From Simplicispira hankyongi (GTDB lineage: Bacteria > Pseudomonadota > Gammaproteobacteria > Burkholderiales > Burkholderiaceae_C), in NCBI RefSeq assembly GCF_003570885.1, contig NZ_QXJC01000005.1:62001-126000 (forward strand): a DNA stretch of 64,000 nt, read 5' to 3'. A model generated the notes under the pieces. The model had not been told where the DNA came from, made no database searches, and saw nothing but the letters and a program-made list of their open reading frames with translations. This document shows, one piece after another, positions 1-64,000 of the stretch (position 1 is its first letter; each line of letters starts with the position of its first letter). The position numbers and the translations under genes were made by a program.

Positions 1-2
1 CG

Positions 3-731
3 CTGGCGGTGCCGCAAGTGCCGGGGGAGTTGGGCGATCTCGCGCGCGCCATGGAGCGCATGCGCCTGCGGCTGGAGGGGCATGGCTATATCGAAGCGTA
101 CGTACGTGCGCTGACGCACGAGCTCAAAAGCCCGGTGGCGGCCATTCGCGGCGCAGGCGAGTTGCTGCAGGAGGACCTGCCGGCCAGCGACCGCGCGGCA
201 TTTGCCGGCCAGGTGGTGCAGCAGAGCGAGCGCCTGCAGCGCCTTATCGACCGGCTGCTGGAGCTGAGCAAATTGGAGCAGCGCCAGCAGGTAGACGCGC
301 AAGGCTGGGTGGCGCTGCACGACTGTGCGCGCGCCGCCATCGCCCACACCCAGGCGCGTGCTGGCCAGCGCGGTGTGGCGCTCACGCTCGCAGGCGATGG
401 CGCGAGCGGTCCGTGGGAGGCCGAGCTCATCGCCCTGGCCATCGGCAACCTGCTGGACAACGCCATCGATTTTTCGCCGGCCGGCAGCACCGTGGCGGTG
501 GAACTGCAGGGCAGCACCATCGCCGTGCAAGACAGCGGCCCCGGCGTGCCCGACTACGCCTTGCACCGCCTCGGTGAGCGCTTCTTCACCACCGCCCGCC
601 CCAACGGCGAGCGCAGCGGCTCGGGCCTGGGGCTGGCCATCGTGCAGCGGGTGGTGGCGCTCCATGGTGGGCGCATGGCGGTGCGCAATGCCGCGTCCGG
701 CCTGCGGGTGGAGTTGATCTTGCCTGCTTGA
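3..731 (+). CDS. creC: Sensor histidine kinase CreC, 3' part (5' end outside window)
   Basis: C-terminal part of a membrane sensor kinase that would phosphorylate the response regulator CreB. The frame is open to the left edge, so this is not a true start. Visible in order: a short stretch that looks like the end of a HAMP linker, the H-box HELKSPVAAIRGAGELL with the phospho-accepting His, the N-box GNLLDNAIDF, the G1 box DSGPGVPD, an F-box with RFFTT, and the G2 box GSGLGLAIV. The assignment as CreC rather than another kinase comes from its neighbour: creD lies 109 bases downstream behind three sites matching the CreB box. The upstream part and creB lie outside the window. Confidence 0.85.
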   Translation: MAVPQVPGELGDLARAMERMRLRLEGHGYIEAYVRALTHELKSPVAAIRGAGELLQEDLPASDRAAFAGQVVQQSERLQRLIDRLLELSKLEQRQQVDAQGWVALHDCARAAIAHTQARAGQRGVALTLAGDGASGPWEAELIALAIGNLLDNAIDFSPAGSTVAVELQGSTIAVQDSGPGVPDYALHRLGERFFTTARPNGERSGSGLGLAIVQRVVALHGGRMAVRNAASGLRVELILPA

Positions 732-760
732 CCCTTGCGCTTTGCGCTTTGTGGGCGGAC

Positions 761-820
761 TTCACACCGCCCTCACACACTTCATCCTGCCCTCACGGCG
801 GCGTTTCAGACTGCCTTCAC
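761..820 (+). promoter_or_regulatory. Three tandem CreB-box-like sites (cre-tags) upstream of creD
   Basis: The CreB box is described as TTCAC-N6-TTCAC. Three near-matches follow one another: TTCAC-N6-CTCAC at 761-776, TTCAT-N6-CTCAC at 781-796 and TTCAG-N6-TTCAC at 805-820. The first and third carry one mismatch each, the second two. Their starts are 20 and 24 bases apart, so they fall on nearly the same helix face. The last half-site is also the left arm of an inverted repeat, TTCAC-N7-GTGAA (816-832), ending just before the creD ribosome binding site. Confidence 0.7.
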
Positions 821-840
821 ATTGACTGTGAAGGACTCCC

Positions 841-2337
841 TTGAAACACCCCTGGTTCACCAAACTGGCCGCATTGGCCGCCGTGGTTCTGTTGCTGCTT
901 TTCGGCCTGGGCCAGATTGAAGACGTGGTGCAGGGCCGCCAGCACTACCGCAGCGCGGCCGCGCAAAGCGTGGCCAGCAGCCTGGCCGGACCGCAGACCT
1001 TGGTAGGCCCCCTCATCCACAGCGCCTGTGTGGAAAGCTGGGACATCGAAACGGGTACGGGTGATGCGCGCCACAGCGAAGAGCGGCGCCGAGAGTTCCT
1101 GCTGACCGCCATGCCCGACCAGCTTGATGTGCGGTCGGGCGCGGCCATGGAAGAGCGTGCGCGCGGCCTGCACAAGGTCAATGCCTATACGCTCAAGACG
1201 CACCTGCAAGCGCACTGGGCCTCGCTGGCCAGCTTGCAGCCGCAGACGACGGTGCGCGGCTCGCGCATGCAGTGCGGGGCGCCCATCTTGATGCTGGGCG
1301 TGGGGGATGCGCGCGGCATCCGCACCGCGCAGCTTGCGCTGGACGGCGGCGCAGCGCTGGCATTGAAGCCGGGCACCTTCCATCCCGTCTACAGCCGGGG
1401 ATTGCACGCGCTGCTGCCGCCAGCAGTGCTGGGCCAGGCGGCGGGCTTTTCCGCCGTGCTGGACCTGGAGCTCGTGGGCACCGAGCGCCTGTCCATCGTG
1501 CCGCTGGGCAACCACACCGCGGTGATGCTGGACAGCGGCTGGCCGCACCCGTCGTTTGGCGGTCGCTTTTTGCCGTCCGAGCGTGAAGTGCGCAGCGATG
1601 GTTTTAGCGCGCGCTGGCGCTTGTCGTCGCTCGCCACCACGGCGCAGCAGGACGTCGCGGCGGGCAAGCCAGTGTGCACGGCCGCCGCCGCCGACGACGA
1701 GGGCCCGCAAGTGGTCCCGGCAGGCAGCAAAGGCTGTGCCGACAGCTTCAGCGTGGCCTTCATCGACCCGGTGAACCCGTATTCGCTTGCCGACCGCGCC
1801 ACCAAGTACGGGCTGCTGTTCATCGCCCTCACGTTTGTCGCCGTGGGCTTGTTCGAACTGATGGGCAATACCCTCCAAGCCCCACCGCGCAGCGGGTCGC
1901 TCCCCTCCGAGGGGGCCGCTTTTCTATTTTGGGGCGGCCAGGCGATGGAAACCCTGCGCGTGCATCCGGTGCAGTACCTGCTGGTGGGCAGCGCGCTGAG
2001 CAGCTTCTTCCTGCTGCTGCTCAGCCTGTCGGAGCACCTGCCCTTTGGCGCCGCCTACGCGCTGGCAGCCAGTGCCTGCGTGCTGCTGCTCGGCTACTAC
2101 GCCTGCCACATGCTGGGCAGCGTGCGCCGGGGCCTGCCGTTTGGTGCAGGCATGGGGCTGCTCTACGCCCTGCTGTACGTGCTGCTGCAACTGGAACAAA
2201 CGGCGCTGGTCGTGGGCTCGGTGGCGCTGTTCGCCGTGCTCGCCCTGGTGATGGTGCTGACGCGCCGGGTGAACTGGTACGGCCTGGCATCGGGCCGCGC
2301 CCTGCCACCGCTGCCACCCGTGCCGGACAGGTCATGA
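841..2337 (+). CDS. creD: Inner membrane protein CreD
   Basis: CreD-family inner membrane protein of 498 residues, the classic CreBC-regulated target; its biochemical role is unclear. It has an N-terminal membrane segment (about residues 7-22), a large periplasmic domain with AAAQSVASSLAGPQTLVGPL near the start, and a C-terminal block of several membrane helices including LRVHPVQYLLVG and LSEHLPFGAAYALAA. The start is TTG, eight bases after AAGGA; no in-frame ATG fits better. Oddity: where family members run directly from the FELL-type sequence into the LRVHPVQY helix, this protein has about 25 extra residues (roughly 341-366), encoded by a GC-rich palindromic repeat at about 1864-1945. The frame stays open. 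It overlaps the next small gene by ATGA. Confidence 0.93.
   Translation: MKHPWFTKLAALAAVVLLLLFGLGQIEDVVQGRQHYRSAAAQSVASSLAGPQTLVGPLIHSACVESWDIETGTGDARHSEERRREFLLTAMPDQLDVRSGAAMEERARGLHKVNAYTLKTHLQAHWASLASLQPQTTVRGSRMQCGAPILMLGVGDARGIRTAQLALDGGAALALKPGTFHPVYSRGLHALLPPAVLGQAAGFSAVLDLELVGTERLSIVPLGNHTAVMLDSGWPHPSFGGRFLPSEREVRSDGFSARWRLSSLATTAQQDVAAGKPVCTAAAADDEGPQVVPAGSKGCADSFSVAFIDPVNPYSLADRATKYGLLFIALTFVAVGLFELMGNTLQAPPRSGSLPSEGAAFLFWGGQAMETLRVHPVQYLLVGSALSSFFLLLLSLSEHLPFGAAYALAASACVLLLGYYACHMLGSVRRGLPFGAGMGLLYALLYVLLQLEQTALVVGSVALFAVLALVMVLTRRVNWYGLASGRALPPLPPVPDRS
1864..1945. repeat. GC-rich palindromic repeat inserted in frame in creD
   Basis: Contains two small hairpins, CCGC-gca-GCGG at 1885-1895 and CCCCT-ccg-AGGGG at 1902-1914, followed by a T-rich stretch and GGGGCGGCC. 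The GGGGG...GGGGCGGCC arrangement resembles the element at 41421-41533. It codes for residues with no counterpart in the CreD family as I know it, so it looks like an insertion whose length preserved the frame. Exact ends are uncertain. Confidence 0.55.
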
Positions 2338-2639
2338 GCGCGCAAGACATGTTCTTGGCGCCTGTGAGCGCCTGGGCGCAGCACCTGATGGCCCCGGTGG
2401 TGGCCGAGCAGAGGCAATTGCCTCCCGGGGAGGCGCAACGCGTGCAGCGCCTGCACGACCAGTTGCTTGCCGCCCTTCAGGCGCGCGACCGGAGGGCCTT
2501 GCGCAGCGCGCGCCAAGCTGTGCTGGAAGCGGCGCTCGTGCAGCCTGGCAGCCCGGCGGAGCGCTCTGCGCTGCGGGCCCTTGCATGGCGCATGGCGGCC
2601 TTGCTGCCGGCAGCCATCCGCAGAGGCCAGAATGGGTAG
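2334..2639 (+). CDS. Hypothetical protein coupled to creD
   Basis: Small open frame of 101 residues. Its ATG overlaps the creD stop (ATGA), which suggests translational coupling, and an SD-like GGACAGG lies a few bases upstream. The product is Ala/Arg/Leu-rich and probably helical, with a cluster of Arg near QARDRRALRSARQ, and has no signal peptide or obvious membrane segment. I do not recognise a family. Support is positional only (overlap plus codon bias), so it could be a non-coding open frame at the end of the creD transcript. Confidence 0.5.
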   Translation: MSAQDMFLAPVSAWAQHLMAPVVAEQRQLPPGEAQRVQRLHDQLLAALQARDRRALRSARQAVLEAALVQPGSPAERSALRALAWRMAALLPAAIRRGQNG

Positions 2640-2709
2640 CCAGATTGGCTCAGCCGCGGCGTTGGCAGGGGGCGCCTGCACCCCGGCATAGCGGGCCTGA
2701 GTACCGCCG

Positions 2710-2775
2710 AAAATAGGAATGAAATTGGCTGCTTGCGCTTGCTGCATAAGCGCAAGCAGCTTCTTTATTGATAGC
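2710..2775. repeat. Interspersed dyad repeat, copy 1 (also a likely bidirectional terminator)
   Basis: A perfect 13-base inverted repeat (arms 2728-2740 and 2748-2760, 7-base loop) with core TGCTTGCGCTT/AAGCGCAAGCA, flanked by AT-rich sequence ending in TTGATAGC. The same pattern recurs at 19531-19586, 40126-40184, 43425-43484, 47140-47180 and 63466-63533. This copy lies between the ends of two convergent genes and is followed by TTCTTTATT, so it may also end transcripts. Confidence 0.85.
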
Positions 2776-2776
2776 G

Positions 2777-3403
2777 TCAGTGTGTGTGCGTGGCCCTGCC
2801 GCCCAGGCGCTGCACCAGCGCCGCATCGATGCCAGCAAAGGCCCGCACCTCGCCACCGCGCTGCGCGGCAAAGGCACGCGCCGCCTGCTCGGAAGCAAAC
2901 GCGGGCAGGTTGCCCGCGCGCATCGGCCCGTGGGCAGAGGAGCCGACGACGTAGAACGCGTTGGTGGCGTTGAGCATCTGCAGGCTGCCAAAATCGGTCA
3001 CGTAGCGCGCCACGATGTCGTCCGCGCTGCGTCCTGGGGTGTAGCGGCCAACGTTGTTCAGGTACATGAACAGGCTCAGAGGCGAATCAAAAAACTGCGC
3101 ATCGCCGTTGGCAAAGATGATCTGCGCCGCCCAATTGGGCGCGCGTGCGGGGTACATGCCGCAGACCGGGCAGCGCACGCCTGCGGGCACCGGCCGGGCG
3201 GCGGCCAGGGGCAAACCCGAGGCCGGGTCATAGGGCGTGGGCGGCGCCACCAGACAGACATCGCTCTCCGGCACGGGCACGGCCTTGCCGGTGATCCAGC
3301 GGCTGGCGCCTGGCAAGAACGCCAGCGCCGGCCCTGCCAGCAACACGGCGGCCAGGGCGCGCCGCGTCGGGCGCGCGAGCGGCAAGATGTGCGAGGCGTG
3401 CAT
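2777..3403 (-). CDS. NosL-like protein, second copy
   Basis: A 208-residue NosL-family protein, last gene of the nos operon. After a hydrophobic N-terminal segment (about residues 14-30, possibly an uncleaved anchor, without a clear lipobox) it carries the CPVCGM motif near residue 77 and the family core AQIIFANGDAQFFDSP, followed by the AFYVVGS and GGEVRAF strands. It ends in THTH, which could add a metal ligand. NosL proteins bind Cu(I) and support assembly of the NosZ copper sites. It lies 11 bases after nosL and differs from it in keeping the full CxxCGM motif and lacking a lipobox. Its exact function is inferred. Confidence 0.8.
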   Translation of the reverse strand: MHASHILPLARPTRRALAAVLLAGPALAFLPGASRWITGKAVPVPESDVCLVAPPTPYDPASGLPLAAARPVPAGVRCPVCGMYPARAPNWAAQIIFANGDAQFFDSPLSLFMYLNNVGRYTPGRSADDIVARYVTDFGSLQMLNATNAFYVVGSSAHGPMRAGNLPAFASEQAARAFAAQRGGEVRAFAGIDAALVQRLGGRATHTH

Positions 3404-3414
3404 GGTGGGGGTGC

Positions 3415-3960
3415 CTACATGCGGGAGTCGTGTTGCGCGCCGCCGCTCAGGTCCACCATGTCTGGCTTGATGGCGGCGAACGCCAGCACTTTGCCGCCGT
3501 TTTCAGCAGCAAAGTGCTGCGCATCGGCCTCCAGCGCAAAACTTCCTACCGTGGGTCCCATGGAGCCTGTGCGCTTGCTGCCGAACACATAGAAAGCGCT
3601 GCGTGCATCGATCCAGTGGCCCTCTGGGTGGTCCCAGTCGGCCTTGGCCATGTCTTGCACGAAGACTGCCCGGACCGCCCGGACCTGCTCGCCTGCGAGC
3701 AGGGTGCTCAGCACTTCCATGGTGTCGCAGAAGAAGGCGGGCTTTTCCTGGTCGGCATAGAAGATCTGCGCCTTGGGGCCAGGGTAGTCGGACAGCAGCA
3801 TGCCATCGAGATCGCAGCTCGTGCTGCGGTCAATCTCTACCGGCACAATGCTCGCGCTGTCGGTGGCCTTGTGGCAGCCGGCCAAGCCGAGCGTGGCGCC
3901 CAGGACGGCTACGGCGAGCAGCGAGCGAAGGGAAAAAGCAAAGTCGGGTTTGAGGTTCAT
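3415..3960 (-). CDS. nosL: NosL copper chaperone lipoprotein
   Basis: 181-residue lipoprotein; the lipobox LAGC lies near residue 29 after the hydrophobic stretch LLAVAVLGATLG. The NosL domain begins with CDLDGM, where only one Cys of the usual CxxCGM remains, and continues with IFYADQEKPAFFCDTMEVL, AFYVFGS, TGSMGP and GGKVLAF. NosL is an outer-membrane-anchored Cu(I)-binding protein that helps supply the copper centres of NosZ. The ATG at 3960 is chosen over an upstream in-frame start because GGAGAT sits eight bases before it and it starts at the signal peptide. It overlaps the nosY stop as ATGA. Confidence 0.9.
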   Translation of the reverse strand: MNLKPDFAFSLRSLLAVAVLGATLGLAGCHKATDSASIVPVEIDRSTSCDLDGMLLSDYPGPKAQIFYADQEKPAFFCDTMEVLSTLLAGEQVRAVRAVFVQDMAKADWDHPEGHWIDARSAFYVFGSKRTGSMGPTVGSFALEADAQHFAAENGGKVLAFAAIKPDMVDLSGGAQHDSRM

Positions 3961-4769
3961 CGAAATCTCCAGCGTGCCACCAGAAGCGGCAGAACAATCC
4001 ATAGCACCATGACGCCGCCGAGCAGCCCCTGGCTGCCCAGCGAGGCCGGCACGATGGTCGAGAGGCCATAGAGCGTGCGCACGTCGTCAAGCGAAAACAC
4101 ATTCAGGATGCGAAACACGTCGGCCGGGTTGAGCAGCAGCAGCCAGGCAAAGACGTCACCGCCAAAGTGCCCCCCCGTGGCCACCAGCACGCCGAGCAGC
4201 AGCAGGTCAAACACCAGCACGAAGAAGAACCACAAGGCAATCGCCATGCCCGATGCACGCGTGCGTTCGCGCGCCACCACCGACAGCAGCACGGCCAGGC
4301 TCAGGAACGCCAGCCCCAGCAGCACGGAACTGATCATGAAGCCGAAGTAGTGGTACAGCCCGGCCCAGCTCAACTGTTGGTAGAGCAGCACCGCCACCAG
4401 GCCAAAGCCTGCCAGTGTCGAGAGCGTCAGCGCCGCAGCCAGGCCCAGGTACTTGCCCAGCAAGAGTTCCAGCCGCGTAATGGGCAGCGCCAGCAGCAGA
4501 TCGAGCGAGCCCCGCTCGCGCTCACCGACGATGGCGTCAAACCCCAGGAGCAGTGCGATCAGCGGGATCAAATAAATGACCAGGCTGACCAGGCTGGCGA
4601 TCGTGACTTCGATGGAGCGAAAGCCGACCGCGCCCTGCTGCGCACCGCCGAAATAGGCAATGACCAGCGAGAACACGGTGAACACCAGCGCCACGGCCAG
4701 CACCCAGCGGTTGCGCATGCGGTCGCGGAATTCCTTCGCGGCCAGGGTGAAGATTTGCGTCAATTCCAT
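3957..4769 (-). CDS. nosY: NosY, membrane permease of the NosDFY maturation ABC transporter
   Basis: Integral membrane subunit of the Nos maturation ABC complex. About 270 residues with a cytoplasmic N-terminus (AAKEFRDRMRNRW) and six hydrophobic spans, typical of ABC-2 type permeases; GERERGSLDLLLALPITR is the coupling region after the second span. It pairs with the ATPase NosF and the periplasmic NosD. The chosen ATG at 4769 places the family's N-terminal sequence first; a TTG at 4778 that overlaps the nosF stop adds three residues and cannot be excluded. Its 3' end overlaps nosL by ATGA. Confidence 0.93.
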   Translation of the reverse strand: MELTQIFTLAAKEFRDRMRNRWVLAVALVFTVFSLVIAYFGGAQQGAVGFRSIEVTIASLVSLVIYLIPLIALLLGFDAIVGERERGSLDLLLALPITRLELLLGKYLGLAAALTLSTLAGFGLVAVLLYQQLSWAGLYHYFGFMISSVLLGLAFLSLAVLLSVVARERTRASGMAIALWFFFVLVFDLLLLGVLVATGGHFGGDVFAWLLLLNPADVFRILNVFSLDDVRTLYGLSTIVPASLGSQGLLGGVMVLWIVLPLLVARWRFR

Positions 4770-4774
4770 GCGGG

Positions 4775-5707
4775 TCAATCTGAAAAACCGAAGAACAGGT
4801 CTTCAAGCGAGGGTTCGCGCAGCGCCAGGTCCCGCACCTGGGTGCCAAAAGGGGCGAGGGCTGCCAGTACCGCCATCTTGTGCTCGCGTGGGCAGGCCAG
4901 GCGCAGGCCGCCCGTGATGGGGTCGGCGGCGGCGCCCGTTGCGCCGTGCAGGGCGGTGCCCACCGCTTGCACGCAACCGGGTTCGAGTGCCAGGTCGAAC
5001 ACCAGCGGCATCTGTGTCTGGTCGCGCAGTGCTTGCACACTGCCCAGCGCCTGAATGCGGCCATTGGCCATGATGGCAAGCCGGTCCACGCGCTCTTGCA
5101 ATTCGGCCAGGATGTGCGAGGTGATGACGACAGTCACGCCGCCGGTCTGCAGCGTGCGCAGCGTGGCGTAGAAATCGCGTATCGCCTGCGGGTCGAGACC
5201 ATTGGTCGGCTCGTCGAGAAACAGCACCTGCGGGGCGCCCAACAGGGCCTGTGCAAAGCCCAGGCGCTGGCGCATGCCCTTGGAATACTCGCGCACTGGC
5301 CGTTTAAGCGCGTGTGCCAGGCCCACGCGTTCCAGCAGACCAGGACATTGGTCCAGCGGCGCATGCTTGAGGCGGGCGAAGAAGTGCAGCGTTTCCAGGC
5401 CGCTCAGGTTGTCGTAGAGCACGACGTTTTCGGGCAGGTAGCCGATGTGTCTCCGTGCGGCGCGAAAGCCCCGGCCGCGTACCGGTGCGCCGCCGAGCAC
5501 GATGCTGCCGCTGCTTGCCGCTTCCAGCCCGAGCATCATTTTGAACAGGGTGCTCTTGCCAGCGCCGTTGTGGCCAATGAGGCCAAAAATCTCGCCGCGC
5601 GCGATGTCGAGGTCTACGCCATCGACCGCGTGCACCGCACCGTAATATTTGGTGACGCCGCGCAGCGAAACCGCCGCTTGTGCGTCAACCGGGGAAGTAC
5701 TTGCCAC
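4775..5707 (-). CDS. nosF: NosF, ATPase of the NosDFY ABC transporter
   Basis: Cytoplasmic ABC ATPase of 310 residues. Walker A GHNGAGKSTLFK, signature YSKGMRQRLGFAQALL, Walker B QVLFLDEPTNGLDP and the switch His in TSHIL are all present, followed by a C-terminal domain as in other ABC-2 partners. The start is a GTG at 5707 with GGAG eight bases upstream; it gives the family's usual length, whereas the longest frame would add 31 unlikely residues. The first 23 bases overlap the end of nosD in another frame, and the stop nearly touches the nosY start, so the genes are tightly coupled. Confidence 0.93.
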   Translation of the reverse strand: MASTSPVDAQAAVSLRGVTKYYGAVHAVDGVDLDIARGEIFGLIGHNGAGKSTLFKMMLGLEAASSGSIVLGGAPVRGRGFRAARRHIGYLPENVVLYDNLSGLETLHFFARLKHAPLDQCPGLLERVGLAHALKRPVREYSKGMRQRLGFAQALLGAPQVLFLDEPTNGLDPQAIRDFYATLRTLQTGGVTVVITSHILAELQERVDRLAIMANGRIQALGSVQALRDQTQMPLVFDLALEPGCVQAVGTALHGATGAAADPITGGLRLACPREHKMAVLAALAPFGTQVRDLALREPSLEDLFFGFSD

Positions 5708-6950
5708 GCCAGAGGCTCCAGTTCGTGTGTTCAGGGTGCATGCGCGGGTGCGCGTCGACGATCGAGGGGACGCGCAGCACAGGAAATTGTTGGCCAACAA
5801 GTCGCAGCGCCTGCACTGCGGGGCTGGCCAGCAGCAGCTTCATGCCCGGGTAGCGCCAAGTCAGGCGGTCCACCATATCGTTGGCTGTGTAGGGGACGTC
5901 GCCAATGCCATTGCCGTCGCGGTCCCAGCCAATGTAGTTGCTCCAGTAGTTGCCTATTTTTCCGCCCCAGGCTTCGTCTTTGGTGCCGATGTAGCGGATC
6001 TGCTGGCGGTTGTCGATGAAGTCGTTTTTCTCGACGACGTTGTTCTTCACGCCGGCCGAGAGATGGGCGCCGACGAAGTTGTCGACGATGAGGTTGTGGC
6101 GCAGGGTCACGTACTCGACGTCGTAGATGAAAAAGCCACGCTGGTTGCCGGCGACGATGTTGTTTTCAACCACCGAGTCCTGTACCGAGCGCAGCATGAT
6201 GCCGTGGTCGGCATTGCCCCAGGCGCGGTTGCCGCGCACGGTCTGATTGTGCACTTCCATCAGCGCCAGGCCGCCGCGGTTGTAGTAGCTATCGTTGTCT
6301 TCCCACAGGTTGTAGTAGGACGACATGTAGTGCGCGCCGTAGCGGCTGTGGTGCAGTTTGTTGCCCCGGAACACCGCGTGGTGCGAGACATCGACATACA
6401 GTGCATCGCGCACAAAGCTGATGTTGTTGCCGATGATCTGGGCGCGCTGGGAATTGTAGAGCTCGATACCGTTGCCGCGCCGCCCCGAGTCGTAGTCGCG
6501 CTTGCCAGTGATGGTGTTGCCTTCGATCCGCACGTCGTTCGCCTTCTCGATCCACAGCCCGAACAGGTTGTAGGTGAGGTCGCAGTGCTGCACCACGGCA
6601 CGGTCTGAACCGGGGTAGAGGTAAATACCGGCGTTCTGGCCTTGCAGGCTGCTGCCCGAGTCGCGCACGATCAGGCCTTCGATCGTGACATCGGTCGCGG
6701 TGACGCGGATGGTGTCGCCCTGGTTGCCGCCGCTGATGGTGGGGCGGTCGATGCCGCGCAGGATCAAAGGCTTGTTGATCAGCAGGTTGGCGCGGTACTG
6801 GCCGCGCGCCACTTCCACGGTGTCGCCCGGCGCCGCAGCGCGCACGGCGGCGGCCAGGTCCTGGCCCGGCTGCACCTGCAGGGTGGCCGCATGCGCGGCC
6901 CCCGCCAGCAGCAGCGCCGTGCACAGGGCCGGAAGCAGACGCAGGTTCAT
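5685..6950 (-). CDS. nosD: NosD, periplasmic copper-site maturation protein
   Basis: 421-residue periplasmic protein with a Sec signal peptide (MNLRLLPALCTALLLAGAAHA) and a right-handed parallel beta-helix built of CASH/NosD repeats: recurring N-x-I-x-G-N-type turns such as EGNTITG, IGNNISF, FRGNKLHH and VRGNRAWGN run from about residue 70 to 330. NosD acts with NosF and NosY in assembling the NosZ copper cluster. The start overlaps the nosR stop (ATGA); upstream in-frame sequence is antisense-like and lies inside nosR. Confidence 0.95.
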   Translation of the reverse strand: MNLRLLPALCTALLLAGAAHAATLQVQPGQDLAAAVRAAAPGDTVEVARGQYRANLLINKPLILRGIDRPTISGGNQGDTIRVTATDVTIEGLIVRDSGSSLQGQNAGIYLYPGSDRAVVQHCDLTYNLFGLWIEKANDVRIEGNTITGKRDYDSGRRGNGIELYNSQRAQIIGNNISFVRDALYVDVSHHAVFRGNKLHHSRYGAHYMSSYYNLWEDNDSYYNRGGLALMEVHNQTVRGNRAWGNADHGIMLRSVQDSVVENNIVAGNQRGFFIYDVEYVTLRHNLIVDNFVGAHLSAGVKNNVVEKNDFIDNRQQIRYIGTKDEAWGGKIGNYWSNYIGWDRDGNGIGDVPYTANDMVDRLTWRYPGMKLLLASPAVQALRLVGQQFPVLRVPSIVDAHPRMHPEHTNWSLWRGKYFPG

Positions 6951-9580
6951 GGGATCAGCAAACCGAAGGACTTGAGCGCCAGGAAGAGCGCTGCGCCGAT
7001 CAGCAGGTTCTTGAAGCCCACGTAGCTGAGCATGTCCATGACGCCCGCCACACGGTAGTGGTCGCGCCACCATGGGCCGTCCTTGACGTAGCGCCGGCCC
7101 GAGAGGCGGATCAGCACTTCGTACACGCTCCAGCCAAACCACCAGCCAATGATGGCGCCCGACGACAAGGTGCCCATGGCCGTCATGATCCAGGCGACGG
7201 TGGCAGCAATGGCCAGCGAGAAGCCTGCCACCTGCAGCGCGCGCTGGCTGTGCCAGCCTTCGCTGCTCCAGGGCCAGAGGTGGTCGCGCAGTTCCAGCCA
7301 CAACCATTCGAGCTTGCCGATGTCCACCTTGTGGGCGGGCAGTGTTGGATCGGTCGGCATACGCGGATCGGGACCGCCTACCGCCTTGGCGCTGATCTGT
7401 TCAGTGAAACTGGTGGCCGGGTAGATCGGGAAGAAGTAGCCATTGTCGCCAATCGGGGTCATCTCCAGACCGTCCTTCTCCCGGCGCTTGCGCTCTTTGG
7501 CCAGCGGTGGGCAGCCCTTGGTGTCGGTGTAGAGAATCATGCAATCCAGGCAGTGCAGGCACTCACGGTGGTCGATGCGGCCATCGGCGTCAATCGCCTG
7601 CGCGCCGCAGCCCACGGCGCAGGCTTTGCAACTGTTGCAGTCCTGCTTGCGCTTGAGGCCGAACCAGCGGAAGGTGCTGGGCATGGCAAGCGACGCGCCC
7701 AGCGGGCAAATGTACTTGCAGTACGGCCGCTCAATGAAGATCGACACGCCCAGAATAGCTGCCACAAACAGGCCGTAGGGCCAGGCACGGTTCATCACGC
7801 CGACCAGAAAAGTGGTTTTGAAAGGCTCGACCTCGGAGAGTTTTTCCGCCAGGCCCATGGAGAACATGGACACGGTCAGCAGGAAGAAGAAGATGGCGTA
7901 CTTGAGCCACTTCAGGCGGTCGTGCCATTTTTGCGGCAGCTTGGTCTGAAAGCGTCCCAGGCCGACGAAACGGGCGATCTTGTAGAGGGCCTCTTGCAGC
8001 GAGCCAAACGGACACATCCAACCGCAGAACAGGCCGCGTCCAAACAGGAACACGGTGGCGATGATGAAGATCCAGAACAGGAAAATGAACGGGTCGGAGA
8101 GGAACAGCGACCAGGTCCACTGGAACAGCAGCGCGTGGAACCAGGTCAGCACCTGGGTGATGGAGGGCTGCGCCATGGCACCAAAGCCGACGAAACCAAT
8201 GGACAGTGCCCATGCCGTGTATTTGAAGGCATTCACCGGCCACTTGTTCTTGTGCGTGGACAGGCGTGTCAGCCGCTCGCGCAGCGCATAGACCACGGTC
8301 ACGGCCACCAGCAGCACGACAAAAAGAATGATTTCAACGCCACGTGCCTTCCAGATGCGCACCCAAGGCGCCTGAGGCACATCCACCTTGGGGCGGCCGC
8401 CTTCGAGCATGGAGGCGGGCAGCCAGTAGGGCGAGTCGAAGCTGGTGAAGCTCTTGGCGCCGGTAGCACGATCAACGCGGTTGCCCAGAAGGCTCAGCTT
8501 CCAGGGATAGGCATCCGAAAACGCCTTCGAGCGGATGATGAAAATGGCCGATTCGTTGAACCGGGGTGCGCCCGCGGCTTCCACACCATACAGGTTGAGG
8601 TAATCGAGGTCGCGGAAGGTAAACGAATCGGCGTCCTGCTTGACCTGCACGCGGTCGTACAGCCCGCCGCGCACGAAACCCGAGCCTTTGAACGATTCGC
8701 GCCCCGCAGTGCGGATGATGAAGATGGCGTGCTCGCCTTCCTTGAGCTGGAGTTTTAAGCTGTCCCAACTGGTGGCGCCCAGCACGCTCTTGCCGATATC
8801 GGGCTGGCTCAGATCGCCAAACCACAGTTCGATGAAAGGGTCGGCGCTGCGGTCCAGGCCCAGTTGCTCGGGCATGACACGCAGATGCTGAACCGCACCG
8901 CGCCCCACCAGCTCGTCCCAGGTGAGGGCCTCGCCCGTCACCTTGTAATGTGCCGGCTCGCGTACCGTTGGCGCAATGATGCCGACCTCGCGCGCCACGG
9001 TCGACCCCGAGGTCATCATGACCTGGTTTTGCGCGATCACCGTCACCGTGGCGCCAGAAATGGCGTCCAGGCCCACGACGCCTTCGTCGGGGCGGGACTG
9101 GCCGATTTCAAGTTTTTCGGCAACCGATTTGCCGATGTACTGGTTGTTGAAATTGATCAGGGCAGATTCTGGAATGCCCAGCAACAAGATGGGCTCTGAG
9201 TGCTTGAGCACCTTCACACCAACGAAGTGGCCTATCTTGTCCATCCCGATCAGCGTGACCACGGGCTTGCCTGAATAGGCGGGTGTGTCGGTGATGTCGG
9301 TCGAGAGCATCACATAGCCGAGCAGCTTCCCGTCTTTGCCGGCCTTGTCGTAGGCCTCGACATAGGGCGGCTGGCCCTTGCGCTCAGAAAAATAGGTGGC
9401 GCCCGGGAATACGTCCTTGCAAGGCAGCAGGGCGCACATATCTTTCGCGGTGGCAAGTCCAGCGGGCAATTCGGCCTCGTAGGTCCCTGATGCCGCCCGC
9501 GCGCCTGGTGCAAATGCACTCAGCAGCAGGGCCAGCGCGAGCCAAAGGGTCGCCATGAAACGGGGTTTGGGCAGAAGCAT
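6947..9580 (-). CDS. nosR: NosR, flavin/iron-sulfur membrane protein for N2O reduction
   Basis: Polytopic membrane protein of 877 residues needed for nosZ expression and electron delivery to NosZ. Signal segment, then a periplasmic FMN-binding domain with the flavinylation motif DAISGAT (about residues 172-178), then several membrane helices carrying cysteine motifs (CGWMCPFGSL, CKYICPLGAS) and a cytoplasmic ferredoxin-like part with CNSCKACAVGC and CLHCLDC. The ATG at 9580 is preferred to 9613 because the first residues from 9613 would be encoded by the hairpin of the nosZ terminator. The protein is longer than the roughly 720-750 residues I expect: some 170 residues with extra hydrophobic spans follow the last cysteine cluster. 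Confidence 0.93.
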   Translation of the reverse strand: MLLPKPRFMATLWLALALLLSAFAPGARAASGTYEAELPAGLATAKDMCALLPCKDVFPGATYFSERKGQPPYVEAYDKAGKDGKLLGYVMLSTDITDTPAYSGKPVVTLIGMDKIGHFVGVKVLKHSEPILLLGIPESALINFNNQYIGKSVAEKLEIGQSRPDEGVVGLDAISGATVTVIAQNQVMMTSGSTVAREVGIIAPTVREPAHYKVTGEALTWDELVGRGAVQHLRVMPEQLGLDRSADPFIELWFGDLSQPDIGKSVLGATSWDSLKLQLKEGEHAIFIIRTAGRESFKGSGFVRGGLYDRVQVKQDADSFTFRDLDYLNLYGVEAAGAPRFNESAIFIIRSKAFSDAYPWKLSLLGNRVDRATGAKSFTSFDSPYWLPASMLEGGRPKVDVPQAPWVRIWKARGVEIILFVVLLVAVTVVYALRERLTRLSTHKNKWPVNAFKYTAWALSIGFVGFGAMAQPSITQVLTWFHALLFQWTWSLFLSDPFIFLFWIFIIATVFLFGRGLFCGWMCPFGSLQEALYKIARFVGLGRFQTKLPQKWHDRLKWLKYAIFFFLLTVSMFSMGLAEKLSEVEPFKTTFLVGVMNRAWPYGLFVAAILGVSIFIERPYCKYICPLGASLAMPSTFRWFGLKRKQDCNSCKACAVGCGAQAIDADGRIDHRECLHCLDCMILYTDTKGCPPLAKERKRREKDGLEMTPIGDNGYFFPIYPATSFTEQISAKAVGGPDPRMPTDPTLPAHKVDIGKLEWLWLELRDHLWPWSSEGWHSQRALQVAGFSLAIAATVAWIMTAMGTLSSGAIIGWWFGWSVYEVLIRLSGRRYVKDGPWWRDHYRVAGVMDMLSYVGFKNLLIGAALFLALKSFGLLIP

Positions 9581-9593
9581 CAGGAGTCCAGAG

Positions 9594-9633
9594 AAAAAAA
9601 AGGGGCAGCGCATTCCAGGGACCGCGCTGCCCC
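9594..9633 (-). terminator. Intrinsic terminator between nosZ and nosR
   Basis: On the minus strand a perfect 10-base GC-rich stem (arms 9624-9633 and 9602-9611, 12-base loop) is followed by eight T residues (9601-9594). It lies 13 bases after the nosZ stop and 14 bases before the nosR start, so it should uncouple or attenuate nosRDFYL from nosZ. Confidence 0.88.
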
Positions 9634-9645
9634 CTACGGGGCCGG

Positions 9646-11589
9646 TCAGGCCTCAACCATCATGCGCGAACGCATTTCGAGGTGCAGTGCGTGGCAGAAG
9701 TTGGTGCAATAGCACCAGTACACGCCTGGCTTGTCCGCAATGAAGGTGACCGATTTGGTCTCTTGCGGATTGACGATGAAGTTGATGTCGTACTTCGGAA
9801 TAGCGAAACCGTGCGTCAAATCTTCCACCTTGTCGAGGTTGGTCAGGATGATGGTCACCTCATCGCCGCGCTTGACGGTCCACTCGCGCAGACCGAAGGT
9901 GGGTGCCTGGGACGTCAGGTACACGGTGACCTTCTTGCCCTTGCGTTCCACGCGGCAGTCCTTCGCATCCTTGGTGGCGTTCGGGAACTCGTTGATGTCA
10001 TACACCTGGCGCGTGCGGATCAGGTTGCGCGGGATGATGATGGAGTCGTGCGGCTCGGAATACACCGAGTGGTCGGCCACCAGCTTCATCTTGTCGCCAC
10101 TGATATCGATCAATTGCGCCGTCTCGGGGTGCAGCGGGCCCACGGGCAGGAAGCGGTCCTTGGAGAACTTGTTGTCCGACAGGAAGTACTTGCCGTCGGC
10201 GTCCTTGGTTTCCCCCATGGAGGTGAAACCGTGGCCAGGCTGGTACTGCACGTCCAGGCGGTCGACCACCGGTTTGGCCGACTTGTCGCCAGCGTAGGAT
10301 TTGATGGCGGCCTCCACGTTCCACTTGACGATCTGGCTGTCCAGGAACAGCGTGGTGTAGGCATTGCCGCGACCGTCAAAGCCGGTGTGCAGTGGGCCCA
10401 GGCCGATTTCAGGCTCGGCCACCACGGTCTCGCGCTCGGTCTTGAGTTCGCCATCGAACCACTTGAGCACACGCTCGTGCTCGATCAGCGTGGCGGTGGG
10501 CGAGAGCTTGCCCGAGCAGGCGTAGTACTTGCCGTCGGGGCTGGCGTTCACGCCGTGCGGGTTCTTGGGCACGGGCACATAGCAGGTCAGCGCCGTCTTG
10601 GGGTCGGCATTGCTGGCCTTGCTGCCATCGACCACCGGCACCTTGGAGCCGCCGTAGGTCTTGAACTTGCCGGCCTTGATGGCAGCTTCGATGCGGGCAA
10701 TGTTGAAAAAGAGGCACGCATCCATTTCGGCGGACATCATGTCTTCGTAGTGCACGCCGTTCTCAGTGTTGTACTGGTTCGTGCAGGCCAGCTTGCCGTC
10801 GTAGGACGTGGCCACGAGGTCGCAGTTGCCGTCGACCACCACTTGCCAGCGCACTTCCATGGATTCGGAATCCACGCAGGTGAAAACCGAGCGGTAGGTG
10901 TCGATGGCATCCATGTGCTTGCCGTTGTTCTCCAGGGGAATGCCGAATTCGCCGCCACAGAACACGCGCGTCGTGTGGTTGATGGCTGGGTCGACCGGGT
11001 CGCGCTTGTCGGGGAAGGTGCCGTGGAAACCCTGCACCAGCGGCAGTTCGGTGATCTTGTCGGTTTCCATCGTATCCATGCGGATGCGCGCCAGGCGGCC
11101 GTGAATCTTGTCGTTGACGAAGAGGTACTTGCCGTCGTAGGTGCCATCCTTGTACGAGGGGTGCACGTGGTGCGTGTCGCCCGTGTGGTACTTCAGGCTG
11201 CCATCGGGCTTGGTGCCGATGATTTTCTTCGACTCATTGGTGATGCCCCAGCCCACCAGGCAATCGACGTTGAAGACGGGAATGCGCTTGAACAGGCGGC
11301 CGGACGGCAAGCCGTAGATGCGGCACTCACCCGAGTGACCGCCAGAGGAAAAAGAGTAGTACTCATCAAGCTGGCCGGGGGCCACTTCGTACTTGCCCAC
11401 CTCGGACGCAGCGTGTGCGGCAGGTGCCGCAGGTGCCGCGGTTGGGGCTGCTGGTGCTGCAGCACCGGTGGCAGGCTTGTCATTGCAGGCGGCTACGCCT
11501 GCTGTTAAGCCGGCCAGAGCGGCTGTATTGAGGAACTTGCGCCGGCCGATGCCTGCAATTTCGGGTTGGGTCACTTTTTTGTCGGTCAT
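9646..11589 (-). CDS. nosZ: Nitrous oxide reductase NosZ (Tat-exported)
   Basis: Terminal reductase of denitrification, N2O to N2, in the periplasm. 647 residues with a Tat signal (GRRKFLNTAALAGL) as in clade I enzymes. A seven-bladed propeller carrying the His ligands of the CuZ cluster (for example DTHHVHPSY and YSEPHDS) is followed by a cupredoxin domain whose CuA ligands are seen in CTNFCHALHLEM near the C-terminus. An Ala/Pro-rich linker (about residues 42-60) follows the signal peptide. It follows the CPLC-motif gene by three bases and is closed by an intrinsic terminator. It precedes nosR here, unlike the usual nosRZDFYL order. Confidence 0.97.
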   Translation of the reverse strand: MTDKKVTQPEIAGIGRRKFLNTAALAGLTAGVAACNDKPATGAAAPAAPTAAPAAPAAHAASEVGKYEVAPGQLDEYYSFSSGGHSGECRIYGLPSGRLFKRIPVFNVDCLVGWGITNESKKIIGTKPDGSLKYHTGDTHHVHPSYKDGTYDGKYLFVNDKIHGRLARIRMDTMETDKITELPLVQGFHGTFPDKRDPVDPAINHTTRVFCGGEFGIPLENNGKHMDAIDTYRSVFTCVDSESMEVRWQVVVDGNCDLVATSYDGKLACTNQYNTENGVHYEDMMSAEMDACLFFNIARIEAAIKAGKFKTYGGSKVPVVDGSKASNADPKTALTCYVPVPKNPHGVNASPDGKYYACSGKLSPTATLIEHERVLKWFDGELKTERETVVAEPEIGLGPLHTGFDGRGNAYTTLFLDSQIVKWNVEAAIKSYAGDKSAKPVVDRLDVQYQPGHGFTSMGETKDADGKYFLSDNKFSKDRFLPVGPLHPETAQLIDISGDKMKLVADHSVYSEPHDSIIIPRNLIRTRQVYDINEFPNATKDAKDCRVERKGKKVTVYLTSQAPTFGLREWTVKRGDEVTIILTNLDKVEDLTHGFAIPKYDINFIVNPQETKSVTFIADKPGVYWCYCTNFCHALHLEMRSRMMVEA

Positions 11590-11592
11590 GAT

Positions 11593-11967
11593 TCAGCTTT
11601 CTTTCAGGGTTGCCTCGGTAAAAAAAGGAGGGCCGCGACCGGGTGGGGGCGCGGCGGATTGGGTGATCGCGCTTCTCGGGCGCGGTGCGGCTGGCTGTTC
11701 GCTCACCAGGGTGGGCGTCGGTAGAGAGGCGATGGATGCGGGAGCAGGGCCGGCGGCGGGCAGGCACAAAGGGCAGTGGAGTGACGCCGCCGTAACGGGA
11801 AGGCCGTCGTCGCCCAGCACCAACAGCGTGACCCCGCCAGTGCCAGTACACACCAACTGCGTGCGGGTGGGATGAATGAGCGGGGCGGCCGTGGCTGCGC
11901 CCAGGGCGCAGAAGAAGCTGGCGAGCAGAACCTGGCGCAGCCAAGTCAGTGCCCTTAATGTTTTCAT
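11593..11967 (-). CDS. Small exported protein with CPLC motif, DUF2946-like
   Basis: 124-residue protein with an N-terminal signal segment (LRQVLLASFFCALGAATAAP), a TQLVCTGTGGVTLLVL strand and the motif HCPLCLP near residue 66, then a Pro/Ala/Ser-rich tail. The arrangement resembles DUF2946 family proteins, often found near copper or metal genes; that link is family knowledge, not proof. The paired cysteines could bind copper. Its stop lies three bases from the nosZ start, so the two are likely co-transcribed. No SD is visible before the ATG, and the predicted promoter would start RNA within a few bases of it. Confidence 0.65.
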   Translation of the reverse strand: MKTLRALTWLRQVLLASFFCALGAATAAPLIHPTRTQLVCTGTGGVTLLVLGDDGLPVTAASLHCPLCLPAAGPAPASIASLPTPTLVSEQPAAPRPRSAITQSAAPPPGRGPPFFTEATLKES

Positions 11968-12002
11968 GGGTAAAAAGTTTAGGCGTTTACCCTGGGTATC
12001 TA

Positions 12003-12016
12003 TTGATTGATGTCAA
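12003..12016. promoter_or_regulatory. FNR/Dnr-type binding site in the nosZ-cytochrome c divergent promoter
   Basis: TTGATTGATGTCAA matches TTGAT-N4-ATCAA with one mismatch. On the minus strand a -10-like TAAACT (11981-11976) is centred 31 bases from the box centre, as for a class II site near -41.5, which would drive the CPLC gene and nosZ. The box is nearly symmetric and could also act on the divergent cytochrome gene. Oxygen or nitric-oxide control through an Fnr/Dnr/NnrR protein is inferred. Confidence 0.75.
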
Positions 12017-12192
12017 GAGAATGCCGGAGTACTCTGGATTGTCACGTCTTGAGAGCGTTAAAGTCGGGGCTCTAGGAGAGCTTCGCGGCGCACGACGCCG
12101 GACGCGAACGGTATCCCGTATCAGGTATCAGTACTGGGGATTCCGAAATGGCTTAAAAGAAGCCTCCGTCGTTTTCACACAAGGACCCCCCC

Positions 12193-12654
12193 ATGAATTC
12201 CGCCTCCCGCTTTGCCGCTGTCGCCCTCTTATCCGTTTTCCTTGCCGCGTGCGGCGACAAGAAGCCTGAAGCCCCGGCCGCCGAGCCAGCCCCTGCGGCG
12301 GCACCGGCTCCTGCTCCCGCGGCAGAACCTGCACCCGCCGCAGCACCGGCGCCTGCCGCCGCCGCTGCACCTGACGCCGCCGCCGCTCCCGTGGCCGATG
12401 CGGCTCTGGGCAAGAGTGTTTTCAACAAGACTTGCTCCCTGTGCCATGCTTCAGGTGCCGGTGGCGCGCCCATCCCTGGCAAAAAGGATGAATGGGGCCC
12501 ACGCGTTGCCCAAGGCAAGGACACGCTCTACAAACACGCCATGGAAGGCTTTACCGGCGCCAAGGGCACGATGCCTCCGCGCGGTGGCAATCCCAAGCTG
12601 ACGGACGACGAAATCAAGGCCGCCGTCAATTACATGGCCGACCAGTCGGTCTGA
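12193..12654 (+). CDS. Lipoprotein cytochrome c (class I), possible NosZ electron donor
   Basis: 153-residue lipoprotein: lipobox LAAC at about residue 20, then a 50-residue linker made almost entirely of Ala, Pro and Glu, then a small cytochrome c domain with the haem motif CSLCH, WGPRVAQG, the likely axial Met in GTMPPRGG, and DDEIKAAVNYM at the C-terminus as in cytochrome c5. The long linker would let a tethered haem domain reach periplasmic partners. Being divergent from nosZ with a shared FNR-type box suggests a role in electron transfer to NosZ. AAGGA precedes the ATG. Confidence 0.88.
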   Translation: MNSASRFAAVALLSVFLAACGDKKPEAPAAEPAPAAAPAPAPAAEPAPAAAPAPAAAAAPDAAAAPVADAALGKSVFNKTCSLCHASGAGGAPIPGKKDEWGPRVAQGKDTLYKHAMEGFTGAKGTMPPRGGNPKLTDDEIKAAVNYMADQSV

Positions 12655-12665
12655 GGCTGCTGGCC

Positions 12666-13709
12666 ATGGACGACGCGCGCAAACCCGTGACCATGACGCG
12701 GCGGCGCGTCGTTATGGCCTTGCCTTTGCTTGGCGCCGCACAACTGGCGGGAGCCGGGGTGCTCCCGACTGCTGCACCGGCACTGCAGCGCAGCGCACGC
12801 GCCCTGATGGGCACACGCGTGGACATGGCGGTGGCATCTGCGGGCGCAGGCTCGCAGGATATTGACCGCGCCATGGATGCCGCCTGGGTCGAAATGGAGC
12901 GTCTGTCGCGCATGATGACGCGCTACGACGAGACCAGTGTGGTGAGCGCCATTACCCGCGCGGCGGGCAAGCATGCGGTTGCGGTACCGCCCGAAATGAT
13001 GGCGATATTGCGCGATGCGCAGGCGCTGTCGGTTGATACGCACGGTGCCTTCGACATCACCGTGGGCGCCTTGCGCGCCTGGAAGTTTGGTGAGCAGGCA
13101 CAGTTGCCTGATCCTGCGCTTATCGAAGCCGAGCGCCGGTTGGTCGGATACCGGGGCCTGAGCCTGGACGCCAGGGCTGGTACCGCGCAGCTGGCGCGCG
13201 CTGGCATGGCGCTCGATCTGGGAGGCATTGCCAAACTGCCCATTCTTTCCGCCGGCATGCAAGTGCTGCACGCGCACGGCGTGGACAACGCGCTGATCAA
13301 TGGGGGCGGCGACGTACTGCTTGCGGGCACGCACCATGGCAAACCCTGGCGTGTCGGCTTGCGTGATCCGCTCGCGCCCGAACGCATGCTGGGCGTGCTG
13401 GCGCTGCAAGGCCAAACCATCGTCGCATCCTCGGGTGACTACGAACGCTTCTTCATGGCCCAGGGCGAACGCCAGCACCACATTCTCGACCCGGCAACCG
13501 GGCGGCCTACCCACGGGCCCCATGGCATCAGCCTTCTGGCGCGCGATGTCTCCAGCGTCAACGGCCTGGGTGCTGCCATGATGGTGCTGGGCGGTGAACG
13601 TGCGCAGGCCTTGATTCAGCAGCGTCCGTTGGTGCAGGCCCTGATCATGCGCCACGACGGCTCGGTCTGGCGCACGCCAGGCATGGCGACTGCATTGCAA
13701 GCGGCCTGA
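12666..13709 (+). CDS. nosX: FAD:protein FMN transferase, ApbE/NosX type
   Basis: 347-residue ApbE-family enzyme that transfers FMN from FAD to a Thr in flavoprotein targets. Tat-like signal TRRRVVMALPLLG; ApbE core with MGTRVDMAVAS, DTHGAFDITVGAL, LDLGGIAK, NALINGGGDVLL, ERFFMAQGERQHHILDPATG and SSVNGLGAAMMVLG. Located in a nos cluster it is the NosX type, and the expected substrate is NosR, which shows the DAISGAT acceptor motif. The ATG at 12666 follows the cytochrome stop by 11 bases, so the two form one operon; longer in-frame starts lie inside the cytochrome gene. Confidence 0.92.
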   Translation: MDDARKPVTMTRRRVVMALPLLGAAQLAGAGVLPTAAPALQRSARALMGTRVDMAVASAGAGSQDIDRAMDAAWVEMERLSRMMTRYDETSVVSAITRAAGKHAVAVPPEMMAILRDAQALSVDTHGAFDITVGALRAWKFGEQAQLPDPALIEAERRLVGYRGLSLDARAGTAQLARAGMALDLGGIAKLPILSAGMQVLHAHGVDNALINGGGDVLLAGTHHGKPWRVGLRDPLAPERMLGVLALQGQTIVASSGDYERFFMAQGERQHHILDPATGRPTHGPHGISLLARDVSSVNGLGAAMMVLGGERAQALIQQRPLVQALIMRHDGSVWRTPGMATALQAA

Positions 13710-13772
13710 GTGGCGCCGCTAGCGACCCTGGCGCTTCGTGCGGTGCCAGGTGTCTGAACTCGTGGACACGTC

Positions 13773-14531
13773 TCAGACTTGCTGCACCAGAGCGACGTAT
13801 TCCTGAACAGGGACTTCTTCGGCCCGGCGCTGCACGTCAAAGCTGCCGGAAAAGCCGCGTGCATCGAGCCAGCGGCCCAAGGTGTGGCGCAGCAGTTTGC
13901 GCCGCTGGCTGAACGCAACTTGCACGCATTCTTCGAACACATCCAGAGGGAGTGCTGCCACGTCCTGCCGCGGCAGCATGCGCACCACGGCGCTGTTGAC
14001 GCGCGGTGGCGGATCAAAGCTCTCCGGCGGAACGAACAGCACATCCTCCATGGCATAACGCCATTGCAACACCACCGACAGACGGCCATAGGCACTGGTG
14101 GCCGGTGCCGCCACCATGCGGTCGATGACCTCCTTTTGCAGCATGAAGTGCTGGTCGGCAATGACGTCCACGTACTTGAGCAGGTGGAACAAAATGGGCG
14201 TGGAAATGTTGTAGGGCAGGTTGCCGACGACTCTCAATTTCGTAGCGTTAAGCGCTTGCGTCACCTGCGAAAAGTCCACTTTTAATACATCAGATTCAAT
14301 GACCTGCAACTGGCCGTGCTGGCGCAGCCGCGCCGCCAGGTCGCGGTCCAGTTCGATGACAGTGAGCCGTCCGAGGCGCTCGACCAGCGGCTGCGTCAAG
14401 GCCGCCAGGCCTGGCCCGATCTCGACCATCGGGTCGCCTGGATGTGGGGCGATGGCCGCGACGATGGCGTCGATGATTCCGCCGTCGGTCAGAAAGTGCT
14501 GGCCAAAGCGTTTGCGGGGGAGGTGCTTCAC
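13773..14531 (-). CDS. rsmA: 16S rRNA dimethyladenosine transferase RsmA (KsgA)
   Basis: 252 residues, dimethylating two adjacent adenines near the 3' end of 16S rRNA. N-terminal [12 protein letters not shown] motif [12 protein letters not shown], acidic motif [12 protein letters not shown] and the catalytic [10 protein letters not shown] are present. The start is GTG at 14531, overlapping the surA stop (GTGA), so it is coupled to surA in the lptD-surA-rsmA block. A stretch around 14225-14305 (residues about 76-102) uses unusual AT-rich codons (gta, tta, aaa, tct, aga) for this genome and contains AAGCGCTTAACGCTA, a weak resemblance to the interspersed repeat. Confidence 0.96.
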
Positions 14532-15895
14532 TGGGGCACGTCGCGGTATTCAACGTAGGCGCGTGCACGTTGCTCGCGCGCCCAGGTCGCATAGGCCTCT
14601 TCCATCTTCTTTTGGCGCACCGCCTCGCGTGCCGCTTCGCGCTGTTCGCGCGGTGTCAGCCGTTCTTCGCGGCGCTCGACCAGCTCAATCAGGTGCACGC
14701 CAAAGCGCGAGACCACCGGTTGGCTGATTTCGCCTGGCTTAAGGGCGTCGAGCGCGGCTTCAAACTCGGGCACATAGCGCCCAGGGGTGGACCAGCCAAG
14801 GTCGCCGCCCTGCTGCGCACTGCCATCCTGCGAATGCTCGCGTGCCAGCGACTCGAAGGTGGCGAGGCCAGCGACGATGCGCTTGCGGTAATCCGCCAGC
14901 TGTGCGGCGGCGGCGGCTTCGCTCAGTTGCGGGCCGGTACGCAACAGGATATGGCGTGCGTGGTTTTGCACCACGGTGGCTGTGGCGCTGGCACGGGTCT
15001 TCTCGATCACCTTGAGGATGTGAAATCCGGCGCCTGAGCGCACCGGGCCTGCAATGCCGCCGACGGGAAGTGCTGCTGCGGCTTTCAGGAACAGTTCGGG
15101 GTAGCGCTCGGCAGGGCGCAGGCCCATTTGCCCGCCTTGCGCCGCTTCCGGGGCGGCGGAGAACTCTTTGGCAAGAGCGGAAAAATCGTCCCCCTTGCGT
15201 GCGCGTTCGGCCACGCTGCGGGCACGCTCTTCGCGCTCGCTCACCACGGCGGAGCTGGCCCCCTCGGGAACGGCGATCAGGATGTTGGCGAGGTTGAGCT
15301 CCAGCCCGGCGGTCCCATTCTTGGGCTGCTGCTCGCGCAGGTACTGGTCGATGTCGAATTCACTTACCTTGATGCCTGAATTCACCTCACGCTCGCGCAG
15401 GCGCTGCAGCACCAGCTGGGTGCGCAGTTCGCTGCGAAATTGTGCCGGTGAAATGCCGTCGCCAGCGAGCTGGCGGTACATGGCATCTTTGGAGACATCG
15501 TTTTGCCGTGCCACGCTGGCTTCGGCCTGGTTGACGGCGAGATCGTCCACCGTAATGCCCGCCTCGCGTGCCAGTTGCAGTTGCACTTTCTCGAAGATCA
15601 GGCGTTCGAGCACTTCACGGTTCATGACACCGGCTGCTGGCACAGATGCGCCTTCGCTGATCAGCTGCTTGCGCAGGCGCTCGGTGCGATTGGCAAGCTC
15701 GTTGCGGGTGATCGGCTCGGAGTTGACCACGGCCACGATGTAGTCTGCCGCCTGCGGCTCATTGGCCTGGCGGTTGGCGGGAGGCGCTGTCGTGGCTGCT
15801 TGCGGCTTGGGAATGCGCACGCCCTGGGCGATGGCGGGTACGGCGAGCGCGGTGGCAAGGAGGGCCAGACCGGCAACGAGGACACGAGGATGCAT
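14528..15895 (-). CDS. surA: Periplasmic chaperone/peptidyl-prolyl isomerase SurA
   Basis: Periplasmic chaperone that escorts outer membrane proteins to the BAM complex, including LptD encoded just upstream. About 455 residues: signal peptide [22 protein letters not shown], a SurA N-domain ([35 protein letters not shown]), and two parvulin domains, the second with [27 protein letters not shown] and [15 protein letters not shown]. The ATG at 15895 is chosen because AAGG lies nine bases upstream and it begins the signal peptide; a GTG at 15913 would add six residues. The gene follows lptD by 22 bases. Confidence 0.94.
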
Positions 15896-15917
15896 GGGGC
15901 GGGCCTTAAACACGGGC

Positions 15918-18338
15918 TTAGTCGTAATTGCTGAAGCGGCTGGGCACCGTCGGGGTATCGCCCAAGGTGCGGTAGCCGGGGATATTCTGGCGCAGACTGG
16001 TAAGTGGGTTGGAGCCCAGGCTCAGGCGCGAGAAGCCGACGAACTCTATCTGGAACAGCAAGCGGGTGTTGGACGTGACCAGGCTGTTTTGCAGGCGTTC
16101 AAGCACCACACGACCGATCCAGCAGCAGCTGTCGTACTCCAAGCCGACCACCGTATCGACCAGCTTGCGGTCGTGCAGGCTGTAGTTGAGTCGGCCCACA
16201 CCATACCAGCGTCCTTCACGTAACGCCCCCGCGTGGGTCTCTGATGGCGGTTGCGTCTGCGCTGCCAGGCCCCACAGGTCAGCGAGCGGCCATTGCCAGC
16301 CGATGTCCACCTGCTCGCTGCTGTCGCGCTGGAACCGGTACGCGGCGCTGACGACGTGGAAGGGGGCAGGCTGGTAGCGCGCGCCTACCGTAGAGCGGAT
16401 GGAGCGGCGCGTCTTGGGATTGAACTGCACCGTGGAGTTGAAGCCCCACTGCGGCGTCCAGTTCAGCGCGGCGCCCACCATCAGATCTGACAGGCGGTCC
16501 TGCACCACAGGTTCGCCCGGAAGCGTCACGTCCTGGTTGGAAAAGCGCACCCGCTGCGCCACGCCAAAACGCGCTGCCTCGGCGCCGGTATCAGGGTCGA
16601 GAAGACGTGTCGTCAGGCCCAGCGTCAGCAGGTTGTTGTCGGCGATGCGGTCCTGGCCGCCGTAGGCGTTCTCGGTGTAGATGGTTGCGAAATTAAAGTC
16701 GTTCGCCGCCGTGTCGTACACCGGCAGCAGGTGCTGATCGCGGTAGGGCGTATAGGTGTAGAAGGCACGTGGCTCAAGCGTCTGTACGAAATCGCGGCTG
16801 AAGAAGCGGGCGTCGCGCTCGAACACCAGACCACTGTCGATGCTGAAAGTCGGCAGCGCCCGGCTGGCCGAGCGCGCGCCGTTGGCAATGGGGGTATCGA
16901 ACTGGTAGTCGGTGGCGTGCAATTGCAGGCGCGGTGTGACGAAACCCGCGGGCCACAGGAAGGGGCGGCTGATTTGCGCCAGTGCGTAGCTGCGCTGGGC
17001 GTTGGGCTGCAGCGTGAGGCTGCGGTCGCTGTGAAAGTGCGTGGTATCGAGTTCGACACTGGCGTCCAACCCCAGACCCAGCTGGCTCGGTACGTAGCGG
17101 TATTGCAACTGGGGCAGCCGGTCGTAGGGCGGCACGATGGGGGCCAGAGGGTCTTGCAGCGTCTGCCACTTGAGTGTGCGCAGCATTACATGCTGGTCGC
17201 CGCTACCCCAGGTGACCAGGGCATCGGCTGGCAGCAGGCGCTGGGTGTCGCTTTGCGTGCCGCGGCCCAGGTCGCGCCAGTAGTTGTCGTCGCTGACGCG
17301 GCGGATGTTCAGGCCGATACCGATGCCCCCCAGGGGGCTGTCAAAATTCGTGTTGTGCTCCAGCGTGTAGCTCCAGCGGGTGCGATCGCGCAGCCGGTCG
17401 GATGGCAGGACGTCGCCCAGGATACGGCCTCGGTACGTCGGCTCCAGGTAGCGAAACTCCCCCCCCGCGCGTACGCCGCGCTTGGCGATCAGCGCCGCCT
17501 CCAGCGTCGCGTCGCGGTTGGGGGCAATGTTCCAGTAATACGGCTGCGAGTACTCGAAACCGTTGACGCTGTCGAGCCCAACGGTGGGGGGCAGCAGGCC
17601 TGACTTGCGCTTGTCCGAGAGCGGGAAGCTGATGTAGGGCACCGGCAGGATGGGCACGCCCTTGAACTCCAGCACGCCGTTGTGCGCAGTGCCGACCTCC
17701 TCGACCTGGTCGATGTCGATGCGTTCGGCACGGATGATCCAGTCAGGCTGCCAGCCCGCGAAGTCCTCGCGCGTGCACGTGGTGTAAGTCGCATCGTGCA
17801 CCACCGCGCGGTCTCGGTCGAGGAAGTCCACGCGCGTGGCTTCGCCATGTGCGCCGTTGGCCAGGAACTGGTAGCGCGCGTCGTTGAAGAAGCCGTCGAA
17901 GGCGTCCACGTGCAGCTGCAACTCGCTGCCTTCGTACACATTGCCTGCGCGGTTGATGCGTACCTGGCCCGTGGCATGGGCCAGATCGTCGGGAGCGGTG
18001 TATTCCAGCCGATCGGCGTGGATCACGGTGTCGCCACGGCGCAATTGGGCGGCACCCTCGACCACCGTGCGCTCGTCCGTTTCCCCCCACATGTGCTCGC
18101 CAGAAACGAAGATCGGCAAGTGCGCGCGTGCCGCGGCCGGAATCGTTTCGCTCAGTTGTGGGCTGGCGCGCAGTGGCACCGGTGTGCTGGGTGCCTCCTG
18201 TGCCCAGGCGGCCAACGGCGCGCCATACAGCGCCAGCGCCACTACGCGCGACCAGGCTGCCGTCGCGCGCAGGCGCGAACGCGGCATCGGGCGGGAAAGG
18301 GTGAATCGCGGGTAGAACGGCAAAAGCTTTGGGTCCAT
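15918..18338 (-). CDS. lptD: LPS-assembly outer membrane protein LptD
   Basis: 806-residue outer membrane beta-barrel that inserts lipopolysaccharide in the outer leaflet with LptE. An N-terminal signal region (VVALALYGAPLAAWA) is followed by a periplasmic OstA/LptA-like jellyroll (RGDTVIHADRLEYTAPDDLAHATGQ) and a large LptD barrel with alternating aromatic strands. The family cysteines are sparse: a Cys in TTCTREDF and a CC pair near residue 745 (EYDSCCWIGRV) could form the needed disulfide. ATG 18338 begins the recognisable N-terminus. Divergent from amgK, as in Pseudomonas, where amgK-murU neighbours lptD. Confidence 0.95.
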   Translation of the reverse strand: MDPKLLPFYPRFTLSRPMPRSRLRATAAWSRVVALALYGAPLAAWAQEAPSTPVPLRASPQLSETIPAAARAHLPIFVSGEHMWGETDERTVVEGAAQLRRGDTVIHADRLEYTAPDDLAHATGQVRINRAGNVYEGSELQLHVDAFDGFFNDARYQFLANGAHGEATRVDFLDRDRAVVHDATYTTCTREDFAGWQPDWIIRAERIDIDQVEEVGTAHNGVLEFKGVPILPVPYISFPLSDKRKSGLLPPTVGLDSVNGFEYSQPYYWNIAPNRDATLEAALIAKRGVRAGGEFRYLEPTYRGRILGDVLPSDRLRDRTRWSYTLEHNTNFDSPLGGIGIGLNIRRVSDDNYWRDLGRGTQSDTQRLLPADALVTWGSGDQHVMLRTLKWQTLQDPLAPIVPPYDRLPQLQYRYVPSQLGLGLDASVELDTTHFHSDRSLTLQPNAQRSYALAQISRPFLWPAGFVTPRLQLHATDYQFDTPIANGARSASRALPTFSIDSGLVFERDARFFSRDFVQTLEPRAFYTYTPYRDQHLLPVYDTAANDFNFATIYTENAYGGQDRIADNNLLTLGLTTRLLDPDTGAEAARFGVAQRVRFSNQDVTLPGEPVVQDRLSDLMVGAALNWTPQWGFNSTVQFNPKTRRSIRSTVGARYQPAPFHVVSAAYRFQRDSSEQVDIGWQWPLADLWGLAAQTQPPSETHAGALREGRWYGVGRLNYSLHDRKLVDTVVGLEYDSCCWIGRVVLERLQNSLVTSNTRLLFQIEFVGFSRLSLGSNPLTSLRQNIPGYRTLGDTPTVPSRFSNYD

Positions 18339-18344
18339 CGGGGT

Positions 18345-18393
18345 GCGGCTGCCTTGCAGCCGCAGCACTGGCAAAGGCCCGCGCTGCGCGGGC
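18345..18393. other. Two hairpins in the lptD-amgK divergent region
   Basis: Two consecutive inverted repeats: GCGGCTG/CAGCCGC around 18345-18363 and GGCCCGC-N5-GCGGGCC at 18375-18393. Neither is followed by a T run, so they are not obvious terminators; they may be operators or RNA structures. A -10-like TAGAAT at 18402-18407 follows, only about ten bases before the amgK ATG, which has no SD. Confidence 0.4.
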
Positions 18394-18417
18394 CGGGTTT
18401 GTAGAATCGGATTATCC

Positions 18418-19524
18418 ATGAGCCACTCCACCAACACGCCGGGCGCGGGCGCCGTTACCTGGCCTGACATCCTTCGCCAGGCGCAATTCACCCAGTGGCT
18501 CGCCCCGCTGGTCGAGCGCCACGGCCTGCGCCCCGAGACGCTGCGCCCGGCCTCGGCCGACGCCAGCTTTCGCCGCTACCTGCGCCTGGACACCCGCGTC
18601 CCCGGCGAGAGCCGCATTGTCATGGACGCGCCGCCCGATCGGGAAGACTGCGCGCCCTTCGTCCACGTGCAGGGCTTGATGCAGCGCGCCGGCTTGAACG
18701 TGCCGGACATCCTGGAATGGGACAAAGCACATGGTTTCCTGCTGCTCTCCGACCTGGGCCAGCACACCGTCATCGAACGCCTCGATGCTGCCGACCCGCA
18801 AGCGGCAAACGCCTGGTACCGGCAGGCGACGGACGTGCTGCTGCAGTGGCAATTGGCTTCGCGCCCTGGCGTGCTGCCGCCTTACGACGCGGCCTTGCTG
18901 CGCCGCGAGCTGGCGCTGTTTCCCGATTGGTACGTGGCGCAGCACCGCCAGGTGGCGCTCAGCGAGGCGCAGCAGCAAGTGTTGTCCACTGCGTTTGACC
19001 GCATCGTGGCGGAAAACCTGAGCGTGCCCAGCGTGTACGTCCACCGCGACTTCATGATGCGGAACCTGATGGCCCCTGTGGGTGAGGGCGGCCCGTTGGG
19101 CGTGCTTGATTTTCAGGATGCGGTCTATGGCCCCATCACCTACGACATTGCCAGCCTGCTGCGCGACGCCTTCATCAGTTGGGACGAAGAGTTCGTGCTC
19201 GACATCACCGTGCGCTACTGGGAGCTGGCCCGCAAGGCGGGCCTTTTGGGCCGCGCCAGCGCCAGCGGCTGGGGCGACGATTTTGGCGCGTTCTACCGCA
19301 GCGTTGAGTGGATGGGCCTGCAGCGCCACCTGAAAGTAGCTGGCATCTTTGCCCGCCTGACCCTGCGCGACGGCAAGCCCAAATACTTGGCGGATGCGCC
19401 GCGCTTCATCGGTTACCTCCGTGCCACGGCCCGCCGCTACCGGGAGCTGGGGCCTTTGGCGCGGCTACTGGACCAGATCGAAGGCGATGCGGCCCCGGTC
19501 GGTTACGCCTACGGGCGGATGTAG
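18418..19524 (+). CDS. amgK: Anomeric MurNAc/GlcNAc kinase AmgK
   Basis: 368-residue aminoglycoside-phosphotransferase-fold kinase. AmgK phosphorylates the anomeric position of MurNAc (and GlcNAc) in the cell-wall recycling route that bypasses de novo UDP-MurNAc synthesis; MurU then makes UDP-MurNAc. Seen: SADASFRRYLRL (nucleotide loop), LLLSDLGQHTVIERL, the catalytic VHRDFMMRNLM and the metal-binding LDFQDAVYGPITYD. Divergent from lptD, as in pseudomonads; its partner murU lies about 28 kb away. ATG 18418 follows a possible -10 by only a few bases, so the mRNA may be nearly leaderless. Confidence 0.92.
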   Translation: MSHSTNTPGAGAVTWPDILRQAQFTQWLAPLVERHGLRPETLRPASADASFRRYLRLDTRVPGESRIVMDAPPDREDCAPFVHVQGLMQRAGLNVPDILEWDKAHGFLLLSDLGQHTVIERLDAADPQAANAWYRQATDVLLQWQLASRPGVLPPYDAALLRRELALFPDWYVAQHRQVALSEAQQQVLSTAFDRIVAENLSVPSVYVHRDFMMRNLMAPVGEGGPLGVLDFQDAVYGPITYDIASLLRDAFISWDEEFVLDITVRYWELARKAGLLGRASASGWGDDFGAFYRSVEWMGLQRHLKVAGIFARLTLRDGKPKYLADAPRFIGYLRATARRYRELGPLARLLDQIEGDAAPVGYAYGRM

Positions 19525-19530
19525 ATTTCA

Positions 19531-19586
19531 TACAAAATAGGCCTCTAGCGCTTATCCAGTAAGCGCTAGCAGCTATTTATTTAGAA
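19531..19586. repeat. Interspersed dyad repeat, copy 2
   Basis: Perfect 10-base stem CTAGCGCTTA (19545-19554) / TAAGCGCTAG (19560-19569), 5-base loop, with AT-rich flanks (ACAAAATAG... and AGCTATTTATTTAG). It lies between amgK and rsmE and ends four bases before the rsmE ATG, so it forms the rsmE 5' leader and leaves no normal SD. Confidence 0.85.
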
Positions 19587-19589
19587 GCA

Positions 19590-20321
19590 ATGCCCCGTTT
19601 TTATTGCCCAGTCGACATGGTCAGCGGCGCTGAACTGGAGCTGCCTGCAGGCGCCGCGCGCCACGTACAAGTGCTGCGCCTGCAGCCGGGTGATGCCATC
19701 ACGCTGTTTCACGGTGGCCTGGAGGCGGCTGGCCCAAGGGGCGAGTTCGAGGCGCGCATCACCCACATGGGTCGCAGCAGCGTGCGCGCCGAAGTGGGCG
19801 CCCACCAAGCGATTGAGCGCGAGGCGGCGTGGGAGGTGCATCTGGTGGCCGGTATCACGGCGAACGAGCGCATGGACTGGCTGGTGGAAAAGGCCGCCGA
19901 GCTGGGCGCCGCCAGCATCACCCCGCTGCTGGCCGAGCGCAGCGTGCTCAAGCTCAAGGGTGAGCGCGCCGACAAAAAGCGTGCCCACTGGCAGGCCATC
20001 GCCATCGCCGCCTGTGAACAGTGCGGGCGCAACCGCGTGCCGCTGGTCGCGCAGGCGCTGGATTTGAGCGACTGGCTGGCGGGACCTGCCGGGGCTGCAC
20101 CCGCGCAGCGCCTGCTGCTGTCGCTGCGCGCAGGCAGTGTGCCTTTGAAAACCCGCCTTGCAGAGGCGGGCCCTGCGGTGTTCCTGTCAGGTCCGGAAGG
20201 CGGGCTAAGCCCCTTTGAAGAAGAGGCTGCGCTGGCGCAGGGCTTTGTTCCCGTCGGTCTTGGCCCGCGCGTGCTGCGCGCCGAGACGGCGGCGCTGGCG
20301 GCGTTGGCGCTGATGGCCTGA
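19590..20321 (+). CDS. rsmE: 16S rRNA m3U1498 methyltransferase RsmE
   Basis: 243-residue SPOUT methyltransferase that methylates N3 of U1498 in 16S rRNA. N-terminal PUA-like part (MPRFYCP, ARHVQVLRLQPGD), the central ERMDWLVEKAAELGAASITPLLAERSV-type stretch typical of the family, and the C-terminal trefoil knot with SGPEGGLSPFE and LGPRVLRAETAALAAL. Directly preceded by interspersed repeat copy 2; GAAG a few bases before the ATG is the only SD-like sequence. Confidence 0.96.
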   Translation: MPRFYCPVDMVSGAELELPAGAARHVQVLRLQPGDAITLFHGGLEAAGPRGEFEARITHMGRSSVRAEVGAHQAIEREAAWEVHLVAGITANERMDWLVEKAAELGAASITPLLAERSVLKLKGERADKKRAHWQAIAIAACEQCGRNRVPLVAQALDLSDWLAGPAGAAPAQRLLLSLRAGSVPLKTRLAEAGPAVFLSGPEGGLSPFEEEAALAQGFVPVGLGPRVLRAETAALAALALMA

Positions 20322-20373
20322 GCTGCCCCTGCCGGTACGGCCGGGGCGCGCCGCGCCCCATACCTTGCAAGTG

Positions 20374-22335
20374 TCAGAGGTTGGTCGCGGCCAGCACTTC
20401 GCTGATATCGGTCAGGCCTTGCAGCACCTTGTCGATGCCGTCCTGGCGCAGCGTGCGCATGCCGGCGACCAGCGCCGAATGGCGGATTTCGCTGGCCGAC
20501 GCACGGTGGCGGATGTGCTGGCGGATGGTGTCGTCGCTCAGCATGAGTTCGTGAATTCCCAGGCGGCCGTGGTAACCACTCTGTTCGCACTTGTCGCAGC
20601 CGACGCAGCGCCACAGGGAAATGCTGCCGTCCGCCTTGCCGTAGGCTGAACGCCAGCGCGCGATTTGCGTGGCGCGTGCCTCGGGGCCACTGTCGGAGGT
20701 GCTGGCAAGGTACTGCTCGGCAAGCTCGTCCAGCCTCGCCATGTCCGCCGGTACGGCCTGGCGACAGGCGGTGCACAGGCGCCGCACCAGGCGCTGGGCC
20801 AGGATGGCGAGCAGCGAATCGGAAAAATTGAACGGATCGATCCCGATTTCCAGCAAGCGCGCGATGCTCTCGGGCGCCGAGTTGGTGTGCAGGGTGGAGA
20901 GCACCAGGTGCCCGGTGAGCGAGGCCTCGACGGCGATGCGCGCGGTTTCCTCGTCGCGCATTTCGCCAATCATGATGACGTCGGGGTCGGCGCGCAGAAA
21001 GGTGCGCATGGCCGCGGCAAAGGTCCAGCCGATGCGCGGGTTCATTTGCACCTGGCGCAGCCCGCTCTGGGTGATCTCAATCGGGTCTTCGGCGGTCCAG
21101 ATCTTGCGACCGGCGGTGTTGATGTCGCTGATCACCGAATGCAAGGTCGTTGTCTTGCCGCAGCCCGTGGGGCCGCACACCAGCACCAGGCCATAGCTTT
21201 TCTGCACCATGCGGCGCAGGGCCGTCAGGTTGGCAGGGCTCAGGCCGATGCCGTCGATCGGCAGCGGCTTGGCGCCGGCCAGCAGGCGCAGCACCACGTC
21301 TTCGAGGCCGCGCGAAGTTGGCACGGTGACCACGCGCAGTTCTACCGGTGGGCCGCCAAAGCGCGAGAAATCGATTTTCCCGTCCTGCGGCTTCCGGTGC
21401 TCGGAGATGTCCATGCTGGCCATGATCTTGAGGCGCGCCACCATGGCGAACCGATAGCGCGCGGGCAGTTCGAGATAAGGCCGCAGCTCGCCGTCCACAC
21501 GCAGGCGTATGCGCAGGGGCCGGGGTGGCATTTCGGTTTCGATGTGGATGTCGGAGGCGCGCTGGGCAATGGCCTCGGTGATCAGCGAATTGATCAAGCG
21601 CACCAGGGTGTTGTCCGATTCGTTCACCACGTCGGCGGCTTCGCCTGCGCTGTCGGGCGTCGCGCTATCCAGGGTGCTGGCCAGGTCCCGTGCGCTGGCG
21701 CGGGCAGCGTTGTTGGCTGCCGCACTGTCGGGGCGCGGCGCGATTTTTGGGTTGTCTCCTGGGTGAATGGCATACGCCTTGGCAATGGCGGGCGCCAGCG
21801 TGCCTGGCGCCGCGCGCAGGGCGATCAGGCGGCGCTGCGTCAAAAATCGAAGCTCGTCGAGCAGCACGCGGTCCAGCGGGTCCACCACCAGCACCACCAG
21901 TGCATCGTCCCGCGCCAGCAGCGGCAGCACCGATTCGCGTTCAGCTACCGGGCGCGGCACCAGTGCCAACGCGGCCGTATCGGGATGGAGCTGCCCAGGG
22001 TTGACCACGTAGTCACCCAGCCAGGCGGCAATGACCTGGCGCAACTGGTCTTGTGTGAGTTCGCCGCCGCCGATGAGAATTTGCCCGATCAGGCGGTGAA
22101 CACCCTGCGCGCGCTCCTGGCGCTGCAACTGCAAGGCCTCGGCCAGCGCCGCCGCGCGCACCATGCCGGCATTGACCAAAGCCTCGCCCAGATGCTTGGC
22201 CGTGCCCACCACCGGATGCGGGGAGTTGATCAGCTGCCAAAGCGCGTCGGAATCGTGCGGCTCGAAATGCGGGCTGGGCGGCAGCGTTTCGTGCTGAGTC
22301 GCGGCAGACAGAGAATCCATGGCAGTGCTTTTCAT
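20374..22335 (-). CDS. GspE/PilB-type secretion ATPase, orphan
   Basis: 653-residue AAA+ traffic ATPase of the type II secretion/type IV pilus family. N-terminal MshEN-like domain (GQILIGGGELTQDQLRQVI), then the ATPase with Walker A GPTGCGKTTTLH, Asp box TAEDPIEI, Walker B VIMIGEMRDEETA and His box LTGHLVLSTLHTN. A zinc-binding cysteine set is present (CTAC and CVGCDKC). No other secretion or pilus gene lies in the window, so it either works with components encoded elsewhere or has a separate role. An internal ATG at 22320 is an equally plausible start. I cannot tell GspE from PilB by sequence alone; the long insertion around the cysteines fits GspE-like proteins. Confidence 0.85.
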   Translation of the reverse strand: MKSTAMDSLSAATQHETLPPSPHFEPHDSDALWQLINSPHPVVGTAKHLGEALVNAGMVRAAALAEALQLQRQERAQGVHRLIGQILIGGGELTQDQLRQVIAAWLGDYVVNPGQLHPDTAALALVPRPVAERESVLPLLARDDALVVLVVDPLDRVLLDELRFLTQRRLIALRAAPGTLAPAIAKAYAIHPGDNPKIAPRPDSAAANNAARASARDLASTLDSATPDSAGEAADVVNESDNTLVRLINSLITEAIAQRASDIHIETEMPPRPLRIRLRVDGELRPYLELPARYRFAMVARLKIMASMDISEHRKPQDGKIDFSRFGGPPVELRVVTVPTSRGLEDVVLRLLAGAKPLPIDGIGLSPANLTALRRMVQKSYGLVLVCGPTGCGKTTTLHSVISDINTAGRKIWTAEDPIEITQSGLRQVQMNPRIGWTFAAAMRTFLRADPDVIMIGEMRDEETARIAVEASLTGHLVLSTLHTNSAPESIARLLEIGIDPFNFSDSLLAILAQRLVRRLCTACRQAVPADMARLDELAEQYLASTSDSGPEARATQIARWRSAYGKADGSISLWRCVGCDKCEQSGYHGRLGIHELMLSDDTIRQHIRHRASASEIRHSALVAGMRTLRQDGIDKVLQGLTDISEVLAATNL

Positions 22336-22368
22336 CCAGGGCAGTGGGCCGCATCACAGCGGCTTCGG

Positions 22369-23184
22369 TTACAGGGCCAACGCGTAGTCGATGGTGAGCG
22401 GTGCGTGGTCGGAAAAGCGCTGCGTTTTGTAGATGCTGGCCGAACGTGCCAGCTGGGCCATTGCGGGGCTCGCCAGATGGTAGTCGAGCCGCCAGCCCAC
22501 GTTGTTGGCCCAGGCCTGGCCGCGATTGCTCCACCAGGTGTAGGCCTCGTCCGTCGTTTCGGGGTGCAGCAGGCGGTAGACATCCACCAGGCCTTCGCTT
22601 GGGTCAGTTGTGTGCAACAGTTTTGTCATCCAGGCGCGTTCTTCGGGCAGAAAACCGCTGTTCTTCTGGTTGCTGCGCCAGTTTTTGAGATCGATTTGCT
22701 GGTGCGCGATGTTGATGTCGCCGCACAAAATGAACTCACGCTCGCCCCGGCATTGCACCAGGTGCGGGTGGAACTGTTCCAGAAAGCGGAACTTGGCCTG
22801 CTGGCGCTCTTCGCCTGACGATCCGCTGGGAAAGTAGGCGCTGATGATGGAGAGCTTGCGCGCAGGGGTGTCGAAGCGCAGCTCGACATAGCGCCCCTCG
22901 GCGTCGAATTCTTCCGAACCGTAGCCGGTGCGCACGTCGCTGGGTTCGTGGCGGGTGTAGACGCCGACGCCGGAGTAGCCCTTTTTCTGCGCGAAGTGAA
23001 AATGCCCGTCCAGACCCGCAAGTTGCTCGAAGCGGCCTGCCACGTCAGATTGTTGTGCCTTGACCTCTTGTACACAAATACAATCCGGTCGCAGCGTGTG
23101 CAGCCACTGTTCAAGCCCCTTGGTAGTGGCTGAGCGGATGCCGTTAAGGTTGAGGCTGGTGAGCTTGAACAAGGAGTTTCCCAT
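22369..23184 (-). CDS. xthA: Exodeoxyribonuclease III
   Basis: 271-residue AP endonuclease/3'-5' exonuclease of the ExoIII family for base excision repair. Motifs: LTSLNLNGIRSA, CVQEVKAQ (metal Glu), GVGVYTR, CGDINIAH, GWRLDYHL and the catalytic FSDHAPLTIDY. The ATG at 23184 shares the bases CATG with the pyrE ATG on the other strand, so the two genes diverge from overlapping starts. No strong SD is visible for xthA; a TTG four codons later (23172) is an alternative start that would match shorter family members. Confidence 0.94.
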   Translation of the reverse strand: MGNSLFKLTSLNLNGIRSATTKGLEQWLHTLRPDCICVQEVKAQQSDVAGRFEQLAGLDGHFHFAQKKGYSGVGVYTRHEPSDVRTGYGSEEFDAEGRYVELRFDTPARKLSIISAYFPSGSSGEERQQAKFRFLEQFHPHLVQCRGEREFILCGDINIAHQQIDLKNWRSNQKNSGFLPEERAWMTKLLHTTDPSEGLVDVYRLLHPETTDEAYTWWSNRGQAWANNVGWRLDYHLASPAMAQLARSASIYKTQRFSDHAPLTIDYALAL

Positions 23185-23881
23185 GTCGGATGTGGATGCA
23201 GCGCAGGCACCTGCCTGTGCGATGGCGCAAGAATTTGTGCGCTTTGCCGTCGAGGCCGGCGTGCTTGGATTCGGCGAATTCAAGACCAAGGCGGGCCGCA
23301 TGAGCCCGTATTTTTTCAACGCCGGCCTGTTCAACGACGGCGCCACGCTGGGGCGCCTTGCCCAATTCTATGCAAATGCCCTGATCGCCAGCGGCATCGA
23401 GTTCGACATGGTGTTCGGCCCGGCGTACAAGGGCATTCCCCTGGCGGCCACGTTGGCTGTCGAGTTGGCGCGGCGCGGGCGCAACGTCCCCTTTGCCTAC
23501 AACCGCAAGGAAGCCAAGGACCACGGCGAAGGCGGAACCCTGGTGGGGGCGCCGCTCGCCGGGCGCGTGCTGATCGTGGACGATGTGATGTCCGCAGGCA
23601 CCGCGGCGCGCGAGTCGATCAAACTGATCGTGAAGGCGGGCGCCACCCCGCACGCCATGGTGGTCGCACTTGACCGCCAGGAAAAGGCAACCGAGGACGG
23701 CCGCGACGTGGACTACAGCGCGGTGCAGTACGTACGCCGTGCGTTGGGACTTGAAGTCTGTGCCATTGCCTGCCTGGCAGACTTATTGCTGTATCTTTCG
23801 GAAACGCGGGGTACTGACATGTTGCAGCACCGCGAGCGGGTGCTGGCGTACCGCCAGCGGTACGGAGTTGCTGAAGGGTGA
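23183..23881 (+). CDS. pyrE: Orotate phosphoribosyltransferase
   Basis: 232-residue enzyme of de novo pyrimidine synthesis, orotate + PRPP to OMP. Motifs: GEFKTKAGRMSPYFFNAG, GPAYKGIPLA, AYNRKEAKDHGEGG and the PRPP loop VLIVDDVMSAGTAARES. A clear AAGGAG lies eight bases before the ATG at 23183 and sits inside the first codons of xthA on the opposite strand. The stop is four bases from the start of the next gene. Confidence 0.96.
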   Translation: MSDVDAAQAPACAMAQEFVRFAVEAGVLGFGEFKTKAGRMSPYFFNAGLFNDGATLGRLAQFYANALIASGIEFDMVFGPAYKGIPLAATLAVELARRGRNVPFAYNRKEAKDHGEGGTLVGAPLAGRVLIVDDVMSAGTAARESIKLIVKAGATPHAMVVALDRQEKATEDGRDVDYSAVQYVRRALGLEVCAIACLADLLLYLSETRGTDMLQHRERVLAYRQRYGVAEG

Positions 23882-23885
23882 CGCA

Positions 23886-24557
23886 TTGAACGCATTGGTC
23901 TGGAGCGCAGGAATCGCAATCGCCTTGCTGGTGCAGGCGGGCGCGCACGCGGAAGAGGCTTCCACGGGCGGCATCTACACCTGCGTCGATGCCAGCGGCC
24001 GACGCATCACGTCAGATCGGCCCATTGCCGCCTGCATCGACCGTGAGCAGCGCGAACTGGGGCCGACCGGCACCGTGCGGCGCGTGATTGGCCCCAGTCT
24101 CACGGAACATGAAAAAGCTGTCCAGGCCGCGCAGTTGCGCAAGCAACAAGACGAAGCCAACCGGGTTGCCGATGAGAAGCGCCGCGAACGTGTGCTGGTG
24201 GCGCGCTACCCGAACCGTGCCGCCCATGATGCAGAGCGGGCCGCGGCGCTTGAAACCGTTGATTCCGTCACGGCAGTGGCCGTGAAGCGGATTCAAGCGC
24301 TGAAAGAGGCCCGCAAGGCAATCGATGCCGAAATGGAGTTCTACAAGAAGGACCCCGCCAAAGCCCCCATGAAGCTGCAGCGCGAGGTGGCCGCCAACGA
24401 TGCGGAAATCCAGGAGCAGCAGCGGTTCATTCTCAGCCAGGGGCAGGAGAAGCAGCGCGTCAACAAGCGGTTTGACGTCGAACTGGCGCAGCTGCGCCAG
24501 TTGTGGGGGACTCGGGCCACCGAGCCGTCCGTGCCTGCGGGGACGGCGGCGCAGTAG
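23886..24557 (+). CDS. DUF4124-like exported protein with coiled coil
   Basis: 223-residue exported protein of unknown function. N-terminal hydrophobic signal (VWSAGIAIALLVQAGAHA), then the DUF4124-like segment GGIYTCVDASGRRITSDRPI with a nearby CIDREQREL, then a charged helical region (about residues 75-210), likely coiled coil (for example AQLRKQQDEANRVADEKRRER). The start is a TTG at 23886, with AAGGG nine bases upstream at the end of pyrE; no ATG fits the signal peptide. Close spacing suggests co-transcription with pyrE. Confidence 0.75.
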   Translation: MNALVWSAGIAIALLVQAGAHAEEASTGGIYTCVDASGRRITSDRPIAACIDREQRELGPTGTVRRVIGPSLTEHEKAVQAAQLRKQQDEANRVADEKRRERVLVARYPNRAAHDAERAAALETVDSVTAVAVKRIQALKEARKAIDAEMEFYKKDPAKAPMKLQREVAANDAEIQEQQRFILSQGQEKQRVNKRFDVELAQLRQLWGTRATEPSVPAGTAAQ

Positions 24558-24579
24558 TTTCGCCCGCAGGCGGCGGCGT

Positions 24580-26025
24580 TCAGGCGAGGCGTTGGCGCAG
24601 CAAATCGTTGACCTGCTGCGGGTTGGCCTTGCCTTTGCTGGCCTTCATCACTTGGCCCACCAGCGCGTTGAAGGCCTTGTCCTTGCCGGCGCGGAACTGT
24701 GCCACGTTGTCGGCGTTGGCGGCAATGACGTCGTCGATGATTTTTTCTAGCGCGCCGCTGTCGTTCATCTGGCGCAGGCCGAGAGAATCGATGAGCGCGT
24801 CCACCTCGCTGCCCGCGCCGCTCCACAGCGCTTCAAACACCTGGCGGGCGGCGTTGTTGGAGATGGTGGCATCGACGATGCGCTTGATCAGTTGCGCCAG
24901 TTGCTGTGCGCTCACGGGCGACTGGTGGATGTCCTGCTCTTGGGCATTGAGGCGCCGGGCCAGTTCGCCCATCACCCAATTGCTGGCAAGTTTGGGCTGC
25001 TCGCTGGCCTTGGCAGCCTCCTCGAAATACGCCGCCATGGCCTTGCTTTGCGTCAGGATGGCTGCGTCGTACTCGGGCAGGCCATAGCCACCAACGAAGC
25101 GCGCCGCCATGGCCCGCGGCAACTCGCCCATGGTGGTGCGGGTGGCCTCTATCCACTCCGGCGCAATCACCAGCGGCGGCAGATCGGGGTCGGGGAAGTA
25201 GCGGTAGTCCGCCGAATCTTCCTTGCTGCGCATGGCGCGCGTCTCGCCGGTGTCAGGGTTGAACAGCACGGTGGCCTGCTCGATGGCGCGGCCGTCTTCC
25301 AGCTCTTCGATCTGCCAGCGAATCTCATAGTCCATCGCCTGCTGCATGTTGCGAAAGCTGTTGAGATTCTTGATCTCGCGCCGCGTACCCAGGGGCGCAC
25401 CGGGCTTGCGCACGGACACGTTGGCATCGCAGCGGAACGACCCTTCCTGCATGTTGCCGTCGCAAATGCCGATCCAGGTGACGAGCTTGTGCAGCTCGCG
25501 CGCATAGGCCACCGCTTCGGCGGATGAACGCATATCGGGCTCGGTGACGATCTCCAAGAGCGGCGTGCCGGCGCGGTTCAGGTCGATGCCCGACTGGCCA
25601 ATGAAGTCTTCGTGCAGCGATTTGCCGGCGTCTTCTTCCAGGTGCGCGCGCACCAGGCGGACGGTTTTCTGCTCATCGCCAAGCAGGAAGGACACCTCGC
25701 CGCCCTGCACAACGGGAATCTCGAACTGGCTGATCTGGTAGCCCTTGGGCAAGTCCGGGTAGAAGTAGTTTTTTCTGGCAAAAATGCTCTCTAGGGCAAT
25801 GTGGGAGCCAAGAGCAAGTCCTAATTTAATAGCGCACTGCACCGCTTCGCGGTTCATCACCGGCAGCGTACCGGGAAGGGCCAGGTCGACCGCGCAGGCC
25901 TGCGTGTTGGGTTCGGCGCCGAAAGCGGTCGAGGCGCGGCTGAAGATTTTGCTGCGCGTGGCCAGTTGCGTGTGCGTTTCGAAGCCGATGACGACCTCGT
26001 AGCCGTGAATCAAGGGGGCGCTCAT
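24580..26025 (-). CDS. gatB: Asp-tRNA(Asn)/Glu-tRNA(Gln) amidotransferase subunit B
   Basis: 481-residue tRNA-binding/kinase subunit of GatCAB, which converts misacylated Glu-tRNA(Gln) or Asp-tRNA(Asn). Motifs: [56 protein letters not shown], and the C-terminal YqeY-like tail ([16 protein letters not shown]). The start lies one base after the gatA stop. A block of about 60 bases (25770-25830) coding for [20 protein letters not shown] uses codons rare elsewhere here (tta, cta, gga, ctt, aga), with no length change in the protein. Confidence 0.97.
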
Positions 26026-26026
26026 G

Positions 26027-27538
26027 TCAGAAGCCTGTGGGGGTGCGCAGGTGGAAATCGGTGGCTTGCTGCAAACGGTGTGCGGCGTTCAGCAACAGCG
26101 CTTCCTGGAAGTAATTGCCAATGAGCTGCAGGCCGACCGGCATGCCGTGCTCGCCAAACCCAGCCGGCACGCTCACGCCGGGGAGCCCCGCGAGCGAGGC
26201 GGGCAGGGTGAAGATGTCGGCCAGGTAGTCGGCCAGCGGGTCGCTGCCGTGTTCGCCAATTTTCCAGGCCACGCTGGGGGCCACGGGCCCGGCAATCACG
26301 TCGCATGCCTTGAAGGCCTGCTGGAAGTCGTCGGCAATCATGCGGCGAATCTTTTGCGCCTGCAGATAGTAGGCGTCGTAGTAGCCGTGTGAGAGCACGT
26401 AGGTGCCGATCATGATCCGGCGCTTGACCTCGTCGCCAAAGCCCTCGGCGCGCGTCTTCTTGTACATGTCCATCAGGTCGGTGTAGTTCTTGGCGCGGTG
26501 GCCGAACTTCACGCCGTCGAAACGGCTGAGGTTGGAGCTCGCCTCGGCCGGGGCAATGATGTAGTACACCGGGATGGCCAGCTCGGTGCGCGGCAGCGAG
26601 ATGGGGACCAGGTGGGCGCCCAGTTTCTCGTATTCCTTGAGCGCAGCGTCGAGGGCGGCGCGCACGCCTGGCGCAACGCCGTCGGCAAAGAACTCCTTCG
26701 GCATACCGATGCGCAGGCCGTCGAGCGAGTCGTTCAGTTGGCGACTGAAGTCTTCGGCAGGGCGGTCGAGCGAGGTCGAATCCCGGTCCGGGTCCGGCCC
26801 GCACATGGCGGACAGCAGCAGCGCACAATCTTCTGCCGTGCGCGCCAGAGGCCCCGCCTGGTCCAGGCTGGAGGCAAAGGCCACCATGCCGTAGCGCGAT
26901 GCCCGGCCATAAGTGGGTTTGATGCCCGTGATGCCGCAAAACCCTGCCGGCTGGCGGATCGAGCCGCCGGTATCGGTGCCCGTGGTGGCTGGTACCAACC
27001 GTGCTGCCACCGCTACGGCACTGCCGCCGGACGAGCCACCGGGAATGCGCGTGCTGTCCCAGGGGTTGCGCACTGGCTGCGCGCTGTCAAAACCCACGGG
27101 AACAGCGGCAGAGTTCTCGTTGGCCGAGCCCATGGCGAATTCGTCGCAGTTGAGCTTGCCCAGCGTGACAGCGCCGGCTTCAGCGAGCTTGCGCACCACG
27201 GTGGCGTCGAACGGCGAGCGGTACCCGGCCAGCATGCGCGAGCCGGCGGTGGTCGGGAAATCGCGCGTGACAAAGATGTCCTTGTGCGCCAGCGGCACGC
27301 CTTCCAACGCTGCCGTGCTGCCTGCGGCCAGCCGCTCGTCGGCCAGGCGGGCCTGGGCGCGGCTGGCGTCTTCGTCCACGGCGAGAAACGCGCCCAGGCT
27401 CTGGTGCTGGCGCATGCGCGCGAGGAAATGCTCGGTGGCTTCCAGCGCGCTGACCTGGCGTGAGCGCAGGGCCTGCGCCAGCGTGGACAGCGGCATCTCG
27501 TGGAGGGCAAGTCCGTGGGAACTCATGGCGGCGCTCAT
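26027..27538 (-). CDS. gatA: Asp-tRNA(Asn)/Glu-tRNA(Gln) amidotransferase subunit A
   Basis: 503-residue amidase-signature subunit that frees ammonia from glutamine. The Ser-cisSer-Lys triad is visible as the Lys in AHKDIFVT and the serines in [15 protein letters not shown] and [16 protein letters not shown]. The ATG at 27538 overlaps the gatC stop (ATGA); an ATG four codons on is also possible. Middle gene of gatC-gatA-gatB. Confidence 0.97.
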
Positions 27539-27834
27539 TCGATCACCCGCGGCACGAGGAACAGGCCGCGCTCGACTGCAGGGGCGTTTTGTTGGTTGGC
27601 GGTGCGCTGATCGGGCTCACTGGCGATGTCGTCCCGCAAGCGCAGGACCACCGGCGCAATGGCCGCCACCGGGTGGGTCAGCGGCGCGATGCCGGAAGTG
27701 TCTACCGCGCGAATCTGCTCGACGATGTCGAAAAAACCGTTCAATTGGGTGAGCATGTGCCCACTCTCATCGTCGCTGAGTTCAAGTCGGGCCAGATGGG
27801 CGATGCGGCCGATCTCCTGGTGGGTGAGTGCCAT
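27535..27834 (-). CDS. gatC: Asp-tRNA(Asn)/Glu-tRNA(Gln) amidotransferase subunit C
   Basis: 99-residue belt subunit that stabilises GatA-GatB. Family sequence from the start: [41 protein letters not shown], and a C-terminal tail ending [12 protein letters not shown] 27834 starts the family sequence; longer in-frame extension lies in the intergenic region. First gene of the gat operon, divergent from mreB. Confidence 0.95.
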
Positions 27835-27911
27835 GGGAATGAGGGGTTCGAAACCGGATGTAAAGCTCCTGCGAAGGGCGCGCAGGGAAGAGTTATTCAC
27901 AGGGGATGCGG

Positions 27912-27917
27912 TATTAT
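27912..27917 (+). promoter_or_regulatory. Candidate -10 element for mreB
   Basis: TATTAT followed by CCCGCC in the 269-base gatC-mreB divergent region, giving a leader of about 180 bases. No convincing -35 at the right spacing. The rest of the region holds no gene I can support. Confidence 0.3.
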
Positions 27918-28103
27918 CCCGCCTTTGTCGAAAAGCCCTGGAAACTGACGCTACTTGTGCGCAAAGTCCCACTAAAACTTTTGCTTATGGGTTCCTCCGG
28001 CGTCAGGATGGCACCTTCTTGTCGGCATTTCAGGCACGATTTTTACCCATGTAACACGGCGATGGCAGGCCGACGCGCGTGCCGTGCCCGAGAGGATTCT
28101 TGA

Positions 28104-29147
<1,044 letters not shown>

Positions 29148-29188
29148 GCCCTGCGCACGGCGGTTCGTCGCTGTGAAAGGGAGGCGCC

Positions 29189-30115
29189 ATGCCGCACGGT
29201 ACCCTTGAACGGAGCGCCCCATCCTTCATGCGCCCGGGACCAACGCCTCGGGCGCAATTGATTCTCTACAGCGCCTTGGCGCTGTTTTTGATGGTGGCAG
29301 ATGCCCGCCTTCATGTGACGGAGCCACTGCGCAATGTGGTGGCCACCGTGCTCTATCCTGTGCAGTGGCTGATGCTGCAGCCGGCGAACCTTCTGGGGCG
29401 CAGCAGCACTTATATGGAGTCGCTGGAGACGGCGCAGGCCGAGGCCAGGGAGGCGCGTCAGAAATGGCTCGCGTCGTCGCTGCGCGCCAACCAACTGGAC
29501 CAGCTGGAACTGGAGAATGAGCGCTTGCGCCAGTTGCTCGATCTGCGTACCCGCACCAAGGTTTCGGCGCGGGCGGCGCAAATTCTCTACGACACCGCCG
29601 ATCCCTACAGCCGCCGCGTGGTGGTGGACGCAGGCCAGACGTCAGGCGTGGAGCCAGGCTCTCCCGTGGTGGATGCGCTCGGTGTACTGGGCCAGATCAC
29701 GCGCGTGCATCCTTTCTACAGCGAAGCGACCCTGCTCATCGACAAGGATCAGGCCATTCCCGTGCTCAACGTGCGCACCGGACAACGCGGTGTGGCCTAT
29801 GGTGACCCGGTGCTCAGTCACGGTGGAGGCATGGAGCTGCGCTTCATGCAGGCCAATGCCGATATTCAGGAAGGGGACCTGCTGACCACCAGCGGCATGG
29901 ACCGTGTATACCCACCAGGCCTGCCGGTCGCCCGCGTGGTGCGTGTGGAGCGTCGGGCGGACCTTGCCTTTGCGCGCGTGTACTGCGCGCCGCTTGCGCG
30001 CGTGCAAGGTGCCCAGCATGTGCTGCTGCTCTCGCCTGCGACGAATGACCTGCCGCAAGCGCTGCCGTCGCCCGAGGCTCCTGCATCAACACCAAAGAAG
30101 AAGCCACGCAAATGA
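29189..30115 (+). CDS. mreC: Rod-shape-determining protein MreC
   Basis: 308-residue bitopic protein of the elongasome. One membrane span near the N-terminus (LILYSALALFLMVAD), a coiled coil around residues 70-115 (AQAEAREARQKWLASSLRAN, QLELENERLRQLLDL), then the MreC beta-domain (ILYDTADPYSRRVVVDAGQ, GVEPGSPVVDALGVLGQI). It regulates PBP2. AGGGAGGCGCC lies directly before the ATG. A Pro/Lys-rich tail ends the protein. Confidence 0.96.
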   Translation: MPHGTLERSAPSFMRPGPTPRAQLILYSALALFLMVADARLHVTEPLRNVVATVLYPVQWLMLQPANLLGRSSTYMESLETAQAEAREARQKWLASSLRANQLDQLELENERLRQLLDLRTRTKVSARAAQILYDTADPYSRRVVVDAGQTSGVEPGSPVVDALGVLGQITRVHPFYSEATLLIDKDQAIPVLNVRTGQRGVAYGDPVLSHGGGMELRFMQANADIQEGDLLTTSGMDRVYPPGLPVARVVRVERRADLAFARVYCAPLARVQGAQHVLLLSPATNDLPQALPSPEAPASTPKKKPRK

Positions 30116-30173
30116 TGGTTCAGTGCATCGATGTGCGTGATGGGGTGTGCCCAGCGCTGCAAGGAGGTGCCGC

Positions 30174-30692
30174 ATGATCATGCCGCGCGGACAGTTGCTG
30201 CTGATGCCGGTCAGGCCGGCTTTTATCGTGGTCAGCTTGTTGGCTGCGCTGGCGCTCAACATGCTGCCGCTGGGGCCAATGCCCTGGATGCCTGATGCAC
30301 TCATCTTGCTGCTGGCATTCTGGGGCATGCACCAGCCCCTGCGCGTCGGTATGGGGGTGGCGTTTGCCTTGGGCCTGTGCATGGATGTGCAGCAGTCTTC
30401 TTTGCTCGGCCAGCACGCGTTGGCCTATGCGGTGTTGATGTACGGGGTGGCGCTCGCACACCGCCGGCTGTTGTGGTATTCGGCGGTTTCTCAAGCACCC
30501 CAAATGGCGGGGTTTTTTGCTTTGGCGCATGCCGTCTTGGTGGTCGTTGGCCTATTGGCAGGGGGCGGCCTGCCTAGCTGGGGCGTTGCGCTCGCACCCG
30601 TGCTCGAAGCCTTGCTCTGGGCCCCCGCAAGCTGGCTGTTGCTCGCACCCCAGCGGCGGGCACCGGATCGCGACGAGAAGCGCCATCCATGA
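30174..30692 (+). CDS. mreD: Rod-shape-determining protein MreD
   Basis: 172-residue inner membrane protein with five to six hydrophobic helices (FIVVSLLAALALNMLPL, WMPDALILLLAFWGMH and others), as in the MreD family. The ATG at 30174 is set by the strong SD AAGGAGGTG just upstream; an ATG at 30147 lacks one. It overlaps mrdA by ATGA. Confidence 0.93.
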   Translation: MIMPRGQLLLMPVRPAFIVVSLLAALALNMLPLGPMPWMPDALILLLAFWGMHQPLRVGMGVAFALGLCMDVQQSSLLGQHALAYAVLMYGVALAHRRLLWYSAVSQAPQMAGFFALAHAVLVVVGLLAGGGLPSWGVALAPVLEALLWAPASWLLLAPQRRAPDRDEKRHP

Positions 30693-32629
30693 CGGAGTTG
30701 CGCAATGTCGAGGCCGACGCCTCGCGTTTTCGCACGCGGATCTGGATTGTCGGCGCCGTGGTGCTGCTGGCGTTTTGCTTGCTGGTGGCACGGCTGGTCT
30801 TTTTGCAGGTGGTGCGGCACGAAGATTTGGCCGAGCAGGCCGAGAGCAACCGCACCGCCATCGTCCCCATCGTGCCCAATCGTGGGCTTATCAAGGATCG
30901 GAACGGGGTCGTGCTCGCCAGCAACTATGCTGCGTACACGCTCGAAATCACGCCTTCCAAGGCGGGGGTTCTGGAGGACACGATCAACAGTCTGGCGCAG
31001 ATTGTCGAGATCACGCCGCGCGACCGCCGGCGCTTCAAGCGCTTGATGGAAGAGTCGCGCAACTTTGAGTCGCTTCCCCTGCGCACCCGGCTCACCGACG
31101 CCGAGGTGGCACGTTTTGCTGCGCAAAACTACCGGTTTCCAGGCGTGGAGGTGAAGGCCAGGCTGTTTCGCAACTACCCGTTTGGCGAAACTGCGAGCCA
31201 CGCCATTGGGTACATCGGGCGCATCAATGAAGCCGAGAAGGCACGCATCCAGGACTCTGACGACGAAGCCAACTACCGTGGTACCGACTACATTGGCAAG
31301 CTGGGCGTTGAGCAGAGCTTTGAGTCGCAGCTCCATGGCGAAACTGGGGTAGAGCAAATGGAGACCTCTGCCGGCGGCCGGGCGGTGCGCAAACTGCAGA
31401 GCTTTCCCGCCACGCCCGGCAACACCGTGACGCTGACGCTGGACATCAAGTTGCAGCGCATGATCGAAGACCTGTTTGGCGACCGACGTGGTGCCCTGGT
31501 GGCGATTGATCCGCGCAACGGTGAAGTGCTGGCCATGGTCAGCAAGCCCACCTTCGATCCGAACCTGTTTGTCGAAGGGATTGACTTCGAGAACTGGACG
31601 GCGCTCAACGAGTCGCTCGACAAGCCCCTGCTCAACCGCGCGCTGCGTGGCACCTACCCAGTCGGCTCGACCTACAAACCCTTCATGGGACTGGCAGCGC
31701 TGGAGACGGGGAAGCGAACTCCCGGAGCCATTACACAGGACAATGCCTCCTGGACCTTTGGTGGGCACACCTTCCGCAGTCATGGCGACCATGCTCTGGG
31801 GCCGGTGGATATGTACCGTGCCATCATGCTATCGAGCAACGTGTACTTCTACCAGGTGGCCAATGACATGGGCGTGGACGCGATCCATGATTTCATGGCG
31901 CCATTGGGGTTTGGCCAGATTACGGGGATCGACCTGCCGGGCGAAGTGCGTGGCGTGCTGCCCAGCCAGGCCTGGAAGCGCAGTGCCTACAAGCGACCCG
32001 AGCAGCGGCGCTGGTACGCTGGCGAGACGATTTCGCTTGGTATCGGGCAGGGCTACAACAACTTCACCATTTTGCAACTGGCGCATGCAACAGCCACGCT
32101 GGCCAATGGCGGCATTGCCTATACCCCCCACCTGGGGATGTTTACCACCGACGTGATGACACGTGAAAAGCACCCTGTGGAGCGCCCAGAGCCTGTCAAT
32201 CTGGGGTTTAAAAAGGCCAATGTGGATGTGATCAAGCGCGCCATGGTCGGCGTCACGCAGGGTGGCACCGGGAGCCATGTATTTGCGGGTGCGAGCTACG
32301 TTTCAGGAGGCAAGACGGGGACGGCGCAGGCCGTCACCATCGGGCAGAAAGACAAGTACAACGCCAAGAAGCTCGAAGAGCACCAACGCGACCACGCGCT
32401 CTATATCGCATTTGCCCCGGCCGAAGAGCCGCGCATCGCCCTGGCCGTCATTGTCGAGAACGCGGGCTGGGGCGCTGGTGTTGCGGCCCCCATCGCACGG
32501 CGGGTGTTTGACTACTGGCTTAACGGCCAATACCCCAGCGTGGAAGACATCGCTGCAGTGCGCAAGGGCCTGGCGACGGCGCCTATCGGTACGCCGCGCC
32601 GGGTGGAAGATATTCCACTCTTGCCCTGA
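30689..32629 (+). CDS. mrdA: Penicillin-binding protein 2 (elongasome transpeptidase)
   Basis: 646-residue class B PBP that cross-links peptidoglycan during elongation. One N-terminal span (IWIVGAVVLLAFCLLVARL), the pedestal domain with PNRGLIKDRNGVVLASN, and the transpeptidase domain with SxxK in YPVGSTYKPFMG, SxN in SSNVYFYQ and KTG in GGKTGTAQ. Coupled to mreD by ATGA. The glycosyltransferase partner rodA, which usually follows, is absent here; the next gene is on the other strand. Confidence 0.97.
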   Translation: MTELRNVEADASRFRTRIWIVGAVVLLAFCLLVARLVFLQVVRHEDLAEQAESNRTAIVPIVPNRGLIKDRNGVVLASNYAAYTLEITPSKAGVLEDTINSLAQIVEITPRDRRRFKRLMEESRNFESLPLRTRLTDAEVARFAAQNYRFPGVEVKARLFRNYPFGETASHAIGYIGRINEAEKARIQDSDDEANYRGTDYIGKLGVEQSFESQLHGETGVEQMETSAGGRAVRKLQSFPATPGNTVTLTLDIKLQRMIEDLFGDRRGALVAIDPRNGEVLAMVSKPTFDPNLFVEGIDFENWTALNESLDKPLLNRALRGTYPVGSTYKPFMGLAALETGKRTPGAITQDNASWTFGGHTFRSHGDHALGPVDMYRAIMLSSNVYFYQVANDMGVDAIHDFMAPLGFGQITGIDLPGEVRGVLPSQAWKRSAYKRPEQRRWYAGETISLGIGQGYNNFTILQLAHATATLANGGIAYTPHLGMFTTDVMTREKHPVERPEPVNLGFKKANVDVIKRAMVGVTQGGTGSHVFAGASYVSGGKTGTAQAVTIGQKDKYNAKKLEEHQRDHALYIAFAPAEEPRIALAVIVENAGWGAGVAAPIARRVFDYWLNGQYPSVEDIAAVRKGLATAPIGTPRRVEDIPLLP

Positions 32630-32643
32630 AGGGTGTTGGAGCG

Positions 32644-33528
32644 CTAGGCACCAGGGCTTGACGGTGTGGGCTGCCACTGGCTCCATACCAGTGCCAGCAC
32701 GACCAGGGCTGCTCCCGTGAGTGCCACCAGTCCCATGTGTTCGCCTATCAAGGCCCAGGCCGTGAGGGCCGCAAATACCGGTTCCAGTCCGAAAATGATG
32801 GCGCTGCGCAGCGCATCGACCCGCTGCTGCCCCCAGGCCTGCAGCGTGACGACGATCACACTGGCAAGCAGGCCTAGGTAGATCAGCGCCGCCCAGGCAG
32901 GGGCAGTGAGTACCTGCATGCCTGTGCTCCATTCGCTGCCGTGGCGCCCTAATAGCAGTGCGAACGCGGCGATGCACATGACAGTGGCCTGTGCGGCCGC
33001 CATGCGCGTCGCGCGAAGTGGCGCTCCCGTGTGCCGCCGTGCGGATTCTTCAAGCATGAGGATGTAGACGGCATAGAAGAACGTGCTGCAAAGGGTGAGC
33101 GTATCGCCGAGGTTCCAGGGCGCATCTTCGTGAAACATCAGCGCCATGCCAGCGCACGCCAGCGCACACGCGGCCCACAGACGCCAGCCGTAGCGCCGTC
33201 CGAGGGTGAGCATGGCCAGGAGGGGCACCACCAGCACGTTGAGACCGGTAACGAAGGCGTTGCGGTTGCTGCTGGTGCGCACCAGCCCCTCGATCTGCAG
33301 CCAGAACGCGCAAAACAGCAGCGCACCCAGAAGCAGGCCCCAGCGCCGCTCGCTGGCCCGCATACCGCGCCAGAGCGGTGCCAGAACCACAAGGGCAATG
33401 GCAAAACGCAGCCAGATGATCTGCAGGGCATCCAGCTGGCCAGAGAGCAACTTCATGGCCGGAAACGTCGTGCCCCATACGGCAGTGACCAGCAGGAGGG
33501 CGGCTAGTCCACGTTTTTCTGATTGCAT
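32644..33528 (-). CDS. EamA/DMT-family transporter
   Basis: 294 residues with about ten hydrophobic helices in two EamA halves (first GLAALLLVTAVWGTTFPAMK, second from about residue 150, FYAVYILMLEE). The family exports metabolites or amino acids; the substrate is unknown. The ATG at 33528 has no SD and lies directly against the T run of the porin terminator, so a normal leader is missing unless the gene is read by read-through or starts further in. Convergent with mrdA, 14 bases apart. Confidence 0.88.
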   Translation of the reverse strand: MQSEKRGLAALLLVTAVWGTTFPAMKLLSGQLDALQIIWLRFAIALVVLAPLWRGMRASERRWGLLLGALLFCAFWLQIEGLVRTSSNRNAFVTGLNVLVVPLLAMLTLGRRYGWRLWAACALACAGMALMFHEDAPWNLGDTLTLCSTFFYAVYILMLEESARRHTGAPLRATRMAAAQATVMCIAAFALLLGRHGSEWSTGMQVLTAPAWAALIYLGLLASVIVVTLQAWGQQRVDALRSAIIFGLEPVFAALTAWALIGEHMGLVALTGAALVVLALVWSQWQPTPSSPGA

Positions 33529-33557
33529 AAAAAAAGCCGGCCACTTGCGCGGCCAGC
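33529..33557 (-). terminator. Intrinsic terminator of the porin gene, abutting the EamA start
   Basis: Minus strand: GCTGGCC (33557-33551), 8-base loop, GGCCGGC (33542-33536), one G-T pair, then seven T residues (33535-33529) that touch the ATG of the next gene. Confidence 0.85.
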
Positions 33558-33579
33558 TTCTGTGAAATGTAAGAACAGA

Positions 33580-34881
33580 TCAGTTGAAGATGTAGCGAGC
33601 CTGCAGGTTCAGGCGGCTCAGACTGCCGGTATCCCCGCCGTACGTCGTGCGGCGGCCACCAATCAATTCAGTGCCCAGCTCCACATTCTTGATGGGCAGG
33701 TAATAGAAGCCCAGATGCCACTGCGTCAGGCGTTCGTTCCCGTCCAGGCCGTAGGCGTTTACGTACGCATCGCCGACATTTCGCGTGGAGCGCACCGTGC
33801 CTACCGACACCGTGGCACGCAGGTGCTCGCTGAATGTGTTGGTCAGCCCGAGCACCACACCACGCGCGCGATCCAGGCGGAGGGTCCCGCCGTCGAGCAC
33901 TGGGTAGTTGGCACCGACCAGATAGGCGCCGTCGCCGTCGCCGTCCACCTGGGTGTACTGTGCCATCAGCGTGGCCGTTCCGGTCAGCTTGTAGCTGCCG
34001 CCCAGGCCGAAGCCGAAGCCCCGCTTGCTGGCGTTGCCCACCCGCTGCTCGTGCGAGAGGATGCGGGCATTGAGTGTGCCCCAATCAAAGCCCTTGTCCA
34101 CGCGCGCCACCAGGTTGGGCGAATGCGCGCCGTCGCTGGGTTCCTCCAGTGCAAATTGGAACTTGGCCAGATTGGGGTTGTTCCAGGTGTAGCGCGCCTG
34201 CACCGGGCGGCGGAAGGTGGCGCCGGGCGGGCCGTTGAAGTCCACGGTTTCCGGCATGTCGTCCAGGTCCATGAATGTGGACCAGGTCTGGCCGATCAGC
34301 CAACCGGCGTACTCGCCGTAGGCATGGCGCAGGCGCAGGCGATTGCGGTTGCATTCGTTGCCGCAGTAGCCATAAAAATCAGCCTCAATCTTGGTGTTGA
34401 ACGCGCCGTTCGACATGGGCGTAGAAGTCTCAAAGCCAAAGCGGGAGGTCTGGCCGGTGAGCACGGTTTTGCCGGTTGCCGGGTGGCCTGAGTTGAGTGG
34501 CTGTTCGGCGAGGTTGGTGAAATTGTCGCCAGGCGCGGTGCTCTTGAAGTCCTTGATGGCGTTGGCTTCGGCAAAACCATAGACGCGGATCGAGGTTTCG
34601 CTGCCGGGCAAACGGAAGCTGCCCGGGATGTCGCCCAGCACGACAGCGTCTTTCTGGCGCAGCTCGACGTTGTCGAGGCGGTCGTTCCAGTTCGACGCGC
34701 TGGCGGCGGGCGCCACGGGCGCCTGTGCTTGTTGCGCCTTGAGCTGGTTGATCTCGGTGCGCAAGGCTTTGATCTCGGCGCGCAGGTCGTTGAAGTCCTG
34801 CGCAGATTGCGCAAAGACCTGGGGCGAGAGGCTGCACAGGCCGGCGGCCATCAAGGCAAGAAAAAGAGAACTGCGTTTCAT
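33580..34881 (-). CDS. DcaP-like outer membrane porin
   Basis: 433-residue outer membrane protein: signal peptide (SLFLALMAAGLCSLSPQVFA), a short coiled coil (about residues 27-52, FNDLRAEIKALRTEINQLKA), then a beta-barrel with repeated aromatic/glycine strands and a terminal YIFN. The YGFAEANAIKDF strand and N-terminal coiled coil resemble DcaP-type trimeric porins, which take up small organic acids. It follows the amino acid ABC genes by 31 bases with GGAG before the ATG, so uptake across both membranes may be co-expressed. Substrate unknown. Confidence 0.85.
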   Translation of the reverse strand: MKRSSLFLALMAAGLCSLSPQVFAQSAQDFNDLRAEIKALRTEINQLKAQQAQAPVAPAASASNWNDRLDNVELRQKDAVVLGDIPGSFRLPGSETSIRVYGFAEANAIKDFKSTAPGDNFTNLAEQPLNSGHPATGKTVLTGQTSRFGFETSTPMSNGAFNTKIEADFYGYCGNECNRNRLRLRHAYGEYAGWLIGQTWSTFMDLDDMPETVDFNGPPGATFRRPVQARYTWNNPNLAKFQFALEEPSDGAHSPNLVARVDKGFDWGTLNARILSHEQRVGNASKRGFGFGLGGSYKLTGTATLMAQYTQVDGDGDGAYLVGANYPVLDGGTLRLDRARGVVLGLTNTFSEHLRATVSVGTVRSTRNVGDAYVNAYGLDGNERLTQWHLGFYYLPIKNVELGTELIGGRRTTYGGDTGSLSRLNLQARYIFN

Positions 34882-34912
34882 GGTGACTCCGGGGGTAGAA
34901 AGGGTGGAGGAT

Positions 34913-35652
<740 letters not shown>

Positions 35653-35656
<4 letters not shown>

Positions 35657-36435
35657 TTGACACGTCCCTCGACGTCAAAGCGGTACTCGATGGCGTTCGA
35701 GATCTGCGTCACCAGGGTGGTCAGCAGCAGGTAGGTCACGGCCACGGTCGAAAGGGTTGCAATCGGCTGGAACGTGGCCGACTGGATGCGGTTGCCCACG
35801 TTGGTGAGTTCGACTACGCCAATCGCATACGCCAGGGACGAATCCTTGAGCAGCGCAACGAAATTGCTCACCAAGGGTGGCAGTGCAATCTTGAAGGCTT
35901 GCGGAAACACCACGTCAAAAAATACGTGCAAGCGGCCCAGGCCCAGCGCACGCGCCGCTTCCGTCTGACCGCGTGGAACGGCCAGCAGGCCCGCGCGCAC
36001 GGACTCCGAGTTGTAGGCGCCCACGTTGAGCGACAAAGCCACCACCGCTGCAGCGAAATCAGGCAGGTTCAGGCCGGGCACCAGCGCCGGCAGGGCAAAG
36101 TAGACGAACAGTATCTGCACCAGCAGCGGCGTACCCCGAATGGCCCAGATATAGAAACTGGCCACCCAGCGCAGTGCGCGCCAGCGGGCGGTGCGCGCCA
36201 ACGCGGCGCAGGTGCCCAGCAGCAGACCCAGGGTGCCGCTCACCAGGGTGAGCCACAGCGTGGTGCGCGCGCCGGCGGCAAACGCCTGCGCGTTAGAGCC
36301 AATCGGCTCGGGCAGAAAAGAAAGCAACTGGCCGAGCACGGACAGCGCCAGCACCATCAGCACCAAGGCGCTGACGAGCGTGGCGTTGCTGCGCTGCTGG
36401 CGGCTCCAGCGCTCTGGCCAAAGGGCAACGAGCAT
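35653..36435 (-). CDS. Polar amino acid ABC transporter permease
   Basis: 260-residue inner membrane permease of the His/Glu/Gln/Arg/opine family, five to six spans, with the family EAA-type loop [22 protein letters not shown] and [15 protein letters not shown]. The ATG at 36435 is chosen; upstream in-frame codons run into the end of the binding-protein gene. No clear SD, suggesting coupling to the upstream gene 34 bases away. Confidence 0.93.
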
Positions 36436-36469
36436 GCGGGGGAAGACCTGGCGGGGCGCCTGCTCTGCC

Positions 36470-37234
36470 TTAGTGGCAGCGCACGTCTTCGTTGAAGTAT
36501 TTCTTGGACAGTGCCGTGTAGCTGCCGTCGGCCATGATCTCGGACAGTCCCTTGGACCAGGCGTCGGCCAGCGGCTGGTTGCCCTTGGCCACGGCCGCGG
36601 CGATGCGCTCGATGAACAGCATGTCACCTAGTTTGAAGCCGGCATTCGGGTTCTTGTCCACCACGGCCTTGGCGACGAAGCGGTCGGTCACCCAGGCGTC
36701 CACGCGGCGTGAGTTGAGGGCGCTGCGGGCATCGACGTCGGTGGGAAAGTTTTTCATTTCCTTGATGGAAGCGACCTTTTGCACGTTCTCCAGGTAGCTG
36801 GTGCCGGTCTGCACCGCCACGACCTTGCCGGCCAGATCCTTGGCGGTGCGGATGGCTGGGTCCATGGCAATGATCATGCCGCCCGAGCAGTAGTGCGGCG
36901 CCGTGAAGGTGACGGCCTTGGCGCGTTCGTCGGTGATGCCGTGCGAGGCGATGACCAGGTCCCAGCGGTCCTGGCGCAGGCCGGTGAGCAGCGCGTCAAA
37001 GCCCAGCGTCTTCCACTGAATTTTCAACCCCATTTTCTTGGCCACCAGCTCGGCCAATTCCACTTCGAAACCGGTCAGGGTGGTGCCATTGAAATAGTTG
37101 AAGGGGGCGAACTGGCCTTCGGTGGCAACGATCAGTGTGCCGCTCTTCTTGACCTCGTCAAGGGGCCTGGCGTGAGCGGAAAAGACGGTGAACAAGGCCA
37201 GTGCAGTGCAGGCCAGTGTTTTGAGCAACTTCAT
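36470..37234 (-). CDS. Polar amino acid ABC transporter substrate-binding protein
   Basis: 254-residue periplasmic family-3 binding protein: signal peptide (LLKTLACTALALFTVFSAHA), then GTLIVATEGQFAPFNYFNG, GFEVELAELVAKKMGL, WDLVIASHGITDERAKAV and VAVQTGTSYLENV. ATG 37234 starts the signal peptide and has AGGACA upstream. First gene of the importer operon; its leader carries a terminator-like hairpin. Confidence 0.93.
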   Translation of the reverse strand: MKLLKTLACTALALFTVFSAHARPLDEVKKSGTLIVATEGQFAPFNYFNGTTLTGFEVELAELVAKKMGLKIQWKTLGFDALLTGLRQDRWDLVIASHGITDERAKAVTFTAPHYCSGGMIIAMDPAIRTAKDLAGKVVAVQTGTSYLENVQKVASIKEMKNFPTDVDARSALNSRRVDAWVTDRFVAKAVVDKNPNAGFKLGDMLFIERIAAAVAKGNQPLADAWSKGLSEIMADGSYTALSKKYFNEDVRCH

Positions 37235-37265
37235 CTTGTGTCCTGTCTGGGGTGATTTCAGGTAC

Positions 37266-37296
37266 AAAAAATCCGGCCTGCGGTAGCGAAGCCGGA
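37266..37296 (-). terminator. Terminator-like hairpin in the leader of the amino acid ABC operon
   Basis: Minus strand TCCGGCTT (37296-37289), 9-base loop, AGGCCGGA (37279-37272), then six T residues. It sits 31 bases before the binding-protein ATG and downstream of a TATAAT at 37363-37358. It may end the TSUP transcript or act as an attenuator for the importer. Confidence 0.7.
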
Positions 37297-37357
37297 GCTT
37301 GGTAAATCGCCTGACCGATCGCTGCGTCTCACAGGCCTCGGTGCGAACAAGGGCGCG

Positions 37358-37363
37358 ATTATA
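37358..37363 (-). promoter_or_regulatory. Candidate -10 box (TATAAT) for the amino acid ABC operon
   Basis: Perfect TATAAT on the minus strand followed by CGCGCC; the matching -35 position (GCTAAA at 17 bases) is poor. Leader to the ATG would be about 115 bases and would include the terminator-like hairpin. Confidence 0.45.
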
Positions 37364-37399
37364 GGTTCCTGAAATGCATCTTTAGCTCAGGTCTTTCCC

Positions 37400-38161
37400 T
37401 CAGCGCAGATAGGCGTCGTGGCCGGTTTTGAGGATCAGGATGCCCACGACGAAGATGAAGATCGCGCGCACGAAGCCGGTACCGTGCTTGAGCGCCATGT
37501 GCGTGCCCAGCACACTGCCGGCCACATTGGCGACTGCCAGCGGCAGGGCGAAGTGCCACCAGACATGGCCTTTGGCAGTAAAGAGAATCAGCGCGGCAAT
37601 GTTGGTTGAGACGTTCAGCAGCTTGGCCGAGGCCGAGGCATTGAGGAAGTCGTAGCCCAGCCAGCGCACGAACAGAAAGACAAAAAAACTGCCGGTTCCG
37701 GGCCCAAAAAATCCGTCATAGAAACCAATCGACAGGCCAATGGCGCTTGCCGCCAGCCATTCGGCGCGGCCCGAGAAACGTGGACGGTGGTGCTTGCCCA
37801 GCTCCTTTTTGGCAATCGTGTACAGCAGCACGGCGAAAAGCACCCAAGGGAGCATGCGGCGCAGGAAGTCGGGCGAGAGCACCGTCACGGCCCAGGCGCC
37901 GGCAAACGCACCGACGAAACCTGCCAGCGCGGCCGGCATCAGCGCACGCCAGCGCACTTGCACGCGCCGGCTGTACTGCCAGGTTGCCATGGCAGTGCCC
38001 CAGATGGACGCGCTCTTGTTGGTGCCGAGCAAGGTAGCCGGCGGTGCGTTGGGGAAAGTGGCAAACAGGGCCGGAAGCAGCACCAAGCCGCCGCCGCCCA
38101 CGATTGCGTCGATAAAACCGGCCAGCAACGAGGCCAGCGTCACGATGAACCATTCCATCAT
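37400..38161 (-). CDS. TSUP (TauE/SafE) family permease
   Basis: 253 residues with about eight hydrophobic helices and the family's opening pattern LASLLAGFIDAIVGGGGLVLLPALF plus the second-half GFYDGFFGPGTGSFFVF. TSUP proteins move sulfite, sulfoacetate, taurine or other small anions; the substrate cannot be read. Two Met start it. No sulfur metabolism genes adjoin it. Confidence 0.9.
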   Translation of the reverse strand: MMEWFIVTLASLLAGFIDAIVGGGGLVLLPALFATFPNAPPATLLGTNKSASIWGTAMATWQYSRRVQVRWRALMPAALAGFVGAFAGAWAVTVLSPDFLRRMLPWVLFAVLLYTIAKKELGKHHRPRFSGRAEWLAASAIGLSIGFYDGFFGPGTGSFFVFLFVRWLGYDFLNASASAKLLNVSTNIAALILFTAKGHVWWHFALPLAVANVAGSVLGTHMALKHGTGFVRAIFIFVVGILILKTGHDAYLR

Positions 38162-38208
38162 GGAATTGTCTCAGGCCAGATGAAAGCTTGCCGGAGAGCG
38201 TCGCAGGC

Positions 38209-38233
38209 AAAAAAAACGCCGGCATGGCCGGCG
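38209..38233 (-). terminator. Intrinsic terminator downstream of the GMC oxidoreductase
   Basis: Perfect 7-base stem CGCCGGC/GCCGGCG (38217-38223, 38227-38233) with a 3-base loop and eight A residues (T on the minus strand) on the left. It lies 170 bases after the GMC stop and 48 bases before the TSUP ATG. The stretch 38234-38405 holds nothing else I can identify. Confidence 0.75.
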
Positions 38234-38405
38234 TCTGAAAAAGAGTGACGTCTCGCTGGACGCTATTCAATCGTTGGTGTTTTGCAGTGTTGTCTCCTCT
38301 GGCCCCCCCGTGTTGGCGGCCTGAGCACGCCATCGAGTGGGTGCAAATGTAGGGCAGGATCAGGTGACTGGGTATAGGGAATTTCCCGTGGAAGACGGCG
38401 CGGTC

Positions 38406-40079
38406 TCAGCGGCTGTTGTCCTGCGCAATCCATTGCGCCGCCTTCTCGGCCATCATCAAGGTGGGCGAATTGGTGTTCCCGCTGGTGATGGTGGGCATGG
38501 CACCGGCGTCCACCACGCGCAGGCCTTGGACGCCGCGCACGCGCAGGCGTGGGTCCAGCACCGCCTGGGGGTCGTCGGCACGGCCCATGGCGGTGGTGCC
38601 CACGGGGTGGAAGATGGTGCTGGCGATGTCGCCGGCCAAACGGGCGAGTTCCTCATCGCTCTGGTACTGCACGCCGGGCTTGAATTCCTCGGGCTGGTAG
38701 CGTGCCAGCGCCGGCTGGGCGACGATGCGCCGCGTCAGGCGCAGGCTGTCGGCGGCGACCTGGCGGTCCTCCGGCGTGCTGAGGTAGTGCGGGGCGATGG
38801 CGGGTGCGTCTTGAAAGCGCGGGCTCCTGATCTGCACGCTGCCGCGGCTGGTCGGGTTGAGGTTGCAGACACTGGCAGTGAACGCCGGGAAGGCATGCAA
38901 GGGGTCGCCAAAGGCATCGAGCGAGAGCGGCTGCACGTGAAACTCCAGATTCGCGTGCGCCTGCTCGGGTGAGCTGCGCGTGAAGGCGCCCAGCTGCGAG
39001 GGCGACATGCTCATGGGGCCGCTGCGCAGCGCCGCGTATTCGAGCGCGATGCGCGCCTTGCCCAGCAACGAGCTGGCCAGCGTATTGAGCGTGGTCACGC
39101 CCTGCACCTTGAAGACCGAACGGATCTGCAGGTGGTCCTGCAAGTTGGCCCCCACACCCGGCAGGTCGCGTACGACCGGAATGCCGTGTGCCGCCAGCAG
39201 CGCCGCCGGGCCGATGCCCGAGAGCTGCAGCAACTGCGGCGAGTTGATGGAGCCGGCCGCCAGCACGACCTCGCAGCGGGCGTGCACCTGCACCATCTGT
39301 TGGCCCGTCCACACCTCCACGCCCGTGCAGCGCTGCGTGCCGTCGGGCAACTGGGTGAGCAGCAAGCGAGCGGCCTGGGCGCCCGTCCAGAGCTCGAAGT
39401 TCGGCCGCTGCATGCAGGCCGGTCGCAAGAAGGCCTTGGCGGTGTTCCAGCGCCAGCCTTTTTTCTGGTTGACCTCGAAGTAGCCCACGCCTTCGTTGTT
39501 GCCGCCGTTGAAATCCTGGGTGGCGGGGATGCCGGCCTGCTGCGCAGCCAGGGAGAACGCGTCGAGCACGTCCCAGCGCAAGCGCTGCTTTTCCACCCGC
39601 CACTCGCCGCTGCCGCCCTGGCTGGCATTGCCGTGGAGCTGCGCAAAGGCAGCGTCGTCCGCGCCGGGCTGATCGAGCCGCCAGTGGCTCTCATGCCGGC
39701 GAAAGTCTGGCAGCACATTGTCCCAGCGCCATGCGTCTTCGCCCGTGATCGCCGCCCACTGGTTGTAGTCGCGCGCCTGACCGCGGATATAGAGCATGCC
39801 GTTGATGCTGCTGCAGCCGCCCAGCGTCTTGCCGCGCGGGTAGCGCAGGCGCCGGCCGTTGAGCCCCGGGTCAGGCTCGGTCTGGTAGAGCCAGTCGGTG
39901 CGTGGGTTGCCGATGCAGTACAAGTAGCCGACCGGGATGTGAATCCAGTGGTAGTTGTCCTTGCCGCCTGCTTCGAGCAGCAGCACGCGGCGCTTGGGGT
40001 CGGCGCTGAGCCGATTGGCCAGCAGGGCGCCCGCAGTGCCTGCGCCAATGACGATGTAGTCGTAGGAGGTGTCGCTCAT
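38406..40079 (-). CDS. GMC-family FAD-dependent oxidoreductase
   Basis: 557-residue glucose-methanol-choline oxidoreductase: dinucleotide fold YIVIGAGTAGALLANRLS with LLLEAGG, FAD motif YPRGKTLGGCSSINGMLYIR, and the C-terminal active-site block FHPVGTTAMGR followed by DAGAMPTITSGNTNSPT. Similar to choline or alkyl alcohol dehydrogenases; the substrate alcohol is not known, and no betaine aldehyde dehydrogenase adjoins it. ATG 40079 is chosen over an ATG 11 codons upstream because it begins directly before the FAD fold. Confidence 0.92.
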   Translation of the reverse strand: MSDTSYDYIVIGAGTAGALLANRLSADPKRRVLLLEAGGKDNYHWIHIPVGYLYCIGNPRTDWLYQTEPDPGLNGRRLRYPRGKTLGGCSSINGMLYIRGQARDYNQWAAITGEDAWRWDNVLPDFRRHESHWRLDQPGADDAAFAQLHGNASQGGSGEWRVEKQRLRWDVLDAFSLAAQQAGIPATQDFNGGNNEGVGYFEVNQKKGWRWNTAKAFLRPACMQRPNFELWTGAQAARLLLTQLPDGTQRCTGVEVWTGQQMVQVHARCEVVLAAGSINSPQLLQLSGIGPAALLAAHGIPVVRDLPGVGANLQDHLQIRSVFKVQGVTTLNTLASSLLGKARIALEYAALRSGPMSMSPSQLGAFTRSSPEQAHANLEFHVQPLSLDAFGDPLHAFPAFTASVCNLNPTSRGSVQIRSPRFQDAPAIAPHYLSTPEDRQVAADSLRLTRRIVAQPALARYQPEEFKPGVQYQSDEELARLAGDIASTIFHPVGTTAMGRADDPQAVLDPRLRVRGVQGLRVVDAGAMPTITSGNTNSPTLMMAEKAAQWIAQDNSR

Positions 40080-40125
40080 GAGATTCAGCCGTTCGCCCAA
40101 TGGCCTTTGCATTCAAGGGTGGTGA

Positions 40126-40184
40126 GCTATGAAAAAGATAGCATAAAGCGCAAATATAACAAGCGCCGACCAGCATTTTGATAC
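40126..40184. repeat. Interspersed dyad repeat, copy 3 (degenerate)
   Basis: GCTATGAAAAAGATAGC, then TAAAGCGCAAATATAACAAGCGC and CAGCATTTTGATACC: same block order as the other copies but with decayed arms. Lies in the divergent region between the GMC gene and the mlaE-like gene. Confidence 0.65.
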
Positions 40185-40291
40185 CAATTCCCGCGCCGCG
40201 TAGCTGCGGGTTCCCGTTGGCGCACGCTGCCGCTACCATGCAGCATCCTGCGACTGCCTTGCCGCATGCTCTGATTTGCCTTGTTCTTTTG

Positions 40292-41416
40292 ATGCCCGAT
40301 TCCGCTCCCCGACTGTCCCGCGACGACACGCCCCAAGGGCCGTGGATGCGCTTGCATGGGCGCTGGGGTGCGGCCGACATCGGTGCGCGCAGGCGCTGGC
40401 GAGCGCTGGCCGCCGCGCTGGTTGCGGCACCGCCTGAGACGCAGCTTGGCTGGGACCTGAGCGGTATGGCCTGGCTCGACCACGTCGGCGCACAGCTCTT
40501 GTGGAACCACTGGGGCCGCGCCTGGCCCGAGCATCTGGTGCTGGATGACACGCAGCGCTCGTTGCTGGAGCGCGTGGCCTCGCTGTCCACTGCGCCGCCA
40601 CCGCCCGAGCGCTGGTCGTTGGCCAAGCAGGTAGACGGCCTCGGTGTGCTGGTGCTGCACGCCGTCGACCATGGCAAGCGCTTGCTGATGCTGATCGGCC
40701 AGTTGCTGCTCGACAGCCTGCGTGTGCTGCGTGCGCCGCTGCGCGCGCCTTGGCGTGACGTATCGGGGCATCTGTACCGCATGGGCGCGACGGCGCTGCC
40801 CATTACCGCACTGGTCGGTTTTTTGATTGGCGTCGTGCTGGCCTACCTGATGAGTTTGCAGCTGCGCCAATTCGGCGCCGAGGCCTTCATCGTCAACATC
40901 CTGGGGATCTCGCTGATCCGCGAGCTCGGGCCCATGCTGGCGGCCATTCTCGTCGCCGGGCGCTCCGGCTCGGCCATCACCGCGCAGATTGGCGTCATGC
41001 GCGTGACCGAGGAGCTCGACGCGATGCGTGTCATGGGCATCCCGCAAGGCTTTCGCCTGGTGCTGCCGCGTGCGCTGGCGCTGGCGATTGCCATGCCGTT
41101 GCTGAGCGTGTGGACGACGCTGGCGGCACTTGCCGGCGGCATGCTGGCGGCAGACGCGGCCATGGATGTCTCGCCCGCGTACTTCTTCCAGGCGCTGCCC
41201 AATGCGGTCGGCAGCGGTAACCTGACGCTGGCCTTGTCGAAATCGGTGGTCTTTGGCATCTTGATCGCGTTGGTGGGCTGCCACTGGGGCTTACGGGTCA
41301 AGCCCAACACGCAGAGTCTGGGTGAGGGGACGACGGCCTCGGTGGTCTCGTCGATTACCGTTGTCATCATCGTGGACGCCCTGTTTGCCGTGGCGTTCAA
41401 GAACGTGGGGTTTTAG
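40292..41416 (+). CDS. MlaE-type ABC permease with N-terminal STAS-like domain
   Basis: 374-residue permease of a lipid transport system. The first 120 residues are soluble and STAS-like (WDLSGMAWLDHVGAQLLWNHW); the rest is the MlaE domain with GFLIGVVLAYLMSLQLRQFGA, LIRELGPMLAAILVAGRSGSAI, and VTEELDAMRVMGI. In E. coli Mla the STAS protein is separate (MlaB), so this is a fused form. Start ATG 40292 has no SD; longer starts would enter repeat copy 3. Operon with the ATPase, MCE protein and lipoprotein that follow. Confidence 0.9.
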   Translation: MPDSAPRLSRDDTPQGPWMRLHGRWGAADIGARRRWRALAAALVAAPPETQLGWDLSGMAWLDHVGAQLLWNHWGRAWPEHLVLDDTQRSLLERVASLSTAPPPPERWSLAKQVDGLGVLVLHAVDHGKRLLMLIGQLLLDSLRVLRAPLRAPWRDVSGHLYRMGATALPITALVGFLIGVVLAYLMSLQLRQFGAEAFIVNILGISLIRELGPMLAAILVAGRSGSAITAQIGVMRVTEELDAMRVMGIPQGFRLVLPRALALAIAMPLLSVWTTLAALAGGMLAADAAMDVSPAYFFQALPNAVGSGNLTLALSKSVVFGILIALVGCHWGLRVKPNTQSLGEGTTASVVSSITVVIIVDALFAVAFKNVGF

Positions 41417-41420
41417 GTGG

Positions 41421-41533
41421 CATCCCCCTGTGCGGCTACGCCGCTTCCCCCTTCTCTCGCATCACTGCGTGCTGCGGGAAGGGGGACGACGCCGGCGCGG
41501 CGGGGCGGCCCTTGCGCGGCGTCCGCTGGTCTG
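41421..41533. repeat. GC-rich palindromic repeat between mlaE- and mlaF-like genes
   Basis: A compound palindrome: GCGGC-tac-GCCGC, then CCCCCTTC (41447-41454) pairing with GAAGGGGG (41478-41485) around CGCA/TGCG, then GACGCCG (41488-41494) pairing with CGGCGTC (41517-41523). I recognise this type as an interspersed element of Comamonadaceae genomes (memory, not searched). It widens an otherwise tight operon to a 196-base gap. Confidence 0.65.
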
Positions 41534-41612
41534 GAGCGCGCCGGTTGCAGAGCGTGCAGGAAGACGTCCGCGGAGTCCCGGTTGCGGCGGGTATGCGGCG
41601 CGAAGGATGGAT

Positions 41613-42434
41613 ATGTCTGAGCCAACACCCGTTTCGCCCGCCGCCGCTTCCGCCGAGCCGGTGGTGCGCATCGAAGGCCTGGAAACCACCTTTGGCAAGG
41701 GGAGCGAGGCCTACACGGTGCACCGGAACCTCTCGCTTGACGTGCGGCGTGGCGAAATCCTTGCGCTGGTGGGCGGCTCGGGGACGGGCAAGACGGTGCT
41801 TTTGCGCCAGATGCTGGGGCTTTTGCAACCCACTGCGGGTCGGGTCACGGTGCTGGGCCGGCCAGCGTCCGAAATGGGCGGCGAGGGTGCGGCGAGCCGT
41901 GTCGGCATGCTGTTCCAGCACGGCGCGCTGTTCTCGGCCTTCAATGTGCTCGACAACGTGGCCTTTGCGCTGCGCGAGCAGGGTGCATTGCCAGCCGCGC
42001 TGGTGCGCGACGCGGCGCTGGTCAAACTGCAGATGGTGGGGCTGGAGCCCGAGCACGCCACGCGCATGCCAGCCGACCTGTCGGGCGGCATGATCAAGCG
42101 CGTGGCGCTGGCGCGCGCGCTCATCATGGACCCGCCGCTGTTGCTGCTCGACGAGCCCACCGCCGGGCTGGACCCGAATGGGGCCGACGAATTCTGCGCG
42201 CTGGTGCGTGAATTGCACGCCGCGTTGGGGACCACCATGGTGATGGTCACGCACGATCTCGACACGCTGTTTGCGCTCGCCACGCGCGTGGCCGTGCTGG
42301 CCGACCGCAAGGTCATCGTGACCGGAGCGCCGGCCGAGGTGGCGCGATTTCCGCACCCCTTCGTCGAGCATTATTTTTTGGGTGAGCGCGGGCGCCGCGC
42401 CATGGCGCCGGTGCAAGCCGGCAAGGAGACCTGA
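41613..42434 (+). CDS. MlaF-type ABC ATPase
   Basis: 273-residue ATPase: Walker A VGGSGTGKTVLLRQMLG, signature LSGGMIKRVALARAL, Walker B LLLLDEPTAGLDPNGADEF, switch VTHDLDTLFALATRV. The MIKR variant after LSGG is typical of MlaF/Mkl proteins that drive MCE lipid transport. The start at 41613 has GAAGG six bases upstream; an ATG at 41607 is too close to it. Its stop overlaps the MCE gene start (TGATG). Confidence 0.93.
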   Translation: MSEPTPVSPAAASAEPVVRIEGLETTFGKGSEAYTVHRNLSLDVRRGEILALVGGSGTGKTVLLRQMLGLLQPTAGRVTVLGRPASEMGGEGAASRVGMLFQHGALFSAFNVLDNVAFALREQGALPAALVRDAALVKLQMVGLEPEHATRMPADLSGGMIKRVALARALIMDPPLLLLDEPTAGLDPNGADEFCALVRELHAALGTTMVMVTHDLDTLFALATRVAVLADRKVIVTGAPAEVARFPHPFVEHYFLGERGRRAMAPVQAGKET

Positions 42435-43414
42435 TGGAAAACAAGTCCCACGCACTCGCTGCCGGGCTGTTCGTGCTGGTGGTCAGCGCCCTGGTGGTGG
42501 CTCTGGCCATGTGGCTCACGCGCGACAACGGCAACTACAAACTCTACGAGCTCACCACCCGCGACGGCGTCAGCGGCCTGCAGCCCCAAGCCGCCGTGCG
42601 CTACAAGGGCGTGGCGGTGGGCAAGGTCATGCACATCGGCTTTGACCCGCAGGTCAGCGGCAATGTGCTGGTCCGCATCGCCGTGGACGACGACGCGCCC
42701 ATCACCCCCACGACCTTTGCTACCCTGGGCTACCAGGGCGTTACGGGGCTGTCGTACATCCTGCTCGACGACGCCGGCAAGGCCCATCCGCCCCTTCCCC
42801 CTGGCCCGAGCGGCCTGCCGCGCCTGCCGCTGCATTCATCGCCCTTTGCACAGCTTTCCGAGCAAGGCCCGGTCATCCTGGGCCAGGTGCAGGAGATGAC
42901 CCAGCGCGTCAACCAATTGCTGTCCGACGACAACCAGAAGCGCTTCTCCGATGCCCTGATCCACATTGGCGCGGCGGCGGCCAGTGTCGATGCGCTCACA
43001 CGCCGGATCGACCGCAGCGTGACCGAGGGCCTCGACCCCGCCCTGGCCGCGCTGCCCACGCTGGCCAAGGACGCCAGCGGCGCCGTGCAGTCGCTGAAAA
43101 AGGCCGGCGATCAGGTTTCGGTGATGGCCGGTGCGTTCGGCCAGACCGCGCAGCGCCTCAATGCCCCCGGCGGCCCCATCGAGCAGGCCTCGCGCGGGGT
43201 GGAAACTTTCTCGCAAGCGGCCGACCGGCTCAAGACCAGTACGCTGCCCAGCCTGGAGCGTGCTGCCGACGATACCGGCCGCGCGGCGCGCCAGGTGGCG
43301 CGCACGGCCGCAGACGTCAGCGCCAACCCCCAGGCCTTTATTTACGGTTCCGGGCCGGCCAGTCCGGGGCCGGGGGAACCGGGTTTTGTCGCCCCTGCCC
43401 ACAACCCGCAGTGA
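42434..43414 (+). CDS. MCE-domain protein, MlaD/PqiB-like
   Basis: 326 residues: one N-terminal membrane span (HALAAGLFVLVVSALVVALAMW), an MCE domain (YELTTRDGVSGLQPQAAVRY, KGVAVGKVMHIGFDP, LLDDAG), then a long helical C-terminal part that could extend into the periplasm (ERAADDTGRAARQVARTA). It binds and carries lipids between membranes. Overlaps the ATPase stop by one base and is followed after seven bases by the lipoprotein. Confidence 0.93.
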   Translation: MENKSHALAAGLFVLVVSALVVALAMWLTRDNGNYKLYELTTRDGVSGLQPQAAVRYKGVAVGKVMHIGFDPQVSGNVLVRIAVDDDAPITPTTFATLGYQGVTGLSYILLDDAGKAHPPLPPGPSGLPRLPLHSSPFAQLSEQGPVILGQVQEMTQRVNQLLSDDNQKRFSDALIHIGAAAASVDALTRRIDRSVTEGLDPALAALPTLAKDASGAVQSLKKAGDQVSVMAGAFGQTAQRLNAPGGPIEQASRGVETFSQAADRLKTSTLPSLERAADDTGRAARQVARTAADVSANPQAFIYGSGPASPGPGEPGFVAPAHNPQ

Positions 43415-43421
43415 GTGTGCC

Positions 43422-44096
43422 ATGAATACTATTAAATCGATAGCTGTCAGCGCAGTACGTATAAGCGCTGGAGCCATTTTTTTCTTGAATTTCCTGGCCG
43501 CTTGCTCGGCCTTGCCGGCGCCGCCCGTGCATCCCGTGGTGTACGACTTCGGCCCGGGCGCCAGCCGGGTGGCGGCGCAGGGTGCGGCACTGGCACCCCA
43601 GCGCGCGCCGCTGGTGCTGGCCGATGTGGAGAGCCCCGGTCTGCCAGAGGGCAGCACCGCCCTGAACTACCGCCTGGGCTATGACGATGCCCAGCAACTG
43701 CGCGCCTACCAGCGTGCCCGCTGGAGCCAGCCGCCGGGCCAGCTGGTGCAGCAAAGTGTGGCCGTCGAACTGAGCGCCGAGCGCGCCGTGCTTGGGTACC
43801 GTGCGGCGCGCGAAGCCGCGCGCGAAGGCAACGGCGGCCTGCTGGTGCTGCGGCTGGAGCTGGAAGAATTCAGCCAGGTCTTCAGCTCCGCCAGCCAAAG
43901 CGAGGGCGTGCTGCGCCTGCGTGCCACGCTCGCCGAGCCCACACCCCAGGGCGAGCGCCTGCGGGCCCAGCGCGTCTTCGAAGCGCGCCAGCCGGCCCCC
44001 AGCGCCGACGCGGCGGGCGGCAGCGCTGCCTTGGCGCAGGCGGCGCGCCAGGTGGCGCGCGACGTGCGTGCCTGGGTGAATCAGACAGCGCCCTGA
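43422..44096 (+). CDS. ABC-type transport auxiliary lipoprotein (PqiC-like) with repeat-derived signal peptide
   Basis: 224-residue lipoprotein; lipobox FLAAC with Cys at residue 28, then VVYDFGP, YRLGYDDAQQLRAYQRARWSQPPGQL and a C-terminal LAQAARQVARDVRAWV, the layout of the ABC_trans_aux/PqiC family that works with MCE proteins at the outer membrane. Codons 2-21 are made of interspersed repeat copy 4, so most of the signal peptide (NTIKSIAVSAVRISAGAIFF) is repeat sequence. It is rich in Ile and Ala and still hydrophobic enough to function. AGTGTGCC before the ATG is a weak SD. Confidence 0.85.
   Translation: MNTIKSIAVSAVRISAGAIFFLNFLAACSALPAPPVHPVVYDFGPGASRVAAQGAALAPQRAPLVLADVESPGLPEGSTALNYRLGYDDAQQLRAYQRARWSQPPGQLVQQSVAVELSAERAVLGYRAAREAAREGNGGLLVLRLELEEFSQVFSSASQSEGVLRLRATLAEPTPQGERLRAQRVFEARQPAPSADAAGGSAALAQAARQVARDVRAWVNQTAP
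43425..43484. repeat. Interspersed dyad repeat, copy 4, inside a coding sequence
   Basis: AATACTATTAAATCGATAGC, TGTCAGCGCAG, TATAAGCGCTGGAGCC and ATTTTTTTCTT follow the order of the other copies (TTGATAGC, left arm, AAGCGC right arm, T-rich end). It supplies codons 2-21 of the lipoprotein gene. Confidence 0.8.
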
Positions 44097-44290
44097 GCCT
44101 GGTGCAGGGCGCGGATCACGGCAACCCTTTTTTTCGCCGACGGTCCGGTGCGCCTTCGTCTGACAGTGCCAACCGCCACCCGACTACCGCCAGCGCGGCG
44201 CGGTGTTTCTACAGTGACCCCATCGAGTCAGGCATTGGTTTTCGCTGTTTCGGCGAAAGGCCTGATCCGTGACACGAAGAGGATCACCCA

Positions 44291-44509
44291 ATGAACGAAG
44301 ACCGCATCAAGGGCAACTGGAAACAATTCACCGGCAAGGTGAAAGAGCAGTGGGGCAAGCTCACCAACGACGATCTGGACGTGATTGATGGCAAGCGCGA
44401 GCAGTTCATCGGCAAGCTCCAGGAGCGCGAAGGCGTGGTGCGTGAAGTGGCCGAGAAGCAGCTCAAGGAGTGGCACACCCGCAACCCCGATTTCCGCTTC
44501 AACGACTGA
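44291..44509 (+). CDS. CsbD-family stress protein
   Basis: 72-residue charged helical protein of the CsbD family: MNEDRIKGNWKQFTGKVKEQ, WGKLTNDDLDVIDGKREQ, FIGKLQER. Members are stress-induced; the mechanism is unknown. GAAGAGGATC precedes the ATG. The 194-base gap upstream holds a small inverted repeat TTTCGC-N7-GCGAAA (about 44238-44257) that could be an operator or hairpin; no clear promoter. Confidence 0.93.
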   Translation: MNEDRIKGNWKQFTGKVKEQWGKLTNDDLDVIDGKREQFIGKLQEREGVVREVAEKQLKEWHTRNPDFRFND

Positions 44510-44538
44510 CCCCCCCACAGCCTTCCCAAGGACACACC

Positions 44539-45117
44539 ATGAACTTCACCCGCAATCTCATCGCTCTGGCGCTCACCGGCCTGGTCGCCACCACCGGCAT
44601 GGCCATGGACAAGGCCGAGCACGCCACTGCCAAGGACCGCATTTCGGCCGACTACAAAATGGCCAAGCAACACTGCGACACGCTCAAGGCCAATGCCAAG
44701 GACGTGTGCATGAAGGAAGCCAAGGGCAACGAAAACATTGCCAAGGCCGAACTCGAAGCCCAGTACAAACCCAACGACAAGTCGGCCTACAAGGTGGCCA
44801 AGGCACGCGCCGATGCCAACTACGCAGTCGCCAAGGAAAAGTGCGACGACGCCACCGGCAACGCCAAGGACGTCTGCAAGAAAGACGCCAAGGCCGCCCA
44901 CGTAAGGGCGCTTGAAAACGCCAAGGTGGCCCGCGCCGAAGCCAAGCCCGCCGACAACATGAGCGAGAAGCGCGCCGACGTGGCCGAAGCCAAGCAGGAC
45001 GCTGCGCACCAAAAGAGCGAAGCCGACTACCAAGCCGCCAAGGAACGCTGCGACGCCCTCAAGGGCGCTGAACAGGACACCTGCGTGGCCGATGCCAAGC
45101 GCAAGTACGGCATGTAA
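44539..45117 (+). CDS. Exported Lys/Ala-rich protein with three C-x10-C repeats
   Basis: 192-residue exported protein of unknown function. Signal peptide LIALALTGLVATTGMAMA-like, then an Ala/Lys/Asp-rich helical body with three copies of the unit K-x-(H/K/R)-C-D-x8-(V/T)-C: CDTLKANAKDVC, CDDATGNAKDVC and CDALKGAEQDTC. Each pair is separated by exactly ten residues and followed by a Lys-rich helix. The cysteines likely form disulfides that pin helical hairpins. It follows the CsbD gene by 29 bases and has CAAGGACA before the ATG, so both are probably stress-related. Confidence 0.85.
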   Translation: MNFTRNLIALALTGLVATTGMAMDKAEHATAKDRISADYKMAKQHCDTLKANAKDVCMKEAKGNENIAKAELEAQYKPNDKSAYKVAKARADANYAVAKEKCDDATGNAKDVCKKDAKAAHVRALENAKVARAEAKPADNMSEKRADVAEAKQDAAHQKSEADYQAAKERCDALKGAEQDTCVADAKRKYGM

Positions 45118-45190
45118 ACTGCCTGAACGAAGGAATCCCTCCCCTGGGACTGCGCCGGGGCCGTACCGCCGGCCCGCCAGTCCCCTTTAC

Positions 45191-45225
45191 ACCCCGCCGT
45201 GGTTCGTCCGCTGCGGGGTTTTTTT
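45191..45225 (+). terminator. Intrinsic terminator after the csbD transcript
   Basis: ACCCCGC (45191-45197), 15-base loop, GCGGGGT (45213-45219) followed by seven T residues; seven bases from the convergent pepP stop. Confidence 0.85.
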
Positions 45226-45231
45226 GTGGGG

Positions 45232-46641
45232 TTAGCGAGAAGCTGCCTCCTGCATCAGCGCCTCAATCGCCTCGGCCTGCACCGGCACGCCGCGCGTCAG
45301 CAGTTCGCAGCCGCCTTGCGTCACCACGGCGTCGTCCTCGATGCGGATGCCCAGGTGGTGGAAGGCCTCGGGCACGCCAGGGGCGGGCCGGATGTACAGG
45401 CCGGGCTCCACGGTCAGCGCCATGCCGGCGCGCAAGATGCGGCTGGGCCTGTCGACGAGGGTCTCGCCGGAGAGCGCGTCGCGCCGCTCGCGGGTCTGGC
45501 CTTGCTCGGCGGGCTCCCCATAGCCGCCGCAGTCGTGCACGTCCATGCCGATCCAGTGGCCGGTGCGGTGCATGTAGAAGGGGAAGTAGGCACGCGTCGC
45601 CACCACGTCCTGCGCGCTGGCGTGCTTGGTTTTGTCGAGCAGGCCCAGGTCGAGCAGGCCTTGCGCCAGCACCGCCACCGCGGCGTCGTGCGGGTCGGTA
45701 AAGCGCGCGCCGGGGCGGGTGGCGGCAATGGCCGCTTCCTGGCTGGCCAGCACCACGTCGTAGAGCGCGCGCTGCGGGCCGGTGAACTTGCCGTTGGCGG
45801 GGAAGGTGCGCGTGATGTCGCTCGCATAGCCGTGCAGTTCGCAGGCCGCGTCGATCAGCACCAGGTCGCCGCTTTTCACCGGCGCGCGGTCGGCGCGGTA
45901 GTGCAGCACGCAGGCGTTGGCGCCGGCGGCGACGATGGAGCCGTAGGCGGGCGACTCGGCGCCGCTTTGGCGGAACTCGTGCAGCAGTTCGGCTTCGAGG
46001 TGGAATTCGCGCAGGTCTTCGCCAGCGGCCAGCATGCGCGCCGAGCGCTGCATGGCGCGGACGTGGGCGCGCGCGCTGATGGCACCGGCGTCCCGCATCA
46101 GGCCAATTTCGTGCGCGTCTTTCACCAGGCGCATTTCGTCGAGCAGCAGGCACAGGTCGCCCTGCTGTTGCGGGCACAGCGCGCCGTAGCGCACGCGCTC
46201 GCGCACCTTGGCCAGCCAGCCTTCGACGCGCGCGGCCAGGCCGTCGTGCGTGGCGAACGGGAACCACACGCGCTCGCGGTTTTCCAGCAAACGGGGCAGG
46301 CGCGCATCAAGCTCGCCCACGGGCAGCGCTGCATCCACCCCCAGGGCGGCCACGGCAGCGTCGGGGCCCAGGCGGTAGCCGTCCCAGATTTCGCGTTCCA
46401 GGTCTTTGGGCTGGCAGAACAGGGTGCTCTGGCCCTCGGCGGTCAGCACCAGCCAGGCATGGGGTTCGGTAAAGCCCGTGAGGTAATAAAAGTAGCTGTC
46501 GTGCCGGTAGGGGAAGTCGCTGTCGCGGTTGCGCTGGCGCTCGGGCGCGGTGGGCACGATGGCCACGCCGCCAGGGCCGAGCTGGGCCGCCAGGCGCGCG
46601 CGGCGCTCGGCATACAAAGAGGGGGGCGGGGTGAGGGTCAT
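45232..46641 (-). CDS. pepP: Xaa-Pro aminopeptidase (aminopeptidase P)
   Basis: 469-residue metallopeptidase removing an N-terminal residue before Pro. N-terminal aminopeptidase P domain (YAERRARLAAQLGPGGVAIV, SDFPYRHDSYFYYLTGF), then the pita-bread catalytic domain with metal ligands in LVLIDAACELHGYASDITRTFP, HRTGHWIGMDVHDCG, GMALTVEPGLYI and GIRIEDDAVV. It overlaps the murU stop by ATGA. Confidence 0.96.
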   Translation of the reverse strand: MTLTPPPSLYAERRARLAAQLGPGGVAIVPTAPERQRNRDSDFPYRHDSYFYYLTGFTEPHAWLVLTAEGQSTLFCQPKDLEREIWDGYRLGPDAAVAALGVDAALPVGELDARLPRLLENRERVWFPFATHDGLAARVEGWLAKVRERVRYGALCPQQQGDLCLLLDEMRLVKDAHEIGLMRDAGAISARAHVRAMQRSARMLAAGEDLREFHLEAELLHEFRQSGAESPAYGSIVAAGANACVLHYRADRAPVKSGDLVLIDAACELHGYASDITRTFPANGKFTGPQRALYDVVLASQEAAIAATRPGARFTDPHDAAVAVLAQGLLDLGLLDKTKHASAQDVVATRAYFPFYMHRTGHWIGMDVHDCGGYGEPAEQGQTRERRDALSGETLVDRPSRILRAGMALTVEPGLYIRPAPGVPEAFHHLGIRIEDDAVVTQGGCELLTRGVPVQAEAIEALMQEAASR

Positions 46642-47468
46642 GGTGAAAAGGTTTCGGCGTTGAGGTCGGCCAGGCGCTGCGGTGTGCCTACATCGACCCA
46701 GCGGCCAGTGTGAAGTTCAGCCTGTACCCGGCCATTGTCCATAGCCCGGCGCAGCAGTGGCGCCAGCGCTGCGCGCACCCCTTGCGGGTTGCCGGGCGCG
46801 ATGTCGCACCACGGCGGGGCCAACAGATCGCGGTGCAGCAAGGCGACGGTGCTGTAGGTGTAGCGGGGCTGCGGGTTGCCGTCCGGCAGGCTCAAAGCCA
46901 AGCCGGTGTCCGACAGACCAAAATCGCCGCGCGGATTGTGCGCCGGGTTGGGTACCAGCCACAGGCGCGCCAGTGCGCCGCTGGTGCGAAAGGTGCGCAC
47001 GGCCGCGGCGTCGAAGCGGAACCCGGGCATGAACACATCGCCCGCCGCCAGCCAGAACACGTCGGCGTCCAGCAGCGGCAGGGCGCGCGCAATGCCGCCT
47101 GCGGTTTCCAGCGCACCGCCGAAATCACGGCCTTCCTCGGAATATAAAATTGATAGCTGCTTGCGCTTATCTGCATTGCCTTGGCGGCCGAAAACACTTC
47201 CAAATTGCTGCGCAATCTTCTCGCCCAGCCAGGCGGTGTTGATGACCACGCGCGGCACCCCGGCACGCGCCAGCGCCTGCAGGTGCCAGGCCAGCAGCGG
47301 CTGGCCGTGGACCGGCAGCAGGGGCTTGGGTGTGGTGTCGGTCAGCGGGCGCATGCGCTCGCCGCGGCCGGCCGCCAGCAGCAGGGCAGGGGCTTGTTCG
47401 GCACCGTGGCCGCGTGCCGCCGCCGCGCCTGCGGACGAAGGAAATGAGGGGGGCAAGAGGAGGGTCAC
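46638..47468 (-). CDS. murU: N-acetylmuramate-1-phosphate uridylyltransferase MurU, with repeat insertion
   Basis: 276-residue nucleotidyltransferase that makes UDP-MurNAc from MurNAc-1-P, the product of AmgK. Signature LLLAAGRGERMRPLTDTTPK, VVINTAWLGEKI, GALETAGGIARALPLL and WVDVGTPQRL. The start is GTG 47468, which gives a 30-residue low-complexity N-terminal extension before the first strand; a later non-ATG start is possible. Oddity: relative to the family, about ten extra residues (RQGNADKRKQ) precede LSILYSEEG; they are encoded by half of the interspersed dyad repeat (47140-47180). The rest of the fold is intact. pepP follows by ATGA overlap. Confidence 0.9.
   Translation of the reverse strand: MTLLLPPSFPSSAGAAAARGHGAEQAPALLLAAGRGERMRPLTDTTPKPLLPVHGQPLLAWHLQALARAGVPRVVINTAWLGEKIAQQFGSVFGRQGNADKRKQLSILYSEEGRDFGGALETAGGIARALPLLDADVFWLAAGDVFMPGFRFDAAAVRTFRTSGALARLWLVPNPAHNPRGDFGLSDTGLALSLPDGNPQPRYTYSTVALLHRDLLAPPWCDIAPGNPQGVRAALAPLLRRAMDNGRVQAELHTGRWVDVGTPQRLADLNAETFSP
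47140..47180. repeat. Interspersed dyad repeat, copy 5 (half element) inside murU
   Basis: Plus strand AATATAAAATTGATAGCTGC followed by TTGCGCTTAT matches the left flank and arm of copy 1 (TGCTTGCGCTT); the right arm is missing. It is an AT-rich island in a GC-rich gene and codes for NADKRKQLSILY. Confidence 0.8.
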
Positions 47469-47585
47469 GCCTGGCACTCTAGTGCATCGCGCGGCAGTGC
47501 AGAGGCCGCTGTGGGGAGCCCATTCAAGGCGGGCCGTTAAAATCTGGGGTTTCCCCTCATGACCGTCCTGACCGGACCCGCCCCG

Positions 47586-49631
47586 ATGGCCAATTCTGAA
47601 CAAATGGCGAATGCGATCCGCGCACTCGCAATGGATGCTGTGCAACAAGCCAATTCCGGCCACCCCGGCGCGCCCATGGGCATGGCCGATATGGCGGTTG
47701 CGTTGTGGGGCCGGCACCTGCGCCACAACCCGCAAGACCCGCACTGGGCCGACCGGGACCGCTTCGTGCTCTCGAACGGCCACGGGTCCATGCTGCTCTA
47801 TGCGCTGTTGCACCTCACAGGCTACGACCTGCCGATCCAGGAGCTCAAGAACTTCCGCCAGTTGCACAGCAAAACGGCAGGCCACCCCGAAGTCGGCGTG
47901 ACGCCGGGCGTGGAAACGACCACCGGCCCACTGGGCCAGGGCCTGACCAACGCCGTGGGCATGGCGCTGGCCGAAAAGCTCCTGGCAGCCGAATTCAACC
48001 AGGCCGGCCACACCGTCGTCGACCACCACACCTACGTGATGCTGGGCGACGGCTGCCTGATGGAAGGCATCAGCCACGAGGCCGTGGCACTGGCCGGCGC
48101 CTGGCGCTTGTCCAAGCTGGTGGCGCTGTACGACGACAACGGCATTTCGATTGATGGCCAGGTGGCGCCCTGGTTCATCGACAACACGCCCAAGCGTTTC
48201 GAGGCCTGTGGCTGGAACGTGATTGGCCCGGTCGATGGCCACGACGCCGACGCCGTGGACAAAGCGATTGCCAAGGCCCGTGCGCAAAGCGCCAAACCCA
48301 CGCTCATCGTCTGCAAGACGCACATCGGCAAGGGCTCGCCCAACCGCGCCAACACGTCCAAGGCACACGGCGAGCCATTGGGTGCCGAAGAAATTGCCCT
48401 CACCCGCGCCGCGCTCAACTGGCCCTATGCGCCGTTCGAGGTCCCTGCCGAGGTTTATGCCGACTGGAACGCCAAGGAGGCCGGCGCCCAGGCGCAGGCC
48501 GAATGGAACCAGCGCTTTGCCGCCTACCGCGCCGCCTTCCCCGAGCTGGCGGCCGAGTTCGAGCGCCGCATGGCCGGCGACCTGCCCAAGCACTTCGCGC
48601 AAACCGCCGTCGATGCGGTGGTCGAGGCCCACACCAAGGGCGACACCGTCGCCAGCCGCAAGGCCAGCCAGATCGCGCTCGAAGCCTTCACCGCCAAGCT
48701 GCCCGAGCTGCTGGGCGGCAGCGCCGACCTGACAGGCTCCAACCTGACCAACACCAAATCCACGCCAGCGCTGCGTATGGACGCCAAGGGTGCTGTCGCC
48801 AAGACCGAAGACGGCCAGATCGGTCGCCACATCAACTATGGCGTGCGCGAATTCGGCATGGCGGCGGTGATGAACGGCATTGCGCTGCATGGCGGTTTTA
48901 TCCCCTACGGCGGCACCTTCCTCACCTTCAGCGACTACAGCCGCAACGCCATCCGCATGGCGGCGCTGATGAAGCAGCGCGTGATCCACGTGTTCACGCA
49001 CGATTCCATCGGCCTGGGCGAGGATGGGCCCACGCACCAGTCCATCGAGCACGCTGCCAGCCTGCGGCTGATTCCCAACCTCGACGTGTGGCGCCCGGCC
49101 GATACCGCAGAAACCACCGTGGCCTGGAGCGTGGCGCTGTCCAACCGCGACAAGCCGACGGCGCTGCTGCTCTCCCGCCAGAACCTGCAACACCTTTCCG
49201 CTTTGGCGCCCAAGCGCAACCTGGGCGACATCTCGCGCGGCGCCTATGTGCTCTCCGAGCCGGCCGACGTGGGCCTGAAGAAAAAGGCCAAGGCGGTCAT
49301 CATTGCCACCGGCTCCGAAGTGCAGCTCGCGCTCAAGGCGCAGCGCCTGCTGGCTGCCAAGAAGATCCCGGTGCGCGTGGTCTCCATGCCCAGCACCACC
49401 GCCTTCGACCGCGAAGACGTGAAGTACAAGAAAGCCGTGTTGCCCACGGGCGTGCCGCGCATCGCGGTGGAAATGGGCGTCACCAGCGGCTGGTGGAAGT
49501 ACGGCTGCGCAGCAGTGATCGGCATCGACACCTATGGTGAATCGGCTCCCGCCCCGGTGCTGTTCAAGCACTTCGGTTTCACCGAAGAGAACGTCGCCGC
49601 GACGGTGCTGGCGGCCCTCAAACGCAAATAA
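47586..49631 (+). CDS. tkt: Transketolase
   Basis: 681-residue thiamine-diphosphate enzyme of the pentose phosphate and Calvin pathways. Motifs: [31 protein letters not shown], thiamine motif [39 protein letters not shown] and the C-terminal [11 protein letters not shown] prefer ATG 47586, where the family sequence [14 protein letters not shown] begins; an ATG at 47559 adds nine residues, and a -10-like TAAAAT at 47538-47543 would leave that start almost leaderless. Followed after 33 bases by gapA. Confidence 0.96.
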
Positions 49632-49661
49632 TTTTTGGCAATCCAACCCTGGAGAGACTGA

Positions 49662-50666
<1,005 letters not shown>

Positions 50667-50688
50667 GCGCTCGTCCCGTTGCACCACA

Positions 50689-50713
50689 AACCCGCCTTCG
50701 CGCGGGTTTTTTT
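50689..50713 (+). terminator. Intrinsic terminator of tkt-gap
   Basis: AACCCGC (50689-50695), 6-base loop, GCGGGTT (50702-50708) with seven T residues (50707-50713), 22 bases after the gap stop. Confidence 0.9.
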
Positions 50714-50861
50714 GCGGTGCACCCGGCAGGGCGGACCCACTCGATCCTGGTACGCGTGCTGCCCAAGGGGGCTTGTCGGCTGCGTTACAGAAGAATCGGC
50801 AGGGACGCAATAGCATGGCAGGTTCCAATCCCCGTTTCTCTTCCTGCAAGCGGCCCCTACC

Positions 50862-52022
50862 ATGCTCAATTTCAACTTCTACAACCCCACCCGCATCCTT
50901 TTTGGTGCCGGAAAGATTGCCGAAATCGGCCCATTCGTCCCCCAGGACGCGCGCGTGCTGGTGCTCTACGGCGGCGGCAGCGCGCGCAGCACCGGAACGC
51001 TCGCTGAAGTGCTGGCGGCGCTGGGCGAGCGCACGGTGTTCGAGTTTGGCGGCATCGAGCCCAACCCCAGCTACGAGACGCTCTCGCGCGCCGTGGACCT
51101 GGCCCGTGCCGAGCGCATCGATTTCCTGCTTGCCGTGGGCGGCGGCTCGGTGCTCGACGGCAGCAAGTTCGTTGCCGCCGCCGTGCCGTTCGAGGGCGAC
51201 ACGTGGAGCATCCTGGAAAAGCGCGGCAGCAACATTGCCCGCGCGCTGCCCATGGGCGCGGTGCTCACGCTGCCCGCCACCGGATCGGAAATGAACAACG
51301 GCGGCGTGGTGACGCGTAAGGCGACGCATGCCAAGCTCTCGTTTTCGAGCCCGCATTGCTTTCCACGGTTCTCGGTGCTCGACCCGACCAAGACCTACAC
51401 CCTGCCCGTGCGGCAGATCGCCAATGGACTGGTGGACGCCTTTGTGCACACCATGGAGCAGTACCTCACCTACCCCGTGAACGCCCCGGCGCAGGACCGC
51501 TTTGCCGAGGGCCTGCTGCAGACCCTGGTCGAGCTGGCGCCGCGCGCCATGCAGGAAGGCGAGCCCGACTACGACAACCGCGCCAACCTGATGTGGACGG
51601 CCACGCTGGCCCTCAACGGCCTGATCGGCGCCGGTGTGCCGCAGGACTGGGCCACCCACATGATCGGCCACGAGCTGACCGCGCTCTACGGCATCGACCA
51701 CGCGCGCACGCTGGCCATCGTGCTGCCGCAGGTGATGCAGGCACGGCGTGAGGCCAAGCGCGAGAAGCTGCTGCAGTACGCCGCGCGCGTCTGGCAGATC
51801 ACCGAGGGCAGCGACGACGAGCGCATCGACGCGGCCATTGCCCGCACGGCGCAGTTCTTTGAAAGCGTGGGCATTCCTACCCGGCTATCGGCCTACCAAT
51901 TGGGCGGTGAGGCGGTGGATGCGGTAGTGAAGGCCCTGACCGAGCACGGCATGGTCAAGCTGGGCGAGCAGCGCGCCATCACGCCAGAAATCAGCCGGGC
52001 GATTCTCGAAGCCGCACTCTGA
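50862..52022 (+). CDS. Iron-containing alcohol dehydrogenase, YqhD-like
   Basis: 386-residue group III dehydrogenase resembling YqhD, an NADPH-dependent aldehyde reductase. N-terminal NFNFYNPTRILFGAGKI, nucleotide motif LAVGGGSVLDGSKFVAA, PATGSEMNNGGVVT, and metal ligands in NGLVDAFVHTMEQY and GHELTALYGIDHARTLAIV. Convergent with the AraC gene, 45 bases apart; probably detoxifies short aldehydes. Region 50714-50861 shows no gene. Confidence 0.92.
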   Translation: MLNFNFYNPTRILFGAGKIAEIGPFVPQDARVLVLYGGGSARSTGTLAEVLAALGERTVFEFGGIEPNPSYETLSRAVDLARAERIDFLLAVGGGSVLDGSKFVAAAVPFEGDTWSILEKRGSNIARALPMGAVLTLPATGSEMNNGGVVTRKATHAKLSFSSPHCFPRFSVLDPTKTYTLPVRQIANGLVDAFVHTMEQYLTYPVNAPAQDRFAEGLLQTLVELAPRAMQEGEPDYDNRANLMWTATLALNGLIGAGVPQDWATHMIGHELTALYGIDHARTLAIVLPQVMQARREAKREKLLQYAARVWQITEGSDDERIDAAIARTAQFFESVGIPTRLSAYQLGGEAVDAVVKALTEHGMVKLGEQRAITPEISRAILEAAL

Positions 52023-52067
52023 AACGGGTGGGCCACCCAGGGCGGCGGGGCGCGCGCCGCTCGATGG

Positions 52068-53078
52068 CTACCCTTGCTCCGGGTGTCGGTAGCTGCCCGG
52101 TGGTACGCCGGTCCATCCCTTGAACGCGCGCTGGAAGGCGGCGCTGTCGGAAAACCCCAGTTCGCCTGCCAGCACCGCCAATGGAACCTGGCTGCTGTTG
52201 AGCCGCGCAATGGCCATGTCGCGCCGCAGGCTGTCCTTGACGGCGCGAAACGAGGTGTGCTCTTCGGCCAGGCGGCGCTGCAAGGTGGAGACGGCCATGT
52301 TCAATGCCGCAGCGCACGATGCGAGGCTGGACCAATGGGGCTGCTCCCGCAGCAGGTGGGCGCGCACCCGTGCGGGCAGGGAGCCTTCACCGCGGCGGGG
52401 AATGATGATCTGGGTCTGGGCTTCGGCCAGGAAGCTTCGCAGCGCCGCCTCGTCGCGCCGCACGGGCGTTTGCAGGCGTCGGCTGTCGAACCAGAATGCG
52501 CAGCAGGGTTGGTCGAACACCACGTTCCCTGGAAACAGCTGCGCGTAACTGCTGGCGTGGGGCGGGCGCGGGAAGGCGAAGTCAAAGCGATGCACCGGCA
52601 GGCGTCCACCGGCCAGCCAGGCCAGCAGGCGCCAGAACACGCGCAGCATCAGTTCGTGCAAAAAGACCGGGTAGGCCGCTGTGGGGTTGGCAGGACGCAG
52701 CGCTACCGCGCTCAGGCTCCCTTCGTGCAGGAGGTCCATGCACAGGTCATCCTGCACCAGTCCAAAGGCGCGCACCAGTCGCCGCAGCGCCACGCCCAGG
52801 GTGCCCGCGCCCAGCGTGCTGCGAGCCAGCAAGGCCAGTGTGCCCGGCCGCAGAGGACGGGAAAGAAACCCCAGGGCTTCATCCCCCGATCGTTCCATCA
52901 GCACCTGCAGCAGGCGCGCGTACTGATCGGCCGTGACGCGGGCAGACGGGTGGTCCAGCAAAGCCGGCGCAATGCCAGCCGCAGCCAGCCACTCCTGCGT
53001 CGGCTGCTTCGCCGCTGCCAAGCCGGCCAGCATGCTGTGCACGAAAACGATGGGAATGCTCGATGGAGGAGAAAGCAT
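52068..53078 (-). CDS. AraC-family regulator
   Basis: 336-residue regulator with an N-terminal arabinose-binding-type sensor domain (ARLLQVLMERSGDEALGFL, RLVRAFGLVQDDLCMDL) and C-terminal double helix-turn-helix (SSLASCAAALNMAVSTLQRR, VPLAVLAGELGFSDSAAFQR, AFKGWTGVPPGSYR), the OruR/ArgR-like layout. It is divergent from the acyl-CoA ligase operon and may control it. ATG 53078 gives the family's usual length; in-frame ATGs at 53123 and 53147 would lengthen it. Effector unknown. Confidence 0.9.
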   Translation of the reverse strand: MLSPPSSIPIVFVHSMLAGLAAAKQPTQEWLAAAGIAPALLDHPSARVTADQYARLLQVLMERSGDEALGFLSRPLRPGTLALLARSTLGAGTLGVALRRLVRAFGLVQDDLCMDLLHEGSLSAVALRPANPTAAYPVFLHELMLRVFWRLLAWLAGGRLPVHRFDFAFPRPPHASSYAQLFPGNVVFDQPCCAFWFDSRRLQTPVRRDEAALRSFLAEAQTQIIIPRRGEGSLPARVRAHLLREQPHWSSLASCAAALNMAVSTLQRRLAEEHTSFRAVKDSLRRDMAIARLNSSQVPLAVLAGELGFSDSAAFQRAFKGWTGVPPGSYRHPEQG

Positions 53079-53225
53079 GCACGGACACTCGCCTACCGAG
53101 GGGATTGTGAGGTGTTCTGCCATCAGAACGGTGCCTGTTGCCATCGCCCGAAAGGCACCTGGTTTGTACCATGGGCCGAGAAGAAAAGCGTTGCTGATGC
53201 CCTTCCACTTTAGGAGACAAACCCC

Positions 53226-54785
53226 ATGTACCTGACCCAAAGCCTGCACCGCTCGGTGCAACAGCACCCCCACCGCATCGCTGTGCGCTGGGGCGAGCAG
53301 ACACGCACTTTTGGCGAGTTTGCCGATCGTGTGGCGCGTTTTGCCGGAGCGCTGCAAAAGCTCGGCGTGCAGAGCGGCGACCGCGTGGCCATGCTGTCGC
53401 TCAACTCCGAGCGCTACCTGGAATACCAGATGGCCGTGCCCTGGGCGGGGGCGGTACTCAATCCTTGCAACATCCGCTGGTCGCCCGCAGAAATCCTGTA
53501 TTCACTGGAAGATTCGGGCTCGACCGTTCTGCTGGTGGATGAAACCTTCAAGGGCATGGTGGCACAGTTCCGGCGTGAATCGACCACGCTGCGCGAGTTC
53601 ATCTACTGTGGCGATGGCGAAACGCCCGAGGGCATGCACGGCTACGAAGCATTGGTGGCGCAGACTGCACCAGTGGCTGACGCGCTGCGCCGGGGGAATG
53701 ACCTGGCGGGCATTTTTTATACCGGCGGCACCACGGGCTTCCCCAAGGGCGTGATGCTGAGCCACAACAACCTGTGCAGCTCGGGCCTGGCGGTGCGGGC
53801 CGAAGGCCTGGCGCGCCCGGGGGGCACCTACCTGCACGCTGCGCCCATGTTCCACCTGGCCGACATGGGCCTGGCGTTCCCGCACTGGGTGGAAGGCAAT
53901 ACGCATTCCATCATCCCGGCGTTTGACCCGGCCAAGGTGCTCGACACCATCGAGCAGCACCGCGTGACCAACCTGTGCCTGGTGCCCACCATGATCCAGA
54001 TGATGCTGGACCATCCCAGCATGGGCCCGCACCGCGACCTGAGCTCCCTGCGCACCGTGTTCTACGGCGCCTCGGCGCTGCCCGATGCCTTGCTGCTGCG
54101 TGCTCAAAAAGCGATTCCCCAGGCCGAGGTGTTCCAGGGCTTCGGCATGACCGAGCTCTCGCCTGTGGGCACCATCTTGCCGTCGACTTACCTGGCAGAA
54201 GAAAACCGGCACCTGGGCAAGCTGGGTTGCTCTGGCCGCGCCACGTTTTGCACCGAAGCCAAGATCGTCGATGGCGAAGGAAACGAAGTGCCGCGCGGCA
54301 CGGTGGGCGAGATCATCGTGCGCGGCCCCAACGTGATGATGGGCTACTGGAATCAGCCTGAACTCACGGCTGCTGCGCTGCGCGACGGCTGGATGCACAC
54401 CGGCGACGGAGGTCGCATGGACGAGGACGGTTTCGTCACCGTGGTCGATCGCATCAAGGACATGATCAAGACCGGTGGCGAGAACGTCTTCTCGGCCGAG
54501 GTCGAAAACGCCCTGGCCAAACACCCGGCGGTGGTGATGAGCGCGGTGATTGCCATTCCCGAACCGCAGTGGGGCGAGGCCGTGCATGCGGTGGTGGTGC
54601 TCGCGCCTGGGCAGCAGGTGACCGCCGAAGAAATCATTGCGCACTGCAAGATCTTGATCGCTGGTTACAAGAGCCCGCGCAGCGTTGCGTTCGTGGATGC
54701 GCTGCCGATGACGGGAGCCGGAAAAATTCTCAAAACCAAACTGCGCGAGCCCTTCTGGAAAGGCCGCGAGCGCGGTGTCGCATAA
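53226..54785 (+). CDS. Acyl-CoA synthetase (AMP-forming)
   Basis: 519-residue ligase activating a carboxylic acid to its CoA thioester. Motifs: YTGGTTGFPKGVMLSH (P-loop), FYGASALP, FQGFGMTELSPVG, MHTGDGGRMDEDGFVTVVDR, IKDMIKTGGENVFSAEVE and the catalytic Lys in TGAGKILKTKLRE. First gene of a seven-gene operon. TAGGAGACA precedes the ATG. Substrate unknown; a medium-chain or branched acid fits its neighbours. Confidence 0.93.
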   Translation: MYLTQSLHRSVQQHPHRIAVRWGEQTRTFGEFADRVARFAGALQKLGVQSGDRVAMLSLNSERYLEYQMAVPWAGAVLNPCNIRWSPAEILYSLEDSGSTVLLVDETFKGMVAQFRRESTTLREFIYCGDGETPEGMHGYEALVAQTAPVADALRRGNDLAGIFYTGGTTGFPKGVMLSHNNLCSSGLAVRAEGLARPGGTYLHAAPMFHLADMGLAFPHWVEGNTHSIIPAFDPAKVLDTIEQHRVTNLCLVPTMIQMMLDHPSMGPHRDLSSLRTVFYGASALPDALLLRAQKAIPQAEVFQGFGMTELSPVGTILPSTYLAEENRHLGKLGCSGRATFCTEAKIVDGEGNEVPRGTVGEIIVRGPNVMMGYWNQPELTAAALRDGWMHTGDGGRMDEDGFVTVVDRIKDMIKTGGENVFSAEVENALAKHPAVVMSAVIAIPEPQWGEAVHAVVVLAPGQQVTAEEIIAHCKILIAGYKSPRSVAFVDALPMTGAGKILKTKLREPFWKGRERGVA

Positions 54786-54815
54786 CCACTTTCCCTTGTG
54801 ATCCAGGAGACTTTC

Positions 54816-55997
54816 ATGAGCCGTGATGTATTCGTATGCGGGGTCGGCATGATCCCATGCACCAAGCCGGGCGCCAACGAGCCCTACCCCCAGATGGCGG
54901 CGCATGCCACCCGCGCGGCCCTGCAAGATGCAGGGGTCCGCTACGACCAAGTGCAGCAGGCCTATGTCGGCTATGTGTATGGCGACTCCACCTCCGGCCA
55001 GCGCGCGCTGTACGAGGTGGGCATGACCGGCATTCCCGTGGTCAACGTCAACAACAACTGTTCTACCGGTTCGACCGCGTTGTTCCTGGCGCGCCAGGCC
55101 GTGGCCAGTGGCGCCGCCGACTGCGTGCTGGCGCTGGGTTTCGAACACATGAACCCGGGGGCCCTGGGCGCCGTGTTCAATGACCGCCCCAGCCCGTTCG
55201 AGCGGTTCGACGCTGCCACCGACGAACTCGTGCAGTCCGATCTGCCACTGGCACTGCGCTACTTTGCTGGCGCAGGAAAAGCGCACATGGACGAGTTCGG
55301 TACGCCGCTTTCCACCTTTGCCAAGATCCGCGCCAAAGCCAGCCGCCACGCCGCCAACAACCCGCTGGCGGTGTTTCGCACCGTGGTCACCGAGCAGGAG
55401 GTGATGGACGCCAAGATGCTGTGGCCCGGCGTGCTGACCCGCCTGATGGCCTGCCCGCCCACCTGCGGCGCAGCCGCTGCCATCGTGTGCTCGGCCGCCT
55501 TCGCCCAGAAGCATGGCCTGGACCAGCGCGTACGTATCAAGGCGCAGGCGATGACGACCGACAAGCCCGTCACCTTCGAAGCCCGCGACATGCGCGAAGT
55601 GGTCGGTTTCAGCATGGCCCGCGACGCCGTCCAGCAGGTATACGAGGCGGCAGGCATCGGCCCGCAGGACATCGACGTGGTCGAGCTGCACGACTGCTTT
55701 GCGCAGAACGAACTGCTCAGCTACGAGGCCCTGGGCCTGTGCCCCGTGGGCGGTGCTGAAAAGTTTGTCCACGACGGCGACAACACCTACGGCGGCAAGG
55801 TCGTCACCAACCCTTCGGGCGGCTTGCTGAGCAAAGGCCACCCACTGGGCGCCACGGGTCTGGCGCAGTGCTTTGAGCTCACGCACCAGCTGCGCGGCAC
55901 AGCCGAGCAACGCCAGGTGGATGGTGCGCGCCTGGCGCTGCAGCACAACCTGGGTCTGGGCGGCGCCTGCGTCGTCACCCTGTATGAAAGAGTTTGA
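54816..55997 (+). CDS. Thiolase, lipid-transfer-protein/SCP-x type
   Basis: 393-residue thiolase-fold protein: active Cys in NNNCSTGSTALFLARQA, ELHDCFAQNELLSYEALGLC, the HPLGATGLAQCFELTHQLRG block and the LGGACVVTLYERV end. It belongs with SCP-x thiolases/lipid-transfer thiolases, which cleave 3-oxoacyl-CoA, often branched or sterol-side-chain types. ATG 54816 has CAGGAGA upstream. Confidence 0.92.
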   Translation: MSRDVFVCGVGMIPCTKPGANEPYPQMAAHATRAALQDAGVRYDQVQQAYVGYVYGDSTSGQRALYEVGMTGIPVVNVNNNCSTGSTALFLARQAVASGAADCVLALGFEHMNPGALGAVFNDRPSPFERFDAATDELVQSDLPLALRYFAGAGKAHMDEFGTPLSTFAKIRAKASRHAANNPLAVFRTVVTEQEVMDAKMLWPGVLTRLMACPPTCGAAAAIVCSAAFAQKHGLDQRVRIKAQAMTTDKPVTFEARDMREVVGFSMARDAVQQVYEAAGIGPQDIDVVELHDCFAQNELLSYEALGLCPVGGAEKFVHDGDNTYGGKVVTNPSGGLLSKGHPLGATGLAQCFELTHQLRGTAEQRQVDGARLALQHNLGLGGACVVTLYERV

Positions 55998-56011
55998 AGC
56001 GGAGCGCTGAC

Positions 56012-56452
56012 ATGATTGACAAGAAATGGATTGGCCATGCACTGCCACCGTCCGAAATGGCGCTGGACCGCAGCCGCCTGCGCTTTTTTGCCAAGGCCAT
56101 TGGCGAAACCGCGCCCGAGTACACCGACGTGCAGGCCGCGCAATCGGCGGGCTACGCCGACCTGCCGGCTCCGCCCACCTTCCTCTTTGGCGCGGAACTC
56201 GATTCGGGGGCCACCGACACGCTGTTGACCCTGCTGGACGTGCCCATCGCCAAACTGCTGCACGGTGAACAGAGCTTCACCTACCACCGCAGCGCCTGCG
56301 CGGGCGACACCATCACGGTGCGCTCCGAAATCGGCGATATCTATGACAAGAAAAATGGCGCCCTGGAATTTGTCGTCAAGACCTCCCGCGCCACCAATCA
56401 GAAGAACGAACTCGTGGCCGAGATGCGCACGGTGCTCGTGGTTCGCCACTGA
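56012..56452 (+). CDS. MaoC-like hot-dog protein, N-terminal half (hydratase partner)
   Basis: 146-residue single hot-dog domain of the MaoC_dehydrat_N type: SRLRFFAKAIGETAPEYTD, ADLPAPPTFLFGAEL, HGEQSFTYHRSACAGDTI. It lacks the D-x4-H hydratase motif and is likely the non-catalytic half of a heterodimer with the next gene, as in ChsH1/ChsH2-like enzymes. ATG 56012 has GGAG eight bases upstream; a TTG at 55994 overlaps the thiolase stop. Confidence 0.85.
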   Translation: MIDKKWIGHALPPSEMALDRSRLRFFAKAIGETAPEYTDVQAAQSAGYADLPAPPTFLFGAELDSGATDTLLTLLDVPIAKLLHGEQSFTYHRSACAGDTITVRSEIGDIYDKKNGALEFVVKTSRATNQKNELVAEMRTVLVVRH

Positions 56453-56464
56453 CAGGAGAACGCC

Positions 56465-56890
56465 ATGACATTCAAGACACCTACGTTCGCGCAGATCCAG
56501 GTCGGCGACACCCTGCCCGACCTGCAACCGCCACCGGTCGACCGCACCACGCTGGCGCTGTTTGCCGGGGCGTCGGGCGACCACAACCCCATGCACATCG
56601 ATATCGATGTCGCCCGCCGCGCCGGCATGCCCGATGTGTTTGCCCAAGGCATGTTGGGCATGGCCTGGCTGGGCCGCGTGGTCACCGCGTGGGCGCCGCA
56701 AAGCCAGTTGCGCACATTCAATGCACGTTTTCAGGGCATCACGCACCTGGGCAACGCCATGCGCTGCAGCGGCCGCATCGTCGAGAAGCTCGAGCACAAC
56801 GGCGAGCACTGCGTGCGCATTGAACTCACCAGTGCCAACCAGTTTGGCCAAACCAAAATCGTCGGCGAGGCCCTCGTGGCGCTGGCCTGA
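56465..56890 (+). CDS. MaoC-type (R)-enoyl-CoA hydratase, catalytic half
   Basis: 141-residue hot-dog protein with the hydratase 2 motif GASGDHNPMHIDIDVARRAG (catalytic Asp and His), then FAQGMLGMAWLGRVV and the FNARFQGITHLGN strand. With the preceding gene it forms a split double-hot-dog hydratase that adds water to 2-enoyl-CoA. ACAGGAGAACGCC before the ATG. Confidence 0.9.
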   Translation: MTFKTPTFAQIQVGDTLPDLQPPPVDRTTLALFAGASGDHNPMHIDIDVARRAGMPDVFAQGMLGMAWLGRVVTAWAPQSQLRTFNARFQGITHLGNAMRCSGRIVEKLEHNGEHCVRIELTSANQFGQTKIVGEALVALA

Positions 56891-56908
56891 ACCCACACAA
56901 GGAACCCC

Positions 56909-57739
56909 ATGACAAAGAAACTCGAAGGCAAGGTCGCCCTCATCACCGGCTCGGGCCGCGGCATCGGCCGCTCCATCGCGCTCAAGCTCGCCAGCGAAGG
57001 CGCGCATGTCGTCGTCAATGACCTCGACGAAGCCCCCGCGCAAGAAGTCGTCGCGGCCATCCGCGCTGCCGGTGGGCAGGCCGTGGCCTGCATTGGCAGC
57101 GTGACCGCGCCCGATTTTGCCGAGCGCTTCATCGGCACGGCGGTGAGCGCATTCAAGGGCCTGGACATCATCGTCAACAACGCGGGCTACACCTGGGACA
57201 ACGTGGTGCAGAAGATGACCGACGAGCAGTGGTACGCCATGCTCGATGTGCACCTGACGGCGCCGTTTCGCATCCTGCGCGCCGCGCAGCCCGTCATCCG
57301 TGCGCTCTCCAAGCAGGAAAAGGAAGCCGGTAAGAGCGTGGTGCGCAAGGTGGTCAACATCTCGTCGGTGGCCGGCCTGTTCGGCAACGCCGGCCAGACC
57401 AACTACTCCACGGCCAAGGCCGGCATTGTCGGCATGACGCAGACGCTGGCCAAGGAATGGGGCCGCATGAACGTGACCGTCAACTGCGTGGCCTACGGCT
57501 TCATCAAGACGCGCTTGACGGTGAGCGCGGACAGCGACGCCACCGAGAACATCGATGGCCGCGAGATCAAGGTGGGCGTCAATCCCGACCTGATGGCGGC
57601 CATGGAACGCTCGATTCCGCTGGGCCGTGGCGGCACGCCCGACGAGGCAGCGGGGGCCGTGTACCTGCTGTGCATCCCCGAATCCGACTATGTGAGCGGC
57701 CAGACGCTGATGTGCAGCGGTGGCCTGACGGGGATTTGA
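56909..57739 (+). CDS. SDR-family 3-hydroxyacyl-CoA dehydrogenase
   Basis: 276-residue short-chain dehydrogenase: GSGRGIGRSIALKLAS, VVNDLDEAP (acidic residue favouring NAD), IIVNNAGYTWDNV, the catalytic S in NISSVAGLFGN and YxxxK in NYSTAKAG, ending with DYVSGQTLMCSGGL. In this operon it should oxidise the 3-hydroxyacyl-CoA made by the MaoC pair. Confidence 0.93.
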   Translation: MTKKLEGKVALITGSGRGIGRSIALKLASEGAHVVVNDLDEAPAQEVVAAIRAAGGQAVACIGSVTAPDFAERFIGTAVSAFKGLDIIVNNAGYTWDNVVQKMTDEQWYAMLDVHLTAPFRILRAAQPVIRALSKQEKEAGKSVVRKVVNISSVAGLFGNAGQTNYSTAKAGIVGMTQTLAKEWGRMNVTVNCVAYGFIKTRLTVSADSDATENIDGREIKVGVNPDLMAAMERSIPLGRGGTPDEAAGAVYLLCIPESDYVSGQTLMCSGGLTGI

Positions 57740-57743
57740 TGCC

Positions 57744-58901
57744 ATGAGCCTGCTGCCCCAACTGCATCGCCACGCCTGGATGGATGAAGACATCGAGGCG
57801 TTCAGAGAACAGGCCAGGCGTTTCATCGCCAACGAGCTGGTGCCGCACCTGGACGGCTGGCGCCGCCAGGGCTTCATCCCGCGCGAGGTCTGGCGCCCGT
57901 TTGGCGAGCTGGGTTTTCTGCTGCCCGAGATGCCCGAGGCGTATGGCGGCGCAGGCGCCAACCTGGCCTACCAGCTGGTGGTGCAGGACGAACTGGCCCG
58001 CGCCGAAGTGCCCGCCAACACGGCCGTGCACACCATTGCCGCGCATTACATCCTGGACTACGGCACCGAGGAACAAAAGCAGCGCTGGCTGCCGCGCCTG
58101 GCCAGCGGAGAGATGCTCGCGGGTATCGCACTGACCGAGCCCGGCTGTGGCTCCGATCTGAAAGCGCTGCGCACCAAGGCCAGCAAAGACGGTGGCCACT
58201 ATGTGATCGACGGTGCCAAAACCTTCATCACCAACGGCTTCACTGCCAACTTGCTGGTGGTCGCCGTGCGCACCGGCGGGCCGGGCAGCAGCGGTGTCTC
58301 GCTGGTGGTGCTGGAGACCGAAAACCTGCCCGGCTTTCGTGTCGGCAGGCGGCTGGAGAAGCTGGGCCAGCATGCGTCGGACACCGCCGAGCTGTTCTTT
58401 GACGGCGTGCGCCTGAAAGCGGACCAGTTGCTCGGCGGGCAGGAAGGCCAAGGCTTTCGCCAGCTGATGAGCCAGCTGCCCTACGAGCGCCTGCTGCTGG
58501 CCGTGCCCGCTGCGGCGGTGATCGAGCGGGCCGTCGAATTGACGGTGGAGTACACCAAGGGCCGCAAAGCCTTTGGACAGAGCGTGTTCGACTTCCAGAA
58601 CACCCGCTTCAAGCTGGCCGAATGCGCCACCCTGGCCCATGTGGTGCGCAGTTTCGTGAACGACTGCATCCAGCGCCTGCTCGACGGCACGTTGGACGAC
58701 GAAGCCGCCTACATGGCCAAGTGGTGGTGCACCGAGCAGCAGGGCAAGGTGACCGACGAATGCCTTCAGCTCTTCGGCGGCTATGGCTACATGGCCGAGT
58801 ACCCGATTGCCCGCCTGTATGCTGATGCCCGCATTCAACGCATTTATGGAGGCACGACGGAAATCATGAAAGACTTGATTGCAAGGAGACTGGGCACATG
58901 A
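57744..58901 (+). CDS. Acyl-CoA dehydrogenase
   Basis: 385-residue flavoenzyme introducing the alpha-beta double bond. Motifs: ALTEPGCGSDLKALRTKA, IDGAKTFITNGFTANLLVVA, YTKGRKAFGQSVFDFQNTRF, CLQLFGGYGYMAEYPIARLY and the catalytic Glu in IYGGTTEIMKDLIARR. Follows the SDR by four bases; overlaps the racemase by ATGA. No ETF genes in the window. Confidence 0.95.
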   Translation: MSLLPQLHRHAWMDEDIEAFREQARRFIANELVPHLDGWRRQGFIPREVWRPFGELGFLLPEMPEAYGGAGANLAYQLVVQDELARAEVPANTAVHTIAAHYILDYGTEEQKQRWLPRLASGEMLAGIALTEPGCGSDLKALRTKASKDGGHYVIDGAKTFITNGFTANLLVVAVRTGGPGSSGVSLVVLETENLPGFRVGRRLEKLGQHASDTAELFFDGVRLKADQLLGGQEGQGFRQLMSQLPYERLLLAVPAAAVIERAVELTVEYTKGRKAFGQSVFDFQNTRFKLAECATLAHVVRSFVNDCIQRLLDGTLDDEAAYMAKWWCTEQQGKVTDECLQLFGGYGYMAEYPIARLYADARIQRIYGGTTEIMKDLIARRLGT

Positions 58902-59953
58902 GCGGGCCGCTGGCTTCCCCCCTCGCCGGCATCCGCATCGTCGAATTCGAAGGCATTGGCCCCGGCCCGCTGGCCGGGCGCATGCTGGCCGACATGGGCG
59001 CCGAGGTCACGGTGATTGCCCGCCCGCAACAGGGCGCCGTGGCGGCGCAGCTCGGCGGCAGTGGCGACAACCCCCTGCGGCGCGGCAAAACCGTGGTGCT
59101 GCTCGACCTCAAGCAGGGCGCCGCCCGCGCCGAGGCCCTGGCCCTGGTGGCCCAGGCCGATGCGCTGATCGAAGGCAACCGCCCCGGCGTGATGGAGCGC
59201 CTGGGCCTGGGCCCGGCGGACTGCGCCAAGGCCAACCCGCGTATCGTCTACGGCCGCATGACCGGCTGGGGCCAGAGCGGCCCGCTGGCGCAGGCGGCCG
59301 GGCACGACCTGAACTACGTGGCGCTGACCGGCATGCTCTCGCTCTCGGCGCACCGCGGCGAGCGGCCCATCGTGCCGCCCACGGTGGTGGGCGACGCGGG
59401 CGGAGCGCTGGGCCTGGCGTTTGGCATGGTCTGCGCCATCCTGGAAGCCAGGACCAGTGGCCAGGGCCGCGTGGTGGATGCCGCCATTGTCGACATCGTG
59501 GCCATGCTGGGCGGCATTGCGCAATGGATTCGCGGCAGCGGCCAATTGGACGGCCCGCAACCGAGCCCGTTCCACGATTCGCCCTTCTACGACGTGTACC
59601 GCTGCGCCGACGGCGGCTGCATCACGCTGGGCGCGCTGGAGCCGCAGTTCTACGCACTGCTCCTGCAAAAGCTCGGGCTCGATGATGTGGACCGGGGGCG
59701 CCAGTTCGACCCGCGCACCTGGCCTGCCCTCAAAGACCGCCTGACGGCCCTCTTTGCCAGCCAGCCGCGCGCGCACTGGGATGCCTTGCTGGAAGGCACG
59801 GACGTGTGCTTTGCGCCGGTACTGAGCGTGGCGCAGGCGGCCGAGCACCCGCACAACGTGGCCCGGGGGACCTATGTGCATACGGCGGGCGCGGGCCTGG
59901 ACGTAGCGCCCGCGCCGCGCTTTCTGCCGCTCCAGGACACTAGAGCGCCTTGA
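58898..59953 (+). CDS. Alpha-methylacyl-CoA racemase-like CaiB/BaiF enzyme
   Basis: 351-residue family III CoA protein closest to alpha-methylacyl-CoA racemase. The catalytic set known for the racemase is visible: His-Asp in QAAGHDLNYVALTG, Asp in VVGDAGGALGLAFGM and Glu in LGALEPQFYALLL. N-terminal IRIVEFEGIGPGPLAGRMLA. This points to a 2-methyl-branched acid as operon substrate, as racemisation is needed before stereospecific dehydrogenation. Last gene of the operon. Confidence 0.9.
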   Translation: MSGPLASPLAGIRIVEFEGIGPGPLAGRMLADMGAEVTVIARPQQGAVAAQLGGSGDNPLRRGKTVVLLDLKQGAARAEALALVAQADALIEGNRPGVMERLGLGPADCAKANPRIVYGRMTGWGQSGPLAQAAGHDLNYVALTGMLSLSAHRGERPIVPPTVVGDAGGALGLAFGMVCAILEARTSGQGRVVDAAIVDIVAMLGGIAQWIRGSGQLDGPQPSPFHDSPFYDVYRCADGGCITLGALEPQFYALLLQKLGLDDVDRGRQFDPRTWPALKDRLTALFASQPRAHWDALLEGTDVCFAPVLSVAQAAEHPHNVARGTYVHTAGAGLDVAPAPRFLPLQDTRAP

Positions 59954-60058
59954 AAATCGCACTGCACATCGCTTTGTCCATGATCGCTAGACTATCCGCA
60001 TGATGGCCGCCTTACTTGTCTTTCCTTGCCTGCTGCGCTGTGTGAAAGGGGCTCTGCC

Positions 60059-60976
60059 ATGAAAATCGCCGTGATGGGTGCAGGTGCCGTCGGCTGCTAC
60101 TACGGCGGCATGCTCGCGCGCGCCGGACATGAGGTGGTGCTGGTGGCGCGCGCGGCCCATGTGCAGGCGGTGCGCGAGCACGGCCTGTGGCTGGATACCC
60201 TGCATTTTCAGGAGCACGTGCGGCTGCAGGCCGACACCGAGGCCGCTGCGGTGCGCGGCGCCCAGTGCGTGCTGTTCTGCGTCAAGTCCACCGACACCGA
60301 AAGCGCGGGCCGGGCCATGGCGCCCTATCTGGCGGGTGGCGCCACCGTGCTGAGCCTGCAAAACGGCGTGGACAACGCCGAGCGCTTGCAGGCGACGCTG
60401 CAGCGCCCGGTGCTGCCTGCGGTGGTCTATGTGGCGGCCGCGATGGCGGGGCCTGGGCATGTGCAGCACTTTGGCCGTGGTGAACTGGTGTTGGCGGCTT
60501 CGCCGACCAGCGAGCAACTGGCGACTACTTTTGCTGCCGCGGGCATTCCGGTCCAGATGTCGGACAACGTGGCCGGTGCCCTCTGGGCCAAGCTGGTGCT
60601 GAACTGCGTTTACAACCCGCTGTCCGCCATCACCGGCCAGCCTTACGGTCAGATCGTCAACCGTCCCGACCTGGATGTGCCCCGGATGATGGACGACATC
60701 GTGCAGGAGTGCCTGGCCGTGGCACATGCCAGCGGCATCGTTCTGCCCGAGGGAACGGCCGAGGCAGTGCTGCCGCTTGCCGCGTCCATGCCAGGCCAGG
60801 TATCGTCCACCGCGCAGGACCTGGCGCGGGGTCGGCACACCGAGATCGACCACATCAATGGATTCATCGTGCGCCGGGGCGAGGCCCTGGGCATCGCCAC
60901 GCCCGCCAATCGCCTGCTGCACATCCTGGTGCACCTGCTGGAGAAGCGCCCGCCCGCACCGGGCGATTCCTGTTAA
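60059..60976 (+). CDS. panE: 2-dehydropantoate 2-reductase
   Basis: 305-residue NADP-dependent ketopantoate reductase (pantothenate synthesis) or a paralogue. MKIAVMGAGAVGCYYGGMLA, LFCVKSTDTESA, LSLQNGVDNAERL, catalytic Lys in GALWAKLVLNCVYNPLSAI. ATG 60059 has GAAAGGGG upstream. The stop overlaps that of the convergent gene in the palindrome TTAA. Region 59954-60058 shows no clear promoter. Confidence 0.92.
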   Translation: MKIAVMGAGAVGCYYGGMLARAGHEVVLVARAAHVQAVREHGLWLDTLHFQEHVRLQADTEAAAVRGAQCVLFCVKSTDTESAGRAMAPYLAGGATVLSLQNGVDNAERLQATLQRPVLPAVVYVAAAMAGPGHVQHFGRGELVLAASPTSEQLATTFAAAGIPVQMSDNVAGALWAKLVLNCVYNPLSAITGQPYGQIVNRPDLDVPRMMDDIVQECLAVAHASGIVLPEGTAEAVLPLAASMPGQVSSTAQDLARGRHTEIDHINGFIVRRGEALGIATPANRLLHILVHLLEKRPPAPGDSC

Positions 60977-61593
60977 TTTTCGACTTGCGCGCTCTCCACA
61001 AACACCAGTTCGCAGGAGCCCGCTCCGGAGTCCGAGCGCGTGAGCGAGCTGGTCCAGCGCCAGCCGCCAGCGTTGGTGGCCTGGACCAGGAACCCCGTGA
61101 GACGGACGGAGGCCCCCTCGCGCGCTTTGCCGAGCGTCTTCTCGACGGCGGCGTTGGCCGGAATCAGGTGCATGTTGGCCGAGGATTCGACGATTTCCTG
61201 CACCGGAATCGGCGGTGCGCCCTGCCAGCGGTAGAAGTACCAGCGCCGCCCCTGGCTGATGTCGAGCTGGCGGTATACCGCCGGGTCGGCCATGCGTTTC
61301 CAGCCCAGTGCCAGGTCTATTGGCGCAAGCTCGGCCTCCCGGTCCAGGTAATAGTCTTCGCGCGAGAGCACCTTGGCGTCGATGGCAAAGCGCGCCAGTG
61401 GCTTGATCTGAAAGCCCTTGAAGGCAAATGCCGGCTTGTCGGTGGGGCCCTGCGCCGGGACTTCCAGGGCCACCTGCGTTGCCAGCGCCGGAGCGCTGGC
61501 GTGCTGGGGCGAATAGCTGGTGCGGATGGACTCGATGGCGAAGAACGCCACCAGCATCACCACGCCGGCTGTGAAGACCGTCTTGAGCTGCAT
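60973..61593 (-). CDS. Membrane-anchored protein of unknown function
   Basis: 206 residues with one N-terminal span (FTAGVVMLVAFFAIESI) and a periplasmic domain: FKGFQIKPLARFAIDAKVLS, REDYYLDREAELAPIDLALG, WKRMADP, SSANMHLIPANAAV, VRLTGFLVQ, and GAGSCELVFVES. I recognise this as a conserved proteobacterial protein of unknown function but know no name. Ends convergently with panE. Confidence 0.8.
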   Translation of the reverse strand: MQLKTVFTAGVVMLVAFFAIESIRTSYSPQHASAPALATQVALEVPAQGPTDKPAFAFKGFQIKPLARFAIDAKVLSREDYYLDREAELAPIDLALGWKRMADPAVYRQLDISQGRRWYFYRWQGAPPIPVQEIVESSANMHLIPANAAVEKTLGKAREGASVRLTGFLVQATNAGGWRWTSSLTRSDSGAGSCELVFVESAQVEN

Positions 61594-61648
61594 AGCGGCG
61601 CTCAGTGTTCAGTGCAACGCCGGGTGGCTGTCCAAGCGGAGCGCGCGC

Positions 61649-62119
61649 TCAATGGTGGTGGCCGTGGTCGCCGTGGACGTGGCGGTGCTGGATCTCCTCG
61701 GCGCTCGCAGCGCGCACGCCGGTCACCTTGCAGCCAAACCGCAGCGCCTGGCCGGCCAGCGGGTGGTTGCCATCGAGATGCACCTCGGGGCCCTTGATCT
61801 TGACCACGTTGAACATCTGCGGCTGGCCGTCGGGGCCTGGGCCTTGCAGCTGGCCGCCGACCTTCACGCCGGGCGGGAATTCGGATTTCGGAATGCTGCG
61901 CACCAGCGATTCGTCGCGCGCGCCAAAGGCGTCTTCCACCGCCAGATCAAGCGTTGTCGCAAACCCCACGGCCTGGCCGTCCAGCGCGGCTTCCACCTTG
62001 GGGAAGATGTTTTCATAGCCACCGTGCAGGTACGACAGGTTGCCCTTGTCGAGCGGCTTGCCCGCGGGCGTGGTGAGCTGGTAGCTGAGGGTGACGGCGG
62101 TGTCCTTGGCGATGTTCAT
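61649..62119 (-). CDS. FKBP-type peptidyl-prolyl isomerase, SlyD-like
   Basis: 156-residue SlyD-like isomerase: VTLSYQLTTPAGKPLD, SYLHGGYENIFPKVEAALDG, insert-in-flap chaperone segment from about residue 65 to 125, VHLDGNHPLAGQALRFGCKV, and a His-rich metal-binding tail (HRHVHGDHGHHH). Role in folding and possibly nickel handling. The ATG at 62119 has TCCGCAAGAGACCCC upstream, without a strong SD. Confidence 0.92.
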   Translation of the reverse strand: MNIAKDTAVTLSYQLTTPAGKPLDKGNLSYLHGGYENIFPKVEAALDGQAVGFATTLDLAVEDAFGARDESLVRSIPKSEFPPGVKVGGQLQGPGPDGQPQMFNVVKIKGPEVHLDGNHPLAGQALRFGCKVTGVRAASAEEIQHRHVHGDHGHHH

Positions 62120-62151
62120 GGGGTCTCTTGCGGAGGGAGATGGAAAAAGGG

Positions 62152-62179
62152 AAAAAAGCGCGCGCCGTACAGCGCGCGC
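62152..62179 (-). terminator. Intrinsic terminator of the pirin gene
   Basis: Self-complementary arms GCGCGCGC (62172-62179 and 62158-62165) around a 6-base loop, then six T residues on the minus strand; 55 bases after the pirin stop and before the SlyD-like start. Confidence 0.8.
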
Positions 62180-62233
62180 GGTGGTGCGGACCAGGATTGT
62201 CCCTGAACCCCACGGCAGGGTTGTGCCGCGCCT

Positions 62234-63313
62234 TCAGGCAGCAGCCGGCGCCTCGGGCCGATCGTCCGGCAGCTCGTCCTGCGCCGCACCCGGGTAGCGC
62301 GCAAAGCGCCTGGCCTCGCTGCCGTGCACAGGGTCACTCGACTCCCAGGGCCAGCCGCCGAACTGGGTGCGGCGGTAGTCCTGCATGGCCTGCATGATTT
62401 CCTGCTGCGTGTTCATCACAAACGGGCCGTACTGCGCCACGGGCTCGCCAATCGGCCGGCCTTGCAGCAGCAGGCATTCCACGGTGTCGGCACCGGTGTT
62501 CTCCAGCAGCCAGTCCTGACCGGCCACGACTTCCAGCGCGGCGTGGCTGCGCTGCTCTGCTTCGCCGATGCGCAGGCTGGCGCCGGCAAAGAAGTACAGC
62601 ATGCGCCGCGTGCCAGCGCCGGCTGCGGCGGGCAGTGTCCAGCGCGCGCCGGGTTCCAGCTTGAGCGTCCAGATGGCCACGTCGCCATTCGCTTGTGCTG
62701 CCCAGGATTCGGGCGGTGGCGGCAGGGGGGCGCCCGCACCGGGGAGCGCTCCGGCCACGACGGTCACGGTCGTTGCGCGGCCGGCGTCGTCGCGGTGCAC
62801 CAGGCGCGGGATCGATTCGCGCCACAGCATGGTGAAGTGCGGCGCCACCATCTTGCTCTGCGCGGGCAGGTTCAGCCAGATCTGGAACAGTTCCAGCGGG
62901 TTGGGCTGGGTGGTGTCCAGCAGCGGGAACATCTCGGAATGCTGGATGCCGCGCCCGGCGGTCACCCACTGCACGTCGCCGCCGCCAAAGCGCGCTGCCG
63001 CGCCCAGCGAATCGGCGTGGTCGATCAGGCCCTTGCGCACCAGGGTCACGGTCTCGAAGCCCCGGTGCGGGTGGCCGGGGAAGCCCGGCACCACGTCGCC
63101 GTGGTACATGCTCCAGCCGTCCTTGCGGCTGAAGTCGCTGCCAATTTGGCGGCCTTCGAGCGGCACCGCCGGACCGCGCTCGGCGTTGCCGGCAGGGTAA
63201 GCGTCGTCGTGGTGGGCGCAGAACAGGAACGGGTCCAGCGTGGGCCACAGCGGACCGAGCGGCTGGCTTTGCAGGATGGGGGAGGCGGTGACAGGGGCAG
63301 TAGGGGAAGACAT
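62234..63313 (-). CDS. Pirin-family cupin protein
   Basis: 359-residue two-cupin pirin. Metal site visible in FPGHPHRGFETVTL (two His) and VTAGRGIQHSEMF (His, Glu); the C-terminal pirin domain follows with ALEVVAGQDWLLENTG. Bacterial pirins may be quercetinases or regulators; which applies is unknown. ATG 63313 has AGGAG seven bases upstream; the longer frame lies in the intergenic region. Confidence 0.9.
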   Translation of the reverse strand: MSSPTAPVTASPILQSQPLGPLWPTLDPFLFCAHHDDAYPAGNAERGPAVPLEGRQIGSDFSRKDGWSMYHGDVVPGFPGHPHRGFETVTLVRKGLIDHADSLGAAARFGGGDVQWVTAGRGIQHSEMFPLLDTTQPNPLELFQIWLNLPAQSKMVAPHFTMLWRESIPRLVHRDDAGRATTVTVVAGALPGAGAPLPPPPESWAAQANGDVAIWTLKLEPGARWTLPAAAGAGTRRMLYFFAGASLRIGEAEQRSHAALEVVAGQDWLLENTGADTVECLLLQGRPIGEPVAQYGPFVMNTQQEIMQAMQDYRRTQFGGWPWESSDPVHGSEARRFARYPGAAQDELPDDRPEAPAAA

Positions 63314-63465
63314 GGCGAACTCCTGGTTGGGCGCCACCCATGCGCAGGTGGCCACGCTGCGCAGATGGGGTGCCTTGCGTGCAAGAAAAGGCGCAGTGTG
63401 TGGAACGCTGCAGTGCGCGGGCCAGGACAGCACGGCGCAGCGCAGGACGCTGCAGGCAGCGAAAT

Positions 63466-63533
63466 TTTATAGAAAATAAGACGATAGCGCTTTATACATA
63501 AGCGCATACAGCTATATAAACAATAGCAAAATA
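63466..63533. repeat. Interspersed dyad repeat, copy 6
   Basis: TTTTATAGAAAATAAGACGATAGCGC, TTTATACATAAGCGC and CATACAGCTATATAAACAATAGC: same order as the other copies, with a weaker stem. Ends three bases before the stop of the MFS gene. Confidence 0.7.
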
Positions 63534-63535
63534 AT

Positions 63536-64000
63536 TCAATGGGCCAGCGGCGCGCCGCCCAGCGTGGCCGGGGGCGCGGCTGCTGGCCGCAGTGCAAAGC
63601 TTCCCAGTGCCGCAGCCACCAGTGCTGCGCATGCCGCTGCGGCAAAGGCCAGCCGGTAACCGCCATGCAGTGCGTCCGCGAGGGTGCGGCCGCTGGCGAG
63701 CAAGGCACCGGTGCGTGCGTCGGCAAGGCTCGCGAGCACGGCCAGCCCCAGCGCCCCGCCCATCATGAAGGCGGTATTGACCACACCCGAGGCAAGCCCG
63801 GAATCTTCCGGGTTCACCTCGCCCATCGCGGCGAGCAGCAACGGGTTGAGGGCGATGCCCGCGCCCACCCCCAGCAGCAGCATGCCCGGCAGCACATGCG
63901 GGATGAACTGTCCTTGCACGGGTGCCAGGGCGAACCAGGCGAGGCCGAGTGCCGCCATCAACAGGCCGGCCCCCAAGGTCGGGCGTATGCCAAAGCGCAG
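63536..64000 (-). CDS. MFS transporter, C-terminal part (5' end outside window)
   Basis: C-terminal 154 residues of a major facilitator, frame open to the window edge. Four hydrophobic spans with GMLLLGVGAGIALNPLLLAAMG, EDSGLASGVVNTAFMMGGALGLAVLA and a final AAACAALVAAALGSFAL, as in the DHA2 drug:H+ antiporter group. The N-terminal part is not in the window. Confidence 0.85.
   Translation of the reverse strand: MRFGIRPTLGAGLLMAALGLAWFALAPVQGQFIPHVLPGMLLLGVGAGIALNPLLLAAMGEVNPEDSGLASGVVNTAFMMGGALGLAVLASLADARTGALLASGRTLADALHGGYRLAFAAAACAALVAAALGSFALRPAAAPPATLGGAPLAH

Follow-up and report, generated by a model that had tools for sequence, protein, structure and literature searches.

A dispersed ~66-bp DNA motif encodes the predicted signal peptide of a PqiC-like lipoprotein in Simplicispira hankyongi

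DNA uptake sequences (DUS in Neisseriaceae, USS in Pasteurellaceae) are roughly 9–12 bp long, occur in hundreds of chromosomal copies with genic copies in favoured frames, and are gained and lost by lineage. REP sequences of the REP/RAYT type are short, palindromic and mostly extragenic, are also present in hundreds of copies, and carry a conserved tetranucleotide at the foot of the hairpin. Rickettsia palindromic elements are insertions that sit in frame within a large number of coding genes and lengthen the protein. Within reading frames, known uptake motifs occur preferentially in one orientation, and those of Pasteurellaceae also favour gene ends (PMC2346458). For the enterobacterial repeats RU-1, RU-2 and RU-3, similar proteins from other genera have signal sequences that are unrelated to the repeat (PMC2759123). 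BRE, a dispersed repeat of Bordetella and Comamonadaceae with some copies in coding sequences, is described in PMC3110155 as ~90 bp long, 69% GC, often tandem and present in up to 29 copies.

The motif analysed here shares with DUS and USS the copy number, the favoured frames and the gain and loss by lineage, but is ~66 bp long, belongs to another family and is at most a putative uptake sequence. Unlike RU-1/2/3, it is common to orthologues across the genus and occurs in several genes. It resembles the Rickettsia elements in being a palindromic repeat in frame within genes, but at least two copies (in ProA and LpxB) are length-neutral, and it differs from REP/RAYT in that Y1_Tnp genes do not track it and conserved blocks extend well beyond the hairpin. 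Its length, its GC content of 40% and up to 462 core matches in a genome set it apart from BRE as described in PMC3110155, the comparison being with that description and not with BRE's letters. Literature searched by motif string and keywords gave no published name for the motif; the keywords led to Delihas and BRE. Our preferred reading, which we hold to be likely, is a motif at the DNA level, perhaps driven in the manner of uptake sequences, that persists in those genes which tolerate its translation.

The locus was analysed within a window of 64,000 nucleotides, the whole stretch of DNA examined (contig NZ_QXJC01000005.1, positions 62,001 to 126,000). The gene row and the motif copy are as follows.

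40178..41416, + strand: MlaE-like permease (Pfam PF02405, 230 bits)
41595..42434, + strand: ABC ATPase, MlaF-like, start codon manually assigned (Pfam PF00005, 110 bits)
42434..43414, + strand: MlaD/MCE protein (Pfam PF02470, 46.7 bits)
43422..44096, + strand: PqiC-like ABC-type transport auxiliary lipoprotein gene, 224 amino acids plus stop (ORF and translation; Pfam PF03886, ABC_trans_aux, 36.9 bits against a cutoff of 26)
43422..43502, + strand: predicted lipoprotein signal peptide, residues 1–27, with lipobox L25-A-A-C28 and Cys codon at 43503–43505 (read from the letters, no signal-peptide predictor)
43425..43495, + strand: interspersed ~66-bp motif copy coding signal-peptide codons 2–25 of PqiC (nhmmer 55.5 bits with the 68-copy model, 55.2 bits with the 63-copy model)

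The PF03886 match lies above its cutoff and places the protein among the PqiC-like proteins, downstream of the MlaE, ABC ATPase and MlaD genes. In this Mla-type row, the LAAC directly after the motif marks a predicted lipoprotein by the lipobox rule for lipoprotein signal peptides. The copy matches profile positions 4–74 of a model from which the window copy had been left out. The original prediction had assigned codons 2–21 to a repeat copy; that a repeat codes for the signal peptide was borne out at 55 bits, and the span was found to be longer, reaching into codon 25. The NFLAACS following the repeat had been taken as native-looking, a view given up here, as the LNF stretch is also motif and the span ends just before LAAC. 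As a protein feature, the signal peptide is probably an ordinary Sec/lipoprotein export signal, and the DNA coding for it is taken up by a motif found throughout the genome.

The 18-base core was searched in this genome (3.7 Mb), as the original prediction had proposed for the repeat, and further copies were abundant: 383 matches at up to two mismatches (reversed control, 0) and 518 places at up to three (reversed control, 5). By strand, the copies numbered 184 and 199, and they lay in and between genes, so that the motif is over-represented and strand-symmetric on the chromosome in the manner of an uptake sequence. A profile HMM was built from 68 own-genome copies, with 12 coding-looking copies and the window copy left out; L195, L198, L210, L218 and L245, which lie inside genes, were part of this model and were removed in a retraining on 63 copies, with the same picture. 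The own-genome sample that was read comprised the first 80 of the matches listed with an exact core, with ~1.5 kb on each side, and by manual tally 69 of these 80 lay outside genes or merely touched gene ends, which was counted against the preferred reading. Five places in the window scored above 12 bits by the HMM, overlapping opposite-strand matches of the palindrome not being counted; those other than the PqiC copy, together with a degenerate site at or below 12 bits, are given below.

2707..2777, − strand: weak motif copy (nhmmer 27.2 bits)
19522..19592, − strand: near-consensus motif copy (nhmmer 64.3 bits)
40130..40190, + strand: degenerate motif between two genes, limits approximate (12 bits or less in the window; alignment)
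47143..47170, + strand: incomplete motif copy within coding sequence, at the same place and with no indel in four other genomes (nhmmer 19.5 bits; alignment)
63460..63529, − strand: weak motif copy (nhmmer 24.9 bits)

At the place of the degenerate site, stronger copies were found in G011 (25.9 bits) and G025 (18.4 bits).

The copy profile consists of the blocks GCTAT, AAA-or-TTT, ATAGCT, GCGC, ATAAGCGCT, AGAGGC, TTT and AAATTT, with 40% GC and a palindromic core flanked by tracts that can be either AAA or TTT. No stem covariation was found at variable stem positions, the core being fixed by the choice of exact-core copies, and eight motif loci gave no Rfam match at the gathering threshold. 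A structured RNA appears unlikely from the Rfam result for these eight loci and the lack of covariation outside the core, covariation inside it being invisible in exact-core copies. In appearance the motif is closer to a DNA site recognised by a protein. No GTAG or GGAG tetranucleotide was seen by eye in its consensus. Within the preferred reading, the main alternative to an uptake sequence is a site for an abundant chromosome-organising or regulatory protein, with signal-peptide copies tolerated or regulatory near gene starts. We regard this form as possible but doubtful: the length and block structure of the motif, in which no stem covariation was detected, the position of most copies outside genes and the intergenic site at 40130..40190, whose flanks diverge more than the site itself (by eye), are consistent with it, but copies inside conserved enzymes are hard to explain on this basis and there is no candidate protein.

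For the age of the motif at pqiC, 73 of 94 orthologue rows were kept after removal of 12 duplicates, 8 late starts and 1 short row. PqiC relatives with 79–91% identity have the signal peptide MNTMKNIAVSALRI, and some at 50–60% still have one like MKTIKTIAAGACKTSAIAVF. The motif scored at least 14 bits in 25 of the 73 distinct upstream regions, and for each of these 25 the real score was higher than that of all 50 synonymous shuffles; the resemblance therefore lies in the DNA and not in the protein alone. The first shuffles were made without regions having an upstream stop (such as L070 and L079); a repeat with stop-safe shuffles and the retrained 63-copy model again gave 25 of 73. Hydrophobic signal peptides are low in complexity and could by coincidence merely look like a translated repeat, a suggestion that the shuffles leave with a negligible probability. 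The other 48 regions fell below 14 bits, including Nitrosomonas, most Ramlibacter and Curvibacter and four Acidovorax rows, and many of these rows have short ordinary signal peptides. Comparison of orthologue signal peptides, proposed as a check on the original prediction, largely gave a result that had been named as refuting it: related genomes share the motif-coded signal peptide, though distant ones lack it. The motif is old at pqiC on the evidence of these alignments. A recent insertion in this species was rejected on the orthologues with the motif at the same place, and the original proposal that a mobile repeat had become an export signal is not supported if taken as a recent event; an ancient insertion at pqiC itself may have occurred. 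Two observations were counted against the preferred reading: signal peptides of motif-free PqiC relatives are often shorter, which fits insertion, and G009 has 189 copies in its genome, yet its pqiC lacks the motif.

Codon usage was compared between motif spans and mature parts in carriers. Of the Ile codons, ATA made up 131 of 234 within the motif and 14 of 834 in the mature parts, and same-residue codon identity (motif/mature) was 0.833/0.627 for PqiC, 0.740/0.637 for SCO1, 0.798/0.705 for GspD and 0.886/0.643 for M16. Both tests are partly circular, since motif score decided which rows counted as carriers and ATA is part of the core, although carriers are most of the rows; the cells are also non-independent, and the shuffles are cleaner. 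Stricter limits were applied in the ATA test (22 PqiC rows; PqiC of G001 and G015 absent), and G016 PqiC fell below 14 bits in its scoring while reaching 14.9–15.7 bits in that of the shuffle test. Among 63 non-signal copies, the signal-peptide frame was open over residues 3–22 in 44, vs 0 and 4 for the other frames of the same strand and 23, 15 and 3 for those of the opposite strand. The open frame of the motif strand reads roughly xIKxIAxSAxxISAxGxF, basic and then small and hydrophobic. The mean Kyte–Doolittle value of the 14-residue core was 1.28 in PqiC, 1.67 in GspD, 1.96 in M16 and 2.15 in SCO1, vs 0.83 in 57 stop-free non-signal copies. Since signal-peptide cores are more hydrophobic than non-signal copies, export selection has apparently adjusted the translation of the motif and raised its hydropathy in signal peptides.

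Eleven of the 80 sampled copies were fully coding (manual tally), four in signal peptides and seven internal. All four are used in the same frame, at the N-terminus of proteins of exported type, namely PqiC, GspD, an SCO1/SenC lipoprotein and an M16 peptidase. The chance of 4 in 11 falling in signal peptides is 4.5e-6, 8e-5 or 1.6e-3 at an assumed signal-peptide share of coding DNA of 1.1, 2.3 or 5%, respectively. Signal peptides scored at least 14 bits in 22 of 26 genus rows for SCO1 (the four exceptions include a paralogue), 22 of 25 for GspD and, counting three carriers from other genera, 24 of 27 rows for M16. A pattern search of 399 family genomes matched 29 and returned 30 loci. By manual tally 14 of these have a long exported-looking ORF starting with the motif (M16, cupredoxin, PqiC and one that we take to be DUF1223-like), and 16 have short or uncertain ORFs; Pfam was run for L150, L153 and L157. 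Eighteen further stretches, six of them run against Pfam, comprised 8 M16 or cupredoxin genes (three already seen), 4 of DUF1289 type or ABC ATPase and 6 without a gene. In L153 and L377 (G321), an M16 ORF has two consecutive motif-like stretches ahead of the mature part.

Copies were also found inside own-genome genes of UvrA, TlyA, HAD, HemD and HoxF/NuoF type (L193, L196, L195, L210 and L218). In four genomes a motif-coded N-terminus precedes DUF1289, with uncertain start codons (L364 in G000, L147, L373 and L374; Pfam for L364 and L373), and in L370 (G249) an ABC ATPase, expected to be cytosolic, begins with residues coded by the motif; both were counted against the preferred reading. Together with the copies in UvrA, TlyA, HemD, HoxF/NuoF, HAD, ProA and LpxB, they rule out confinement to signal peptides, and we judge it likely that coding copies lie in signal peptides above all, yet not exclusively. 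At L213, L214, L225 and L242 (G000), genes have their last codons or stop codon at or within a copy of the motif. Unrelated proteins here can have signal peptides that look alike through a shared DNA motif and not through protein ancestry, which calls for caution.

Three copies (intergenic, coding and signal-peptide) were compared across five genomes and occupied orthologous places, with substitutions and no indel. The ProA copy covers motif positions 4–66 (40.2 bits, retrained model) and the LpxB copy positions 6–52 (38.6 bits, retrained model); each showed no indel against one solved homologue, and in both cases (L245 and L198 for proA and lpxB, G000) gene and motif run on opposite strands. 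TlyA has ~13 extra residues at the motif relative to a solved homologue, which fits insertion and was counted against the preferred reading. These data bear on the original view of a mobile repeat, set further back in time as a REP/MITE-like element, in which short palindromic insertions, some in frame at gene starts, became signal peptides. The interspersed, mostly intergenic distribution, the palindromic core, the TlyA residues and the often shorter motif-free PqiC signal peptides agree with such an element, but the lack of indels at the three orthologous sites and in ProA and LpxB speaks against it, as do the Y1_Tnp counts and the lost-clade lengths below, and we consider it improbable.

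Under the preferred reading, a sequence-specific process on DNA, like that maintaining DNA uptake sequences, would keep the motif up, and copies would arise and persist in place. Coding copies would survive where translation is tolerated, the mostly open basic-then-hydrophobic frame would suit signal peptides, and export selection would make that frame more hydrophobic there. A motif at the DNA level may in this way dictate part of the proteome, with signal peptides as its favoured coding refuge.

Copy numbers in the genus were 1, 0 and 3 in G001, G015 and G022, and 30–383 in the other 23 genomes. None of the four genes (SCO1, GspD, M16 and PqiC) has the motif in these three genomes; the three are the motif-free rows among the SCO1, GspD and M16 orthologues, joined by G009 in PqiC. 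In a midpoint-rooted tree of one gene (mature M16 protein, one fragmentary G015 row), G001, G015 and G022 are nested in the genus, beside G016 (30 copies; 92/89) and then G003 (152 copies; 95/93), and three rows from other genera are motif carriers. From this nesting and the carriers in other genera, the motif was most likely lost genome-wide in the G001/G015/G022 clade. The four proteins and their signal peptides persist in the clade without the motif. Up to the point of comparison, its M16 and SCO1 signal peptides measure 28 and 30 residues, exactly as in carriers (starts manually assigned), and that of GspD is within 1–3 residues, which speaks against a mobile element; that of PqiC differs in length. 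The motif-free clade is a natural experiment separating the need of the protein from what the DNA imposes. More tentatively, part of the Comamonadaceae may carry an undescribed ~66-bp uptake-like or drive-maintained sequence that rewrote the export signals of a number of conserved proteins, with one lineage showing relaxation after loss of the drive.

Y1_Tnp genes did not track copy number in 26 genus genomes: in G010, 127 copies occur although no Y1_Tnp match was found, and G001, G015 and G022 have 4, 4 and 3 Y1_Tnp with 1, 0 and 3 copies. RAYT mobilisation was rejected on this lack of correlation. A Y1_Tnp-like gene lies at G000:C13:426412-426747, and many genus members have similar weak matches whose number is unrelated to motif copies. 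ComEC was found in G000 and in 171 of 180 family genomes, a set outside which G001, G015 and G022 fall; being near-ubiquitous, it does not discriminate and was set aside as a driver marker. No driver was identified among these candidates (Y1/RAYT and ComEC).

Across the 180 family genomes, 60 had any match and 28 had at least 10 (manual count; reversed controls up to 3 per genome). The highest core-match count in one genome was 462, and copy number was patchy within genera. The motif was in 0 of 50,697 phage records and 3 of 72,556 plasmid records. This rarity, the patchy copy number with one genome-wide loss, the strand-symmetric chromosomal copies, the in-place copies in genes and the AAA-or-TTT tracts around the core are consistent with the other form of the preferred reading, a DNA uptake sequence that a receptor of the competence pilus would recognise and that biased uptake and recombination would accumulate. 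Given a motif far longer than known ones, a family other than the known two and an uninformative ComEC, such a sequence appears somewhat unlikely; if it were an uptake signal, the phenomenon would reach a further bacterial family. Ten viral contigs (L354–L363) contain the exact extended core, possibly in host flanks of proviruses.
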